Below, one piece after another: positions 1-64,000 of a stretch of DNA of 64,000 nt. The notes under the pieces are model-generated. The model ran no database searches. It was given only the letters and a program-made list of their open reading frames with translations, and was not told the DNA's origin. A program made the translations under genes and the position numbers. Position 1 is the first letter of the stretch; the number at the start of each line of letters is the position of its first letter. Source of the DNA: Diacronema lutheri (taxonomy: Eukaryota; Haptophyta; Pavlovophyceae; Pavlovales; Pavlovaceae); contig JAGTXO010000059.1 in NCBI GenBank assembly GCA_019448385.1, positions 62,001 to 126,000 on the forward strand. The letters run 5' to 3'.

Positions 1-538
1 ACGCCGCGGCCTCCGCCAGGTCGCGCACCTGCGCCGGCGACGCGCGCATCGGCGGCATGGACAGGGAGAGGGGAGGGGGCGGGTGGGGCAGGGGGGGGGG
101 GGTGGGATGGTGTGAGGCGAGCAGGTGGGGTGGGGTTGGGAAGGGGTGAGGGGGAAGGGGAGGGGAAGGGGGAAGGGGAGGGGATGGGGGTGCAGTCCGG
201 TGCGCGCGCGCACGTGCGAGCGAGCGGTCCGGACGGCTGCGCGCCTACCTCGTCCCATCGCACAGGCCGGTGCTCCGCTTTGAGGCCCAGGTCGCGCGCG
301 GCCTGCGAGCGGCGGTCGCGGCGCGGGACGGCGGCGGCGCCGCGCGGCGCGGCCGGCGCAGCGGATGCACCACCGTCAGCGTCACTGCCGCCGTCACCGT
401 CACTGCGCGTCACTGCCGCCGTCACCGTCACTGCGCGTCACTGCCGCCGTCACCGTCACCGTCAGCGTCACTGCCGCCGTCAGCGCGCGGCACCGCTCGC
501 GGCTGGCGGCGCGCGGCCGTGCGCGCCATCGCCGCCAG

Positions 539-584
<46 letters not shown>

Positions 585-1823
585 CAGCTACCTGCAGGAC
601 GACCTCGCGCGTGCACGAGGGCAGAATCGACGGCGAGGCGGGCGTCACCACGGTGCCGTCCTTGGTGACGCCGATGAAGTTGGACGTGGAGAACTCCTCG
701 ACGTGCGTGTTGGTGCGAGCGTCGAGGTAGAGGCATACCGAGTAGCCCGCCGCCTTGGCGCGCCGGCTCGGCAGCACGTCGGGCGCGTAGTTGCCCGCGG
801 CCTTGACCGCGCCGACGCCGCGCGGCGCCGCGCGGTCGTAGTCCTCGACGACGATCGCGTCGACGCCGTGCAGCCCGCCAGAGTAGTACGCTCCGACCTT
901 TTTTGAAAACAAGCACCCACCACAATGGGGGAGGGCGGGGTTGGGGGGGGCGGGGTTGGGGCGGGGGTTGGGGGGGGGGGGGGGTTGACCAGGTGAGCGG
1001 CGGTGCCATGCGCACGCGCGCGCGGCGCGCGGGAGCCGCGGCGGCGATGGTGGCAGCGGCGGCGGCGGCAAAGGCGGCGACGGCGGCGGCAGCAAAGGCG
1101 GCGGCGGCGAGCGGCGCGCGCGGCGAGCGGCGCGGCGCGCACGGGGTTGGGCGCGATCATCAGGCAATACTCGGGCGCCGCGCCAAGGCCGAGCTGTGCG
1201 CCGTGGCCGAAGAGCAGCGGCCGCAGGTAGAGCGCGCCGCCCGTGCCGTACGGCGGCACGTACGCCGCGTTGGCCGCGACCGCGCGCTCGAGACCTTTCA
1301 GGAAGAGCTCAGCGGGGGGTGCGGGCATTTGAAGCCGCGCGCATCCGGCGGTGAGGCGCGCGAGGTTGGCGCGCGGATTGAAGAGCGCGACGGAGCCGTC
1401 CTTGCACTGCAGCGCCTTCAGCCCCTCGAAGACCGCCTGGCCGTAGTTGAGCGCGTTGGAGAGCGCGTGGATCGTCACGTTGCCGTCGGGCTGGAGCGCG
1501 CCGTCATCCCACGCGCCGCCCTTCCAGTTGTAGCTGTGCCGCGCGCGCGCGCGCGCGGCGCGCACGGCGTGAGGCGCGCGCCAGCCGGCGGCGCCCGCCC
1601 TGTCCGCGGCGGCGGCCGCCGCCCGCCATCCCGCAGCCCACGGCGCGCCGCCGCGCGCGGCGGGCCGTTACCGGACGTACGCCGCGACCGGCCGCGCCTC
1701 AAAACCAAGGTTGGTCCAATCGAGCGGCGCGGAGCCCGGCCGCGCGCCAAGCAAGCGCGCGCCCGCGCCGCGCCGCGCCAAGGCCGCGGCGAGCGGTAGG
1801 CTGCGGGTGCAGGCCGCGGACAT
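1..1823 (-). CDS. Branched-chain amino acid aminotransferase (class IV), 3' end outside the window
   Basis: Predicted exons on the minus strand: 1823-1672, 1533-1143, 897-592, 302-249 and 28 to beyond position 1. It would catalyse the PLP-dependent transamination that makes or degrades Leu, Ile and Val. Family landmarks are read in order: LDWTNLGFEARP, RYNWKGGAWDDG after splicing, LNYGQAVFEGLKA, RPLLFGHGAQLGLG, GAVKAAGNYAP (around the PLP lysine), EEFSTSNFIGV, and GLKAEHRPVRWDEV across the last junction. All four introns are GT-AG, and each splice restores the family frame. The start at 1823 is the ATG nearest the conserved block. The first ~30 residues (MSAACTRSLPLAAALARR...) are Ala/Arg-rich and could be an organelle transit peptide. 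The final ~60-80 residues lie outside the window. Confidence 0.9.
539..582. repeat. 44-bp poly-C tract in an aminotransferase intron
   Basis: An uninterrupted C run (a G run on the transcribed strand) begins 9 bp inside the intron that follows exon 3. The same intron (303-591) also carries a GTCAC/CGTCACTGC-type short repeat at about 370-480. Homopolymers of this kind recur in introns across the window. Confidence 0.95.
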
Positions 1824-2190
1824 GGCGCTTGCTTGTGCAAGACACGCGGTGGGGTCCAAGTTTTGCGAGACGTCACACGATGGCGGTGGTGACGCCGAGG
1901 ACGCACGCTCGAACTGCTTGGGCAGCACAGCCAGTGGCCGACTCGGCGAGCGTCCGCGCAAGGCCCCACGGCTGCCACGGCCAAGGACCCGACCACACCG
2001 CCCGCAGCACTGCGTGCCCGGCGCCGGGCGCGCCCAACGGCGCGATGCGGGCACGAGCCGCCGAGTTGACTGTGGCATGCGTGCGACTCGGCGCCGGGAG
2101 GCCGCGACGTTTTGAAAGTCGGGCGCCGGGCCCCAAAAGCGGTTTGCGGCGCGTAGTCCCAACACCCACGTATCGGCTGAGCCGACGACG
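1824..2190. promoter_or_regulatory. Intergenic region between divergent genes
   Basis: These 367 bases separate the start codon of the minus-strand aminotransferase from that of the plus-strand ankyrin-type gene, so both promoters should lie here. I see no TATA box or clear motif. Open frames that cross it look like shadows. Confidence 0.4.
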
Positions 2191-3033
2191 ATGCCAGCCA
2201 CCGTCGCCGTCCTCGGAGGCCCGCTCGCCGGCAACGAGACGCTCGCAACTCTGCCACTCCCGGAGCCGTGCGCGCGCGCGCTCCACCTGCCCGCCACCGG
2301 CGCGTGCGCGCGCTCTGCGCAGCTCGCGCTGCAGCTGCTGCCCGCCGATGCGCTCGCATGCATCGGCGCGCTCGTCGGCGAGGGCGATGCGCTGTGCTGG
2401 CGCGCGTCGTGCGCGGCGTTTCGCGAGGCGCTCGTCACGCCGGCGCGCACCCCGCGCATGGCCATGCTGCGCACGAGCGCCCTCGCCGCGTGGGCGTGGG
2501 AGCTGCGCGGCTTCCGCTCGGCCGAGTTCGACGTCGACCCGGCCGCGCAGGCGACGCTGTGCGCGCTTGCCGCGCGCGCGGGCGGCGCGTGCGCGCTCGC
2601 ATGGCTGCGCGAGCGTGGCTGCGCGTGGGACAAGCGCACGTGCGCCGCGGCGGCCGAGGGCGGCCACCTGCACGCGCTGCAGTGGGCGCGCGCGCACGGA
2701 TGCGAGTGGGACAGCGGCACGTGCTCTGCCGCGGCGGGGGGTGGCCACCTGGCGGTGCTGCAGTGGGCGCGCGAGCACGGCTGCGCGTGGGGCAGCTCGA
2801 CGTGCTCCGCCGCGGCCGCCGGCGGCCACCTGCACGTGCTGCAGTGGGCGCGCGCGCTCGGCTGCGAGTGGGGCAGCGCGACGTGCTTCTACGCTGCAGC
2901 CAACGGCCACCTGTCTGTGCTGCAGTGGGCGGTCGATGCGGGGTGCCCGCTGCCGCGCGACCGCGCGCTCTGCGTGAGTGTCGCCACGTGCTGCGGCCAC
3001 GCGCACGTGGCCGCGTGGCTCCGCGCCCGCTGA
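2191..3033 (+). CDS. Ankyrin-type repeat protein with F-box-like N-terminus
   Basis: Intronless, 280 residues. The C-terminal half holds five or six ~27-residue repeats of the form HLxVLQWARxxGCxWxxxTCxxAAxGG (e.g. HLHALQWARAHGCEWDSGTC). This degenerate ankyrin-like repeat is common in microalgal genomes and large algal DNA viruses and probably mediates protein-protein contacts. Residues ~45-85 (LLPADALACIGALVGEG, then CWRASCAAFREALV) resemble the short F-box-like lead of such proteins, which would make it a possible substrate adaptor; that role is inferred. The ATG at 2191 follows an upstream region with no in-frame alternative. A related fragment of the N-terminal motif occurs near 50.4 kb. 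Confidence 0.8.
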   Translation: MPATVAVLGGPLAGNETLATLPLPEPCARALHLPATGACARSAQLALQLLPADALACIGALVGEGDALCWRASCAAFREALVTPARTPRMAMLRTSALAAWAWELRGFRSAEFDVDPAAQATLCALAARAGGACALAWLRERGCAWDKRTCAAAAEGGHLHALQWARAHGCEWDSGTCSAAAGGGHLAVLQWAREHGCAWGSSTCSAAAAGGHLHVLQWARALGCEWGSATCFYAAANGHLSVLQWAVDAGCPLPRDRALCVSVATCCGHAHVAAWLRAR

Positions 3034-3312
3034 GCCGCAAGCGCCGCACGGCCGCCTCGGCACGGTGACCCCGGCTGACCACACTCTGCTTGTCACCACT
3101 CACCACTCACCACCCACTCCCTGTGCGCGCGGGGCGAGAGAAACGCCGGAGGTGCCCGAGAGCCACGATAGCATTCGTGTGTGCCGCGCGCGCGTCAGTG
3201 CATGCGACCTCTCGCACTGACGGCAGCGACGCGTAGAAACTAGAACACGGCTGGCTGCTGGCAGGTCGATAATCGACAGTCGGCGCGTTTTCGCGCCAAC
3301 GGCAGTCGCCAA

Positions 3313-4560
3313 ATGGCGTCGTACGAGCGCCTGGGCGCGGGCGACGGACCGGGGGGCGAGCCGGCACTGTGCTGCTGCGAGTACACCAACGCCAAAGGGG
3401 AGGTAGTGCACATGCTGCAGCTGTGCTGCGAATGCGATGCCTTGGACGCCCTCGCCGACGCCGCGCTCTCCGCCGCGCCCGCGCGCGCGCGCTCGGCCGC
3501 GCTCGCCGCGGCGCTCGCGGAGGCCGACGCGCGGGTGCGCTTCGCGTGGCCCTTCGGCGGCGGCGCGGTGCACATCGGCGCTGCGGGACTCGTGCCACCC
3601 GCGCTCCTCCTCGCCGCCGCGTTCGCCGCGTCGTCGTCGTTTGCCGGCCTCGCGCTCGCGGCCGTCGGCACGCCGGCCGCGGCAGCCATCGCGCACCGCG
3701 CGCTCGCGCGCGCGCGCGCGCGCACGGGCCTGCTGCTCTCGTGGACGCTGCACGCGTACGCGCTGTGCTCGCTTCGCTACTTTTACGCCTCGTACCCGCG
3801 CGCGCCCGACGGGGCCAACGCCGCCACGATCGCGCTCGGCGCCGGCGCCGTCCTCGCACTCGGCGGCGCGCGCGCGCCGCCGACGCGCCTGCGCGCGGAC
3901 GCCGACTGTCGCACGCGCGCGCTCGCGCGCGCGCACCGCTGCGGCGCGACGGGCTCCCTCGTCCCGCGGTACGACCACTTTTGCGCGTGGGTCGACGCGC
4001 CGATCGGGCTGGGCAACCACCGCGCCTTCGTCGCATTTGTCGGCCTCACCGCCGCGGCATCGGCGGCGAACGGCGCGCACGCGGCTGCGGGCGCGCTGCA
4101 CGCGTGCGCCGAGCCGCGGCCGGCGGGACCTGTCGCGCTCGCGCGCGCGCTCGGCCGGTGCGTGCGCTGGCACGCGGAGCACGCGCGCGGCTCCGTCGAC
4201 CTTGCCGTCGTCGCGTGCATGGCCGTCGCAGCGTGCGCGACGCTCGCGCTCCTCGTTGGGCAGTGCGCGCTCATATTGCGCAACGTGACCACGTTTGAGA
4301 GCCGCCATCGCTCGCGCATCGACTATATGCGACGGGGCAACCCGTTCGACCGCGGCTGGCGCGCAAACGTGGCCGAATTCGCGCGCGGCGAGGCGTGCGC
4401 GGCGGACGGCGCGGCAGCCGCCGCCGTCGACGCTGCGCTTGCCGACTGCGAAGCGTCGCCACGAGGCCGCGCGCGCGAGTGCGACGCGCGCGCGAATGCG
4501 CCGCCCCGCGCAGGCGAGGCGGCGGGAGGAGCCGTCGGCGCGAGTGATGAGCGCCGGTGA
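3313..4560 (+). CDS. DHHC-family protein S-acyltransferase with a DHFC active site
   Basis: Intronless, 415 residues. The core reads RAHRCGATGSLVPRYDHFC followed by AWVDAPIGLGNHRAFVAF, which is the cysteine-rich DHHC domain. The catalytic motif is Asp-His-Phe-Cys at residues 221-224: the acyl-accepting Cys is kept and the second His is Phe. Yeast Akr1-type enzymes carry a comparable DHYC. Hydrophobic segments lie at residues ~83-120, ~170-185, ~235-260 and ~300-325. After the last one comes TTFE, then GNPFDRGWRANVAEF, matching the family's TTxE and NPFDxG elements. It would palmitoylate proteins at a cell membrane. Several zinc-binding Cys of the canonical CRD are missing, so activity is uncertain. 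The last ~60 residues are low complexity. Confidence 0.85.
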   Translation: MASYERLGAGDGPGGEPALCCCEYTNAKGEVVHMLQLCCECDALDALADAALSAAPARARSAALAAALAEADARVRFAWPFGGGAVHIGAAGLVPPALLLAAAFAASSSFAGLALAAVGTPAAAAIAHRALARARARTGLLLSWTLHAYALCSLRYFYASYPRAPDGANAATIALGAGAVLALGGARAPPTRLRADADCRTRALARAHRCGATGSLVPRYDHFCAWVDAPIGLGNHRAFVAFVGLTAAASAANGAHAAAGALHACAEPRPAGPVALARALGRCVRWHAEHARGSVDLAVVACMAVAACATLALLVGQCALILRNVTTFESRHRSRIDYMRRGNPFDRGWRANVAEFARGEACAADGAAAAAVDAALADCEASPRGRARECDARANAPPRAGEAAGGAVGASDERR

Positions 4561-6318
4561 TCCCACGCACCTGTTGTGGGCCAGCCGGCGCGCTGTCTGC
4601 AGCAGGCTGTACGCTCGTGCCCGCCCGTGCGCACCGACCGGGCCCAGCACCGCGCGGGAGCTCCGTGCGCCGCGCCGCGCGCGAGCTCGTCGCGCCCAAC
4701 CCGGCGTGCGTGCCCATCGTCGATGCGCCTCGTGGGCCCGTCCATCGTGCCCACGCAACGTGCGTCCGGCACAAGGAGGGCAGCTCGGGCGAAATTTCAA
4801 ATTTGCCCCATCTCCGCGAAGTTGTCGTCTGCCGGAACGCGCTGGCCCGCGGCTTTGTTTGAGCCCGTCGAATCTCTGACGACCAACGCGCCGCCCACAC
4901 ATGCTCGGCCACGAGGGGCTTGCCCACTGGCCATCGTGCCGTGCGTCGCCACAAGGTCGGCCGTCAACGATCGGGTGGCAAAAGCCATCTGTTTGGCAAT
5001 GAACAGCTTGCATGCAGGCGATCGAGCCTCTCTACATGAGCACGTCGCATGGTTGGAGCTGGCCGTTAGGGAGTCCCCGCCGAGCAGCTGCTCGTTCCGC
5101 GTTTCGGCGCTGCATGGCGCGTAAGCAGCCCAGGGCTTCCGGCCCCAGGTTTCACAAGGAGTCGGAGAAGGAGGGAGGAATGCCATCGACGTATGCGCAT
5201 AAGAAACATCGAGCATCGAGCAATGTTTCTCATAGGTCGAGCCTTGTCAGCGGGCAATATAAACACATGTGTCTGACGCCCGATTGCGAATGCCAGGAAG
5301 TGCACGTGCGAAAACCTTCGTTACCAATTCATTCTTTTAAGGCGTTGTGTTCTCTTCGGCGCAGGCCATCTGATCGCGGATCAACATACGCAAATGATCG
5401 CGCCTTGAGCGGCGATTAGCTTTGGAGTTTCTACAACGACCACCAAAAAAGCCAACCGAACTTTGCGTCTACATTTGGCGTCTTGTGGAAGGAAGGTGGG
5501 CAGAAACGAAAAGCGGTACTGAATGGAGCCTCCGAGTCGCACTTGGCTTTTTCTCTTTCGACGTCGCACTTTGCCGTACGCTCGGCCGCCTGTGCGAGCT
5601 ACGCGAGCGGCAGAGGTTTCTATGCTCGCGACGCTTGCCGGCTCTGCTCATTGTCTGTCGCCTGACAAGACCCGAGGCAATGTGGCCAACGACGGCATCA
5701 CGCGAATTGAGCCCGTAGGCTCGTTCGCCGGTTGCGCGACCCGCCAAATCGTCCTCGTCATAAATCGGGCCTTTAAGTTGAGTCCATCCCTCTTATTCGG
5801 AAAAATCGCTCATGTACGTTTTTGAATGCATTCATCTCTCGTGCAATTTTCACACTGCCGTGCAAGGCTTGTTCTCAACAGCTTTTTGGAACCCCACCGC
5901 CTAAACTCCCGAGTTCCGCGACGAAATCGCTGAGTGCAACAGGTGATTTCTCCCCGCTTCGCGGTTTTTGACATTTGGCGTGATCGGCCGCCGAAATGAG
6001 CGCCTTGTCTGCACCTCGGCGGCTGCTTTCTACAACCTGACGCGCCGCTGAGCGACATCGGAGCGGGCGGCCGCGTCGGCAGCGACGCCGCGGCGCGCGT
6101 CGCACAACAAGAAAGACCGTTGGGCTGTCAAGCACCTCTCTCGTGACACCGTGCAAAGCAAGTAAGCCGCCAAAGCGGTGGCCATGTGGGCATATTTGAT
6201 GAGGTCAAACTCGTCGCGCAAGCTCCTGATCATCGCGCATAATCGTGTCCACCCGTTGCACGAGCTCGGATTCGTTGTTTGCGTCGCCGAGCTGACAGGG
6301 CGCCAACCTTGAGACGGA

Positions 6319-6570
6319 TCACGCGGCGCCGTCGTTGTCGTCGACGTCGTCGCCGGCGAAGTCGACCGAGCCTTTGAAGGGCAGAACTGCCCCACGGAAC
6401 GGCGCGTACACCACAAGGAGCGGGCCCCCGTCATTTTTGAATCTCTTGAGCTCGTTCTGCAAAGCCTTCACGCCCGCAATAGCCGCCTGCCCTGGCTTAA
6501 GCTGCTGGCCAATCCATGCAATAGCCTTCCGAAATGGCTCCCCGGCCGTGTCGACGATGTCGACGGGTCT
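6319..6570 (-). pseudogene. 84-codon open segment, possible gene remnant
   Basis: This minus-strand frame lies between two stop codons and has no Met. It reads as ordinary protein (segments AIAWIGQQLKPGQAAIAGVK and GGPLLVVYAPFRGAVLPFKG) and ends in an Asp-rich tail. Sequence further downstream reads plausibly in a different frame (QLGDANNESELVQRVDTIM, then a stop). I recognise no family. It may be a decayed gene or chance. Confidence 0.25.
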
Positions 6571-8051
6571 TCATGCGGGCGCGGCACGTCGCGGAGCGAT
6601 TAACGCCGGCAGCCGTGGAGTGGAATCAGAATGATCAACGCCGAGAGCCGACAGGGGCGCTAAAGCCATTATTGCCGCCATCCGCCCCCGTATCGTCGTC
6701 CGCCGTGCTCTTCTCGGCTCGACGGTCTCGCAACGCAGAACGATGAATGCGCGGCTGCGATTCGCGATGTCTCAAAATCCCTCCCCGAGATGCGAATTCA
6801 AAAATCGGCTCGTCGCGAGTAGCCGCAACGTCCCAAACGAAGGTCAAGCAATTGGCGGCGGAGGTTCATGAAGCCATTAGAAACGGGCTCCAGGTCGTCG
6901 TGGAAAACCCATAACTCGCATCGAACTGATCGGTTTGGAGCAAAATTATTCTTTTCTAGCAGTGTTTATACACTTTTCCCGTGTAAAGATAGGCGGCGTT
7001 CCTGGATTAAAAATCTCGGCAGCTCGCGGCATCGCGGTCATCGAGGTCAGCACGATCAGGTTTTGAGCATGTTGATACCCACCCGGTGCGACCGTGGCTC
7101 TCTCCCTCATCGTCTCTCTTGCCGGTACAATGGCGGGAAAGGTGGCCTTCAATGCTTGTGCGACGACGCGCCGCTTGATGACCGCACTCGTCACTTCAAA
7201 CTGCAGCCTCAGACCAAATATTAGCAACGAGGGGTGGTTTGACTCCTGTGCGACATTTGAAGTCTTCCGTCCTCGACGTCTTTCGGCGCGCGCATACATT
7301 CGCGGCAGCAAGTCAAGCAACTCGGCAAGGGACATAGGTGTTCTGCTTTCTTGAGGCCATGCATGTTCCCGGGACGACCTTATCAGCGAAAGCAGCGGCG
7401 GCTCTGCGCGCTTTTAGAGGCGGCTACCCGCTGTAAAGCCTTCCTAGCTCACGCCGCGCAGCCGCTTGCAGTACGAAGCTGCTCCCTGACATCACGATGG
7501 AGAAATGACATCAAGCGTCGCTTTGTCGCACGAGCATAATAAGGCACCTTTGCCGCTCCCAAACTCCCAACAGAGTGTCCGCCAGCACCTGACTTAGCGA
7601 GCGCCACCTCGAGCGAGCGCTTCGTAGACAAGACGTCGAGACGTCGCGCAGCCAAGGAGAAGCTGCGTGGTGAGAAGAGCGGCGAACTGCGGGCGCGCGA
7701 GGATGAGGTGCGCGTGGCCGCGCGCCATCTTCGCGCCGACGCGCGAAATGAGCAGCCGCTGAGCGTGCGACATGGCCGCCGCCGCGATAAGGTTATAGCG
7801 GGATTGCATTTCAGGCGGATCTCAGACTGCACGTTCCAGTATTTAACAAAGTAATGCTTAAAATGCACGCTTGCGCGCGCAAGATAACCTTTAGACGAGT
7901 AAGAAAAGTACCTTACATCAGATAAATGGGCGACATGGACGAAATGCCGCCGCCCGTGCCGACACTAATCGTCTTCTTCTCGCTGTCTACGCAGAACGTA
8001 ACGACTCAAGGAGCCATTTGCGGCTAAGGACTACGGAGAGTACAAGCCCGC

Positions 8052-8135
8052 GTCACTTCGAAAGCCGGCTCGGCGGACACGCCCTGGTTCGCGGGGAAGA
8101 GTCGTGAACGCGCCCGAGCCGGCTTTTGAGGTGAC
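8052..8135. repeat. Inverted repeat, 22-bp arms with two mismatches
   Basis: The left arm 8052-8073 and right arm 8114-8135 are reverse complements except at two positions, around a core of AAAGCCGGCTCGG / CCGAGCCGGCTTT. The loop is 40 bp. It could be the ends of a short non-autonomous element or a transcript hairpin; no target duplication was evident. Confidence 0.7.
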
Positions 8136-9337
8136 GTCCAGCGTTGTTGCAAATCCATTGCTGAAATTGCGAAAACACAAAAATGTCAAAGAGGCGTGGG
8201 AGTGGGGTCCCAGGATTCGCCGAGGCACGTAGACGTACTTCTTCGGGTCCGCAGCCGGTCATGAACCCTCTTTAGTCAACAGCAACGTCGACGGCTGCAG
8301 CTCTGAGGTCTCCGACGGACATTCAAAGCTGCCCTTTGTTGCTGGCTGCCAAAGTTCGGACATCAATGTCCCGATTGGTCCGGCGACGAACCACCGCAGC
8401 TGCCTGCGGTCACGAACAAGCATTGTTAGAGAAGCGTTTGGGCCTGGGGGCTCGCGGCCGTGGCCTTAGCCTCGATCCTGGTCTCTCGAGGTCGCCAAAG
8501 CCAGAGCTGCGACACTGCCGCGTTCGCACTTCGAGCATCGCAAGCTCGTGTTGTTCCCTCCGTCAGCGCTCTGCAGCCGGTGCGATAGAAATCTCGCATC
8601 GCTGCGGGAAAACGATGTTAGCGCGCGCTGCACATTCGCTCGAACTTCGCCTGCTCGGCAGCAGCCGACACCCGGCGCTTAGCTCTTTCTTTCCACCTGA
8701 GTCTCACACGGTGCGTGCCTGAACGTCCACTAGGAGGCATCTCTATAATGTCCGAACCAGACGTCATCTTCACACGTTCACGCGAGAAACGTGCGTGTAG
8801 GCGATCTGGTATCCATGTGCGCGAAAACGCTCCAAGAGAAGATTTCGACTCCAGCCTCTGGATGTAAGCGGGGAGGCCACGACTCGCTCGCGCTGGATGA
8901 GGCCGCCGACTACGCGGACTGCCACGACTTGCTCGAATACGCGTACTACTGACCCCTGGGCGGACCGCGACTTGCTCTCCACCCGCGCCGGCCCTTCCCT
9001 TGGCACGTCGTTTGACTGGGCGGTAGGTACAGGCTGTGCGACTCGCGTGGGCGGCAGCTCTGCGACATCCGTTATCCCCGCCCCGGGACGCATTGCGCGG
9101 GCCGGGCTGCGCTGCCCTGCGCGAGTGGGAGCGGCGGGCGCTGCAATTGGGCTTGACGTCAAGTCAGGGAGTTTCCCCACGGCCGGTGCGCCGTAGGGTT
9201 TTTCTTTCCCTAAATGGCCTGCAGTGTTGGTGTGCAGCCACCTCCTGTGCACTTCGGTGTCTACATGCTGCGCGGCGACCGACCTGTCTAGCATCTCGCG
9301 CCGGCGCCGCACTCCCACAGCCTTCAGCTCCGGGGTT

Positions 9338-9359
9338 CCCCACTGCGGTTGCAGTGGGG
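9338..9359 (+). repeat. Perfect 9-bp stem, 4-base-loop hairpin
   Basis: CCCCACTGC, loop GGTT, GCAGTGGGG. It lies in the gene-poor island near a pyrimidine-rich stretch (9,605-9,650). Function unknown. Confidence 0.6.
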
Positions 9360-11200
9360 TTTACCCGGGTGGCCGGCGCGCCGGGCGTGCGCCGTCGTCA
9401 CACTCGTTCGTTCTTTCGCCATCTGGTTTGCCCGGCGCAGGCTTGGTGGCGCTCGCGGGCGCTCTGGTGGGATGGTGCCATGGTTTTTTTTGCCCGCGGC
9501 TCAGCTTTGTTTTGTGCTGCGCGGCGCGCCGGCCGTCCGCTCTTGCGTTCGCTCTCTGGCTGTTTGTCCGCGTCGGGTGGGTTCGCGTACGCGCTTGGTC
9601 CGCATCCCGCCCCCCTTCCTCTCCCTTTCTTTTGCATCTTCCTTTCCATTGATCTCGGACCGACAGTTCGCAAATATGTAAGTGGCAAATCTTAGAGCAA
9701 TAAGCAAATGGCAAGCTGCTCTCATTGGTCATCCTTTATCGATGAATGGCATCCCTTTCTTCCCTCGGAGCGATGCACGCATTTTTCTTGTCAGAGGTGA
9801 GGGTATGGGGGCGAGATCTACCAGAACTCACGGACCAGCTCGACGACTATCCGATGCACGTAAGGACCCTTCGAAAAGGGAGCAGAGGCTTAATATAGTA
9901 ACACATGCAGTCTGAGATCGTGAGGACGGCATGGTATCACGTGTCGCACCACCGCATGAGAGCTGCTCGAGAGCCGAAACCCCCTCACGCCGCCACCGCA
10001 CCACCAAAACAACGCCCGCCAGCCCCTGCGCCATGAATGCCACCTCAAGCGAGCGCATGGAGAAGACACTGCGCGCGGGCGCGCGACTGGACGCGCGCTG
10101 TGCGGCGAGCGGAGCAATGAGTGTTTGACACATGTTTTCATTCCTATGATTAACATCCTCTTTTGTTCACTCAGATGCGATTGCTGAGCATCTTGGCGGT
10201 GGTGCAGATCCCCAGCGTGCGCCACCTGTGACATGACGCACGCGGTGTGGGGCCTTGGTGAAAGCGACGAGACCGGTACGTCTCAGTTGGCTCGGACGTG
10301 TTAGCAGCTGCGATGCGCAAGGCGCGTTTCTCCAAGTATATTTGCGCACGAGCGACATGAACCGACTCCGAACGCGGGTGAGCATCGACGAAGAGCACAA
10401 TCGAAGTCGCACCCATAGAGTGCTCCGTCGACGCGTGAAAGAAAGCCACCGTTCATGCAGATCGTTTTCAGATGTTTTGCGTTGCCGACCTTGCCTCGAG
10501 TCAAGAGGGGCATACGGCGCGAGAGCAAGTTAAGCCTTCTCGAATAGTGTTCGACGCTATGGGGGATCCGCCAAATGCACCGTGTGACACGGCATAACAG
10601 ACCAAAGCGCGTACCGCACAGTATGACGAGCAACGCTTGTGTGCAAAGCGCAACTCTACCTTATGCCGTCTTTAAGCCGCACGAGCAAGGACAATATTAG
10701 CCACGCTCAAGCAGGGGTTGCTGAGGCCGAATTTCAGAGTGGGCTGTGCACATGCGCAGTCAGCGCGCCGCTTTTGCGCCATGAGGCGACACCAGCGCTG
10801 ACGAACAACGACGATGTCGCGTTTTCGTTCAAAGGCTGCAGCATCCCCGGTCGGAAACAGGACGATAGGCCGTCGGGAGTCCTGCAACCACTTATCCTCG
10901 CGCAGGGCGTACCAAGCCGGCATGGTCGCCGCGCGGACCAGCACTCTTTCTGGTGCAGCGCCTTGTGCGAGAAAGGCCCTTCAACGGAGCGATTTTTAAA
11001 ACTGAATGGCGAGGCTGGGTGCGCGCGCGCGTCGCGCACCCGGTCGACGTCTTGCACACCTCCGCGACGTCTGACCCGCGCGTTTGTCCCGCATGGCTCA
11101 AGAGCAGGCGTTTCATTGCATTGCAGATGTGCTGGCGCCGTTGACACCGCTGCGCTGCGCTCGCGCGGCGACGCAGAGTCGCACGCGGTCGCGGCCAGGC

Positions 11201-11303
11201 AAGGGCAGTTTTGCGCTCGTTGGCTACGCGCCACGCTCGGGCTGCACGCGTCACGCTCAGGGAAGGGCAGTTTTGTGCTCGTTGGCTACGCGCCACGCTC
11301 GGG
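11201..11303. repeat. Two 41-bp direct repeats with a 62-bp period
   Basis: Copies at 11201-11241 and 11263-11303 differ at one base. Each starts AAGGGCAGTTTTG and ends CCACGCTCGGG. They sit just upstream of a ~25-bp G run (11338-11362). Confidence 0.85.
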
Positions 11304-12356
11304 AAGTGGAGGTGGAGAGGAAGGGGGCGGGAGGGGAGGGGGGGGGGGGGGGGGGGGGGGGGTCTCCTTGCAGCAAAAGGCTGTCGCATGAAAACGAAAC
11401 ATTGAGAGCGGCGCGTTGCGACGTAATCGTAGCGCAGGCCGCGGCGGGGACAGGTGCAGAGCTCGTGCACAGCCTTGAGCGCAAATTTCCTGCGCGATCC
11501 GAACAGCAAAAAAATCTCACCAACACGTGCGGCTACAATGTGTGACAACGCGGGTGACGCTTGCGTCAAACCTCCCTCCCGTGAGGCCTGAGGTAACGCC
11601 ACGCCGGCTGCGATTGTGCTCGCATCCGGATCTTAGCTGGCGAAGCGATGGGAAGATAGCACCGGGCGGGATCATCAAATCGCCTGTCGGATCTGCCTGC
11701 CGAGCCGGCTCATTTGCGGCTCTTAAACGCAGGGCGGAAGACCCAGCACCGTGCGACACTGGTCGCGGCGGGCGAGGCGGTCGCCGCGGCACGCATCGGC
11801 CGGAGCGCATGATTATGAGTAAGTCTACGTTTCCACTGCGGAATTTTTAAGCGGCAAGCCTGGAGGCTCTGCTGGTCACACATTTACAATGGGGGGGAAG
11901 GAAGGGAGGGGGGGGGGGGGGGGGGGGGAGGGGGGGGGGAGGGTGGGAAAGAGGGGTCGGCTGATTCATCTTCGGCAACGAGCACTCCAGCAAGCGCCGA
12001 CAGTTCTCGCAGGCAGCAGTGAGTGTAACCAAAAGCGTGCACATGCCGTCCGCACGACAGACCGGGGTCCTGTGCATGCGCCTGCGCGCCTCGTGTCAAT
12101 GTGATCTCGACCGGCGCACGCTGTTCGTCACACCTGGCGCCGCCCTGGATCCATCGTTGCCAGCGCGCAACGGGCAGGGAGAAGGAGGCAGAAGCTGAGG
12201 TGCCCCGCGTAACAGCAGCGCGAGGCCATCATGGCTGTGCTCCTGCCGACAGCAGCAGTCACTGTGGCTGGCTTTGAGCAGAGCTCCCAGCAGCATTGGC
12301 CATTGATACCGGCCCACCACGTAAGCGCCGTTATTAGATTTATCAAACCCGCGCCT

Positions 12357-15300
12357 TCACGGCGGCTGCGCGACGGGCGGCGCAAGCGCGCGCGGCTGGG
12401 CATACAGCCCGATCTCGCCGACGAGCTCGCCGACCGGCAGCCCTCCAAGCTCGAGGGCGCAGACGAACGCGCGCGGCGGCGGGTACGCGGCGACTGCACC
12501 GCCCGCCGGCCGCGCCGGCGGCACGTCGTCGAGCTCGATCGAGCCGTCGCCGACGAGGCGGTGCGATGCGTGCACGGAGATCGCGAGCCGCGCCGGCGCG
12601 CCGCGCAATGGCGGCAGCAGCGCGGCGGGCAGGAAGAGCGTCACGCTGCCGTCGTAGCCCGCGTGGCAGCGTGCGGCGGGCGCATGCACGCGCAGCGCAC
12701 CCGCGAGGCTCACGTGCACGTCGTATCGGTCGAGCGTCACGTAGGGCACATGCCGCGCGTACACGCGCGCGCCGCCGCCGCCCATCGGCGCACCGGTCGG
12801 CGCGCCGCCGCCGGTGGCCGTGCCGACCGTTGGCGGCAGCGCGCTCGCGCCACCCTGCGCCGCACCCGCCTCGGTCGCGGCTGCGTCGGTCGCACCGAGC
12901 GCGGCTGTGCGCTGCGAGATGGGCTCCGGCGCTCGCGCGTCGCTCTCACGACCGGCGGCCGCACGCGGCGCGCGGCGCGCGCGCTGCGCACTCGTGGAGT
13001 CGGCCAAGGCCGCGCCGTCCGCGGACGAGCTCTGCGAGGGTCTGGCCGGTGCGCCGATGTCCGCACCCTCGCCAGCAGTTGGCTCCTCGCCCGCGCTGCA
13101 GAAACGGCCGACGCGTGGCGCGCGTGCGCCACCACTTTCAGCGTCAGCTTCACCCTCGCCCTCGTCCTCGCCCTCTCCCTCTCCCTCGCCCTCGCCGTCA
13201 TCGTCGTCGTCGTCGTCGTCATCTCGCGCGTCCGTCTCGTACCACGCCGTGTCCGTGTACGCCGCGTCGCCGTCTGCATCGGCCAGGTCGCTCTCGTCGC
13301 CGGCGCCGCCGTCGAGCGCAAGATCGGCGCCATCCTCGTCACCGCCATCGCCGTCGTCGTCTCTGCCCTCATCGCCGCGCGGCGGCGCGTCGCCCAGGTC
13401 CGCCGGGTCGCTGGCGTCATCCGCGCTGTCTGCGCCGCCGTCTGCACCGCCGCCCGCGCCGCCGTTCGCGCGGCGCGCGCTGGCGGCGCGCGGCCCTGCG
13501 CCGTCTGAGTCGTCGTCGTCGTCGTCGTCGCGTGCGCCGTAGCCGCCGACAGCGCCGCGCGTCGCTGCCGCGAGCGCCGCCGCGGGCGGCGGTGGTGGCG
13601 GCCGGCGGCCGCTGTGCCCGAGCGCGGCGACCCACAGGGGCAGCGCCGCTCCGCCGCCCGAGCGGCCGCCCGAACCCGGCGTCATGGCGCGCGCGCGCAC
13701 CGGCCGCGGCGCGACCGCACCGCCTGTTGCGGGTGGCGGGCGTGGCTGCGGTGGCAAAGTTGGCGGCGGCGGCAGCGGCGGCGACGCGCCGAGCGGCGCG
13801 TGCGTCGGCGCGCACGACGAGCCGCCCTCAGCGAGCGCGCGTGGCGTGACGCACCCGACGCCGCTCAGCGGGCCGTACGGCAGCGCGGCGGCAACGACGG
13901 TGGTACCGACGGTGGCGGCTGACGTCGCCGCACCGCCGCCACCACCGCCGCCACCGCCACCGCCGCCACCGCCACCGCCACCGCCCCATGCCCACCGCCT
14001 GCGCGGCCGCGCGGTAGCACCGCCACCATGAGCCGCGGCGCGCGCGCGTGCGCGCGAGGCCGCGCCACGCTCGGCGCCGCCGCCGCGCGGCGGGCGCAGA
14101 CGGAGGCCGAGCACGCGGACGCACACGGCGACGACCGCGCCGCGCGGCGGCAAGCGAAGCGGCGGCGCGGGCCGCAGCACGTAGAGCATTGACACGGGCG
14201 CGTGGTCCGAGCCGACCACGGCGGCGGCGGCTCCGTAGCGCACGGCGCGCAGTTCGCCCACCGCGAAGCGCGGCAGCGCTCCAGATTCGCCGTCACCGCC
14301 GTCACTGCCGTCGTGAACACCGTCGCGCGCGGCCACGGCCGCGGCCGAGGCCTCGCGATCCGCCGCGTCGGCGGACGGCGGCCGCACGTGCAGCACACGG
14401 TCGCACCACGAGGGCGTGCGCGTCTTGTCCGTCGCGTACCGCCCGCCCGGCGCGGCGCGCTCGAGGCGGAAGGTGGGCGCAAAGCAGATGGGCGCCTCGC
14501 GTGCACGCGGCAAAAAGTTGCCTGCCGCCTGCTCGGCGCGCAGGCCGTCCAACGCGAGCAGCGCCGCCCACGGCGGCGGTAGCGGCGTCGGCGGCGCGGA
14601 AGCGGCGGCTGGCGGTGCGGCAATCGCGGCAGGCGGCGGTGCGCAGGGCGGCGCGGCGCCAACGCCGTCCGCGCAGCCGCCAGCCGCGCCGCGCGCGCCG
14701 TGCGCCGGTGTCGCACCGCCAACAGCCGCCGCCGCTGCCGCCGCCGCCGCACCGCGCGCGTCCCCGCGCAGGCACGCGAGCGCCGCGTCGGCGGGCAGCG
14801 CGACGCGAAAGTTGAGGTCGCCGAATACGAGCGCGTGGTCGGTCAGCGAGAGGAGCTGATGGCGCCCGCCAAGAACGCCCGCCGAGCCGCCCGCGCCCGC
14901 ACCCGCGCCCGCGCCCGTGCCGTCGAGCACGCCGCCGGCGGCCGCGCCGAGGGCGTCGACGAGCTCGGCCATATCCGAGCAGCGCTGCGCGCTCTGCCCC
15001 TCGTGCGCGGCGAGGTGCGCGTTGACGAGCACGACGGACGTGCCGCCGATCGTCAGCTCGACGCCGACCGCCCCCTTGTTCGCCGTCATCCCCGCCGAGC
15101 CCGTGTATTTTGTGAGCGTGCGCCCGCGCGCGCCGACGCGCGCGCGAAGCTCGCGCGACGCGAGCACGAGCAGGCGCACGCCCGCGAGGTGCGCGACGCC
15201 CTCCTGCAGCGCGCGGTCGAGCTTGCGACCGACCGCGGATGCGCCGTGCCGCTTGGCGGCGCCACCGCGCGCGCGCGCCTCGTGCGCCGCCGCGCCGACG

Positions 15301-18300
15301 GCGACGGTCTGGCCGCTCTCGTCGGTGATCGACGCCTGCGCGCCGCGCGGCGGGCGGGCGGGCGGGCGGGCGCGTGGGACAACGGGTGGGCGCGCACGGG
15401 CGCGCGGTCGAATCGACGACGCGTGCATGCGCGCGCGGTGAGCGGGTCTACGCGGGCGAGGGCACGTACGCGCGTGCAGCGGCGGCGCGGCGCGCGCGCG
15501 CGCCACGCCGTCGCGCGCGCAACCGACCTGTGCGATGCGCTCGTAGCCGCCGCCGAGCGCGAGCTCGACCGCCGCCCAGAGGGCCTCCTCCCTGTCGAGC
15601 GGGCACTCCTGCACGCCCACCGCCACGATGGCGGGAAGCAGCGCCGCCGCCGCCTCCGCATCCGCCGCGGCCGCGTCCGCCGCAGCGACGGCGGCGGCCG
15701 CCGCCGCGTCCGCGGCCACCGCCGCGTCCGCGTCGCACACGGATGCGCCGTCGGCGTCGACGGCGGCGACGGCCGGCGGCGGTGGCGGCGGCGGCGGCAG
15801 CTGCGTCGGCCGCCAAGGCGGCGGCTGCCACTGCGTCGCGTGCGGGCCGTTTGGCCGCAGCCACGGCCTCAGCGACGCGGCGACGGGCGCGCCCGCCGGC
15901 AGCGGCTGCCCCGCGGCGGTGAGCAGGCCGGCGGGCGGCCCGCCGCCATAGTTCCACGTCGCGACGAGCAGTCGCACCGCCGACGTGCCCGCCGCGGGCG
16001 CCGCGCCCTCGCGCGCGCGCAGCGGCGGCGGGCGCGCCGGGCCCGCCGCGGCGGCGACCGGCTCGGCGGCCGCGGGCATCGTCGAAAGGTCGTCGGCGGA
16101 GGCGAAGATGGCGGACGCGCAGCCGCTGCCACACTCGCCGAGCGCCGCGTCCGCACGTGCGCCCAGCTCCGCGCCCGCGTCCGCCTCCGCCTCGGCGGCT
16201 GCGAGCGCGGCCGCGCCGCCCAGCGCGCGCAGCGCGCCATCAACGTCGCGCATCAGCTCTACCGCTGCGAGCGTCGCGTCACCGACGCACCGGCCAACGC
16301 ACGCGCCGCGCCGCGCGTGCGACGCGGCGAGCGCCTCGCACAGCGCCACCGAGGCGTCGACCCACGCCGCCGTGCGCGCGAGCGCGCGCGCGTCGGCGGT
16401 TGCTGTCGCTGGCGGCGGCGGCGGCAGCGGCGGCGGCGGCAGCGGCGGCTGCAGCTGCGACAGCGCTGCGGCGCCCGGCGGACCGGCCGCCGGAGTGGGC
16501 GGAGCGGCGCTCGCGCCGCTCAGCAGCTGCGGCGGCGGCGGCAACGGCTCGGCGGCGCCGTCGCCGAGCGCTCGCGCACGACGCGCGGCGCGCGACGGCG
16601 ACGGCGACGGCGACGGCGTGCTGCTGCGCACGCGCGCGGTGTTGGCGACGCCGTCAGCGGCGGCACTGCCACGGCCATCGTCGCCAACCACCTCTGCCGC
16701 GGCCGCAGCCGCGCTCGCTGCGTCGGCCGCCGCTTGTCGCCCGCAGCGCCGCTTGCCGCCGCCCATCGCCGCGCCACCGCCGCCTCCACCCGTCCACGTG
16801 CCCCAGCTCGTGCCCATGCCACCGACGGCGCTGCTGCCGCGCACCGCGCGCGCGCGCGGCTGGCGCGCGCGCGCCGCGCCGTCGTCGTACGTCGCGCGCC
16901 GTGCGCCGAGCGCCGGGCGCTGCGAGCCACGCCAGCCAAAGCTGCCGCTGCCACCGCTACTGCCACCGGCGGCGTCGGCGTCGGCCGCCGCGCCGAGCCG
17001 CTCGTCGGATACGCGGTGCGACGGCTGCGCGCGCTGCGCCGCCGGCGGCGACAGCACCTCCGCCGCGCTCGTCCACCTGCGCGGGCCAAGGCCTTCGCGC
17101 GGCTGCGCCGGCGGCGTCTGCGCCGGCTGCGCCGGCGCGACCGCGACAACTGCGGCCTCGACGCTCACAACGGCACCACCCTCGCCGTCCGAAGACGCTT
17201 GTGACGCTCGTGACGCTTGTGACGCTCGTGACGCTTGTGACGCCTGTGACGCGCGCGCGACACGCGCGCAGCCATCGCCGCCGCCGCCGCACCCCGCGCC
17301 GCCGCCGCCTCCGCCTCCGCCGCGCAGCCACGGCAGCGCCGCGCGCGCGGCCGCGCCGAGCCCTGCCCCCTCCGACGCCATCCTTCGGTGCGGCGGCGGT
17401 GGCGTCGGCAGTGGCGGCGCGGGGGCGCGCGCGCGCGGCGCGCTGCGGTCGCGGCCGAAAGCGAGAGCAGCGCCCTCCGTCGGCTTGGGCAGCGGCGACG
17501 CACGGCGCGCTGTCGCGCTGCGCGGCGACGTGGGCATCGACGCTGGCCACTTGCCGCTGTCGTCGTCGGCGCCACCGCTCGCACCGTCGGCCCCGCGCGG
17601 CGCCGCGCCGCCGGCGCTTCGGTCACCGCAAGCGATTTGCGGCGAGGGGACGCCCTCGTCGCCGCCGCCCGTCAGCCGGCGCGAGCGGAGGCCGCGCGAG
17701 AGCGGCGCCTCGACGAGCGCGCCGCCTGCATCGTCCGCGCCAGCAACGGCAGCGCCGCTGCCACCGCCGCCGCCACCGCCGCCGCCACCGCTGCCCCCGC
17801 CGCCGCCTCCGCCGCCAAGCGTTGAGCCAGCGGCGGCGAGCGCGCGCGCGCACCTGCACGCGAGCGCGTGTGCCGGCGCCGTGGCGTCAGCGCGCAGCCG
17901 GGCGATGCAACGCGGCGCGCGCGCGCGCTCGCGGCGGGCCCTGCAGCGCCGCGTTCCGACGCGCTGCGCCGCACATGCGCGCGAGCGGCGGACGGCGGAC
18001 GGCGGACGGCGGACGGCGCGCAGCGCGCGGCGCGCGCACTCCGCGTGTGTGCGCCGGTATGCCCCGATCGCCTCCGCCGCCTCGGCGCGCGAAAAGTGGA
18101 GGGCCCTGCGACGCGAACCGGAGGCGTTCGCGGTGGAGGCGCGGGTGCGCGCGCGCGCACGCCAGGGGCGGCGCGTGCGGCGCGTGAGGCACCGACCGCC
18201 GTGCACGCGAGGCTGCACCGGGCGCCCACACGGCGCGCGCCGCGCCAAGCTGCCGTGGGGGCAGGGAGGGGGGGAGGGGCGGAAGGGGGGGGGGGCGGAA

Positions 18301-21300
18301 GGAAGACCGACGGAGACCGCCCGCGAGCGCATGGCGGGCAATCCCCTGCTCGCCCGCCCGCCTTCCGCGCGCGCGCGCCATGCCCGCTCGCAGCGGCAGG
18401 CGCGGCGCGACCGCGCGGTGCGGTGCGGCGCGACGCGGCGCGCGGCGCGCGGGTGCAGCCCAGCGCGGCGTGCGGCGCGCGCGCTCGCCTCTCGAGCTGA
18501 GCCGACGAGTCGTCGACGCGCGCACCGAAGCGGCGAAGCGCGCGCGCGAGCGCGCGCAGCGCGCCCTCGGCGCCGCCGCGCCCGTCCACGCCGCGCAGCC
18601 ACAGCCCGTGCGCGCACCCTTCGCCGTCGGCGCCGCCCGCGCCGGCCGACGACGCGCCGCCTGCCGCGCTGGCACCGCGCGCGCCGCCGGCAGTAGTCGC
18701 GTCGTCAGCGTCGCCCTCCGGCTCGACCGCCGCGCGCCCTCTGCCGCCACGCCCGCCGCCGCCGCCTTCCGCGCTACCGCCGCCACCGCCGCCGCCGCCG
18801 CCGCCGCCTGCCGCGCCGCCGCCGCCGCCACCGCCACCGCCGCTCCCGCCTCCAAGGGGCAGCAGCGTGCGCGCGGCGCCGTCGGCGAGGGCGGACGCGG
18901 CGGCGCCGAGCTCGATCAGGCGGCGCGAGAGCTTGGCGTTGAGCTTGAGCAGCGCATCGCACGTCTGCGAGTGGGCCTTGTCGTCGTGCAGCGCACAGAG
19001 CACGTATGGCGGGTGGCGCAGCACGGGAACGCCGCCGCCTCCGCCGCCTCCGCCGCCACCGCCGCGTCCGGCGTATGGCGGCGGCTGCTGTGCGGGCGGC
19101 GGCTGGGCCCCGCCGCCGCCGCCGGCCGCGGTGGGCCACTGCGGGTGCGCGACGGCGGCAACGGCGGCGAAGACGGCGGCCTCGCCCGACGCCGAGGCGG
19201 AAAGCGCCGGCGGCAGCCGCAGCAAGCACGAGCCCGCCTGGCACGTGGCGTGGCCGCTGGCGTCCGCGTACGCGCCGCACGCCGCCGCTGCGCCGGCCGC
19301 CACCGCGCCGCCGGCCGCCGGCGGCGCGCGCGCGCCCGGCGCAGCGAATGGCGAGGTGAGGGAAGAAGGCGAGCGCTGCACGGCAAGCGATGGCGGCGAA
19401 GCGGCGTCGCCAGGCTGCGATGGCGGCGACGCCGGCGGTGAGTTCCGCTCGACACCGTCGCCGCCGGCCGCCCCCGCCGGCTGCGCGGCTGGCGCCGGCG
19501 CGCCTGGCGCGGGCGCGGCGCCTGGCGCCGGCGGGGGCGCCGCCGGCAGCGCCGGCGGCTGATGCAAGCTCCACGCCGTGTACGCGTACCTGCACGCGCG
19601 CAGGCAGACACGATGGCACGCAGGCCGGCCATGCGCGTGCGGTGTGTGAGACGCACGCGCGCGCGGCCGATACAGGCAACGCGACGCGGCGCGGCGCGGC
19701 GCGGCGCGGCGCGGCGCGGCAGGCGTCGGAGGCCAAAGGCGCCCCGGCGCGCACGGCACACGGCACGCACCCGCCGCTTGCCGCCGACGCGGCGCCGCGC
19801 ACCGCCCGGCGCACACCGCGCGCCCAGCCGCCGCCTCCGCCGCCACCGCCGCCACCGCCGCCGCTGCCCGCGCCCGCCTCGCCCGCCCAGTCGTCGCGCG
19901 CGCTCGGAGCCCGCGCGACGGCCGCGCCCCCGCCGGCCGAGCGCGCGCACGCGCCGCCGGCCGCGCCGCCGCCCGCCTCGTCGACAAAGGCGCAGAGCCA
20001 GCCGTCGCCGCCGCCACCGCCGCCGCCGTCGGCCGAAGCGGCGGCGCGCGCGGCGAAGCGCGCCGCCGCTGCGCTCGCCGCAGCCGTCGCCGCGAGCGCG
20101 CTGCCCCAGCCGGGCGGCAGCGCGCCGATGCCGCCGCCGCCCGCGCCCTCCCACCCACCACCAGCGCCGCCGCCGCCAACGCCCCCCGCTGCGCCGTCCG
20201 CGCCGGCGCACGCCGCGCCCGCCTCTGCGCACGGGCCGCAGTGCGCCGGCACGGACGGCACGCCAGCGACGACAACCCCAAGCCCACCGAGGCCCTGCCC
20301 CGTGTTGGACGAGGCGGCGGCGAGCGCGGCGCATGCCGCCGCGTGCTCGTCCAGCGCGCGCCGCGCCGGCGCCGCGCACGCCGCGAGCGCCGCGAGCGCG
20401 CCGTCGACGGCCGCGCGCGTCGCGGCGTCACGGCTGACCTCCACCGCGTCGAGCTGCGCGCACAGCGCCGCAACGCGTGCGCCGCGCTGCGGCGCGCCGG
20501 CGCGCGCAGGCGTGACGCTCGCACTCGACGCGGCGCCACCGCCCGCGTCGGACGCCGCGCCGCTCGCGCCGCCCACGCCGCCGCTGTCGCGCGCGCCGCC
20601 CGCGCCCGCGCCCGCCGGCGGCGGCGCGAGCGGTGCGAGCGTGTGGTGCACGCGCCGGCCGATCGGCGGCGGTGGCGTGCTGCGCGGTGCGTCGGCTGGG
20701 CGGAACGCGACAACCTCAAAGCCTACGCCCGTCGCGCCCGTCGCCACGCCAAGGCCGCCCAGCCCGCGCCCGCCGTCGGCGCGCGGCGTGGCGCGTCGCC
20801 TCTCCGCCGAGCCGCCCGCGCTGACGGCGGCGGTGGCGGCGTCGGCCGCACCGTCGGCGGCGGCGGCGGCGGCGCGATCGTTACGACGAAGCTCAACGAG
20901 GAGCCGCTGCACCTCCGCGTCAAAGCCGGCCGCCTGCGCGCCGAGCACCGGCGCGAAGCCGCGGCCGAGCTCGGCGGCGAGGCCGCGCGTGCGGTCGGCG
21001 ACGAGGAGCAGAAGCGCGACGCAGCCGAGCGTGCCCTCCGCGTCGCGCGGCGCGGGCGCGGAGGCGGCGAGAGTGAGGAGCAGACGCGCTAATCGGAGCA
21101 GCGCCGCGTCCGCCTTGTGCCACGCGCGCGCGAACCGCTTCGCCTCGGAGACGAGCCGGTGCTGCGCGTCCGCGCGCAGCGCGCACGCGCGCTCGCGTGC
21201 CGCCGCGACGGGCCGCTCGCCGCCGCCGCCGGCGGACGTGGCGGCGGCGGCGGCGACGGCGGCCGCGCGCGCGAGCAGCGCCGAGATCCCTTCGGCGATC

Positions 21301-21341
21301 GCATGTGCCGAGCGCGCCGACTTGCGGCTTAGCGCGCGCAT
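12357..21341 (-). CDS. Giant inositol polyphosphate 5-phosphatase
   Basis: Predicted exons: 21341-19771, 19589-18489, 17853-15528 and 15335-12357, about 2,658 residues. All phases agree; the 18488-17854 intron uses a GC donor (AG|GCGAGC). The catalytic domain spans the last junction and shows the family motifs in order: LLVATWNYGG, IVAVGVQE, SAGMTANKGAVGVEL, VLVNAHLAAHEG, LVFGDLNFRV, ICFAPTFRLER, TPSWCDRVLHVRP and GSDHAPVSMLY. It would remove the 5-phosphate from phosphoinositides or soluble inositol phosphates at membranes. The first ~170 residues are Ala/Arg-rich helix, possibly coiled. The middle ~1,100 residues are low-complexity Gly/Ala/Pro. An acidic run precedes a C-terminal beta-rich segment (VTLDRYDVHVSLAGALRVHA). 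The catalytic call is firm; whether the distal 5' exons belong to this gene is less sure. Confidence 0.75.
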
Positions 21342-21529
21342 CGCGCGGGCCGGGAGCGCACGATGGTGGACGTGCAACCGCTCGTGAGAGACCCAAGTTA
21401 AAATTACACCGAGGAGTCGAGGACTGGGACTCTGTGAGTCCTCTCCGGCTCTCCCCCCCCAGCTGCCCCCCACACCCCCCGCCTATCCCACCCCGTACGC
21501 CTGCCGCGCCACGCCGCACCACCCGCCGC

Positions 21530-22264
21530 TCAGTCGGCTGTGCGCGCGTTGGTGGCCAACGCCGCACGCAGCTCGGCGAGCGCCTTGCGCGTGATGCCAA
21601 CGGTCCAGAAGGCGTTCAGCAAGAGGGGCAATGCGCTCATCCAGCCCATCCACTGCGCCGCGCGCAACGGGCCGCACGCCGCCGTGCCGATCGGCGGCTC
21701 GCGCAGCCACGTGCGCGCGAGGAGCGGAATCGGCACCGTGCGGACCGCAAGGAACGAGAGGAGGAAGGCGACGGAGACGGCGCGGTAGGCGGCGGAACGC
21801 GTGTCGCCAATGGCGGTGAGCAGCGTGCGCGACGACAGGAACGTCGAGCTTAGCTCCGTCAGCATGCAGTACCCGATCCACGGCTGCGCGAAGCCGACCG
21901 ACGCCGACATCGTCCAACAGAACGCCGCGACCGCGTGGTGCGCGACCATGAGCGGCGAGAAGACGACCCAGTGGCGGATGGTGGCAAGATCGAAGAGGAA
22001 GAAACCCGCGCTCATCCCCGCCAGAGGCGCGAAGCCGGGCAGAATATCGTGCCAACGCGCGTCGCCGTCGAGCAGCAGCGCGCGCAGCGGCGTGATGTAC
22101 GCAGCCGCGGCGGCGGCGGCGACGTTGTGCGCGAGGCAGACAGCGGAGTGCGCGGCAATGTCGGACTGGCGCGGCGACAGGGAGCGGCGCAGCGCAAACG
22201 TGCGGCGCAGCGCCTGGTGCGTCGCGAATGACGCCACGGCGCCCGTCGCGACAAACCACAGCAT
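21530..22264 (-). CDS. TLC-domain multi-spanning membrane protein (TLCD4/TMEM56-like)
   Basis: Intronless, 244 residues. It has six or more hydrophobic segments and the TLC-type core around FFLFDLATIRHWVVF, LMVAHHAVAAFCW, YCMLTELSSTFLSSR and LLNAFWTVGITRKAL. The HH in the third element and the TELSS segment are typical of the TRAM-LAG1-CLN8 superfamily, whose non-synthase members act in membrane-lipid homeostasis. Upstream frame extends to a GTG at 22321, but the first ATG is 22264 and it opens the first membrane segment (MLWFVATGAVASF), so I start there. It diverges from BBS8. It lacks the features of a ceramide synthase (no Hox-like part and short length). Confidence 0.8.
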   Translation of the reverse strand: MLWFVATGAVASFATHQALRRTFALRRSLSPRQSDIAAHSAVCLAHNVAAAAAAAYITPLRALLLDGDARWHDILPGFAPLAGMSAGFFLFDLATIRHWVVFSPLMVAHHAVAAFCWTMSASVGFAQPWIGYCMLTELSSTFLSSRTLLTAIGDTRSAAYRAVSVAFLLSFLAVRTVPIPLLARTWLREPPIGTAACGPLRAAQWMGWMSALPLLLNAFWTVGITRKALAELRAALATNARTAD

Positions 22265-22402
22265 CGGGACCAAAAATAAAGACGCCGTGGCGTGGGAAAC
22301 CCGAAACGCTGCCCGCCGCACCTTTATGGGGATATATCATATATGCCTTATGGGAATATGGGATATTAGAAATCCGCGCTGGCCGTTGCCCCGGCGCACA
22401 GG
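22265..22402. promoter_or_regulatory. Short AT-rich bidirectional promoter (TLC gene / BBS8)
   Basis: Only 138 bp separate the two divergent start codons. The stretch 22,323-22,372 is strikingly AT-rich for this genome and includes GGATATATCATATATGCC and a second TATGGGATATT-type run, so TATA-like elements could serve both directions. Confidence 0.65.
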
Positions 22403-25137
22403 ATGGCGGCCATGGGCGAGGCCGCGCCCGAGGTGCCCCCGGGAGTCGACCCGCTCTACGTGGCGATCGTGCGCTTCAACCGGCGGGACTACGGCGCGAC
22501 AATTGCGCTGTGCACCCAGCTCCTGGACGCGCAGCCCTACGATCAGGCCGCCTGGTTCCTAAAGACGCGCGCGCTCACGATGGCGGTCTGGATCGACGAC
22601 GTCGAGGTCGACGAGGAGGGCGTCGCGGACGCGCTCCTCGACGACAATGCGACGGCATCGATGCCGCGGCCAGGCACGTCGCTCGCCCGCCCGATGACCG
22701 GCGCCGCCGCTGGCGGCGTCAACGCTTCAGTCCGCCCAATGTCGGCGTCGGGCCGGCCGACGACCGGCTTCGCGCGGCCGGGCACGCAGTCGGCGCGGCC
22801 GGGCACGCAGTCGCGAGGCGGGACGGCGGGGCTGGCGGCGGCGATGGGTGGCGGGCGATTGGGTACCGCCTCGCGCCCGATGACCTCCTTTGGCCGCCTC
22901 GTCCGCCTCGGCACCGCGTCGCTCGCCGCGGCGGCGTCCGGCGGGGCGGGCGGCGGCCCGTTCATCGCCGTCGACCGGCTCGACCTGCGCAAGTACGCCG
23001 AGCGGCCGACGCTCGCGCGCGCGCTCTTCGATTACATCCTGTACCACGACCACAACCCAAAAAAGGCGCTCGAGCTTGCTGCGCTCGCCACCGTCGCGAC
23101 CGACTTTGGCGAGTGGTGGTGGAAGGAGCGGCTGGGGAAGTGCTATTTCCAACTCGGTGCGCTGCGGCTCCCGCCGCCGTGTGCCCGCTCGGACCGCCCT
23201 CGCGTTGTGCGCAGCGCCGCGTGCATCCCGCTCCGGCCGCTGCGCGCCGGCTTGGCCCTGGTCGCCATGCGCTGGGTCGCCATGCGCACACTGCGCGCGC
23301 GCTACGTAAACACACACACTTGCACACACACACTTGCACACACACACTTGCACACACACACTTGCACACACACGCTTGCACACACACACTTGCACACACA
23401 CACTTGCACACACACACTTGCACACACACACTTGCACACACACACTTGCACACACACACTTGCACACACACACTTGCACACACACCCCTGCGCTCACGCG
23501 CCGTGCGCCCTTCGCGCCGCGCGTGCGTGCCGCGCGCCAGGGCTGCTGCGCGACGCGGAGAAGCAGCTGCGCTCCTCGCTCGCCGCGCAGCCCACCGTCC
23601 TCGCCACGCTCGAGCTCGCGCGTGTCTACCTCCGCCTCGACCAGCCGAACGCCGCCCTCGACGTGTACGCCAAGGGTGCTGATGCCTTCCCGCACGATGT
23701 CTCCCTCGTCGTCGGGCAGGCGAGACCGCTACCGTGCACCGCGCGGCGCGATGCTGCACGGTGGCGGGGTGGGGCGGGCGCGTGTTCGCGCGCCTCGCGC
23801 GCGCGCGCCCTCGCGCACGCTCGCGGCATTGTCGCCCTCACCGCGCCGCCGCCGCGCGCCCGCGCGCGCCGGCCGGGGTTGTGCAGGCGCGCACGTGCGA
23901 CGCGCTCAACGAGGGCGGGCGCGCCGTCGCGCTGTACAAGCGCGCGCTCGCGCTCGACGCGACGCACGTCGAGAGCCTCGCGTGCCTTGCTGCGCACCAT
24001 TTTTACACCGACCAGCCCGAGCTCGCTCTCCGCTTCTTCCGCCGGCTGCTGCAGCTCGGCGTTTCGTCAACGGCGCTGTGGAACAATCTCGCCCTCTCGT
24101 GCTTCTATTCAGCTCAGGTGCGCGCCGAGGGGCCGGCGCACCCGCGCGCCATCGTCGCCGCCGAGGCGCTACGCGCGCAGACCGTCCCTCCGTCGGCCCT
24201 GTTGCGCCGCCGAGCAGGCACTCCGCCCCACGCCCTCCTGCCCCGTGCCCTTTACCCACTCCCCGGCCCTCTGGCCCCATCCGCCCTCTGCCCCATCCGT
24301 CCGCGTTCAGTACGACCTATGCCTTGCCGCCTTTGAGCGCGCCCTCGCCCTGGCCGACGACGGCGAGGCCGGCGACGTGTGGTACAATGTGGGGCAGGTA
24401 TGCGCGACGCGCGAATACGCGCAGCGCGTCTCGCGTGCCATTGCATCCCCCCCCCCCACCGGATAGGGAGCGCGTTGGCCGCGCTTCGCTGGCAGGCGCA
24501 GCTCCTGCCGAGGCGAGCGGGCAGCGCCAGACACGACCCCGCACGCCCGCGCCGCTCGCGCTGCCCGCAACCCTCCGCCCTTCCCTCACGCAGGTGGCCA
24601 TCGGTATCGGTGATCTGGGCCTGGCGTACCAGGCTTTTAAAGTCGCAATCTCTGTTGACACCAACCACGTTGAGTCGTACGCCAACCTGGTGAGGCGGCG
24701 TGTCGTGGGCGACACGCCCGGCGCCGCGAGCGCGCGCGGGCGATGTATCTCGGGCGGTCTATCGCGCACCCACCGAGGAGGGAGGGGCCGTCCTGCACTT
24801 AAATTTGCGTGCGCACGCTGACTCCCCTAACCGCCCGCCCCCCCCCTCCCACCCCACACCCACACCCATACACACACGCCGCCCAACGCCCACCTCGCAG
24901 GGGGTGCTCGAGCTGCGCAAGGGTAACCTCGACGCCGCGCGCGCAAACTTTCAGACGGTGCACGAGATGGCGCCGCACATGTTTGAACCCTTCTTCAACG
25001 GCGCGCTCCTCGCGTTCAAGCTCGGCGACTTCCAGGAGGCGCACGACCTGGCGAGCAAGGCGATCGGCGCGTTCCCCGAGCATCACGACTCGCACGAGCT
25101 ACTGCGCCAGCTGCGCCAGCTGTTTGCTCACCTCTGA
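22403..25137 (+). CDS. BBS8: Bardet-Biedl syndrome 8 protein (BBSome TPR subunit)
   Basis: Predicted exons: 22403-23156, 23541-23719, 23887-24117, 24311-24397, 24594-24689 and 24901-25137; 527 residues, close to the animal length. BBS8 is a TPR subunit of the BBSome, which moves membrane proteins into and out of cilia and flagella. Diagnostic segments are AWFLKTRALTMAVWIDDVEV, the conserved PRPGTS and RPTTGFARPGTQSARPGT box, FGRLVRLGTASL, the LARALFDYIL/EWWWKERLGKCYF block, and TPRs such as DQPELALRFFRRLLQLGV, GDVWYNVGQ and APHMFEPFFNGALL. The second intron fits the family alignment best with a GC donor (CAG|GCGAGA at 23720); a GT donor at 23711 would delete three residues. Its presence implies a flagellated life stage. 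Confidence 0.93.
23310..23488. repeat. 14-bp (CTTGCACACACACA)n minisatellite in a BBS8 intron
   Basis: About 13 copies lie inside the first BBS8 intron (23157-23540), with one C-to-G variant near 23,375. Confidence 0.95.
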
Positions 25138-25335
25138 CGCGCGGCACGCCAGGGCATTTGGCGGTTGCGACGGCGCGTAGTAGCGAGAGCACCTTGCGGT
25201 GATGGGCTGCGCCCCGTTGATTGCCCATCAACGTGACGCGCACCTTGCGTGATGGGCTGCACCGAAAGAGGAATTTGCCCTCGGCCCGTCCCGAAAAAGG
25301 GCGCGAAGCGAAGTTTTCTCAAGGGAAGAGCCACG

Positions 25336-27305
25336 ATGCGAATGACGCGAATCGCCGTCGTGCTGCTCTCGGCCGTGGTCGTGACCGGGCAGTCCCCCGT
25401 CCCGTCCGAGCAGCTGCTCAGGAAGACGTGCACCCACAGCGGCAAGTGCGGGTACAAGCTGCCGCCCTGCTGCGCGCCAAAGATCTGCACTGAGCTCGTC
25501 AAGACGGACAACGGCGTCGACAAGGTGATCTACCGCTGCCGGCGCGCGCACGACAAGGCCGAAGTGAGCCCTCCGCCGCCGACGCCGCCCTTCTCGCCGA
25601 TCGTCGAGGCTCCCTCGCCGCCGCCGCCTAGCCCGCCACCCGCCAAGTCACCGCCGGCCAAGGTGCCCGTGCCGCCGGGCGTCGTCACGCCGCCGGGCGC
25701 CAAGTGCATCCCGCCGTTCGCCGAGTGCTTCAAGGAGCCCAAGAAGGACGACCTGCTCTGCTGCGAGGGCGCCATCTGCAAGCCGCACCGCCAGGCCAAG
25801 AAGGTGGTGTACAAGTGTGCGTGCGCCGCCGCGATGCGCTGCCGGCGGGCGCGCCGAGCGCGACCTTGACGTGCGTGTGCCGCCGTGCGTCTGCGCGCGC
25901 TGCGCGCGTCTCGACAGGCAAGGGCGGCAAGATTGAGCCGCGCTTCCCGCCGGCGCCTTCGCCACCGCCACCCCCTTCGCCGCCGCCTTCGCCGCCGCCG
26001 CCCTCCCCGCCGCCTCCGCCCAGTCCGCCGCCGCCAAGCCCGCCGCCGAGCCCGCCACCCAGCCCACCGCCAAGCCCCCCACCACCCTCGCCGAGCCCAC
26101 CACCACCCCCGCTGCCGCCGCCCCCGCCGCCGCCTAGTCCGCCACCGCCAAGCCCGCCACCTCCGTCGCCGAGCCCACCGCCCCCACCGAGCCCTCCACC
26201 GCCGAGCTCGCCCCCTCCCCCACCAAGCCCGCCGCCGCCAAGCCCGCCACCTTCGCCGAGCCCACCCCCGCCGCCGAGCCCGCCACCGCCGAGCTCGCCG
26301 CCGAATCCGCCGCCACCACCGCCACCGAGCCCGCCGCCGCCCTTCTCGCCCATCGTCGAATCGCCGAGCCCGCCGCCACCGCCAAGCTCCCCACCGCCGC
26401 CAAGCTCTCCGCCGCCTCCGCCTCCGCCCAGCCCACCGCCGCCGAGCCCACCGCCGCCTCCACCGCCGAGCCCGCCGCCACCGAGCCCACCACCACCACC
26501 ACCACCGAGCCCACCTCCCAGCCCGCCGCCAAGCCCGCCGCCCAGCCCGCCGCCACCGCCCAGCCCGCCGCCACCAAGCCCGCCTCCCAGCCCGCCGCCA
26601 AGCCCGCCGCCGAGCCCGCCCCCGAGCCCGCCCCCAAGCCCACCGCCGCCATCACCGGGCCCGCCGCCGCCGCCAAGCTCGCCGCCACCGCCTAACCCGC
26701 CGCCGCCAAGCCCGCCGCCGAGCCCACCGCCAAGCCCGCCGCCTTCGCCAAGCCCACCGCCGCCGCCAAGCCCGCCGCCGCCAAGCCCGAGCCCGCCGCC
26801 GCCCAGCTCGCCGCCGCCTCCACCGAGCCCGCCGCCGCCAAGCCCACCTCCGCCGCCGAGCCCCCCGCCACCGAGCTCGCCACCACCACCGAGCTCGCCA
26901 CCGCCGCCGAGCTCACCACCACCGCCGAGCCCGCCCCCGCCGCCGAGCCCACCACCGCCGAGCCCCAGTCCGCCGCCCTCACCGAGCTTGCCGCCACCGC
27001 CCAGCCCGCCTCCGCCGAGCCCGAGCCCACCGCCACCGCCCAAGCCGCCCCCGCCGAGCCCGAGCCCGCCGCCGCCGCCGAGCTCGCCTCCGCCACCGAG
27101 CCCGCCGCCGCCGAGCCCGCCGCCGAGCCCGCCGCCGCCGCCGCCGCCCAGCCCGCCACCGCCCAAGGTGATCAAGATCGTGTGCATCGACAAGAAGTAC
27201 GTCAAGTGCACCACGGACAAGGCCGACCTCAGCTACGCGCCGTGCTGCGAGCCCAAGGTGTGCAAGGAGGTCTCTGCCGGCAAGTACCGCTGCGCCTACC
27301 CGTAG
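25336..27305 (+). CDS. Secreted Pro-rich rod protein with three six-Cys modules (copy A)
   Basis: Exons 25336-25816 and 25918-27305, GT-AG, phase 1 (the split Cys codon of VVYKC|KGG). The ATG at 25336 opens a signal peptide (MRMTRIAVVLLSAVVVTGQS). Module 1 (CTHSGKCGYKLPPCC...C...C), module 2 (KCIPPFAEC...CC...C...C) and C-terminal module 3 (VCIDKKYVKC...CC...C...YRCAYP) each have the order C-C-CC-C-C, the spacing pattern of cystine-knot (knottin) folds. Modules 2 and 3 are separated by ~400 residues of PPSPPPP-type sequence, probably hydroxylated and glycosylated as in extensins and pherophorins. It is likely a cell-surface or matrix protein. Unlike copies B-D it keeps the extra N-terminal module. 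No enzyme domain is seen. Confidence 0.8.
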
Positions 27306-27851
27306 GCGCCAGCCGGCGGCGCCATCGCCAGCGCGATGGTCGCTTGCGAGTCCGCCGCCCTCGTCGCATGCCCTCGAGCTTTGCCGAACGCCAGTGCCTC
27401 GCCACGGTGCCCGTGCCGCAGATTCCTAACCCCACCCGAGGAGGGCGCCGCCGCTGATTCTGCCGCGCCAGCCTCTGCCGCGCGCTCTGCGTGAGCCGAG
27501 CTGCCGTGCAGCCGAGTGCCACTTGCCCCGGCAGCGCTGCGCGGTACGGCAACGTGACGCGGCTCCGCCCTCCTCGGAACGAGTGCTAACGTGAGACTGA
27601 CTGATAACCAGCTGGTTATGACCGAAATGCACTTGGATGCTCCGCTGGCGAGCGTCTGGCTGAGGGACACGTCGACCTGCGGTCCCCATTCTCGCACTCT
27701 GATCAGTGCGGCAGTCAAACGAGGAGAAGGCCTCATCACTTTGCCCATCAAGCGGCCCATCATCGCTGGCGCCTGCAAATAGGCAAAAGTTCCTGCCGCG
27801 GCTGCAGTGAAAACGACGATCGCGCCGAAACACCGACCTTGCCGACCCACG
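27306..27851. other. Spacer between copies A and B
   Basis: This 546-bp spacer holds the 3' flank of copy A and the promoter of copy B. A perfect 16-bp palindrome, ATAACCAGCTGGTTAT, sits at 27604-27619, about 235 bp upstream of the copy B start codon. No other gene is visible. Confidence 0.5.
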
Positions 27852-28387
27852 ATGCTCACGCGCCTCGTCCTCGTGCTCGCGGCGACCGCCGCCGTGAGCG
27901 GGCAGTCCTACAAGAAGCCCGTCGCGAGCCCACCGCCACCCATCTTCCCCGCCGGCCAGTCGCCCAGCCCGCCGCCCAGCCCGCCGCCACCGCCGCCAAG
28001 CCCGCCACCCGCGAAAGTTCCCGTGCCGCCGGGCGTCGTCACGCCGCCGGGCGCCAAGTGCATCCCGCCGTTCGCCGAGTGCTTCAAGGAGCCCAAGAAG
28101 GACGACCTGCTCTGCTGCGAGGGCGCCATCTGCAAGCCGCACCGCCAGGCCAAGAAGGTGGTGTACAAGTGTGCGTGCGCCGCCGCGATGCGCTGCCGGC
28201 GGGCGCGCCGAGCGCGACCTTGACGTGCGTGTGCCGCCGTGCGTCTGCGCGCGCTGCGCGCGTTTCGACAGGCAAGGGCGGCAAGGTTGAGCCGCGCTTC
28301 CCGCCGGCGCCCTCGCCACCTCCGCCACCGAGCCCGCCGCCTCCGCCCAGCCCGCCGCCGCCAAGCCCTCCGCCGAGCCCGCCACCG

Positions 28388-28425
<38 letters not shown>

Positions 28426-29632
28426 ACCGCCATTGCCTCCGCCATCGCCGCCACCGCCGCCTCCGCCTAGTCCGCCGCCGCCCTTCTCGCCCATCGTCGA
28501 ATCGCCGAGCCCGCCGCCGCCGTCACCAAGCCCGCCGCCGCCGCCAAGCCCGCCGCCGCCGCCAAGCTCGCCGCCGCCGCCGAGCTCGCCGCCACCACCG
28601 CCGCCGCCGAGCCCTCCGCCACCAGGTCCACCGCCCCCGAGCCCAAGCCCGCCTCCGCCGCCGAGCCCACCTCCGCCAAACCCTCCGCCCCCGCCTCCTC
28701 CAAGCCCACCGCCGCCAAGCCCGCCCCCACCGAGCCCGAGCCCGCCTCCGCCGCCCAGCCCACCGCCCCCAAGCCCTCCGCCCCCGCCGAGCCCGCCGCC
28801 ACCAAGCCCCCCGCCAAGCCCGTCCCCGCCTCCGCCGCCGAGCCCTCCGCCACCACCGCCGCCGAGCCCGCCGCCGAGCCCGCCGCCGGCGCCTCCGCCC
28901 ACCCCGCCTCCCAGCCCGCCGCCAAGCCCTCCGCCAAGCCCTCCGCCCTCGCCTAGCCCGCCGCCGCCGCCAAGCCCGCCACCGCCGCCGAGCCCGCCGC
29001 CTCCGAGCTCGCCACCCCCGCCAAGCTCGCCACCACCGCCGAGCTCACCACCGCCGCCAAACCCACCGCCGCCGCCGAGCTCGCCACCACCGCCGAGCCC
29101 GCCGCCGCCAAGCCCGCCACCAAGCCCGCCGCCACCACCACCGCCGAGCCCGCCACCGCCGAGCCCGAGCCCGCCACCACCGCCAAGCCCGCCGCCGCCA
29201 CCGAGCTCGCCGCCACCGCCCAGCCCGCCGCCGCCCTTGCCCCCGCCCTCGCCGCCTCCGCCGCCACCGCCCAGCCCGCCGCCCAGCCCTCCTCCGCTGC
29301 CTCCGCCGAGCCCGCCTCCGCCGAGCCCGAGCCCACCCCCACCGCCGAGCCCGCCGCCGCCAAGCCCGAGCCCGCCGCCACCGAGCCCGAGCCCGCCGCC
29401 GCCGCCGAGCTCGCCTCCGCCACCGAGCCCGCCGCCGCCGAGCCCGCCGCCGAGCCCGCCGCCGCCGCCGCCGCCCAGCCCGCCACCGCCCAAGGTGATC
29501 AAGATCGTGTGCATCGACAAGAAGTACGTCAAGTGCACTACGGACAAGGCCGACCTCAGCTACGCGCCGTGCTGCGAGCCCAAGGTGTGCAAGGAGGTCT
29601 CCGCCGGCAAGTACCGCTGCGCCTACCCGTAG
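27852..29632 (+). CDS. Secreted Pro-rich rod protein with two six-Cys modules (copy B)
   Basis: Exons 27852-28170 and 28272-29632; intron position and sequence are nearly those of copy A. The signal peptide MLTRLVLVLAATAAVSGQS starts at the ATG 27852 (an upstream in-frame GTG is not used). A short PPSPPP linker leads into module 2 (KCIPPFAEC...), then the intron, a ~390-residue Pro/Ser rod with one PFSPIVESPSP island, and the shared C-terminal module ending YRCAYP. Module 2 is almost identical to that of copy A, while the rods differ in length and repeat order. Expected location is the extracellular matrix or cell surface. Confidence 0.8.
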
Positions 29633-29906
29633 GCCCGTCTGTACCCATGGCCATCTTGGCGCCGCGAGCCCACCCTGCGCCGCGCGCGAGCCTGCGTGGC
29701 CGTGGCCTTGTGCGCATGCCCTCGAGAACCGCATTCGCTGATTTCGCCGTCAGCTGCGTCCGCGCGAGCCGTCTTTGAAGCTCGCGCGCTGCGGCCATGG
29801 CTCGTGACGCGCATCGCTCTCCGAGGAAATGGATTGAGAGAACTCTTCCCGTGATCGCGCCGAGCGCGATTCACGTGTCGCCTCGTCGCGCCCTGGGCCC
29901 GTGGTG

Positions 29907-29936
29907 GCATTTGGTCAAACGCGCGCGTGTTTAAAA
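29907..29936 (+). promoter_or_regulatory. Candidate core promoter element of copy C
   Basis: A near-palindrome (GCATTTGGTCAAACGC) is followed 7 bp later by TTTAAAA, about 210 bp upstream of the copy C ATG. The arrangement is repeated upstream of copy D. Confidence 0.4.
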
Positions 29937-30144
29937 TTGGGCCCCATCATCCCCGTTGGCCCGCGAGGAGACTTCGCACTCGTCCACAGTGTCGTTGCTC
30001 CGCATGGAATCAGTCGGCTGAGTACCTCGAGCGAATCAGCGTGCCTATCACACCCACACTGTTCCATCACGCGCTGCAAGAAAAGCGCGAAAATCCCAAA
30101 AGCGCCAGCTCCGCAGCCAGCGCCGCGCCCGACCCACGAAAGCG

Positions 30145-31635
30145 ATGATCTCGCGCGTCGTCGCGTCGCTGCTCCTCTCGGTGGCCATCACGAGCGCGCA
30201 GGACTACGCCAAGAAGGTGCCACCGGCCTCGTCGCCACCGCCGCTCTTCTCGCCGCCACCGCTCCTCTCGCCACCACCTCCGAGCTCGCCGCCGCCCGTC
30301 TTTGGCGGTGCGAGCTCGCCGCCTCCCAGTCCGCCGCCACCGAGCCCGCCACCACCGCCGAGCCCGTCGCCGGAGCTGAGCCCGCCACCACCATTGGCCT
30401 CACCGCCTCCGCCACCGAGCCCGCCGCCCGCCAAGGTGCCCGTGCCGCCGGGCGTCGTCACGCCGCCGGGCGCCAAGTGCATCCCGCCGTTCGCCGAGTG
30501 CTTCAAGGAGCCCAAGAAGGACGGCCTGCTCTGCTGCGAGGGCGCCATCTGCAAGCCGCACCGCCAGGCCAAGAAGGTGGTGTACAAGTGTGCGTGCGCC
30601 GCCGCGATGCGCTGCCGGCGGGCGCGAGTGCGGCGACTAAGCCGCAAACGCGCGCCGCCGCGCGCGCGCGCATCTGCGACCCCCGCGCACATGGCGCGGT
30701 CCGCAGGCAAGGGTGGCAAAGTTGAGCCGCGCTTCCCACCCGCGCCGTCGCCACCCCCACCACCGTCCCCGCCGCCGCCGCCGCCGCCGCCGTCGCCGCC
30801 GCCGCCACTTCCGCCGCCACCAATCTCGCCTATCGCTGAATCACCGAGCCCACCGCCGCCCTCGCCAAGCCCGCCGCCGCCGCCAAGCCCTCCTCCCGGG
30901 CCAAGTTCGCCACCGCCGCCAAGCTCGCCGCCGCCGCCACCGCCGCCCAGCCCGCCGCCGCCAAGTCCCGCGCCATCACCGAGCCCTCTGCCACCGCCGA
31001 GCCCGCCGCCGCCGCCCCCACCGAGCCCGCCGCCGCCATCGCCAAGCCCACCGCCGCCGCCCAGCCCGCCACCGCCGCCGCCTAGCCCGCCGCCGCCAAG
31101 CCCACCGCCCTCGCCCAGCCCACCGCCGCCGCCAAGTCCACCTCCTCAAAGTCCACCACCGCCGCCGAGCCCGCCTCCGCCGAGCTCGCCTCCCCCGCCC
31201 AGCCCGCCGCCGCCGCCACCCCCGAGCCCGCCACCGAGTCCACCGCCCAGTCCTCCACCCAGTCCGCCACCAAGCCCGCCTCCTCCACCGCCACCGAGCC
31301 CGCCTCCAAGCCCTCCTCCGCCGCCTCCACCGAGTCCGCCGCCGCCGCCTCCGCCAAGCCCTCCACCGCCGAGCCCGCCTCCGCCGAGCCCGAGCCCGCC
31401 GCCGCCGCCGAGCTCGCCTCCGCCACCGAGCCCGCCACCACCCACCCCGCCGCCGAGCCCACCGCCACCGCCGCCGCCCAGCCCGCCGCCGCCCAAGGTG
31501 ATCAAGATCGTGTGCATCGACAAGAAGTACGTCAAGTGCACCACGGACAAGGCCGACCTCGGCTACGCGCCGTGCTGCGAGCCCAAGGTGTGCAAGGAGG
31601 TCTCCGCCGGCAAGTACCGCTGCGCCTACCCGTAG
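30145..31635 (+). CDS. Secreted Pro-rich rod protein with two six-Cys modules (copy C)
   Basis: Exons 30145-30589 and 30707-31635. The signal peptide MISRVVASLLLSVAITSAQ is followed by an SPPP-rich linker longer than in copy B, module 2 (one substitution, KKDGLLCC for KKDDLLCC), a ~260-residue Pro/Ser rod and the shared C-terminal module (ADLGYAPCC variant). The intron is 117 bp, a multiple of three and free of stops, so an unspliced product would stay in frame; its 3' half differs from the introns of A, B and D. Expected role and location are as for copy A. Confidence 0.8.
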   Translation: MISRVVASLLLSVAITSAQDYAKKVPPASSPPPLFSPPPLLSPPPPSSPPPVFGGASSPPPSPPPPSPPPPPSPSPELSPPPPLASPPPPPSPPPAKVPVPPGVVTPPGAKCIPPFAECFKEPKKDGLLCCEGAICKPHRQAKKVVYKCACAAAMRCRRARVRRLSRKRAPPRARASATPAHMARSAGKGGKVEPRFPPAPSPPPPPSPPPPPPPPSPPPPLPPPPISPIAESPSPPPPSPSPPPPPSPPPGPSSPPPPSSPPPPPPPSPPPPSPAPSPSPLPPPSPPPPPPPSPPPPSPSPPPPPSPPPPPPSPPPPSPPPSPSPPPPPSPPPQSPPPPPSPPPPSSPPPPSPPPPPPPSPPPSPPPSPPPSPPPSPPPPPPPSPPPSPPPPPPPSPPPPPPPSPPPPSPPPPSPSPPPPPSSPPPPSPPPPTPPPSPPPPPPPSPPPPKVIKIVCIDKKYVKCTTDKADLGYAPCCEPKVCKEVSAGKYRCAYP

Positions 31636-31909
31636 GCCCGTCTGTACCCATGGCCATCTTGGCGCCGCGAGCCCACCCTGCGCCGCGCGCGAGCCTGCGT
31701 GGCCGTGGCCGTGTGCGCATGCCCTCGTGAGCCGCACCCGCTGATTTCGCCGTCAGCTGCGCCCGCGCGAGCCGTCTTTGAAGCTCGCGCGCTGCGGCCA
31801 TGGCTCGTGACGCGCATCGCTCTCCGAGGAAATGGATTGAGAGAACTCTTCCCGTGATCGCGCCGAGCGCGATTCACGTGTCGCCTCGTCGCGCCCTGGG
31901 CCCGTGGTA

Positions 31910-31939
31910 GCGTTTGGTCAAACGCGCGCGTGTTTAAAA
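31910..31939 (+). promoter_or_regulatory. Candidate core promoter element of copy D
   Basis: GCGTTTGGTCAAACGC (7-bp arms, 2-bp spacer) is followed by TTTAAAA, 209 bp upstream of the copy D ATG. Here the palindrome is perfect; copy C has one mismatch. Confidence 0.4.
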
Positions 31940-32147
31940 TTGGGCCCCATCATCCCCGTTGGCCCGCGAGGAGACTTCGCACTCGTCCGCAGTGTCGTTG
32001 CTCCGCATGGAATCAGTCGGCTGAGTACCTCGAGCGAATCAGCGTGCCCATCACACCCACACTGTTCCATCACGCGCTGCAAGAAAAGCGCGAAAATCCC
32101 AAAAGCGCCAGCTCCGCAGCCAGCGCCGCGCCCGACCCACGAAAGCG

Positions 32148-32811
32148 ATGATCTCGCGCGTCGTCGCGTCGCTGCTCCTCTCGGTGGCCATCACGAGCGC
32201 GCAGGACTACGCCAAGAAGGTGCCACCGGCCTCGTCGCCACCGCCGCTCTTCTCGCCGCCACCGCTCCTCTCGCCACCACCTCCGAGCTCGCCGCCGCCC
32301 GTCTTTGGCGGTGCGAGCTCGCCGCCTCCCAGTCCGCCGCCACCGAGCCCGCCACCACCGCCGAGCCCGTCGCCGGAGCTGAGCCCGCCACCACCATTGG
32401 CCTCACCGCCTCCGCCACCGAGCCCGCCGCCCGCCAAGGTGCCCGTGCCGCCGGGCGTCGTCACGCCGCCGGGCGCCAAGTGCATCCCGCCGTTCGCCGA
32501 GTGCTTCAAGGAGCCCAAGAAGGACGACCTGCTCTGCTGCGAGGGCGCCATCTGCAAGCCGCACCGCCAGGCCAAGAAGGTGGTGTACAAGTGTGCGTGC
32601 CGCGCTTTGCAACATTGCGCATGCGCGCGCGAGTGCGGCGACCTTGACGTGCTTGTGCCGCCGCGCGTCTGTGCGCGCTTCGCGCGTCTCAACAGGCAAG
32701 GGCGGCAAGGTTGAGCCGCGCTTCCCGCCGGCGCCCTCGCCACCTCCGCCACCGAGCCCGCCGCCTCCGCCCAGCCCACCACCGCCGAGCCCTCCGCCGA
32801 GCCCGCCACCG

Positions 32812-32849
<38 letters not shown>

Positions 32850-33531
32850 ACCGCCGTTGCCTCCGCCCTCGCCGCCACCTCCGCCTCCCCCGAGCCCGCC
32901 GCCACCGCCAAGCCCGCCACCGCCATTGCCTCCGCCCTCGCCGCCGCCTCCACCTCCTCCGAGCCCACCGCCACCCTTCTCGCCTATAGTTGAGTCGCCG
33001 AGCCCACCGCCGCCGCCAAGCCTGCCGCCGCCGAGCCCGCCGCCGCCGAGCCCGAGCCCACCGCCGCCGCCGAGCCCGCCGCCGCCACCGCCGCCCAGTC
33101 CGCCGCCCAGCCCACCGCCAAGTCCACCACCAAGTCCGCCGCCCCCGCCGCCCCCGCCGCCCCCAAGCCCGCCACCGAGTCCGCTGCCGCCTCCGCCTCC
33201 AAGCCCGCCCCCACCCTCGCCAAGCCCACCACCGCCGCCGAGCCCGCCGCCGCCGCCTCCACCGAGCCCACCACCGCCGAGCTCGCCTCCACCACCAAGC
33301 CCGCCGCCGCCGAATCCGCCGCCCAGCCCACCGCCGCCGCCGCCGCCGAGCCCGCCGCCGCCCAAGGTGATCAAGATCGTGTGCATCGACAAGAAGTACG
33401 TCAAGTGCACCACGGACAAGGCCGACCTCAGCTACGCGCCGTGCTGCGAGCCCAAGGTGTGCAAGCAGGTCACCAAGGAAACGCCGACGGGCACGAAAAC
33501 CATGTACCGCTGCGCCTACTCGCCGCCATAG
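32148..33531 (+). CDS. Secreted Pro-rich rod protein with two six-Cys modules (copy D)
   Basis: Exons 32148-32592 and 32696-33531. The first exon is almost identical to that of copy C. The intron resembles those of A and B in its 3' part but has a new 5' part, giving a mosaic consistent with gene conversion. The rod is the shortest of the four (~200 residues). The C-terminal module keeps its six Cys, but the last inter-Cys loop is longer and reads KQVTKETPTGTKTMYRC, and the protein ends AYSPP instead of AYP. It is the most diverged C-terminus of the cluster. Confidence 0.8.
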
Positions 33532-33792
33532 AGCTGGCGCCTTCACCTCTGCGTGCTGATCTCGAGCACGCGCTGGCGCGCGCGTCTCGGCTTCGCACTC
33601 CGCGGGAAGGTCTGCGCCGAGAAGGCTGTGCGAGTTGCGGCGAGTCAGTTCCGTCCGCGCGGAGCTCGTCGCGACTCGCCGGCCGCGTGACGCTCAGACC
33701 GTCTTTACGCCTTTTTGCTCGGTAGACCCCCTGCTCCGGTGGAGGCGGCGGCGGCGCTGATCGTGGGCAGAGCCGACCGAGCCGAGGGGACG

Positions 33793-35242
33793 TCAATTTT
33801 CATGGCTTTCAGCTTCAACCGCGTCGCTTGGCGCTGACCTTGTGCCGTCCGCGTCGCCATTTGGCTCCGCCGAGTCTGCGCCCGAAGCGCCGCCTTGCTC
33901 CCGCGTCTGTTCAGCCGGCGCCCCCGCGCCGTCTGCGCGCTCGTCGGCGACCTGACCTTCGGCTGGCGGCGGGCGAGCGCCGCCGCTGGCGTCCGCGCCC
34001 GCGCCCGCGCCTGCGCCCGCGCCCGCGCCCGCGCCCGCGTCCGCGCCCGCGCCTGCGCCCACCTCACCGTCGCCAACCGGCTGAGCGCCCTCCGGCTGGG
34101 CTTGTGCGTCCACACCGCCCACGCCGCCATCCGCGCCCGCCTCATCTCCCGCCTCACCGCCCGCGCCTGCCTCGTCCGCGCCCTCCGCGTCCACGCCGCC
34201 GCCGGCCGCGCCGCTGCCGCGCGCGAGCAGTCGCGCGCGCCGGTCTGTGCGCTGGTCGGCGACGCGCTTCGTATTCACGATGCCTGCAGTGCGAGCAGCA
34301 CCGCGAGGGGAAGGGGGGGGGGGGGGGGGGGGTAAAAGGGTGAAGGGATGGGGAAGGGGGGGGGGGGGGGGGCAGGGGGTTGCATTGCCGCGCACCCGAC
34401 CGCCAGCCAACGCGCAGACGCGCCGCGCGGACGCACGCAGCGCGCGGCGGCGCGGCGCGCGTGCCTGCGGCGAGGTGGTGCTGCACGCCCTTGCCAATCA
34501 GCTTTGCAACTTCGGCCGAAGCGCCGACAACGTGGCCAAGCGTGGAGAGGTGGTGGCGCAGCCCGCGCTGGACGGCGGTGCCATTCTGTGCGTGCGCGCG
34601 AATGACATCGTGCACGTGCATGAGGTGGCGCAAGTGCTTGTTGTGAATCACCTCCGCCGGCTCGTCGCCGACGGCGCCGCCGCCGGCCGCGCCGGCCGCG
34701 GCGCCGGCGCGCAGCCGCGCGGCGACGTGGCCGTGCACGTCGGCCGGGTCGCCAATGTCGGCGGGATCGAGGCGGGCGGCGGAGAGGAGGTGCGCGTGCA
34801 CCTCCGCCGTGATCCACGGGCCGGCGACATGCCCGAGTGCCACCGAGAGGCAGCCCATCGCGACAAGCATTGACACGGCCGCGCGCAACGCCGGCCCGCC
34901 GACCGCAAGCGCGACGGGCGCGCCGCCGATGTTGAGCGTCTGGGCAGGGCGCGGGCCGGGCGCGGCGGATGCGGACGCGCGCGCGTACAGCGCGAGCGCG
35001 AAGAGCGCGACTGCCGGCGCGAGCAGCCACGCCGAGAGCGACGCGGCGCTGAGCGGGAGGAGCGCCGCGCTGAGCAGCAGGAAGCGCGCGCGCTGTTTGC
35101 GCTCGCGCCGCTTCTTGTCGGCGAGATTGATCCAGTCGTCGGCGAGCTGCAGCTCCAGATCGATCTCCGCGAGCGCACACGCGCACATCCACCCGCACGC
35201 CGACGCGAACCAGAGCAGCACGACCGTGTGCGCCGTCACCAT
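33793..35242 (-). CDS. Multi-spanning membrane protein with acidic C-terminal tail, unknown family
   Basis: Predicted exons 35242-34465 and 34283-33793, 422 residues. The junction works only with a GC donor (GCAG|GCACGC, phase 1) giving HHLAAG-IVNTKRV; no GT donor nearby matches the phase. Hydrophobic segments are HTVVLLWFASACGWMCACAL, FLLLSAALLPLSAASLSAWL to ALFALALYA, and VSMLVAMGCLSVALGHVAG, with the charged loop LADDWINLADKKRRERKQRA between the first two. The last ~160 residues are Gly/Ala/Glu/Asp-rich with GAGAGA repeats. The loop and topology faintly recall cornichon-type cargo receptors, but I would not assign that. It is divergent from the next gene. Confidence 0.6.
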
Positions 35243-35330
35243 GGCCGCACCGCACCGCACCCCTTTTCAAAACGTGGGAGGACGGGGCCGCCGGCTTTCC
35301 GCGCCATCGCGCGCGTCGACCGGTGGCGCG
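35243..35330. promoter_or_regulatory. 88-bp divergent intergenic region
   Basis: It separates the start codons of the minus-strand membrane protein and the plus-strand Cys-rich protein. An in-frame plus-strand ATG at 35241 overlaps the minus-strand start codon; I prefer 35331 because it directly opens a signal peptide. Confidence 0.45.
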
Positions 35331-38300
35331 ATGGGCCGCGCCGCGCGCGCGCTCGGCGCGGTGGTGCTCGCGCTCATGGTGGGATGCCGGCGCGGCGGTG
35401 CATCGACGCTTGTTCCCGGCGCCTCCGTCAGCTGCGCCGAGGGCTCGCACCTCACATGCGCCTTCCTGCGCAACGTCGAGTGGCGCGACGGCCGCTGCTG
35501 CGTGCAGGGCGAGGTGCCCGGCTCGACGATGCATTGCGTGCCGGGCTCGCACCTCGCGTGCAATCACTTGGGGCGTGGCACGTTCACAGGCGTCAACGTG
35601 CGCGCACGCGCGCGCCGCGCCGCGCCGCGCCGCGCCGCGCCGCGCCGCGCCGCGCCGCGCCGCGCCGCGCCGCGCCGCGCCGCGCCGCGCCGCACCGGCG
35701 CCCGACCCCGCCGCGCGCGCGCCGCGCGTGCGCGCCGCGCCGCGCCGCAGTGCTGCATCGAGGCGTCGGCCGCGCTGACGTGCGAGCACAGGTGTCAGGA
35801 CCAGCCGGATTGGCTCGACGTCGCCGGCCTCTCGTGCGCGCAGCTCGAGGACGCGGGCGCGTGCCGCGGCGGCCGCTTGCTGCGCGCGCCCGCCGCGCCG
35901 CCGGCGCCGGCCGGCGCGCTCGCCGCGCGGCGCGCGCGCGGCGCGGAGGCGCTGCCGCCCGCGCGCGCGTGCTGCGCGTGCGGGCGCAACGAGACGCTCG
36001 AGGCCGAGCTTGCGCGCACGCCCGCGCCCGCGCCCGCGCCGACGCCGTCGGCGACGCCCGCGCCCGCGTCGGCTTCTGGTGGCGGTGGCGACGACGGCGG
36101 CGGTGGCGGCGCGGCGCGGCGCGGCCACGGGCGGCTCGGCGGCGGCGCGGCAAGCTCGCGCGCGCGGGGGCACAGCGCGCGCGGTGCGGGTGCGAGCGCG
36201 CACGATACCGTTGACTTTGATCGTCTCTTGCGCGCGGCAGAGATGGCGGCGGCGGCGGCGGACGGCGAGGCACGCGGCGCGGGCGGCGGCGACGGCGGCG
36301 GCGGAATGGGCGGCGGCGGCATCTTTGGCGACGATGCGCCTTGGGCTGCGGCAGCGTCGGCGCTGGTCGCCGAGCGCGTGCTGCGCGGCAGCCGCGCGGC
36401 CGCAGAGCCGGCGCGCGCGCGCCGTCTGAGCGCAACCGGAGGTGGCGGTGGCGGCGGAGTCGGCGATGGCGGACGCGGTGGCGGTATCGGTGGCTGGCAC
36501 GGTGGGCAGCGGATGTCGGGCTGGGGCAAGGAGGCGTGCACGGTACGCTGCGGTGCCGGCCGGAGCGGCGTGCCGCGGTGTCGCCACCAAGCCGCGCGCC
36601 CGCTGCGAGCAGCAACCCGCCGTGCGCGCTGCGCCAGCGCTGCGTCGAAGCGGGTACCCAAGCGGGTTCCCAAGCGGGTACCCAAGCGGGTACCCAAGCG
36701 GGTACCCAAGCGGGTACCCAACCGTACCCAGTTGGCCCCGCACCCCCGTACCCCCGCACCCTTGCACCCTCCTCGCCCATGCACCGCCTGGCGCGCGCGC
36801 GCAGGGCCCGTCGGAGCTGTGGACGGGAACGCACTGCTGCGCAGATCCCACCTTCCATTTCCATACCGAGCACTGCGCTCCGGGCACGCAAGCCGCGTGC
36901 GAGTCCGGACGCGAGGCGGCGATCGCGACGCCCAACCGTTGGGTGCCCGCAGCGCGGCGCGGCGCCCCCACCGCCGCCACCACCGCCGCCTCTGCCGTGC
37001 CGAGCGCCGCCGTCGATGCCGCCGCCGACATGGGCGAGTGCTGCGTGATGGGCTCGCCGCACATGCGCTGCGTCGAGTCGACCCACCTGATCTGCGTGTG
37101 GCTCGGTGAGGCGCGCGCCCTCACCACCGCGCGCGCTGCCGCGCGGCACCGCCGCGCGCACGTGCGTGCGCTGCGTTGGCCGCGCCTTACACACAAGTCG
37201 TGTGTAGCAATGCGCCGATCCCACCTTGCATTGCTGCACCGATCCCACCTTCCATTGCTGCACCGATCCCACCTTCCATTGCTGCACCGATCCCACCTTC
37301 CATTGCTGCACCGATCCCACCTTCCATTGCTGCACCGATCCCACCTTCCATTGCTGCACCGATCCCACCTTCCATTGCTGCACCGATCCCACCTTCCATT
37401 GCTGCACCGATCCCACCTTCCATTGCTGCACCGATCCCACCTTCCATTGCTGCGCCGATCCCACCTTCCATTGCTGCGCCGATCCCACCTTCCATTGCTG
37501 CGCCGATCCCACCTTCCATTGCTGCGCCGATCCCACCTTCCATTGCTGCGCCGATCCCACCTTCCATTGCTGCACCGATCCCACCTTCCATTGCTGCACC
37601 GATCCCACCTTCCATTGCTGCACCGATCCCCTCCACCCACCCGCCTGATTCGCCGCGCCGCGCGCCGCTGCGTGCGCCAGGCGTGTGGACGGGCGTCAAG
37701 TGCTGCATTGACGGCGCGGGCCCGATGACGTGCGTCCCCGGCACCGCCGAGAACTGCCATGGCAAGTTCGCCGGACTGTCCTGCTGCCTGCCCGGCGCAA
37801 ACCTCGCGTGTGACCTGACCGCTGCAGAGGAGGATTGCATGGCGCCCACGCAAACGTGGACGGGCCGCGCGTGCTGCCAACTGCCGACGCTGCCGCCTCC
37901 ACCCGCGCCGCCGTCGCCGCGCCCGCCGCCGCCGAGCCCGAGCCCGCCGCCGCGCCCACCTCGCCCGGCACCACCGCCGTCGCGCCCGCCGCCGTCGCCG
38001 CCGCCGTCGCCACGCCCACCGCCGCGCCCGCCCAGCCCTGCGCCGCCGCCGTCGCCACGCCCGCCGCCGCCGCCACCGCCATCGCGCCCACCGCCGCCGC
38101 CCTCGCCGCGTCCGCCGTCGCCGCCGCGCCCGCCGCCGTCGCACCCGCCGCCGGCGCCGCGCCCGCCGCCGGCGCCGTCGCCGCCGCGCGCGCCGCCGCG
38201 CGCGCCCCCGCCGGCGCGCCCGCCGCCGCGACCCCCGCCGCCGCCGCCCTTCGCCTTCTTGCCCGACGCCGAGGTGCCGCAGCTGCGCGCCGCCGAGCGG

Positions 38301-38516
38301 CCGCCGGCCGGCGCGCGCGCGCCGCCGCTCGCCGGCGCGGCGGCCACGCGCTCGGCCGCGCACGCCATCATCGGCCTCCTCGCGCCCGCGCTCGCGCTGA
38401 GCGCGTGGCGGCGGCGGCGGCGCGCGCGCGGCGCGCCGCTGCTCGCGCGCCCGTCGGCTGCGCCGCGAGCCGTCGGCGCGACCGCCGGCGCGGATGGCGG
38501 GCTCTCGCTGTTATGA
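35331..38516 (+). CDS. Cys-rich repeat type I membrane protein with Pro-rich stalk
   Basis: Predicted exons 35331-35597, 35751-36542, 36805-37105 and 37681-38516; 731 residues, all phases agreeing. A signal peptide (MGRAARALGAVVLALMVGC) leads into a repeated module of the form WTGxxCC...C.PGS/T...C: RDGRCCVQG, FTGVNCCIEA (restored by splicing), LWTGTHCCADP, GECCVMG, VWTGVKCCIDG and TWTGRACCQLP. A ~200-residue Gly/Ala linker lies between the second and third. A PPSPRPPP stalk of ~120 residues follows, then a probable membrane segment (IIGLLAPALALSAW) and an Arg-rich cytoplasmic tail. The module family is unknown to me; it resembles a cell-surface adhesion or wall protein. Confidence 0.7.
35613..35692. 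repeat. 5-bp (GCGCC)n array in intron 1 of the Cys-rich gene
   Basis: About 16 copies of GCGCC lie in the intron 35598-35750. A similar array occurs at ~19,685-19,722. Confidence 0.9.
36650..36723. repeat. 12-bp minisatellite in intron 2 of the Cys-rich gene
   Basis: About six copies of AAGCGGGTACCC (one with TTCCC) lie in the intron 36543-36804. The unit carries a KpnI-type GGTACC palindrome. Confidence 0.93.
37215..37632 (+). repeat. 24-bp minisatellite (17-18 copies) in intron 3, similar to an exon of the same gene
   Basis: The unit contains CGATCCCACCTTCCATTGCT. In one frame each unit reads HCCTDPTF or HCCADPTF, the same peptide encoded in the preceding exon at ~36,833-36,858 (HCCADPTFHF). 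The array is open in several frames because 24 is a multiple of three. Splicing 37105 to 37681 removes it and joins VWLG-VWTG in phase, so it is probably intronic. Confidence 0.9.
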
Positions 38517-38537
38517 CGTGCATGACAATGTAGTATA

Positions 38538-38575
38538 TACTAACGACGCTTACAGGCGGGTCAGCAGGAGGGGCG
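38538..38575 (+). mobile_element. Terminal fragment of a MITE-like element
   Basis: TACTAACGACGCTTACA at 38538-38554 is identical to the inner-strand reading of the right terminus of the complete element at 62,450-62,778. It is followed by GGCGGGTCAGCAGGAGGGG, which resembles 61,178-61,200. No opposite end was found nearby. Confidence 0.55.
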
Positions 38576-38627
38576 CGCACGGGGCCGAGGCTGGACAAAC
38601 GGAGCGAGCGAAAGGGCGCACGCAACA

Positions 38628-40232
38628 TCAGGGCGGGCCCGGCGGCGGGAGCGTGTGGTCGAGCGACGCCGCGCCGCCCACGGCGTGCGAGTGCGCACCG
38701 CCGCCGCCATGGCCGCCACCGTTGACCATCTCCGCGGCGATCGACATGGCCCACGCCTTGGTCGTCGGGTGAGCGGCCGTGCGCACGCCCGAGATGGCCT
38801 GGGCGACAGGCGCGCGCTGCGCGCGCCGGAGCGCGGCAAAGGTGCGGATGTCGACGAAGACGTGCGGCGCGAGCTCGAACGGCGGCCGCGGTGGTGGCGC
38901 TGCCGCCGGTGGCGGCGGCTGCGGCGACGACGGCGGCCCACCCGAGGTGCGCGCGCCGCTCGAGGAGGCATGCGCGCCGTTCGTGCCACACCTCGGCAGC
39001 ATGGCGGCGGCGTGGCGCAGCGTGAACGAGAAGAGGGGCCTGGGTCGCACGCCGCCATCGCCGCCGCTCCCGCCGTCGCCACCGTCGCTGCCGTCCAGCG
39101 CCGCGCCGCGGGCCACGGGAGGCGCACAGGAGGCGGCCACCGCGGCCGCTGCCGTGCGCGGCGTGGGCTGCACGCACGCGTCGCGCCGCACGGCGGCGAC
39201 AGTCGGCCAGCGGGGCGGGCGCAGCACGCGCTCGCCCTCGCCGCTGGCGCGGTCGGCCGGAGGCATGGCCAACGCGCCGGCGGCGCCGAGCGCCGCCGCT
39301 TCGGACGTGCCCGCCGCGGGCGTCGCCGCCTCCGCGTCGCCCGCGTCGACGCTGGGCGGCACACACCGCGCGCCGCCCGCGGCGCTGAGCGTCGACACGC
39401 GCGGCGCGCAAACCGACCGGCGCGCGCGGCCGTCGGCGGCAGCGTGCAGGGCGCGGCCGGAGCGTTCGGGCGAGAGCGCGGCGGCAAGGTCGGCGAGGCC
39501 GCGCGCCGTCGTCTCCTCGAGCTCGAGCGAGCTCGCGCGGTGAGGACGCCGGCCGCCACGCCGGCCTGAGCCGTGGCCTGGGCCACACGCCGAGCCCGAG
39601 CCCGAGCTGCAGCCGCAGCCGCAGCCGCATGTGCTGGAGGCGCCGGCGGGCGAGCCGCGCTCGGCGACGCCGTGTGCGCACGCGTTTGGCCTGACTGCGT
39701 CGTCTGGCACGCACCGGCCCATGTCGATCGGCCAGTCGCGCGCCAGCTCGACCGTGGAGCGCGGCGCGGGCGCGACGCGCCCAGCCGCGCCGGCGCTCGA
39801 CTGGGCGCTGGTGGGCGCGGACCAGCGCAGCGGGCGCGGCGCGCGTGGCGCGCGCGCGCTTCCATCGCCTTGGCCGTACGCCCGTCGGTCAGCGCGCTCG
39901 TCGGCGAGCGCGTGCTCGGGCGCGGGCACGTTGTCGAGGCTCGCGCGGTTAATGCGCGCAAAGCGCGAGGCGGCGCCGGCAGGGAGGACACCGTGCGAGA
40001 GTTCGGCGTCTGCACGCCGGCGCTCCGCCTGCGCCGCGCCCTCGCCAAGCACTCGTCCCGGCGGGCGCGGCGCGCAGTGCGATGGCCGCCGCTTGGACGG
40101 CGGCGATGGGACGACGGGAGAGCGTGGTGACGACGACGAGAGGGCAAAGTGGCCGTCGTCGGCGAGGCGCGCCGTGCGCGGCGTCGTCTGCACAAGCGGC
40201 GCGCTGGCGAGTCGATTGGCGACGGTATCCAT
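38628..40232 (-). CDS. Unknown protein, tandem paralogue 1
   Basis: A single ORF of 534 residues from the ATG at 40232. I recognise no family. The C-terminal region is well conserved with paralogue 2: VRPRPLFSFTLRHA, then a variable Pro/Ala linker, FELAPHVFVDIRTFAALRRA, QRAPVAQ, and PTTKAWAMSIAAEMVNGGG. A second shared motif is LEETTARGLADLAAALSPER. The rest is Ala/Arg/Ser-rich and looks disordered. There is no signal peptide or membrane segment. It lies head-to-tail with paralogue 2, with 185 bp between. The DNA of the conserved block (about 38,719-38,915) is ~95% identical to 40,566-40,760, so duplication or conversion is recent relative to the rest. Confidence 0.55.
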   Translation of the reverse strand: MDTVANRLASAPLVQTTPRTARLADDGHFALSSSSPRSPVVPSPPSKRRPSHCAPRPPGRVLGEGAAQAERRRADAELSHGVLPAGAASRFARINRASLDNVPAPEHALADERADRRAYGQGDGSARAPRAPRPLRWSAPTSAQSSAGAAGRVAPAPRSTVELARDWPIDMGRCVPDDAVRPNACAHGVAERGSPAGASSTCGCGCGCSSGSGSACGPGHGSGRRGGRRPHRASSLELEETTARGLADLAAALSPERSGRALHAAADGRARRSVCAPRVSTLSAAGGARCVPPSVDAGDAEAATPAAGTSEAAALGAAGALAMPPADRASGEGERVLRPPRWPTVAAVRRDACVQPTPRTAAAAVAASCAPPVARGAALDGSDGGDGGSGGDGGVRPRPLFSFTLRHAAAMLPRCGTNGAHASSSGARTSGGPPSSPQPPPPAAAPPPRPPFELAPHVFVDIRTFAALRRAQRAPVAQAISGVRTAAHPTTKAWAMSIAAEMVNGGGHGGGGAHSHAVGGAASLDHTLPPPGPP

Positions 40233-40417
40233 CAAAAATAGAACGGGAAAGGCTTAATTTATCCGAAGAGGCGTGTCCGCAGCAGCTCTTCGCGGGAAAA
40301 TCAGAAAACGAGTAATAACTACCCATGCAGCGGATGATACCGCTGCAATGTGCCCCGCCGGCCGCCGTCCGGCTTTCGGCGCGCGCTTGCAATGCGCTGC
40401 CGCTACGACGAGCGCAC

Positions 40418-41989
40418 TCATGCTACGCGCGCGCGTGCGGCGGTGGACAGTCTGGGCGACGGGAGAGCGTTGAGCGCGTCGGTCCGCGGCGCGGGCGCGC
40501 GCGCGAGCGCGTACGGCGCGCGCGCGAGCGTGTGCGGCGCGCGCCGCTCGTCGCGCACGCCGCCGCCGTTGACCATCTCCGCGGCGATCGACATGGCCCA
40601 CGCCTTGGTCGTCGGGCGAGCGGCCATGCGCACGCGTGCGACGGCCTGGGCGACAGGCGCGCGCTGCGCGCGCCGGAGCGCGGCGAAGGTTCGGATGTCG
40701 ACGAAGACGTGCGGCGCGAGCTCGAACGGCGGCCGCGGTGGTGGCGCTGCCGCCGCCGCCGGCGGCTGCGCGTCCGAGATGCGCGAGCCGCTCGAGGAGG
40801 CGTGCGAGGAGGGGCTGGAACTGCGCCTGGGCATCACGGCCGTGGCGTGGCGCAGCGTGAACGAGAAGAGGGGCCTGGGCCGCACGCCGCCATCGCCGCC
40901 GCTCCCGCTGTCGCCCATGCTCACGCGCGCCGTCGGTAGCGTGGCGCGCTCGGCCGCCGACCCTGCCGTCTCGGCGGAGGCAAAGCGCGTCACGCGAGGC
41001 GCGCCGGTCGGCGCGGGCGCAGCGCCGTGCCGCGCGGCCGGCGTTGACCAGCGCAGTGCGCGCGGCACGCGCGCCTCGGGCGTGGGCGTTCTCGCAGCGC
41101 CCGCGTCCACGGCGGCGGTGGGCGCCGGCGCCGCCACGCTCGCCGCGCGCCCAGCCGCAGCCGCGTCGACGCCGTCCGCACGGAGCGCGTCGGCCTCGTC
41201 GCCCTTGCGCGCGACGCGCGGTGCCGAGCCAGGCGTCGCGGCGCCTGCCGCGGCCGGCATCGTGCCGTGCGGCTTGCGCGCCGCCCGGCGCGTGCTGCCG
41301 TCCGCGTCTGTGCGCGCGCTGCGGCGGGGACGCTGGGGCGAGAGCGCGGCGGCAAGCTCTGTGAGTCCATGCTCGGTTGCCTCCTCCAGCTCGCGCGCGC
41401 CCGCGCGCCAGGCGCGCCGGCCGGCCCACCGACCCGAGCCGCGAGTGGATGCGTCGGCGTCGGGCGCGGCCGCGCTGCCCGGCGCGGGCCCGCCCACGCG
41501 CGCCGCGGGTCCCGGGCCGGGCGCGTTTGGCTCGACAGTCTTTGCCACGCGCGGCCGCCCGTCAGCTGAGAAAAAGCTGTCGTGCGCGCTGACCGGCCCG
41601 GACGAGGCGGAGACGCGCTCGCGCCCGCTTTCGCCGCCGCCGCCTGAGGCCCGGCGCTCGGCACGCCCATGCGAGCTAGTGGCGGCCACGTCACCGAGCT
41701 CGAGCGCCGCTGCGCGGTCGTGGCTTGCGAGAGCACCGGGTGCAACGCGCGAGGTCGCGTCGTCGTGCCAGGGGCTGGGCGCCAGCGCAGTTTCAGCGCG
41801 CCACCGCTCTGCGTGCGCGCTCTCGCTTTCATCAGAGATGCGTCGCGAAGCGCGAGGCGATGCCTGCGGCGGCTGCGATGCCGACGGCGGCGTCGGTCCA
41901 ATGGGTGAGCGCAGCGGCGAGGGAATTGTTGGCGGGCGCGCAAAGCGCGCGCTGGCGAGGTGTGCCCAGTGCTGCGACAGCTCGGCCAT
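40418..41989 (-). CDS. Unknown protein, tandem paralogue 2
   Basis: A single ORF of 523 residues. The ATG at 41989 is preferred over the much longer upstream open frame because it gives a length close to paralogue 1 and has an AT-rich run (CAATATATTTC at ~42,036) about 50 bp upstream. It shares with paralogue 1 LEEATEHGLTELAAALSPQR, VRPRPLFSFTLRHA, FELAPHVFVDIRTFAALRRA and PTTKAWAMSIAAEMVNGGG. The order of a third element (RALRWSTP / RPLRWSAP) relative to the LEE motif is swapped between the two proteins, suggesting internal rearrangement. Function unknown. Confidence 0.55.
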   Translation of the reverse strand: MAELSQHWAHLASARFARPPTIPSPLRSPIGPTPPSASQPPQASPRASRRISDESESAHAERWRAETALAPSPWHDDATSRVAPGALASHDRAAALELGDVAATSSHGRAERRASGGGGESGRERVSASSGPVSAHDSFFSADGRPRVAKTVEPNAPGPGPAARVGGPAPGSAAAPDADASTRGSGRWAGRRAWRAGARELEEATEHGLTELAAALSPQRPRRSARTDADGSTRRAARKPHGTMPAAAGAATPGSAPRVARKGDEADALRADGVDAAAAGRAASVAAPAPTAAVDAGAARTPTPEARVPRALRWSTPAARHGAAPAPTGAPRVTRFASAETAGSAAERATLPTARVSMGDSGSGGDGGVRPRPLFSFTLRHATAVMPRRSSSPSSHASSSGSRISDAQPPAAAAAPPPRPPFELAPHVFVDIRTFAALRRAQRAPVAQAVARVRMAARPTTKAWAMSIAAEMVNGGGVRDERRAPHTLARAPYALARAPAPRTDALNALPSPRLSTAARARVA

Positions 41990-42553
41990 TGACGCCCCGT
42001 CGGCGATCGGCGATCTTCTCAAAAGTCCAAGATCACAATATATTTCAACTGCAAGGTTCAGGAAATCACCCGGAACGGCGATTCGTTGCGGGCTCTGGGG
42101 CTCGCGGCTCGCCGTCGCGTGCGGCCGGTCCGGCCGGCCGCTCCTGACGCTGCGCCAGCCACGCGATGCGACGTGGGCGCCTCGCTTGCGCTTGAATTCC
42201 TTCCTTATTTTGAACGCTTGCTCACGACGGCGGCGCTCCACCACGCGTGTGGCGTGATTTCGCCAACCGCCATCGCCAACCGTCGGCGCGTGCGAGCGGC
42301 AGATCGGCGAGTGCGCGCGCTCGGCACGACGAACGCACCGGCCGATTAAGATGGTTCGACGCCTCGTGCGCGGCGATCGCGGGCACCGCTTCGTCTTACC
42401 GGGCGCAGCGATCACGCGCAGGCCCCGGCTGGGCTCTCGTTGCGCACAGCGGGGCACGCGCCGCGGCTCTGCGCAGAAAGCCGGGGTCGGCAATCCCCCC
42501 CCCGCGGGCCCCCGCTTTATGACAAGATCTCAGAATCACTGTTTGCCGGTCCC
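41990..42553. other. Intergenic region upstream of paralogue 2
   Basis: It separates two minus-strand genes. The part next to paralogue 2 (42,015-42,060) is AT-rich and probably holds its promoter. An open frame on the minus strand runs through it, but I see no conserved coding signal. Confidence 0.4.
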
Positions 42554-43132
42554 CTACTCCTCCTGCAGCAGAGCGACCGCCTCGCCCGCCGCCTCACCGC
42601 GCGCCGCCGCCTCCCCGCCGCCGACCTTGCGCCGCCACCGGTAGCGCCGGCGCGCGAGCGTGAGCGCCACCGCGCCCGCGCCCGCGCCGAGCAGCGCGGC
42701 CGCCGCGGCCACGACGCGCGCGCGCTCGGCCGCTGCCGCGCGCGCGTCCGCACGCCCCGCGCGGTGCGCGCCGCGCCGCACGTTGGGCACGTACGGGCGC
42801 GCGAGCGTGCCGCGCACGAGCAGCCGGCGCATCGGCATCGACGCGGCGAGCTGCGCGCGCAGCCGGCGCGCCGGCTCGGCGCACGAGACGCGCACCGTTG
42901 GCGAGAGGCGCACGTAGCCGCGCGCGCAGCAGCCGCACTCGCACAGCTCGGCGCGCGCGTCGCCCAGCTCGCGCTCGGGGTCGGCGCAGGTTGGCTCGGC
43001 GGCACGGCGCACGGCGGCGCACGCGCCGCACCACGCGCGCGCGAACGCCGTCGGCGCGCGCCGCGCGTTCGTCGCCGCCGCCGTTGCCGAGGGCAACGCC
43101 GATGCCGAGGGCGACGCCGTCGGCGTCGGCGA

Positions 43133-43187
<55 letters not shown>

Positions 43188-44542
43188 GCGCAGCCGCGCA
43201 GCTCGGCGCGCGCGTCGCGCGCTAGCGCATCAAGCGCACCGGGCACGAGCGCGTACTCGCGTACGTGCCCCTCCGTTTCGGCGTCGCGCGAGATCCACCC
43301 GACGTGGTGCTGCACGTAAAAGTGGACGGTCGCATTGAACGTGACGAAACCGACGAGCGGGTGGTCGTGCGTGCGCCCGTGCCCGCCGGGCGAGGCGAGG
43401 AGCGGGCGGAGGTCGGTCCAAGCGACGCCGTCGCACGACGCGGCGAGCGCGATGTGCCCGCCCGCGTTGCCGTTTGGCGTGCCGGGCTCGCCCGTGTTGA
43501 CCGGGAAAAGTCCGACAAGCAGCCCGGCGTCGGTCGGATGGCGTCGTACAGCGGCAAAGTAGATGTTCGCGCGCGCGGCGGGCGCGAGCAGCTCAAAGTC
43601 GCGCCACGCGAGCTGCTCGTACGCGCCGTACGGCCCAGCCGGGTCCGCGCCTACGCTGCGCATCACCTGCGCGCTCGGCGCGCGGCGCGGCGCGACGCCG
43701 TGTGGGTGCGCCGGCGCGGCGCGGCGAGCGCGGCGCGGCGCAACGCGACGCGGCACCTGAACCGTGCGTCCACCTGACGGCAGCGCGTTGGCGCGCGCGA
43801 ACACGAGCCAGCGGCCGCGGAAGTTGACAACAGAGAACTTTCCATCCTGCGCATGGCGCGTGCGGCGAGGCGTTGCGGGGTGAGGAAGCGCTGCGCGCGC
43901 GCGCGCGCAGGGCGCCCAAAAAGCGCGCGCCGCACGCCGCGCGCGCCGCACCAGGCCGCAGCTCGGCCGCGCGTGCATGTCAACGCAGCCGGCGTGCGCC
44001 GTCTCGCCGTCCGGCATCAGCGGCCGCCACGCGTCGGTGCGGCTGAGCCACGCGCCGTCGAGGACGTGCTGCCAGCTGGGCACGATCGGGAGTAGCTCGA
44101 CGGGCGCGAGCGTGAAGTTGCGCCCGAGCGCGTCCGAGCGCGCTGACACGCCGCGCCCGTGCCCGTGGTGCGCGTCGCTGCCGCCGCCGATCGCGACGAC
44201 CGCGCCGGTCACGGCGTCGCGCGCGACATCGGCGTTGGCGGCGATGCCCGTGTCGGTCGCGACGAGCGTGTATCCGACGCGCCGCCCCGCTGGCGCGAGC
44301 GCAACGAGCCGGTACACTGTGCGCGCGGCACCGCCGTTCACGCGGCCGACGAACCACACGCCGTCAAGGGGGCTCGCCTTGGCGGCGGGCGCGAGCGTCT
44401 CGACGAGGGACATGTAGCGAATGCCGGCGCTTGCCATGGCACCGCGCAGGCACTGCACCTCGCGGCTGCGCTCGCGCACCAATGCGCTCCTCTCCCGGCG
44501 GTCCGTCAGCCAGGCTGTCGCGACGAGCGCCAACGCCGCCAT
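42554..44542 (-). CDS. Glycosidase-like (five-bladed propeller type) membrane-anchored protein
   Basis: Predicted exons 44542-43985, 43846-43757 and 43666-42554; 586 residues. Splicing gives AHAGC-DGKFSVVNFRGRWLV and RTVQ-VMRSVGADPAG. Segments such as SLVETLAPAAKASPLDGVWF, DGKFSVVNFRGRWLVFARAN, GPYGAYEQLAWRDFEL, NIYFAAVRRHPTDAGLLVGL, GGHIALAASCDGVAWTDLRP and HDHPLVGF resemble GH32/43/68-type or sialidase-like propeller repeats. I cannot identify the catalytic acids with confidence. A hydrophobic N-terminus, a (PT)n linker, a Cys-rich region and a C-terminal membrane segment ([20 protein letters not shown]) with a basic tail suggest surface anchoring. The donor at 43984 (GTTGAC) is weak. Confidence 0.6.
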
Positions 44543-44715
44543 CGTGGCACGCACGATGGCGGCGTGGCGGCGGCTCGGACACTTTCGATACAGTCTTGGT
44601 CTTGACTCCTACAAGCAACGACCTCTTCCTCGAATGTATCATCATAGAGTTTCGGGAACTTTTTTTTGCCGCTCCCAGTTTTCAAGTGCAAGGGTATCAG
44701 GCCTACACGACCACT
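44543..44715. promoter_or_regulatory. Divergent promoter region (glycosidase-like / ABCB)
   Basis: This 173-bp interval between start codons is less GC-rich than its flanks, with a T8 run near 44,662 and AGTTTTCAAGTG just upstream of the ABCB start. No clear TATA box. Confidence 0.4.
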
Positions 44716-47700
44716 ATGCCGACGCGAACGCGAGCGCAGGCGGCGGAGGACGCGCCCGAGGATGTCGAGATCGGGCGGGCGAAGGCGACCGCGACCGACA
44801 TGGACGACGCCGCCGAGCCCGTCTCGTTCGCTCGCCTCTATCGCTTCGCCACGCCGCTCGACGGCGTGCTGATGGCCGTCGGCTCGGTCGCATCGCTCGC
44901 GCTCGGCGCGCTCCAGCCCGGGCAGATGATCGTCTTCGGCGACATCATCGACACGATCGGCGACGCCGCGCTCTCTGGCGAGACCGGTTCCGTCGCTGAT
45001 CAGCTTCGCGCGCCGATCTTTGCCTTCGTCTACATTGCGATCGCGTCGTTTTTCGCCGGCTTTACCGCGACCTTCTGCTGGCGATGGACGGGCGAGCGCC
45101 AGGCGGCGACGTACCGGAAGGCGTACCTGCGCGCGATCATGCGGCAGGACGTGGCGTGGCACGACGCGCGCGCCACGCGCGGCCTCGCCGCCGCCTTCGC
45201 CGAGTCGACCCAGCTCGTCGAGCTCGGCGTCGGCACCAAGCTCTCGGAAGGCCTGCGATTCGTTGGCCAGGCCCTGGGCGGCGTCGGCGTCGCCTTCTAC
45301 TTCCAGTGGGACCTGACGCTCGTGCTGCTCGCCGTCTCGCCGCTCTCGGTCGGCGCGGCGCGCTTCCTTAACCTCATCAACGGCCAGACCGACCGCACAA
45401 TGCAGGCCGCCTTCTCGGACGCGGGTGCGGTCTGCGCCGAGGTCCTTGGCGCGATTCGAACTGTCGCGTCCTTCTCCGCAGAGCCGCGCGAGCGCGCGCG
45501 CTTCGAGGAGCGGCTCGAGCCGGCGGAGCGCGCGGGCGCTGCGGCGGGCGGTCGTAAGGGCGTCGCGCAGGGCCTCATGTCCGCGACGGCCAACCTCACC
45601 ATCGCCGTTGGCATCGTCTACGGCGCGCAGGTGCGGCGCATCGCCGCGCGGCGTAGCGCGAGAGGCGCGAAGGCGTGCAGGCGCCGCGTCAGCCCGCAAC
45701 CCTACCGGTGGACGCTGAGGCGGCCGGCCGCGCGCGCGGCGCCGCCGCTCGCCTGCCCGTGCAACGCCCCCCGCGATTGACCGACCGCGCAGAAAATTGC
45801 CGCCGAGCGCGAGGCGACGGGCTGCCTTGCAACGGGCACGTGCGCGGTCTCAGGCGGCGCGGTGCTCCTCACCATGTTCGCGCTCAACCAGGGCGCGCAG
45901 GCGCTTGGCTTCCTCGGGCAGGTGCCGACGCGCCGCGCCGCGCACGACAACCACCCCCCCACCCCCCTCCGCTCCCTCCCCGGCTGCCGCAGCGCTCCCC
46001 TTCATGTCCTCCCCCATCTTGTGCTCCCCCGGCCGACGCCCGCGCTTTGCGCGGCGCGGTCACGCACGCGCGTCCACCCCGCGCACACACAACTCGCCCG
46101 CCAGCGCGCGCACCGCACGACCAGCGCCCCGCCCCTTCTACCGACGCGCGCACGCCGCCGCTCACGACCAAGTCGCGCCGCGCGCGCGCGCCCGCCCCGC
46201 CCCCGCCCCTTCGCACCGGCGCGCCTCGCGCGATCGCAGTCGTTCTCGGCGATCTCAAAGGCGCGCGCCGCGGCCGGCCGGATGGAGGCGACGATGGCGC
46301 GCTCGCCGCCGATCGACGCCTTCGACCTGCGCGGCGCGGTGCTCCAGCGCGAGCAGCTCCACGGTGCGCGGCGCACTCGCCGACGCGCGCTGCGCGCTTC
46401 GTGCAGCGCGCGGGCGCGACGCGACCGCGACGGGCCCACGCCCGCCACCCAGCGCTACCGCCGCGCGCGCGCGCCGCCGAGCGTCACGCCCGCTCTCACG
46501 CGCTGCGCGCCGTGCGCCGTTCCCCCCGCGGCCGTCGTCGTCGCCGCCGCCGACGCCGCCGCCAGGGCACGTGCGCTTCGAGAGTGTCGCGTTCCGATAC
46601 CCGGCGCGTCCGGACGCGCAGATCTACACGGACTTTTCGCTCGAGATCGCGCCGGGCACGACGTGCGCGCTCGTTGGCGGCTCGGGCTCGGGCAAGTCGA
46701 CGGCGGTGGCGCTGCTCGAGCGCTTCTACGAGCCCGAGCGCGGGCGTGTGCTCCTCGATGGCGTCGACCTGCGCGCGCTGCAGCTGCGCTGGCTGCGGCA
46801 GCAGATCGGGATGGTCGGGCAGGAGCCGACGCTCTTCGACGGCACGATCGCGCAGAACATCGCGTACGGCCGGCCGGACGCGACGCGCGAGGAGGTGGCC
46901 GAGGCCGCGCGCATGGCCAACGCGCACAACTTCGTCGCGGCGTTCCCGCAGGCGTACGAGACGCGCGTCGGGCAGGGCGGCGGCCAGCTGTCGGGCGGGC
47001 AGAAGCAGCGCATCGCCATCGCGCGCGCGATCCTGAAGAACCCGTCGATCCTGCTGCTCGACGAGGCGACGTCGGCGCTCGACACGGAGAGCGAGCGCGT
47101 CGTGCAGGCCGCGCTCGACGCGCTGCTCGCCGCGCAGAAGCGCACGACGATCGTGATCGCGCACCGCCTCTCGACAATCCGCACCGCCGACAAGATCGCC
47201 GTCGTCGGGCAGGGCGGCGTGCTCGAGGAGGGCAGCCACGAGCAGCTCGTCGCAAAGGGCGAGGACGGCCATTATTTCAAGCTGCTGCACAGGGTTCACG
47301 ATGGCGGCAGCGGCAGGGGCGGCAACAATGCGGCGACGGAGGCGGGAGCGGGGTCAGGGGCGGAGGCGCCGCTCGCCGTCGCGGACGGGGACGAAGTCGC
47401 AGCTACGCCAACGGCGCGCACCGCGCACGCCTCGGTCAGCGATGGCACGCCGTCGCACGCAGGCGCTGCCGTGGAGGCCGCGGCCGCGGGTGCGAGCGCG
47501 CCGAGCAAGGGCGCCGTCGCGCCTCCCGCGGCGGAGACGCCCGAGGCGCGCAAGGCGCGCGAAAAGGCGGCACGTGCCGAGCGGGCCGCCGTCGCCAAGG
47601 CGCAGCGCGGGCGTGTGTGGGCCATGCAGGCGCCCGAGCGGCCCTACCTCGCGCTCGCCGTGCTCGGCGCCTTCCTGCTCGGCGCGACGGTCCCCGTCGT

Positions 47701-49868
47701 CGGCGTGCTCTTCATGCGGCTGATCCGCACCTTCTTTTACCCGGAGCCCGATGTCGTCCGGCGGCAGGCATGGCTGTGGGCCGGTGCGCGCCGCGCGCCC
47801 CCCGCCTACCCACGGCTCGAGCCCCTCACGCCGTTAGCCCCCCGCCTACGGCTCGAGCCCCTCATGCCGCGCGCGTGCGCGGTGCGCCCACCCACACTCG
47901 CGCCCCTCGCCGCTTGGCGGTGCGCGCCCGTGTGCCCGCCCGCCCGCTGGCCCGACCGACCGCCCGCCCGTTCACCCTTCCGCCCGCCCTTCCGCCCGCC
48001 TCCGCCCTCCGCCCCGCGCAGGCTTGATGGTCGGCATCTCCGCGCTGCAGGTGCTGATGGAGGTGGCGCGCTCGTACGGGCTCGGCGTTGCGGGCGAGCG
48101 GCTGACGCGCCGGCTGCGCGCGCAGGCGTTCGGCTCGATGCTGCGGCAGGAGATTGGATGGTTTGACATGCCGGCCAACTCGGCGCCAAACCTCTCGGCC
48201 AACCTGAGCCGCGACGTGACGCTCGTTACCGCCGTGACGGGCGAGGCGACGGGCGTGCAGCTCGCCAACTTTGCGACGGTCGTTGTGGGCCTCGGCCTCA
48301 TCTTCGGACTGGGCGCATGGCAGCTCGGGCTCGTGGCGATTGGTGTGGTACCCGTCGTCGGCGCCGCGATCGCGCTTGAGTTCATGGTCATCATGGGAGG
48401 CGACGAGGCAAGTCAGGCGAAGAAGGATGAGGCCGTTGCCGGCGCAAAAGATGATGCGCCCGTCTCCGCCGAGGACGCCGCCAAGCGCGCGCACGCCGAG
48501 GCGGCGGCGCAGCGCAAGCGCGAGCAGAGCGGGCAGGCGGCGCGCGAGCACGCATCCACCGTCGTCGGCCAGCTCGCCTCCTCCGTCCGCACCGTCGCCT
48601 CCTTTGGCCTCGAGGGTGTTCTCTTCGACGCGTACGCCGCGGCGATCGACAGCGCGCGCGACGCACGCGTGCGCGGCGCATGGCTGCCGGCGATGATCAC
48701 GGGCTTCTCGCAGTTTGCGATCATCAGCGCAATCTGCGCGCTTTACGCGCTCGGCGGCGAGCTCGTCGCGCAAGGCGAGGCCGACTTTGAGTCCATGTTT
48801 ATCGTCATCTTCGTGCGGCGCAGCGCGCGGCAAGGGCCGCGGCGGGGCGCACGGGCGCGGCCGCGTCGTCGCCGCGCGGCCGCGCCCGCCCGCCCGCCCC
48901 GCGCACACGCACGCACGTCCGCTCGACCGACCGCCCGCCGCCATCGCGCCGCCGCCGCACAGGTGATGATCATGATGGCGGTCGGGCTCGGTCAAGTCGC
49001 GCAGGGGGCGACCGACCAGACCAAGGCCGCGCAGGCCGTGGGTCGCATCTTCGACGTGATCGACCGCCAGAGCTCGCTCAACCCCGAGTCGTCCACGGGC
49101 GCAACGTTGCGCGCGGCCGAGCTGCGCGGGCACGTGCGCTTCGAGAGTGTCGCGTTCCGATACCCGGCGCGGCCGGACGCGCAGATCTACACGGACTTCT
49201 CGCTCGAGATCGCGCCGGGCACGACGTGCGCGCTCGTCGGCGGCTCGGGCTCGGGCAAGTCGACGGCGGTGGCGCTGCTCGAGCGCTTCTACGAGCCCGA
49301 GCGCGGGCGTGTGCTCCTCGATGGCGTCGACCTGCGCGCGCTGCAGCTGCGCTGGCTGCGGCAGCAGATCGGGATGGTCGGGCAGGAGCCGACGCTCTTC
49401 GACGGCACGATCGCGCAGAACATCGCGTACGGCCGGCCGGACGCGACGCGCGAGGAGGTGGCCGAGGCCGCGCGCATGGCCAATGCGCACAACTTCGTCG
49501 CGGCGTTCCCGCAGGCGTACGAGACGCGCGTCGGGCAGGGCGGCGGCCAGCTGTCGGGCGGGCAGAAGCAGCGCATCGCCATCGCGCGCGCGATCCTGAA
49601 GAACCCGTCGATCCTGCTGCTCGACGAGGCGACGTCGGCGCTCGACACGGAGAGCGAGCGCGTCGTGCAGGCCGCGCTCGACGCGCTGCTCGCCGCGCAG
49701 AAGCGCACGACGATCGTGATCGCGCACCGCCTCTCGACAATCCGCACCGCCGACAAGATCGCCGTCGTCGGGAAGGGCCGCGTGCTCGAGGAGGGTAGCC
49801 ACGAGCAGCTCGTCGCAAAGGGCCCGCGCGGCCACTACGCCAAGCTCATCGCCGCGAGCGCGCAGTAG
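44716..49868 (+). CDS. Full-length ABCB-type (P-glycoprotein-like) ABC transporter
   Basis: Predicted exons 44716-45630, 45793-45921, 46240-46363, 46566-47783, 48022-48812 and 48963-49868; 1,360 residues in TMD-NBD-TMD-NBD order. ATP hydrolysis would drive export of hydrophobic or amphipathic compounds. Each NBD shows Walker [10 protein letters not shown], the Q-loop [12 protein letters not shown], signature LSGGQKQR, Walker [13 protein letters not shown] and the switch His IAHRLST. TMD1 carries [53 protein letters not shown] and [13 protein letters not shown]. The linker (47,300-47,600) is Ala/Glu-rich. All five introns are GT-AG and fit in phase. The two NBDs are almost identical in DNA. 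Confidence 0.9.
46566..49818 (+). repeat. Internal direct repeat encoding both NBDs (about 690 bp each)
   Basis: 46566-47255 and 49129-49818 (offset 2,563 bp) differ at only about eight positions by eye, roughly 99% identity, including third-codon positions. Similarity stops just after QLVAKG and starts at the splice acceptor side of [12 protein letters not shown]. Confidence 0.92.
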
Positions 49869-50085
49869 GCGGGCGAGGGGGGGAGGTTCGGGCGCCCACT
49901 GTACTGTTTTCAGTTTTGTGTACACAACGCCGCGCGCGAACTTCGATGCACCGATTGCAAAGAAAGAAAGGCGATCAGACGGCCCGCCGCGCAGATCGCC
50001 ACCAATTGCCGCCGCGACAATTGACCCACGAGAACGACGTGTACGACCAGCTGTATATACTCAGTATTTCACTACACGCACAGTG

Positions 50086-50167
50086 GTAGTCGTGGCCGAG
50101 TGGTTAAGGCGTTCGGCTGCTAACTGAATCCTCTCTGAGGGCGCGAGTTCAAATCTCGTCGACTACG
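50086..50167 (+). tRNA. tRNA-Ser (GCT)
   Basis: Eighty-two bases fold into a type II cloverleaf: acceptor arm GTAGTCG/CGACTAC, D-arm with A box TGGCCGAGTGG, anticodon loop CTGCTAA with anticodon GCT (AGC/AGU codons), a long variable arm typical of serine tRNA, and B box GAGTTCAAATC. There is no intron and CCA is not encoded. A TTTT at 50171-50174 fits RNA polymerase III termination. Confidence 0.95.
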
Positions 50168-50331
50168 TTCTTTTGTCTACTTCTGATTGTGTTCTGCGAT
50201 CGTCGCGCGGAAGCCTTTCGGGGCCGATCGCAACGCGGCGTTCGCGTGGGCCCTCGCAACAAGCACCTTTGTCATCTCCAAGCGGGTCGCCTCGTCACGC
50301 GAGCGCAACCCGGCGTCGGGCGCGCGCGAGG

Positions 50332-50580
50332 ATGGGAGCGTTGCTCAGGGGTCTCCAGACGCCCTTCGCTCCCTCTGAGCAGCCGACGCTGCGCGGCGCG
50401 ACGGACGGCCTGCGGGACGAGGAGCGCGTGCACGTCGCGTCGCTCATGCGCGTCGAGCGCGGGCTGTGCTGGTGCTTGTCATGCGCGGCGTGGCGCGACG
50501 CGCTTGGCGCGCAGGTGCGCCACGCCGCGCAGCGCGGTGGGCGTTTCTACAAAGATTTGATTGGACGTTACAAAGATTTG
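50332..50580 (+). pseudogene. Fragment related to the F-box-like lead of the ankyrin-type gene
   Basis: A frame from the ATG at 50332 includes VERGLCWCLSCAAWRDALGA, similar to the DALCWRASCAAFREAL segment of the protein at 2191-3033. No ankyrin-like repeats follow. The frame runs into a MITE-like fragment at 50582 and then into DNA antisense to the GSK3 terminal exon. It is likely a truncated gene copy interrupted by the element. Confidence 0.4.
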
Positions 50581-50581
50581 A

Positions 50582-50624
50582 TACTAACGGCGCTTACGTC
50601 AGGACAGCGGGGTCAGCACCAGCT
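50582..50624 (+). mobile_element. Left-end fragment of a MITE-like element
   Basis: A TACTAACGGCGCTTACG terminus is followed by 26 bases identical to 62467-62492 of the complete element (starting TCAGGACAGCGGGG). The flanks contain a duplicated ATTTGATTGGACGTT (about 50,556-50,570 and 50,657-50,671), which may reflect insertion or local duplication. Confidence 0.65.
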
Positions 50625-50911
50625 GCGGGGGAATCGAGTAGCCACCAATGTCGTCAATTTGATTGGACGTTTTGACGAGCGCCCGGCGTGGCTCGCCTCG
50701 CGCTTCCCGTCGTCGTCGCGCCTCGCGCGCGCCTCGCGCGAGGGCCGCGGCGCGTGCACGCCAAGCGCTCGACGCGCGAGCGCGCGCTTGCTCTGCGCCG
50801 CCACTGCCCGTGCGACGTGCGCGAGGCGGACGCCGCCGTTGCGCAATTCCTATGCGCCGCGCGGCGCTTGCCGGGCTGGGCGCTTGCCGGGCTGGGCGAG
50901 GCGGGCGGCGG

Positions 50912-51272
50912 CTACGACGGCGTCGGCGCGGCGGGCGGCGCGGTGGTGGCCGCCGCGCCGCCACCGCCGCCGCCCGCCGCGCCGCCAGCGGTCGCGGCCG
51001 CGGTCGTAGCCGCGGCCCGCTTCGAGTACCACTCGGGGATGAGCTTCTTGCGCAGCGTCGGAGGGTATTCGAAGAGCTCCTGCGGCTTGAAATCAAAAAG
51101 CGGCGGCGGTGGGCGGCCGGACGGCAGCTTGAGCTCGTCGTCGCGCAGCTCGTCGAAGAGCGGCGCCGCGCACGCCTCGAGCGGCTTGAGCCGGACCTGT
51201 GCGGCGCCGGACCGGCGGCGCCGGACCGGCGGCGCGCGTGTCGGCACGGGCCGTTTGACGGGAGGGGGGGAG

Positions 51273-51306
<34 letters not shown>

Positions 51307-51576
51307 GGTCGCAGCGTCGGCCGCGGCGGGCACGCGGGCGGACGGGAGGCGCGTCGCGCGGCGTGTGTGACGCGCGTGACGCGTATGACGCGTATGACGC
51401 GTGTGACGCGTGTGACGCGTGACGCGTGACACGTGTGTGCGTGGTGCTGTGAGGCGCGTACCTCCGGCGAATAGCGCAAAAGGCGGGACACGAGATCGAT
51501 CGCCTCAACGGGCGTGCGCGGGCGGAAGACTTTGGGCCACGGGTACGCCTTCACCTGCTCGGTGCACCGGGCGGGG

Positions 51577-51613
<37 letters not shown>

Positions 51614-51669
51614 AGGGCGGGGGGCAAAGGCGGGGGCGTGTCAGACTGCAACGAAGGGAAGCGGTGGGT

Positions 51670-51702
<33 letters not shown>

Positions 51703-51739
51703 AGGCGGCAAAGGCGGGACGCGCTGCGCAGGCCGTGTC

Positions 51740-51774
<35 letters not shown>

Positions 51775-51834
51775 TTCCACCTCCCCCTTCATGACGAGCA
51801 ATCAAGGCGGTAGTTGATTGTTTGCGCAATCAAT

Positions 51835-51873
<39 letters not shown>

Positions 51874-54349
51874 CGGCGGCAATGGTAATTGAGGCAGCAG
51901 GCGGCGGTCACGGCGGCGGCAACGGTAACGGCATCACACGCGGTGGCGCGCGCGTGCCTGCGGGAATTTGTACTCGGTGTAGTTGGGGTTCATCGACTGG
52001 ATCTCGTCGAGCGTCGGCGTGCCCAGCACCTACTCGAACAGAGCGGGGTGGGCGCGGAGGGGGGTGGGGGGGGGGGGGGGGGCGCAGGCGACGGCGGCGG
52101 GCGCGGCGGCGGCGGGGACGGCGGCGGGTGCGGGCGCGGACGCGGGCGCGGTGGCGCCCGGTTCAGCCGCCACGTGGCGCTGGCGCCGGTGGCTCGGCAG
52201 CGGTGCACGCAGCGATCGCAACTGCCGCAACTGCCGTAACCGCCGCAACCGCCACAACTGCCGTAACCGCCGTAACCGCTGCACCCGCGCGCGCCGCCGC
52301 CACCGACGCCGCCGCCGCGCGGTCGGCGCGCCGCGGGGCGCGGTTGGCGCGTGCCTTGATGATCTCGACGAGCTGGTCGACGCCCGACTCGCCGGGGAAG
52401 AGGGGCGTGCCGAGGAGGAGCTCGGCGACGACACAGCCGACACTCCACACGTCGATTGCGACCTGCGGTGGTGGGTAGGTGGGTGGGTAAGTGGGTGAAT
52501 AGGTGGGTGGGAGGGTGGGTGGAGGGGAGCGGGTGGGCGGAGGGGAGCGGGTGGGTGGAGGGGAGCGGGTGGGTGGAGGGGAGCGGGTGGGTGGAGGGGA
52601 GCGGGTGGGTGGAGGGGAGCGGGTGGGTGGAGGGGAGCGGGTGGGTGGAGGGGAGCGGGTGGGTGGAGGGGAGCGGGTGGGTGGAGGGGAGCGGAGCGCG
52701 TGTTTGGGTGGGTGGGTAGGAACGGGTGGGTGGGGTGGGATGCGATTTGTCGGTGGGATGCTTGCGGTGCGCGCGGGAGTGGCGCGCGCGCTCCCGTGCG
52801 GCCAAAGACGCCGAGCGCGCGGCGCGCCGCCTGCGCCGCCACGCATGTCGCGCGCGCGGCGCGGTGGCGCACCGAATAGGCCGTCGCGCCAAAGATGAGC
52901 TCGGGCGCGCGGTAGTAACGCGAGCAGATGTAACTGACGAGTGACGCGTGACGCGTGACGGGTGACGGGCGGGCAATGGCGGGCGGGCGGGCGGGACGGG
53001 CGGAGCGGGTGAGCGCGTCACGTGGAGCGCGCGCTCGGCCCGACGGCGCTGCGCACGCTCCCGCCGCCATCGCCGTGTCACGGGTGTCGCGTGACGGGTG
53101 TCGCGTAACGCGTGACGCGTGACGGGTGACGCGTGACGTCACGTGGAGCGCGCGCGCAAGCCGGGTGCCACCGCTTGGGCAACGAGGCGCGCGCATCGCC
53201 GCCGCCATCGCCGCCATCGCCGCAGGCCCGGCACTGCGCGCGCCGCCGCCGCCACCACCATCGCCGCCACCACCACCGCCGCCACCAACGCCGCCGCCGC
53301 CGCCACCACCGCCACCGCCGCCACCGCCGCCACCACCGCCGCCACCAACGCCGCCGCCGCTGCCGCGCCGCGCGGCGTGGGCGCGCGGCGCGCGCGCACG
53401 CGACGTTTGGCTCCCCGCGCACGAGGATCTTGGCAGAGCCGAAGTCGCACAGCTTGAGCACGCCCGTCTCCGGGTCGACGAGCAAGTTCTGCGGCTTGAT
53501 GTCGCGGTGGCAGATGCCGAGCGAGTGGATATATGCGAGCGAGCGGAAGAGCTGCAAGCCGCCCGCCGCGAGCCGCCGCGAGCCGCCGCGAGCCGCCGCG
53601 CGGTGGGAGCGGGCGGACGGACGGCGGACGGACGGACGGCGGAGGGCAGGGGCGGACGGACGTCAAGCCATGGGTTGCGCGGCGCGACGCGCGGCGCGCG
53701 CGCCCCCACAGCAGCGCCCACCCACCCGCCCCCCACGGCAGCGCCCACCCACCCGCCCCCCACAGCAGCGCCCACCCACCCGCCCCCCACAGCAGCGCCC
53801 ACCCACCCGCCCCCCACGGCAGCGCTCACCCACCCGCCCCCCACGGCAGCGCCCACCCACCCACTCCCAGGACCTACCCACGCCAGGCGCGCGCCCCATG
53901 GAAGCAAGCCGCCTGCCCCTGCAGATGTGCGCGCCCGCCGCGCAGCGCGCCGGGTGAGAAGCCGCGACCATGGCCCATGCCGTCGTCGCGGCCTCCTCGC
54001 GCGCTGCGGCTGCGCGCCGCTTCGTTGCCCGGCACGAACACCGTCACGCCCCGTCACACCCCGTCACACCCCGTCACACCCCGTCACACCCCGTCACACC
54101 CCGTCACACCCGTGACACCCCATGACACCGTCACACGCCGTCACACGCCGTCACACGCCGTCACACGCCGTCACACGCCGTCACACGCCGTCACACGCCG
54201 CGCGGCAGGCGCCGCACCTGGTACGCGTAGAGCTTGACGACGGGCAGCGGCAAGCTCTTCTTCGCCTTGGTGTGCTGGCGCAGCGTTGAGTAGACGGTCT
54301 GCGGCATGAAGTCCATCACCAGGTTGAGGTAGGTCTCGTCAGGCTGCGC

Positions 54350-54385
<36 letters not shown>

Positions 54386-55547
54386 GGGGCGCAGCGCGGC
54401 GCGGCGCGGCGCGCGGCGCGCCAGGGGGGGCGGGGGGGGGGGGGGGGGGGGGGGGGGGCACCTTGTCGCCCTCCGAATAGAAGTTGTGGTGCAGCACGGT
54501 GACGTTGGCGTGGTCGAGCATCTTCATGATCTGCAGCTCGCGGTTCTTGAAGCGCTTGTCCTGCAACACCTTCTTCACCGCGACTTGCTGCGCGAGCCGG
54601 CAGACGCGCGCGCGCGCGCACGGCGGCGTTGATGAGGGTGTGCGCGCAGTATGGCGGGCGGTGGTGTGCCAGGCGCACGGCGGCGTTGATGAGGGTGTGC
54701 GCGCAGTATGGCGGGCGGTGGTGTGCCAGGCGCAAGGCGGCGTTGATGAGGGTGTGCGCGCAGTATGGCGGGCGGTGGTGTGCCAGGCGCACGGCGGCGT
54801 TGATGAGGGTGTGCGCGCAGTATGGCGGGCGGTGGTGTGCCAGGCGCAAGGCGGCGTTGATGAGGGTGTGCGCGCAGTATGGCGGGCGGTGGTGTGCCAG
54901 GCGCAAGGCGGCGTTGATGAGGGTGTGCGCGCGGTATGGCGGGCGGTGGTGTGCCAGGCGCATGGCGGCGCGCGTGGGCGCGAGCGCGGCACAATGCGGC
55001 TCATGCAAGGGAAGAGAGCATCGCGCCCGTTCGGCGCGCGAGCGCGCCGGGCGGCCACGCGCGCGCGCCGCCCGCCGCCCGGGGCTGGAGCAAACCCGCT
55101 CTCCGCGGCCGCGCCGACGGGGGGCGCGGCGCGCGCGCGCGCGGGTGCGGCAGCGGCGGCGGCGGCGCCAAGGCGCGCGGCGGTGCGCGAGCGGCATGCC
55201 GCGCATCGCACGCCCCACCCAACGCGCCATCGCGCACCCGCGCTGAGCCCGCGCGAAGGCGGCGCGCGCGCCGTGAGGGCGCGCGCGCGCCCCCGCGCCG
55301 CGCGCGGTGGCGGCACGTGCCGAGCGGCGGGCGGCGAGCGGGAAGCGGGTGCGCACGGATGGAGCGCGGCCCTCGCTCGCACCTTGCCCGTCTCGGCGAC
55401 GATCGCCATGTACACCGTGCCGAACGAGCCCGAGCCGATCGCCTTGTCGTTCACAAACGTCCAGTCCGTGCCCTTGGGCGGATTGGGCGGGCCGGATGAG
55501 ACGCTGACGGGCTCGTCCCTGGGCGGCGGCGCGGAGCTTGAGGCCAT
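50912..55547 (-). CDS. GSK3: Glycogen synthase kinase 3 / shaggy-type Ser/Thr kinase
   Basis: Nine predicted exons: 55547-55383, 54587-54462, 54343-54218, 53551-53400, 52933-52873, 52462-52355, 52029-51958, 51554-51462 and 51196-50912; 395 residues, the usual GSK3 length. Motifs in order: GSGSFGTVY (ATP loop), [54 protein letters not shown], the activation tyrosine in [74 protein letters not shown] and [15 protein letters not shown]. It would phosphorylate primed substrates in growth, metabolic and flagellar signalling. Introns 6 and 7 use GC donors (AAG|GCACGC, CAG|GCACGC); the others are GT-AG. The C-terminal tail is Ala/Gly-rich. Confidence 0.94.
51577..51873. repeat. Opposed poly-G and poly-C tracts in a GSK3 intron
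   Basis: Intron 51555-51957 holds G runs at about 51,579-51,610, 51,671-51,700 and 51,835-51,873 (39 G) and a C run at about 51,740-51,773. A G run and a C run of ~30 bases, 40 bp apart, can form a long hairpin. A further G run lies at ~51,271-51,304 in the next intron. Confidence 0.93.
52510..52694. repeat. 18-bp minisatellite in a GSK3 intron
   Basis: About ten copies of GGTGGGTGGAGGGGAGCG lie within intron 52463-52872. Confidence 0.95.
53709..53868. repeat. 27-bp minisatellite in a GSK3 intron
   Basis: About six copies, each beginning GCAGCGCCCACCCACCCGCC, lie in intron 53552-54217. Just upstream, 53,570-53,600 holds a short GAGCCGCCGC-type repeat. Confidence 0.93.
54043..54200. repeat. 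10-bp CCGTCACAC-type arrays in the same GSK3 intron
   Basis: Two adjacent arrays, CCCCGTCACA then CGTCACACGC, abut the exon ending at 54218. Related GTGACGCGT arrays occur in other GSK3 introns at 51,364-51,430 and ~52,940-53,140. Confidence 0.93.
54621..54962. repeat. 57-bp minisatellite, six copies, in GSK3 intron 1
   Basis: Units start at 54621, 54678, 54735 and so on, each containing GGCGGCGTTGATGAGGGTG. They differ mainly at one CACGG/CAAGG position. All lie in intron 54588-55382. Confidence 0.96.
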
Positions 55548-55736
55548 CGTTGCGGCGGGTGCGGGGGCCGGGGCCAGACCAACCGACCGACCGCGCGCGA
55601 GCCGGCTGGCGGCGCGACCGCGCTCGCGTCGAGGTGCGAGCGGAGTCGCTCGCCAGCACTGACCGCCCCGCCTCGCAAAACGCGGAACAAGCCAAAAGGC
55701 CACTGGCTTTTACGAGCCGCTTTTACGCACGTTGTA
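55548..55736. promoter_or_regulatory. Divergent intergenic region (GSK3 / EGY-type protease)
   Basis: 189 bp separate the two start codons. A slightly AT-richer run (about 55,690-55,735, with TTTTACGAGCC and TTTTACGCACG) lies next to the plus-strand start. Confidence 0.4.
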
Positions 55737-56537
55737 ATGGCGCCACGCGGCGCACGTGCGCTCGCGCTGCTCGCCGCGCTGGCGAGCGCGGCGGCGGGCG
55801 CGACGCGCGGTGCGGGCGCGCCGGCGCGCGGCGCGCTGCTCGTGCGGCGTTCCATCGCGCGCCGCGCCGCGCCCGCCGCCGCCGCGCCGCCCGAGCTCCG
55901 GCAGCGCGCCGACGCGCTCGCGACCGACGCGGAGCGCGCGTCGCTGCGCGCCGAGCGCGCCGCGCTCGAAGTGGAGCGGCTCAAGCTGACGCGCGCGAAG
56001 GGGCGAGCGCAGGCGCAGGCAGAGCTTCTTGGCCTCACCTCCGCCGAGGCCATCGCTGCTGTTCAGCGCCGCGCCGCCGAGGAGCGCGCGGCGGCCGAGG
56101 CGGCCGCGGCCGCCGCCCGCGAGCGCGACGCGGCTGTCTCCGAGCTCAGCGCGTCGCTAGACGCGGTGATGGACGGCGTGGGCGGTGGCGATCGGGCGCG
56201 CGCGGCGAGCGACGCCGCCGCCGCCGACCGCACGCCGTCGCCGCCGCCGCCGCCACCCTCGCCGTCCGTCTGGGGCCGACTGGGCGAAGCGGCGCCGCGC
56301 GCGCGCGCCGACGGTGGCGAGACGCGCGCCGCCGAGCCGCCGGGCGGCGCCGGCTTCGTCGGCCCGTACGGCATCGACGCGCAGCTGGACGAGTCCACCC
56401 TCAAGCTCCTGCGCGAGCGCGTCCTCGCGCCGTCGGGCGCGGTGCTCGTGAAGGGGCCGCCCGTGACGACCCACCCTTCCGGAAGCTTCTTCCGCGTCGA
56501 CCTGCGCCGGCCGGCCGCCGCCGCGCAGGCGGCGACT

Positions 56538-56574
<37 letters not shown>

Positions 56575-59500
56575 GCAATGCGAAGGGCGCGGGTGGCGCC
56601 GAGCCGCCGACGACCGCCGACGCCGCCTCGCCGCTCGCGCGGCTGCGCGACGTGCTGCCGGGCGCGACGCCCGCGTCCACCGCGCGCGCCGCGGGCTCGG
56701 CGGGCGCGCGCGGCGCGGCGCAGGGTGGCGACGGCGAGGCGTCACGCGCGGCCGCTGCGCTCGCCTCGCTCGAGGCCGCGCTCGCCGCGAGCGGGCCCGA
56801 GCTCAGCGGCAAGGTGCGTGCGCATGCCGGCCGCGCCGTCGCCCGCCGCGCGCGCCGCGCGCCGCGCCGCACCCCGCACGCACGCGCACGCCGACCGCCG
56901 ACGCTGCCCGCCGACCGCCGCCCGCTGGCGCGCGCCGCCGCCGCCGCTCGCCCGGATCGCAGGTCAAGCTCTTCCTCACGCGCGAGCCCGACCCCACCAT
57001 CGAGCAAATCCGCGCTACGGACGATCGCGAGCTGATGGACGTGCGCGCGCGCGCGCGCGCCGCGCGGCATCGCGCGCCGCGCGCCGCGCGCCGCGCGGCC
57101 GCGCGGCCGCGCGGCCTCGCGCTCCGGCGTGCGTGCGTGCGCGCGCGCGCGCGAACGCGCGAACGCGTGTGTGCGCGCGCTGCGCGCCGGGAGCCGCCGG
57201 CGCTCGCCGCTTGCGGGCGAGCCGCTCGCGCCGGGAAGTGGGGATGGCAAGTGCGCGATGGCGTGTGTGTGGCAAGTGGGGACGGCAAGTGCGCGATGGC
57301 GTGTGTGTGGCAAGTGGGGACGGCAAGTGCGCGATGGCGTGTGTGTGGCAAGTGGGGATGGCAAGTGCGCGATGGCGTGTGTGTGGCAAGTGGGGACGGC
57401 AAGTGCGCGATGGCGTGTGTGTGGCAAGTGGGGACGGCAAGTGCGCGATGGCGTGTGTGTGCTCCGGCGTGCGCACGCACGACGTGTGTGCGTCGGCGCG
57501 CCATGCGAATCATCGTTAGGCACGCACCGCGGCTCGTCAAGCACCGGGGGTTGCGCAGTCTCGATTTTAAAAGCGCCACGCCGCCCGCATCACCGCCCGC
57601 CCGCCCCGCCCCGCGCCGCCCGCCCCGCCCCGCGCCGCCCGCCCCGCGCGCCCGCCCGCGCCGCAGTTCTGGGGCGAGGAGCGGTCGATCGCGCTCTACG
57701 CCGTGCCCCGCAACGCCACGGATGCGCTCTTCGCCCGCCGCCCGCTCTGGCGCGCGCTCGCGCCGCCGCTCGGCGCCCTGAGCGCGTCCGTAACGGTCTT
57801 CGCCTATGCCTTCTCGTCATTCCTTCTTCAGCCCGGTTTCGTCGAGCGCCTCAGCGCGGCTTCGCAGGTGCGCGCGCGCACGGGGCGTTTTTTCCCGCAC
57901 CCGTACGCAGCACGCGCCTGCGTGCGTAGCCGCGCGGCGCGGCGCGCTGCGCGGCGCTCAGCCGCGCAACCCGCCGCGCCGCGCCCGCGCGCCGCGCGCC
58001 GCGCGCGTCTTCCCGCTCGCCGCCCCCGCCCGCAGCTTGCGCCGTCGGCGGAGCAGGAGGCGGCGATCCAGCCGCTGATGGAGCAGGCGCTCCCCGTCGC
58101 CGTCGCCTTCCTCGCGCTGCAGGACGCGCACGACGTCGGCCACTACGCCGCGGCGGGCGCGCGCGGGGTCGTGCTTGGTGCGCCCACCCTCGTCCCAAGG
58201 TGTGCGCGTTTCACGATGGCGGACGCGCACGATGGCGGACGCGCACGATGGCGGACGCGCGTGCAACGCCCGCCCGCCTACCCGCCGTACATCAGCCTCA
58301 CCCACGCGCCCTACCCACCCCGCCCTACCCACCCCGCCCTACCCACCCCGCCCTACCCACCCCGCCTCACCCACCCCGCCTCACCCACCCCGCCCTACCC
58401 ACCCCGCCCCGCCCACCCCGCCCTACCCACCCCGCCCCGCCCACCCCGCCCTACCCACCCCGCCCCGCCCACCCCGCCTCACCCACGCGCCCTACCCACC
58501 CCGCCCTACCCACCCCGCCTCACCCACCCCGCCCTACCCACCCCGCCCCGCCCACGCCGCCATGCTCGTCACGTGCGGCCACCGTGACCGTTACCGTGCG
58601 GCCACCGTGACCGTTACCGTGCGGCCACCGTTCCCAGTCTGCAGGTCGGTCTCTTCAGTTCCGTCACGCCGCTGCGCGCGCACCCGCCGTCACGCGCTGC
58701 GCTGCTTGACGTCGCGCTCGCCGGCCCGGCGTGCGGCGGCCTCGTCTCGCTCGCCGCCGTCGCGTCGGGCCTCGTGCTCACGGCGAGCACGGGCGGCGGC
58801 GCCGCGTCCGCCGCGGCGTCCGCCGCGGGCTGGGGCGCGCCCGCCGCGTCCGCGGCCGCGGCCGCGGCGGTCGGCGGCTGGCCCGTCGTCCCCGTCGCCC
58901 TCCTCAAGTCCTCGTCGCTCGTCGCCGCGCTCGCCATCGCACTCTCGCCCGAGAGCATGCAGGGCGTCACCGCCGCCGTCCACCCGCTTGTCGTCGCAGG
59001 CTTTGCTGGAGTCACAGCCAACGCCTTGTGCCTGCTTCCCATTGGACGGACGGACGGCGGCCGGTGCGCGCGCGCGCGCGCGGGGGGGGGGGGGGGGGGG
59101 GGGGCGTTGAGCTGCGCGGGGCCCCGAACGGCGCCGCCGCCTTCTCGCCGAGCTGCGCTCACGCGCGCGCCTGCCGCTCACCCATCCACCCACTCGCCCG
59201 CCCGCCCGCCCCCCTTCTTCCCCCTACCCCACCCCTTCCACCCCCGGCTTACCCGCTTGCCCATCCTGCGATGCGCCCATCCCCGCGTCCCGTTTGCTCT
59301 CCCCTTCCCCGCCGCAGCGTGAGCAAAGCCCTCTTCGGCCCGGGCTCGACGGCTCGCGCCCTCTCGGCTGGTGCGCTGCTGCTCTGTGCGGTTTCGTCAT
59401 TCTTCACGAATGCCGACATTTTGTTTGCGTACGGCACGTTTGTGGTGCTGCTGCAGGTGCGATGCGATGCGGTGCGATGCGATGCAATGCGGTGCGGTGC

Positions 59501-59682
59501 GGTGCGGTGCGGTGCGGTGCGGTGCGGTGCGGTGCGGTGCGGTGCGGTGCGACGAAGCAAAGCATGAAACGGCCATGAACCGGCCGAGGCCGAAGGCAGC
59601 CACGGCGCGTGCTACCGTCGCGGCGCGCGCGGGTGATGCCCACTCGTCGGCGGGTGTGGGGCCCGGACTCTCTGAGACGAGC

Positions 59683-59713
<31 letters not shown>

Positions 59714-59737
59714 ACCACGCCGACCCGGACCATTTCC

Positions 59738-59769
<32 letters not shown>

Positions 59770-60013
59770 CAAACCGGACCGTGCCTCCCCCCGCTCACCC
59801 GGACCGCGCCCTCTCCTCACCCGGACCGTGCCCTGCCGCGTGGCTGCCGCGCAGGGCCGAGCGGAGATTGCATGCGTCGACGAGGTGAGCCCCGTCGGCG
59901 CGCCGCGCGAGTTCGCCGCCTTTGGCGCGGCGGCGTTCGCGCTGCTCGCGCTCGTGCCGCTGCCCGTGTTGCTCGACCCGTTCCCGTCCCCGTTCACCGC
60001 GGCGCTCGGCTGA
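55737..60013 (+). CDS. EGY-type (plastid site-2-protease family) membrane protein, probably non-proteolytic
   Basis: Seven predicted exons: 55737-56813, 56963-57040, 57667-57867, 58036-58199, 58638-59063, 59318-59456 and 59855-60013; 747 residues. All introns are GT-AG with consistent phase; splicing yields TLVP-SLQVGLFSSVTP and TDGGR-VSKALFG. The N-terminus looks like a targeting sequence followed by a coiled coil (RAERAALEVERLKLTRAKG). Membrane domains match EGY proteins, which act in thylakoid and chloroplast membranes: VPRNATDALF, HDVGHYAAAGARGVVLGAP, DVALAGPACGGLVSL, LLPIGRTDGGR and AFGAAAFALLALVPLPV. The zinc motif HExxH is HDVGH (residues 484-488), and the Asn of NxxPxxxxDG is Cys (CLLPIGRTDG), as expected of inactive EGY3-like members. 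Confidence 0.85.
57235..57462. repeat. 38-bp minisatellite, six copies, in an EGY intron
   Basis: The unit contains GGCAAGTGCGCGATGGCGTG; copies alternate GGGGATGG and GGGGACGG. It lies in intron 57041-57666. Confidence 0.96.
58305..58556. repeat. 14-bp CCACCCCGCCCTAC array in an EGY intron
   Basis: About 18 copies with variants (CCTCAC, CCCCGC) lie in intron 58200-58637. A GATGGCGGACGCGCAC triplication precedes it (58,213-58,260). Confidence 0.94.
59457..59551 (+). repeat. GTGCG pentamer array starting exactly at a splice donor
   Basis: The intron 59457-59854 begins GTGCGATGCG and continues as GTGCG/ATGCG repeats for ~95 bp. GTGCG is also the commonest 5' splice-site sequence in this window. 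The same intron holds two long C runs (about 59,684-59,711 and 59,740-59,768). Confidence 0.9.
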
Positions 60014-60024
60014 GCGCCGCGCTC

Positions 60025-60152
60025 ACTGAGAACTGACGCAGCGGCATTGCAAAGAGTGGAGCCGCCACTGAGAACTGACGCAGCGGCATTGCAAAGAGTG
60101 GAGCCGCCACGGGGGGCTGACGCAGCGGCATCGCAAAGAGTGAAGCCGCCAC
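60025..60152. repeat. 42-bp tandem repeat, three copies, 3' of the EGY gene
   Basis: Each unit carries CTGACGCAGCGGCATTGCAA (third copy ATCGCAA). It lies just downstream of the stop codon, so it may be in the 3' UTR or in the MYB upstream region. Confidence 0.94.
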
Positions 60153-60480
60153 GGGAGGCGCGGCGTGTGGGAGTGAGCGGCACTCTGCGACTGGCCTGTT
60201 TCTCGCGACGTTTCTTCCGGGAGCCTTTTCGCGCGCGGACGCGAAATCGGGCGGGACCGCAACGGCTGAAACCCCTTTTGAAAGGCAGCCGTCCAATGAG
60301 AGTGCGCGTCAAAAGTACACTTTCGTCAAATGCTGATCAAAAATCAGCCACACAGAGCGGTCGGCGCCCTTTCGAGACGCGAATCTGACCAATGAAAGCG
60401 CCGATTCCCGATTCAGCCACGCGCCGCGGCCAAGGGGAAAACGCGCCGTCGTCTTTTCGACGCGAAGCTGGTCACGAGCG
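60153..60480. promoter_or_regulatory. Upstream region of the MYB gene
   Basis: This 328-bp region is less GC-rich near the gene. GCTGATCAAAAATCAGC (60333-60349) is an inverted repeat with 6-bp arms. No TATA box is evident. Confidence 0.35.
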
Positions 60481-61146
60481 ATGACGCCCAAGAATCCGTT
60501 CACGCCCGAGGAGGACGCGCGGCTCACCGAGCTCGTCGCGCGCCACGGCGCGCGTAGCTGGGCTCGGATTGCGCGCGCCATGCCCGGCCGCAACGCTGGC
60601 CAGTGCAACGCGCGCTACCTGCACTACCTCGACTGGCGCATTTGCCGCGCGCCCTTCTCGCCCGCCGAGGACATCGTGATCCTGGCGGCAATATCGCGCT
60701 TGGGACCGCGCTGGGCGACCATCGCCCTGGAGCTACCCGGTCGTACCGGCCACGCCATCAAGAACCGCTGGCAGGCGATCCGCACGCACGCCGAGGCCGC
60801 GGCCGCGCGTGCGGTTGCGGAGAGCGTGTTCCCGCGCGCGCGCGCGCCAGCGAGGGGCCGGGCGCGCGCGCGTGACTGCGGCGATTGGCGCGGCGCCTCC
60901 TCATCGACCGCCACCGAATCCTACGGCGACGAGCCGGGAACGCCCACACCCCTTGAGTCGCCTTTCGGTTCGTCGGCAGACCTCGACCTCCACGCGCCGT
61001 GTTCCTCGTACGGCGCGGCGCCGTCGCCTGAATGCGCGATCTTCTTCGACTTCTTCGACCCCGCACTCGGCCTGCGCGATGCGTTGCGCGCAACCTCCGA
61101 CAGCGAGGCGCCCATTCAAGGCCGCAACGACGGCAACTTCATGTGA
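60481..61146 (+). CDS. R2R3-MYB transcription factor
   Basis: Intronless, 221 residues, ATG at 60481. Two MYB repeats occupy residues ~5-105: NPFTPEEDARLTELVARHGA then WARIARAMPGRNAGQCNARY, and APFSPAEDIVILAAISRLGP then WATIALELPGRTGHAIKNRW. The regularly spaced Trp are present, with Phe in place of the first Trp of each repeat (F at NPFT and APFS). The recognition helices GRNAGQCNARY and GRTGHAIKNRW indicate sequence-specific DNA binding in the nucleus. The C-terminus is acidic and Phe-rich (ECAIFFDFFDPALGLRDAL), a plausible activation or interaction segment. Target genes are unknown. Confidence 0.88.
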   Translation: MTPKNPFTPEEDARLTELVARHGARSWARIARAMPGRNAGQCNARYLHYLDWRICRAPFSPAEDIVILAAISRLGPRWATIALELPGRTGHAIKNRWQAIRTHAEAAAARAVAESVFPRARAPARGRARARDCGDWRGASSSTATESYGDEPGTPTPLESPFGSSADLDLHAPCSSYGAAPSPECAIFFDFFDPALGLRDALRATSDSEAPIQGRNDGNFM

Positions 61147-62449
61147 GCGGGGAGGGGCGGGGTTGAAGGAAGAGGGTTACCGGCGGGCTAGCAGGAGGGG
61201 GCTTGCCCCCCCCCCCCCCCCCCCCCCCCCCTCCACCCCCCCCCCCAAAGGCGTAATTTCAGCTTTCCCTTCCCTCGACGGCGCTGTAGTCGTCGTCGTC
61301 GTCGGGGGCAAACGGCTGCGACGAGACACGCGCGCAAAGCTGGTGGCCGCCGCCCCTTGTCGCCGAGCGCCACCACCTTCGCCGCGCCAAGCACGGCGTC
61401 GGCGCCTGGGCGTAAGTTTCCGGGGTGTGGCGTGAGATCAGCGCGAGGAGGTCACGCCACGCCGTGTGCTCGCCGGGAGGGAGTTTCCGGGATGTGGCCG
61501 GGGGGGGGGGGGGGGGGGGGGGGGAAGAGAAGGTGCGGGGGGGGGGGGGGGGGGGGCGCAAGCGCCGCCTTAACCGCCGCCGCAATTGCCGCTGCAACAG
61601 CCGCCGCCCGCACACCAGCCGCAGGCAGGCGGTAAGAGGGCCGCCCTCGGCGGGCGGCGGCGCGCCGGGCGCCGGCGCGGCGGGCAAGAACGGCGCGGCT
61701 TCGCGCCGCGGGCGCCATCGCTCGGCCAACCGCCGCCGCTGCCGCCCATGCGCGCGCGAGCCACGCGCCTACCGCGTCGACGGCCGCCGCCGCCGCGCTC
61801 GCGGCGCGCATGCCGCACAGCGCGCGCTTGAGCTCGTCCGTCGCGGCGACGTGCACGTTGCGCTCCGCGAGCACCGCGCGCGTTGCCCGCCCCGAGCGCC
61901 ATGCGGCAACGCCGATTAAAAACTCGGCGGCGCTCACGGTCTGATGCAGCGCGTGAACGGCGTCGGTGCGCGCGCGCGCGTGCGGCCGGAGCGTGCACAC
62001 GGGCACGAGCCGCGCGGCATTGAGGCGCCCGTCGTGTCTGCAACAGGGGCGAGGCGTGCGGTGGCCGTCGCGAGCGGGCATGAGCCGCCCAGCGATGACG
62101 CCCGTCGCGAGCGTTGTAAGCGCGAGGCGGCGGGCGGAATGCGCGGCGAGTGGAGGGCGAGGGCGGCGAGCGTCGATGTGTACGAGCACGTTTATCAAGT
62201 CGGCGCCGATGCGCCGATGCCCAGCGTCACCGCCGGCGTACTCGCCGTCCGAAGAGCCGCCGTCGCAGGACCCGCCGCGGCTGCCGCCGTCATTGTCACC
62301 TTCGCCGGCGCCGGCGCCGGCGCCGTCGCCATCGCCGTCGCCATCGCCGTCGCCATCGCCGTCGACGTCGCCGTCAATGCCAGCGCCAGCGCGGCGAGCG
62401 GTTTGATACTCATGCCATGGGAAAAGCCGCCATCGTGGCGCATATTTTA
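61147..62449. other. Low-complexity region with a possible minus-strand Ala-rich gene
   Basis: C and G runs lie at about 61,206-61,231, 61,500-61,523 and 61,537-61,557. On the minus strand, 62,198-61,620 is open and reads LINVLVHIDARR...LHQTVSAAEFLIGVAAWRSG...AVDAVGAWLARAWAAAAA; further on, 61,460-61,260 reads AWRDLLALISRHTPETYAQA and ends in an Asp-rich tail. A spliced hypothetical membrane protein is possible, but I could not find a convincing ATG or consistent junctions. 61,178-61,200 resembles the sequence beside the MITE end at 38,538. Confidence 0.3.
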
Positions 62450-62778
62450 TACCAACGGCGCTTACATCAGGACAGCGGGGTCAGCACCAGCTTATTGGCG
62501 GCTTCCCTAACAAATAACAAGTAAAAACTAAAAGGGAGAATCGCACTTTTCGGCGCAAAAAACGTGGCGCGCGCACTTTTCGGCGCACGATGGCGTCTGC
62601 GCCGAAAAGTGCGCGCTTTGCGCACTTTTCGGCGCATGGTGCGCACTTTTCGGCGCATGGTGCGTATTGCCGTTCCCGCTGCCGGCGTGCACAGGGTCGA
62701 CGCCCTGATTTCGGCCTGATGTTGCGCGCGGCCTTTGCTCGCTCCCTCCGTCACGCCCTCCTGTAAGCGTCGTTAGTA
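62450..62778. mobile_element. Complete 329-bp MITE-like element
   Basis: Terminal inverted repeats at 62450-62466 (TACCAACGGCGCTTACA) and 62762-62778 (reverse complement TACTAACGACGCTTACA) match at 15 of 17 positions. The 5-bp sequence TTTTA directly flanks both ends (62445-62449 and 62779-62783), consistent with a target-site duplication. No coding capacity. Terminal fragments of the same family occur at 38,538 and 50,582. Confidence 0.8.
62541..62657. repeat. 17-bp repeats inside the MITE-like element
   Basis: GCGCACTTTTCGGCGCA (first copy with T at base 1) occurs at 62541, 62571, 62620 and 62641, plus an inverted copy at 62598-62614, so part of the element can fold on itself. Confidence 0.93.
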
Positions 62779-62835
62779 TTTTACGCCGCACGATGCGATG
62801 GTCTACAATTCGGCGCTCAGCGACTGTCGTGCGAT

Positions 62836-64000
62836 CTAGCAATCGTGTGTGTACGATCCAGCTCGCCCATGGCACGCTGCATCATACCGCCGCTTGCTTA
62901 CGAGCGCCCCTGACATGGCCCTTAAATGCCCCGGCGCTGAGCTGGACAGGGCAAGTGCGCATGTTGTGCCCCTGCTGCATGCAGTTGTGCCGCTGCTGCT
63001 TGCAGACTGTGCACGCCTGAAGCTGTCGGCTCGACGCCCCGCCATGACCAGCACCAAGGCCACCAGCTCGGTGTGGGTCGCTGCTGTTTGTCCTTCTGCG
63101 CGCAGGGAGCGAAGTCGCTGTCGTCGCCGGCCGAGACGTCCAAAACTTCTGGCATACTGTCGGCCGCCACCTGGCGGGAGGTCACGCCAAGAACCATCCA
63201 AGTTGTTGAGGGCAAAGCAATGCGCACAAAAGAGCTCTCCCTCCTCGTCGCCCTGCCGTACATCTGGGCACCTGAACGCTGTGTGGATGTGGCACTTGCA
63301 CACGGCGCACCTGCGGAAAGACTGCCAACTGATGCACATCTTCTCCTTGTCCTCGTCGCTCAGCGTCGCAATGCGGCCAGAAAAACACGACCACTGGGCG
63401 CCAATGGACGGCTCGCTTCCATCCGATGTGGATGGCCTCTGGTTGAACCCGTCGATCAAAACAGGCGTGCTTGAGCGCGCGACTAAGCCAGCGTTTTCGT
63501 TTGCAAAGCGATGCGGCGGGATTGCAGCAGGCAACCAGAGGCCACGTGCTGCAGGTTGCGGATCTGCACGAGGAAGTAGCGCGTCGTGTGCCGGTTGTAG
63601 TTCCACCTATCCGTGGGCGTGCACCCGTAGTCGATGCCGTGGAGGACCATGTCGGGCAGGTAGTCGTTGAGCGCGGCGGGGCAGTTGGCGCGCGCGCCCG
63701 CCACGTCGCCACGCAGCAGCCGCTCGCACAGCTCGCGCACGCGCGCGTTTCGCTGCATCTCAGCGCGAAGAGCGCCTCGTCGCGCTCGACTGCCGCGCGG
63801 ACAACGTCGCGGAGCAGCCCGTTTACGACGCGCGATGGGTGCATCAGGCACGCGGTGGACACCTGCGTCGCCTCCTCCCTGAGGATCTGCGCGAGGCCCA
63901 CCGCGCAGACGGGCTGGACGCCCTCGGCTATCTCGCCGACGGCGCGCGCCGTCGCCGCCTTGGTCTGCGCGGCGGCTTGCTCGGCGGGGGGGGGGGGGTG
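62836..64000 (-). pseudogene. Frameshifted Cys-rich ORF, possible transposase remnant
   Basis: Reading down the minus strand, 63,990-63,760 gives LREEATQVSTACLMHPSRVV and VERDEALFAL. The reading then continues only in another frame (EMQRNARVRELCERLL, LPDMVLHGIDYGCTPTDRWN, YNRHTTRYFLVQIRNLQHVA) to a stop at 63,483, and a third frame downstream gives FNQRPSTSDGSEPSIGAQWS and a Cys cluster RRCAVCKCHIH...FRC...FCAHC. The Cys cluster recalls the C-terminal zinc-binding region of some DDE transposases, but the family is not established. The frame changes without splice sites suggest decay. The 5' end is outside the window. Confidence 0.35.

Follow-up and report, generated by a model that had tools for sequence, protein, structure and literature searches.

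In this study, we found that four adjacent genes on the + strand of Diacronema lutheri (positions 25336-33531 of the window, that is, of the whole 64,000-nucleotide stretch analysed) belong to a family of nine genes with 19 cysteine modules, whose products are probably parts of the outer coat of this small marine alga. A rod-and-cap architecture, in which a leader is followed by small six-Cys modules and a long Pro/Ser rod, is supported by the predicted proteins. The explanation that we favor, at a little under an even chance, is that they are secreted rod-and-knob hydroxyproline-rich glycoproteins of the cell coat, acting as multivalent matrix linkers that hold anionic polysaccharide.

Organization of the window genes

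The initial annotation had described four adjacent genes with a leader, N-terminal modules, a Pro/Ser rod and a C-terminal module, and all of these elements lie where it had placed them. Our window gene models were predicted from the sequence alone; three RNA-seq libraries belong to the published work on this genome (PMC8379373; project PRJNA725470). Gene A (25336-27305; 622 aa, three modules) consists of exon 1 (25336-25816), a 101-bp GT..AG intron (25817-25917) and exon 2 (25918-27305). It opens with a leader read by eye as a putative signal peptide (25336-25389), followed by module 1 (25429-25539; net charge +3), found in this gene only, module 2 (25705-25818), a rod (25920-27182) with 59 SP3-5 blocks and one FSPIVESP break, and module 3 (27183-27293). 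Gene B (27852-29632; 559 aa, two modules) has exon 1 at 27852-28170, a 101-bp intron at 28171-28271 and exon 2 at 28272-29632; its module 2 (28059-28172) has the same DNA sequence as module 2 of gene A and is joined by a rod of 52 SP3-5 blocks (28274-29509) to module 3 (29510-29620). Gene C (30145-31635; 457 aa, two modules) is made up of exon 1 (30145-30589), a 117-bp intron (30590-30706), which stays in frame if retained, and exon 2 (30707-31635), with module 2 (30478-30591) one amino acid different from that of gene A, a rod of 27 SP3-5 blocks (30709-31512) and module 3 (31513-31623). In gene D (32148-33531; 426 aa, two modules), exon 1 (32148-32592), a 103-bp intron (32593-32695) and exon 2 (32696-33531) encode module 2 (32481-32594), a rod of 22 SP3-5 blocks (32698-33381) and module 3 (33382-33513), whose last loop has 16 residues versus 9 in genes A-C. 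The upstream region and exon 1 of gene D are a recent duplicate of their gene C counterparts.

Gene A has two N-terminal modules and genes B-D have one, while the C-terminal module is present in all four. Each gene has a single short GT-AG intron, which in all four interrupts the final Cys codon of module 2; in gene A this codon is formed by T at 25816 and GC at 25918-25919, and the last codon of the unspliced module (25705-25818) likewise encodes Cys. The rod length of 200-400 residues given in the initial annotation was roughly right, with Cys-to-Cys distances of 422, 413, 269 and 229 in genes A to D.

Relatives elsewhere in the genome

Eukaryotic relatives were sought within the D. lutheri genome itself, and the count of nine genes covers that genome. 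Module 1 of gene A matched six places on contigs C85 and C4 (E 1.5e-6 to 1.7e-5), where five further genes lie in two clusters, making the family larger than the initial annotation had it; neither these genes nor the intron had been recorded there. All nine gene models start with a hydrophobic leader, as read by eye. In the five C85/C4 genes, the rod ends in a Lys/Arg-containing basic tail in place of a C-terminal module, so that a basic end recurs. The idea that modules cap both ends of the rod thus held for genes A-D and failed for the five relatives, and the double-capped rod marks the window subfamily only. On inspection, three weak matches on C102, C30 and C89 (loci L033-L035; E 0.06-0.43) were put down to chance, and so were two places on C4 that fit a loose pattern and lack a rod.

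Pattern, charge and divergence of the six-Cys modules

With loop lengths limited to the observed ranges, the six-Cys pattern occurred nine times in the six frames of the window, exactly at the nine modules; in 60 simulations of the window under a first-order Markov model, the mean was 0.017 (maximum 1), a comparison that is somewhat circular since the loop ranges were taken from the modules themselves. A looser pattern gave 10 occurrences versus 0.2 in simulation (maximum 3), the extra one lying on the minus strand at 63461-63568. The Cys order C-C-CC-C-C is kept in 19 of 19 modules, all found by the pattern or by homology to modules so found, and CC-x4-C is likewise invariant. The modules had been called identical in pattern, which is true of Cys order and not of loop lengths: these are 5,6,0,4,16 in module 1, 6,10,0,4,12 in module 2 and 7,11,0,4,9 or 16 in module 3. 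Outside the Cys residues, module 2 is weakly similar to the other modules. Net charge is basic in all 19, from +1 to +11; the window modules are modestly basic (+3 to +4) and module E3 carries just +1.

Among copies, modules 2 and 3 are near-identical, the last loop of gene D excepted. NG86 dN/dS was run on 12 module pairs, with short sequences and estimates given without confidence limits: five diverged pairs had dN < dS (ratio 0.25-0.59), four were identical, two had dN < dS from two differences each, and the pair A2-C2 differed by a single nonsynonymous change.

Composition of the Pro/Ser rods

The window rods contain 72-74% Pro and 16-21% Ser. Across the family, rod length ranges from 229 to 580 residues, and SP3-5 blocks are present in nine of nine genes (22-119 per gene). 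All nine genes combine a long Ser-Pro3-5 run with a putatively secreted product, as in extensin-type proteins, secretion being judged from the leader read by eye. A genome search with the rod break motif returned 14 matches, all inside the two C85 genes.

Pro codons in the rods vary at the third position (entropy 1.25-1.61 of 2 bits), which argues for constraint at the peptide level and against a simple DNA repeat. This bears on the view that the genes are non-functional, their products being translations of GC-rich CCN repeat DNA in which modules arose by chance. A genome of 73% GC (PMC8379373) with Pro-rich frames could invite such a reading, but the nine intact frames, the mixed Pro codons, the conserved Cys skeleton, the intron site shared by four genes and the homologs on other contigs leave it next to no chance, and we regard it as already disfavored. 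Rods of this length are also more than a precursor needs. Release of small Cys-rich peptides from the rod as signals would fit modules that form separable units with linkers; reading by eye revealed no conserved processing site, however, and such a role seems very remote.

Tyr is absent from the rods of A-D, E, G, H and I, and F has one terminal Tyr. Since the window rods lack Tyr, extensin-type cross-linking through rod Tyr, suggested in the initial annotation, is not supported for them. Cap-cap binding is known in pherophorins, and two caps paired on one rod would suit a structural matrix protein whose caps interact among themselves or with further proteins and whose rods are cross-linked by sugars or otherwise, the matrix growing by protein contacts and not gripping anionic polysaccharide specifically. 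The pherophorin-type dumbbell offers a precedent, with cross-links via arabinose phosphodiesters proposed there (PMC9818292). Against this, every Cys residue of A-D (18, 12, 12 and 12) belongs to a full set of six, so that none is left over for bonds between chains, and a basic tail replaces the second cap in the five relatives. We consider a matrix of this kind unlikely, though a real contender.

Fold of the modules and database searches

A knottin fold is plausible for the modules. The inhibitor-cystine-knot fit proposed at the outset agrees with the Cys order in 19 of 19 modules; no known knottin family proved significantly related in sequence (Pfam, none of 11 modules; PDB, best E 0.021). 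Loops 1, 3 and 4 fall inside the usual knottin consensus; modules 2 and 3 exceed it in loop 2 (10-11 residues), and several modules do so in loop 5 (16-17 residues). Against PDB sequences, module 3 matched two gurmarin sequences (both E 0.14), module 1 an alpha-amylase inhibitor (E 0.35) and a nucleocapsid protein (E 1.2), all non-significant, and module 2 had no match. A profile of 11 modules, built on an alignment partly out of Cys register, matched eight distinct PDB sequences at E 0.021-3.2, none significant, six of which we take to be knottins. A six-module profile, aligned in register, gave five of its eight matches to GDF8, which is not a knottin. The matches of module 1, module 3 and the 11-module profile lean weakly to knottins, none of them significantly.

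Structure prediction, put forward initially as a check on the knot, was run on all three window module types and returned low-confidence models with no significant fold match. The AlphaFold models of gene A modules 1 and 2 together and of module 3 were poor (mean pLDDT 57.4 and 67.0), and Foldseek found nothing for either at E <= 0.001. At E <= 10, there were 20 and 77 matches, with the best 50 of the 77 looked at; module 3 matched mostly ribosomal protein uL6 and the other model mostly DNA polymerases. Three module 3 matches (ranks 5, 10 and 15), gurmarin among them, are presumably knottins; Foldseek matches were not used as evidence.

Small basic Cys-rich modules fit antimicrobial or inhibitor roles as well as the linker model. 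In a defense role, rod-tethered knottin-like heads would guard the surface from bacteria, grazers or hydrolases, as the basic charge, the weak PDB matches to plant alpha-amylase inhibitors, gurmarin and other knottins, and the tandem duplication of the genes, with some recent copies, might suggest. However, no PDB match is significant, modules 2 and 3 are not diversifying among copies apart from the last loop of gene D, and diffusible peptides do not usually carry rods of 229-580 residues, so we judge defense quite unlikely.

None of the 11 representative module sequences matched Pfam or NCBIfam, and thus none fell into an already named matrix-protein domain, the outcome that would have refuted the initial annotation. 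Six pieces (modules and the exon-1 stretches of A and B) gave a single chance match in Pfam, Mito_fiss_reg (E 4.2); the Pfam searches covered modules and these two stretches. In two scans of viral contigs and one of prokaryote contigs, short patterns matched in 34, 36 and 36 stretches, with no relative among them. MAFFT misregistered the Cys residues of module 3 in three alignments, of module 1 in another and the second Cys of some other rows; one viral-contig scan profile was partly out of register in this way, and the other two contig scans used alignments in register. A described family of such build was not found in a literature search whose reach stopped short of most subscription journals.

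Proposed model

Considering the above results, we propose a plausible model for these proteins as linkers of anionic polysaccharide. Hydroxylation and O-glycosylation would turn the (S)P3-5 rod into a stiff polyproline-II spacer, which may be ~70-130 nm long in the window genes at a polyproline-II rise of ~0.31 nm per residue. The basic, putatively disulfide-locked modules would bind anionic polysaccharide of the surface or mucilage, either at both ends (window genes) or through N-end modules and a basic C-tail (C85/C4 clusters), and each molecule, once expressed and secreted, could bridge polymer chains or anchor polysaccharide to the cell. The exopolysaccharide of another species of the genus, Diacronema ennorea, contains 10.6% sulfate and 8% uronic acid and is called anionic (PMC10498797); together with the basic charge of all 19 modules, this argues for a linker that holds anionic polysaccharide.

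The genome has 41 matches to PF13640 (2OG-Fe(II) oxygenase) and 30 to PF03407, counted by exon and not by gene, and one PF03407 gene lies ~4 kb from gene E on C85. We take PF13640 to include prolyl hydroxylases and PF03407 to include GT77 arabinosyltransferases, both alongside other enzymes; the families are broad and prove nothing specific for hydroxylation or glycosylation of the rods. GT47 sequences whose closest similarity is to ExAD are present in haptophytes (PMC5371791).

A more speculative extension, possible but doubtful, is that the family represents a matrix system of haptophytes, or perhaps of pavlovophytes alone, in which the dumbbell of pherophorins and lectins evolved independently, with knottin caps or basic tails gripping sulfated polysaccharide and maybe building the knob scales or mucilage of Pavlovales. 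To our knowledge, the coat proteins of Pavlovales have not been described, and the family would open a first way into the protein component of this coat, its small disulfide modules being candidates for binding sulfated polysaccharide.

Comparison with known systems

The plan of the window proteins resembles that of pherophorins and solanaceous lectins, with a cap that appears undescribed. The pherophorins of Volvox and Chlamydomonas share the dumbbell plan; their domain is larger (a profile of 148 positions) and carries a different Cys pattern. Neither the modules nor the exon-1 stretches of A and B matched PF12499, which we take to be DUF3707, the pherophorin domain; a genome search with it gave no match either, with controls equally silent. 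Pherophorins form a large gene family (PMC9818292).

In the solanaceous chimeric chitin-binding lectins of potato, tomato and Datura, hevein modules flank an extensin-like PPPPS-type domain (PMC5485984, PMC5751800), so that small disulfide-rich modules stand on both sides of the rod as in the window genes. A lectin-like role, raised in the initial annotation, may be possible. This closest described parallel (PMC5485984) would favor a lectin for neutral glycans such as GlcNAc. Nevertheless, PF00187, the hevein profile, is unmatched by the modules, although it matched once elsewhere in the genome, on contig C37, with 14 control genomes silent. An aromatic binding motif following the CC pair was not seen in the module sequences, and a lectin for neutral glycans is highly improbable.

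Extensins have repeated Ser-(Pro)3-5 blocks in common with the family rods, whereas the rods lack the Tyr cross-link motif and Cys modules are added here. Knottin peptides such as gurmarin and plant alpha-amylase inhibitors share the Cys order C-C-CC-C-C with the modules, though the sequence matches are weak, loops 2 and 5 reach 11 and 17 residues here and the modules are fused to long rods. Among haptophytes, EhG42278.1 of E. huxleyi is a candidate extensin-like protein of the coccolith vesicle with multiple Ser-(Pro)3-4 repeats and a proposed role in base-plate assembly (PMC10290126); compared by description and not by sequence, it is similar to the family rods.

The nine-gene haptophyte family with undescribed caps would suggest more than one origin of the rod-and-knob plan. 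Green algae and land plants are the best-known sources of rod-and-knob hydroxyproline-rich glycoproteins, and the family looks like a separate haptophyte take on their matrix proteins.

Window genes and their introns

Four head-to-tail genes on the + strand (A, B, C and D) occupy positions 25336-33531, as the initial annotation had proposed, and each carries one intron with GT..AG ends (101, 101, 117 and 103 bp, respectively). The intron site is the same in all four: the donor follows base 1 of the codon that specifies the last, sixth Cys in module 2. Splicing regains this Cys and fuses module 2 to the Pro/Ser rod, resulting in proteins of 622, 559, 457 and 426 residues. Gene A encodes the six-Cys modules 1, 2 and 3, and genes B, C and D encode modules 2 and 3, consistent with the one or two N-terminal modules and the C-terminal module first described. 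The signal peptide claimed earlier was also recognized, as all four products begin with a short hydrophobic leader, a putative signal peptide when read by eye. About 1 kb (upstream region, exon 1 and intron start) is 97.6% identical between genes C and D, with a duplication period of 2003 bp, and from these sequences we infer that the two genes have a recent duplication in common. The intron of gene C (30590-30706, 117 bp) contains no in-frame stop; its retention would add 39 residues, many of them Arg, and the frame stays open when unspliced (496 aa).

Upstream of A lies a TPR-repeat gene (22403-25137, + strand; TPR by Pfam), which presumably resembles TTC8/BBS8 and has CACACTTGCACAC-type simple repeats inside. 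Downstream of D, a + strand frame (34755-37109) had no match in Pfam; it combines a tandemly repeated VPKR and stretches rich in Gly/Ala with another Cys-rich stretch, of the GSHLTCAF...GRCC type. Further on, a loose six-Cys match (C-C-CC-C-C) with a loop 4 of seven was observed in a 468-residue Pro-containing frame (L025:5831, window ~37731, + strand).

Relatives elsewhere in the genome

A passage of the D. lutheri NIVA-4/92 genome report gives 43,502,671 bp, 103 contigs and 73.25% GC (PMC8379373); our search covered 43,492,796 bases in 103 contigs. Queries with modules 2 and 3 each returned the four window copies and no others, and the module 1 query hit contigs C85 and C4 at six places (E 1.5e-6 to 1.7e-5), which were found again with two more queries. 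These places form five further intact, intron-less frames: genes E (three modules) and F (one module) on C85, and G, H and I (two modules each) on C4. The family thus comprises at least nine genes and 19 modules, a lower bound, as the search was made without a profile and scored the best candidates alone. In genes E-I, every module is N-terminal and the rod terminates in a basic tail; the proposed capping of both rod ends therefore holds for A-D and fails for E-I. Genes H and I (C4:376072-384486) are long, highly alike copies with strikingly regular rods of 580 and 566 residues.

Modules and their fold

The strict-loop six-Cys pattern, with ranges derived from the modules themselves, occurred nine times in the window vs. 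a mean of 0.017 in 60 Markov simulations, and the loose-loop pattern ten times vs. a mean of 0.2. Loop 4 is invariably four residues (CC-x4-C) in all modules, and loops 1, 2 and 5 are variable. In 2000 shuffles of the loops around fixed Cys, covering 28 pairs of eight module types, the similarity of modules 1 and 3 extended beyond Cys (z 3.1 for module 3 of gene A, 4.1 for that of gene D), which supports their common descent. For module 2 the similarity to the remaining modules was weak (z 1.1 to 2.3, p 0.02 to 0.15), and the same descent is plausible for it.

None of 11 representative modules matched in Pfam or NCBIfam, and no named matrix-protein domain was found for them there. Against PDB sequences, module 3 matched gurmarin (E 0.14), module 1 an alpha-amylase inhibitor (E 0.35) and a nucleocapsid protein (E 1.2), and module 2 nothing. 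The 11-module profile returned eight PDB sequences (E 0.021-3.2), six of which we take to be knottins, and the six-module profile five GDF8 and three knottin sequences. These matches appear to tilt towards knottins, without significance. AlphaFold models from shallow input (1 and 3 sequences) had mean pLDDT of 57.4 and 67.0, and Foldseek found nothing for them at E <= 0.001. The suggested inhibitor cystine knot is neither demonstrated nor contradicted by these results.

Rods

The nine rods contain 59-76% Pro and 16-21% Ser, with 22 to 119 SP3-5 blocks per gene. Their Pro codons have mixed third positions (entropy 1.25-1.61 of 2 bits), which fits selection on the peptide. Hydrophobic breaks of IAP or VAP type number 8, 7, 5, 1 and 1 in E, F, G, H and I, and each window rod has one similar break (FSPIVESP or ISPIAESP); the breaks are reminiscent of plant HRGPs, whose polyproline rods are kinked, as reportedly described by Ferris in 2001. 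Tyr is absent from eight of the nine rods and occurs once, at the extreme end, in the ninth; therefore, classical extensin cross-linking by rod Tyr is not supported as a basis for the cross-linkable fibres of the initial annotation. Sugar-mediated cross-links of the kind put forward for pherophorins (PMC9818292) are possible.

Proposed function

All 19 modules are basic (net charge +1 to +11), as are the cap-less rod ends of genes E-I, and the exopolysaccharide of D. ennorea, whose contents are given as 10.6% sulfate and 8% uronic acid, is described as anionic (PMC10498797). On this basis, we propose that caps and basic tails might hold anionic polysaccharide, with the rod fixing the spacing between the holding ends. 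Broad enzyme families that might act on the rod occur in the genome. A PF03407 (Nucleotid_trans) gene on the - strand of C85 (L019:2708-5119; domain C85:117541-118281), whose protein has an N-terminal membrane anchor by eye, lies ~4 kb from gene E and is a candidate rod glycosyltransferase, or its proximity could be chance. Published work reports a GT47 sequence closest to the extensin glycosyltransferase ExAD in two haptophytes (PMC5371791), a candidate protein of E. huxleyi that has repeats of Ser-(Pro)3-4 and may act in base-plate assembly (PMC10290126), and knob scales borne by Pavlovophyceae (PMC10341766). A tie between the rod-and-module proteins and these knob scales is a guess.

Comparison with known systems

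The module-rod family is real and, to our knowledge, uncharacterized; our literature search found no published description of a family of this build, as had been anticipated. A hevein version of the lectin-like reading of the caps is not supported: PF00187 (hevein/chitin-binding) does not match the modules, yet matches one place elsewhere, the only one in the genome (C37:950397-950516, E 1.2e-5). No pherophorin domain was recognized in the modules by Pfam. The PF12499 genome profile search had no match either, but its controls were silent too, which makes that result uninformative. In overall plan, the nine-gene family resembles pherophorins (PMC9818292) and solanaceous chimeric lectins (PMC5485984, PMC5751800). 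It is a variant of this already known rod-and-cap plan, with an apparently undescribed cap.
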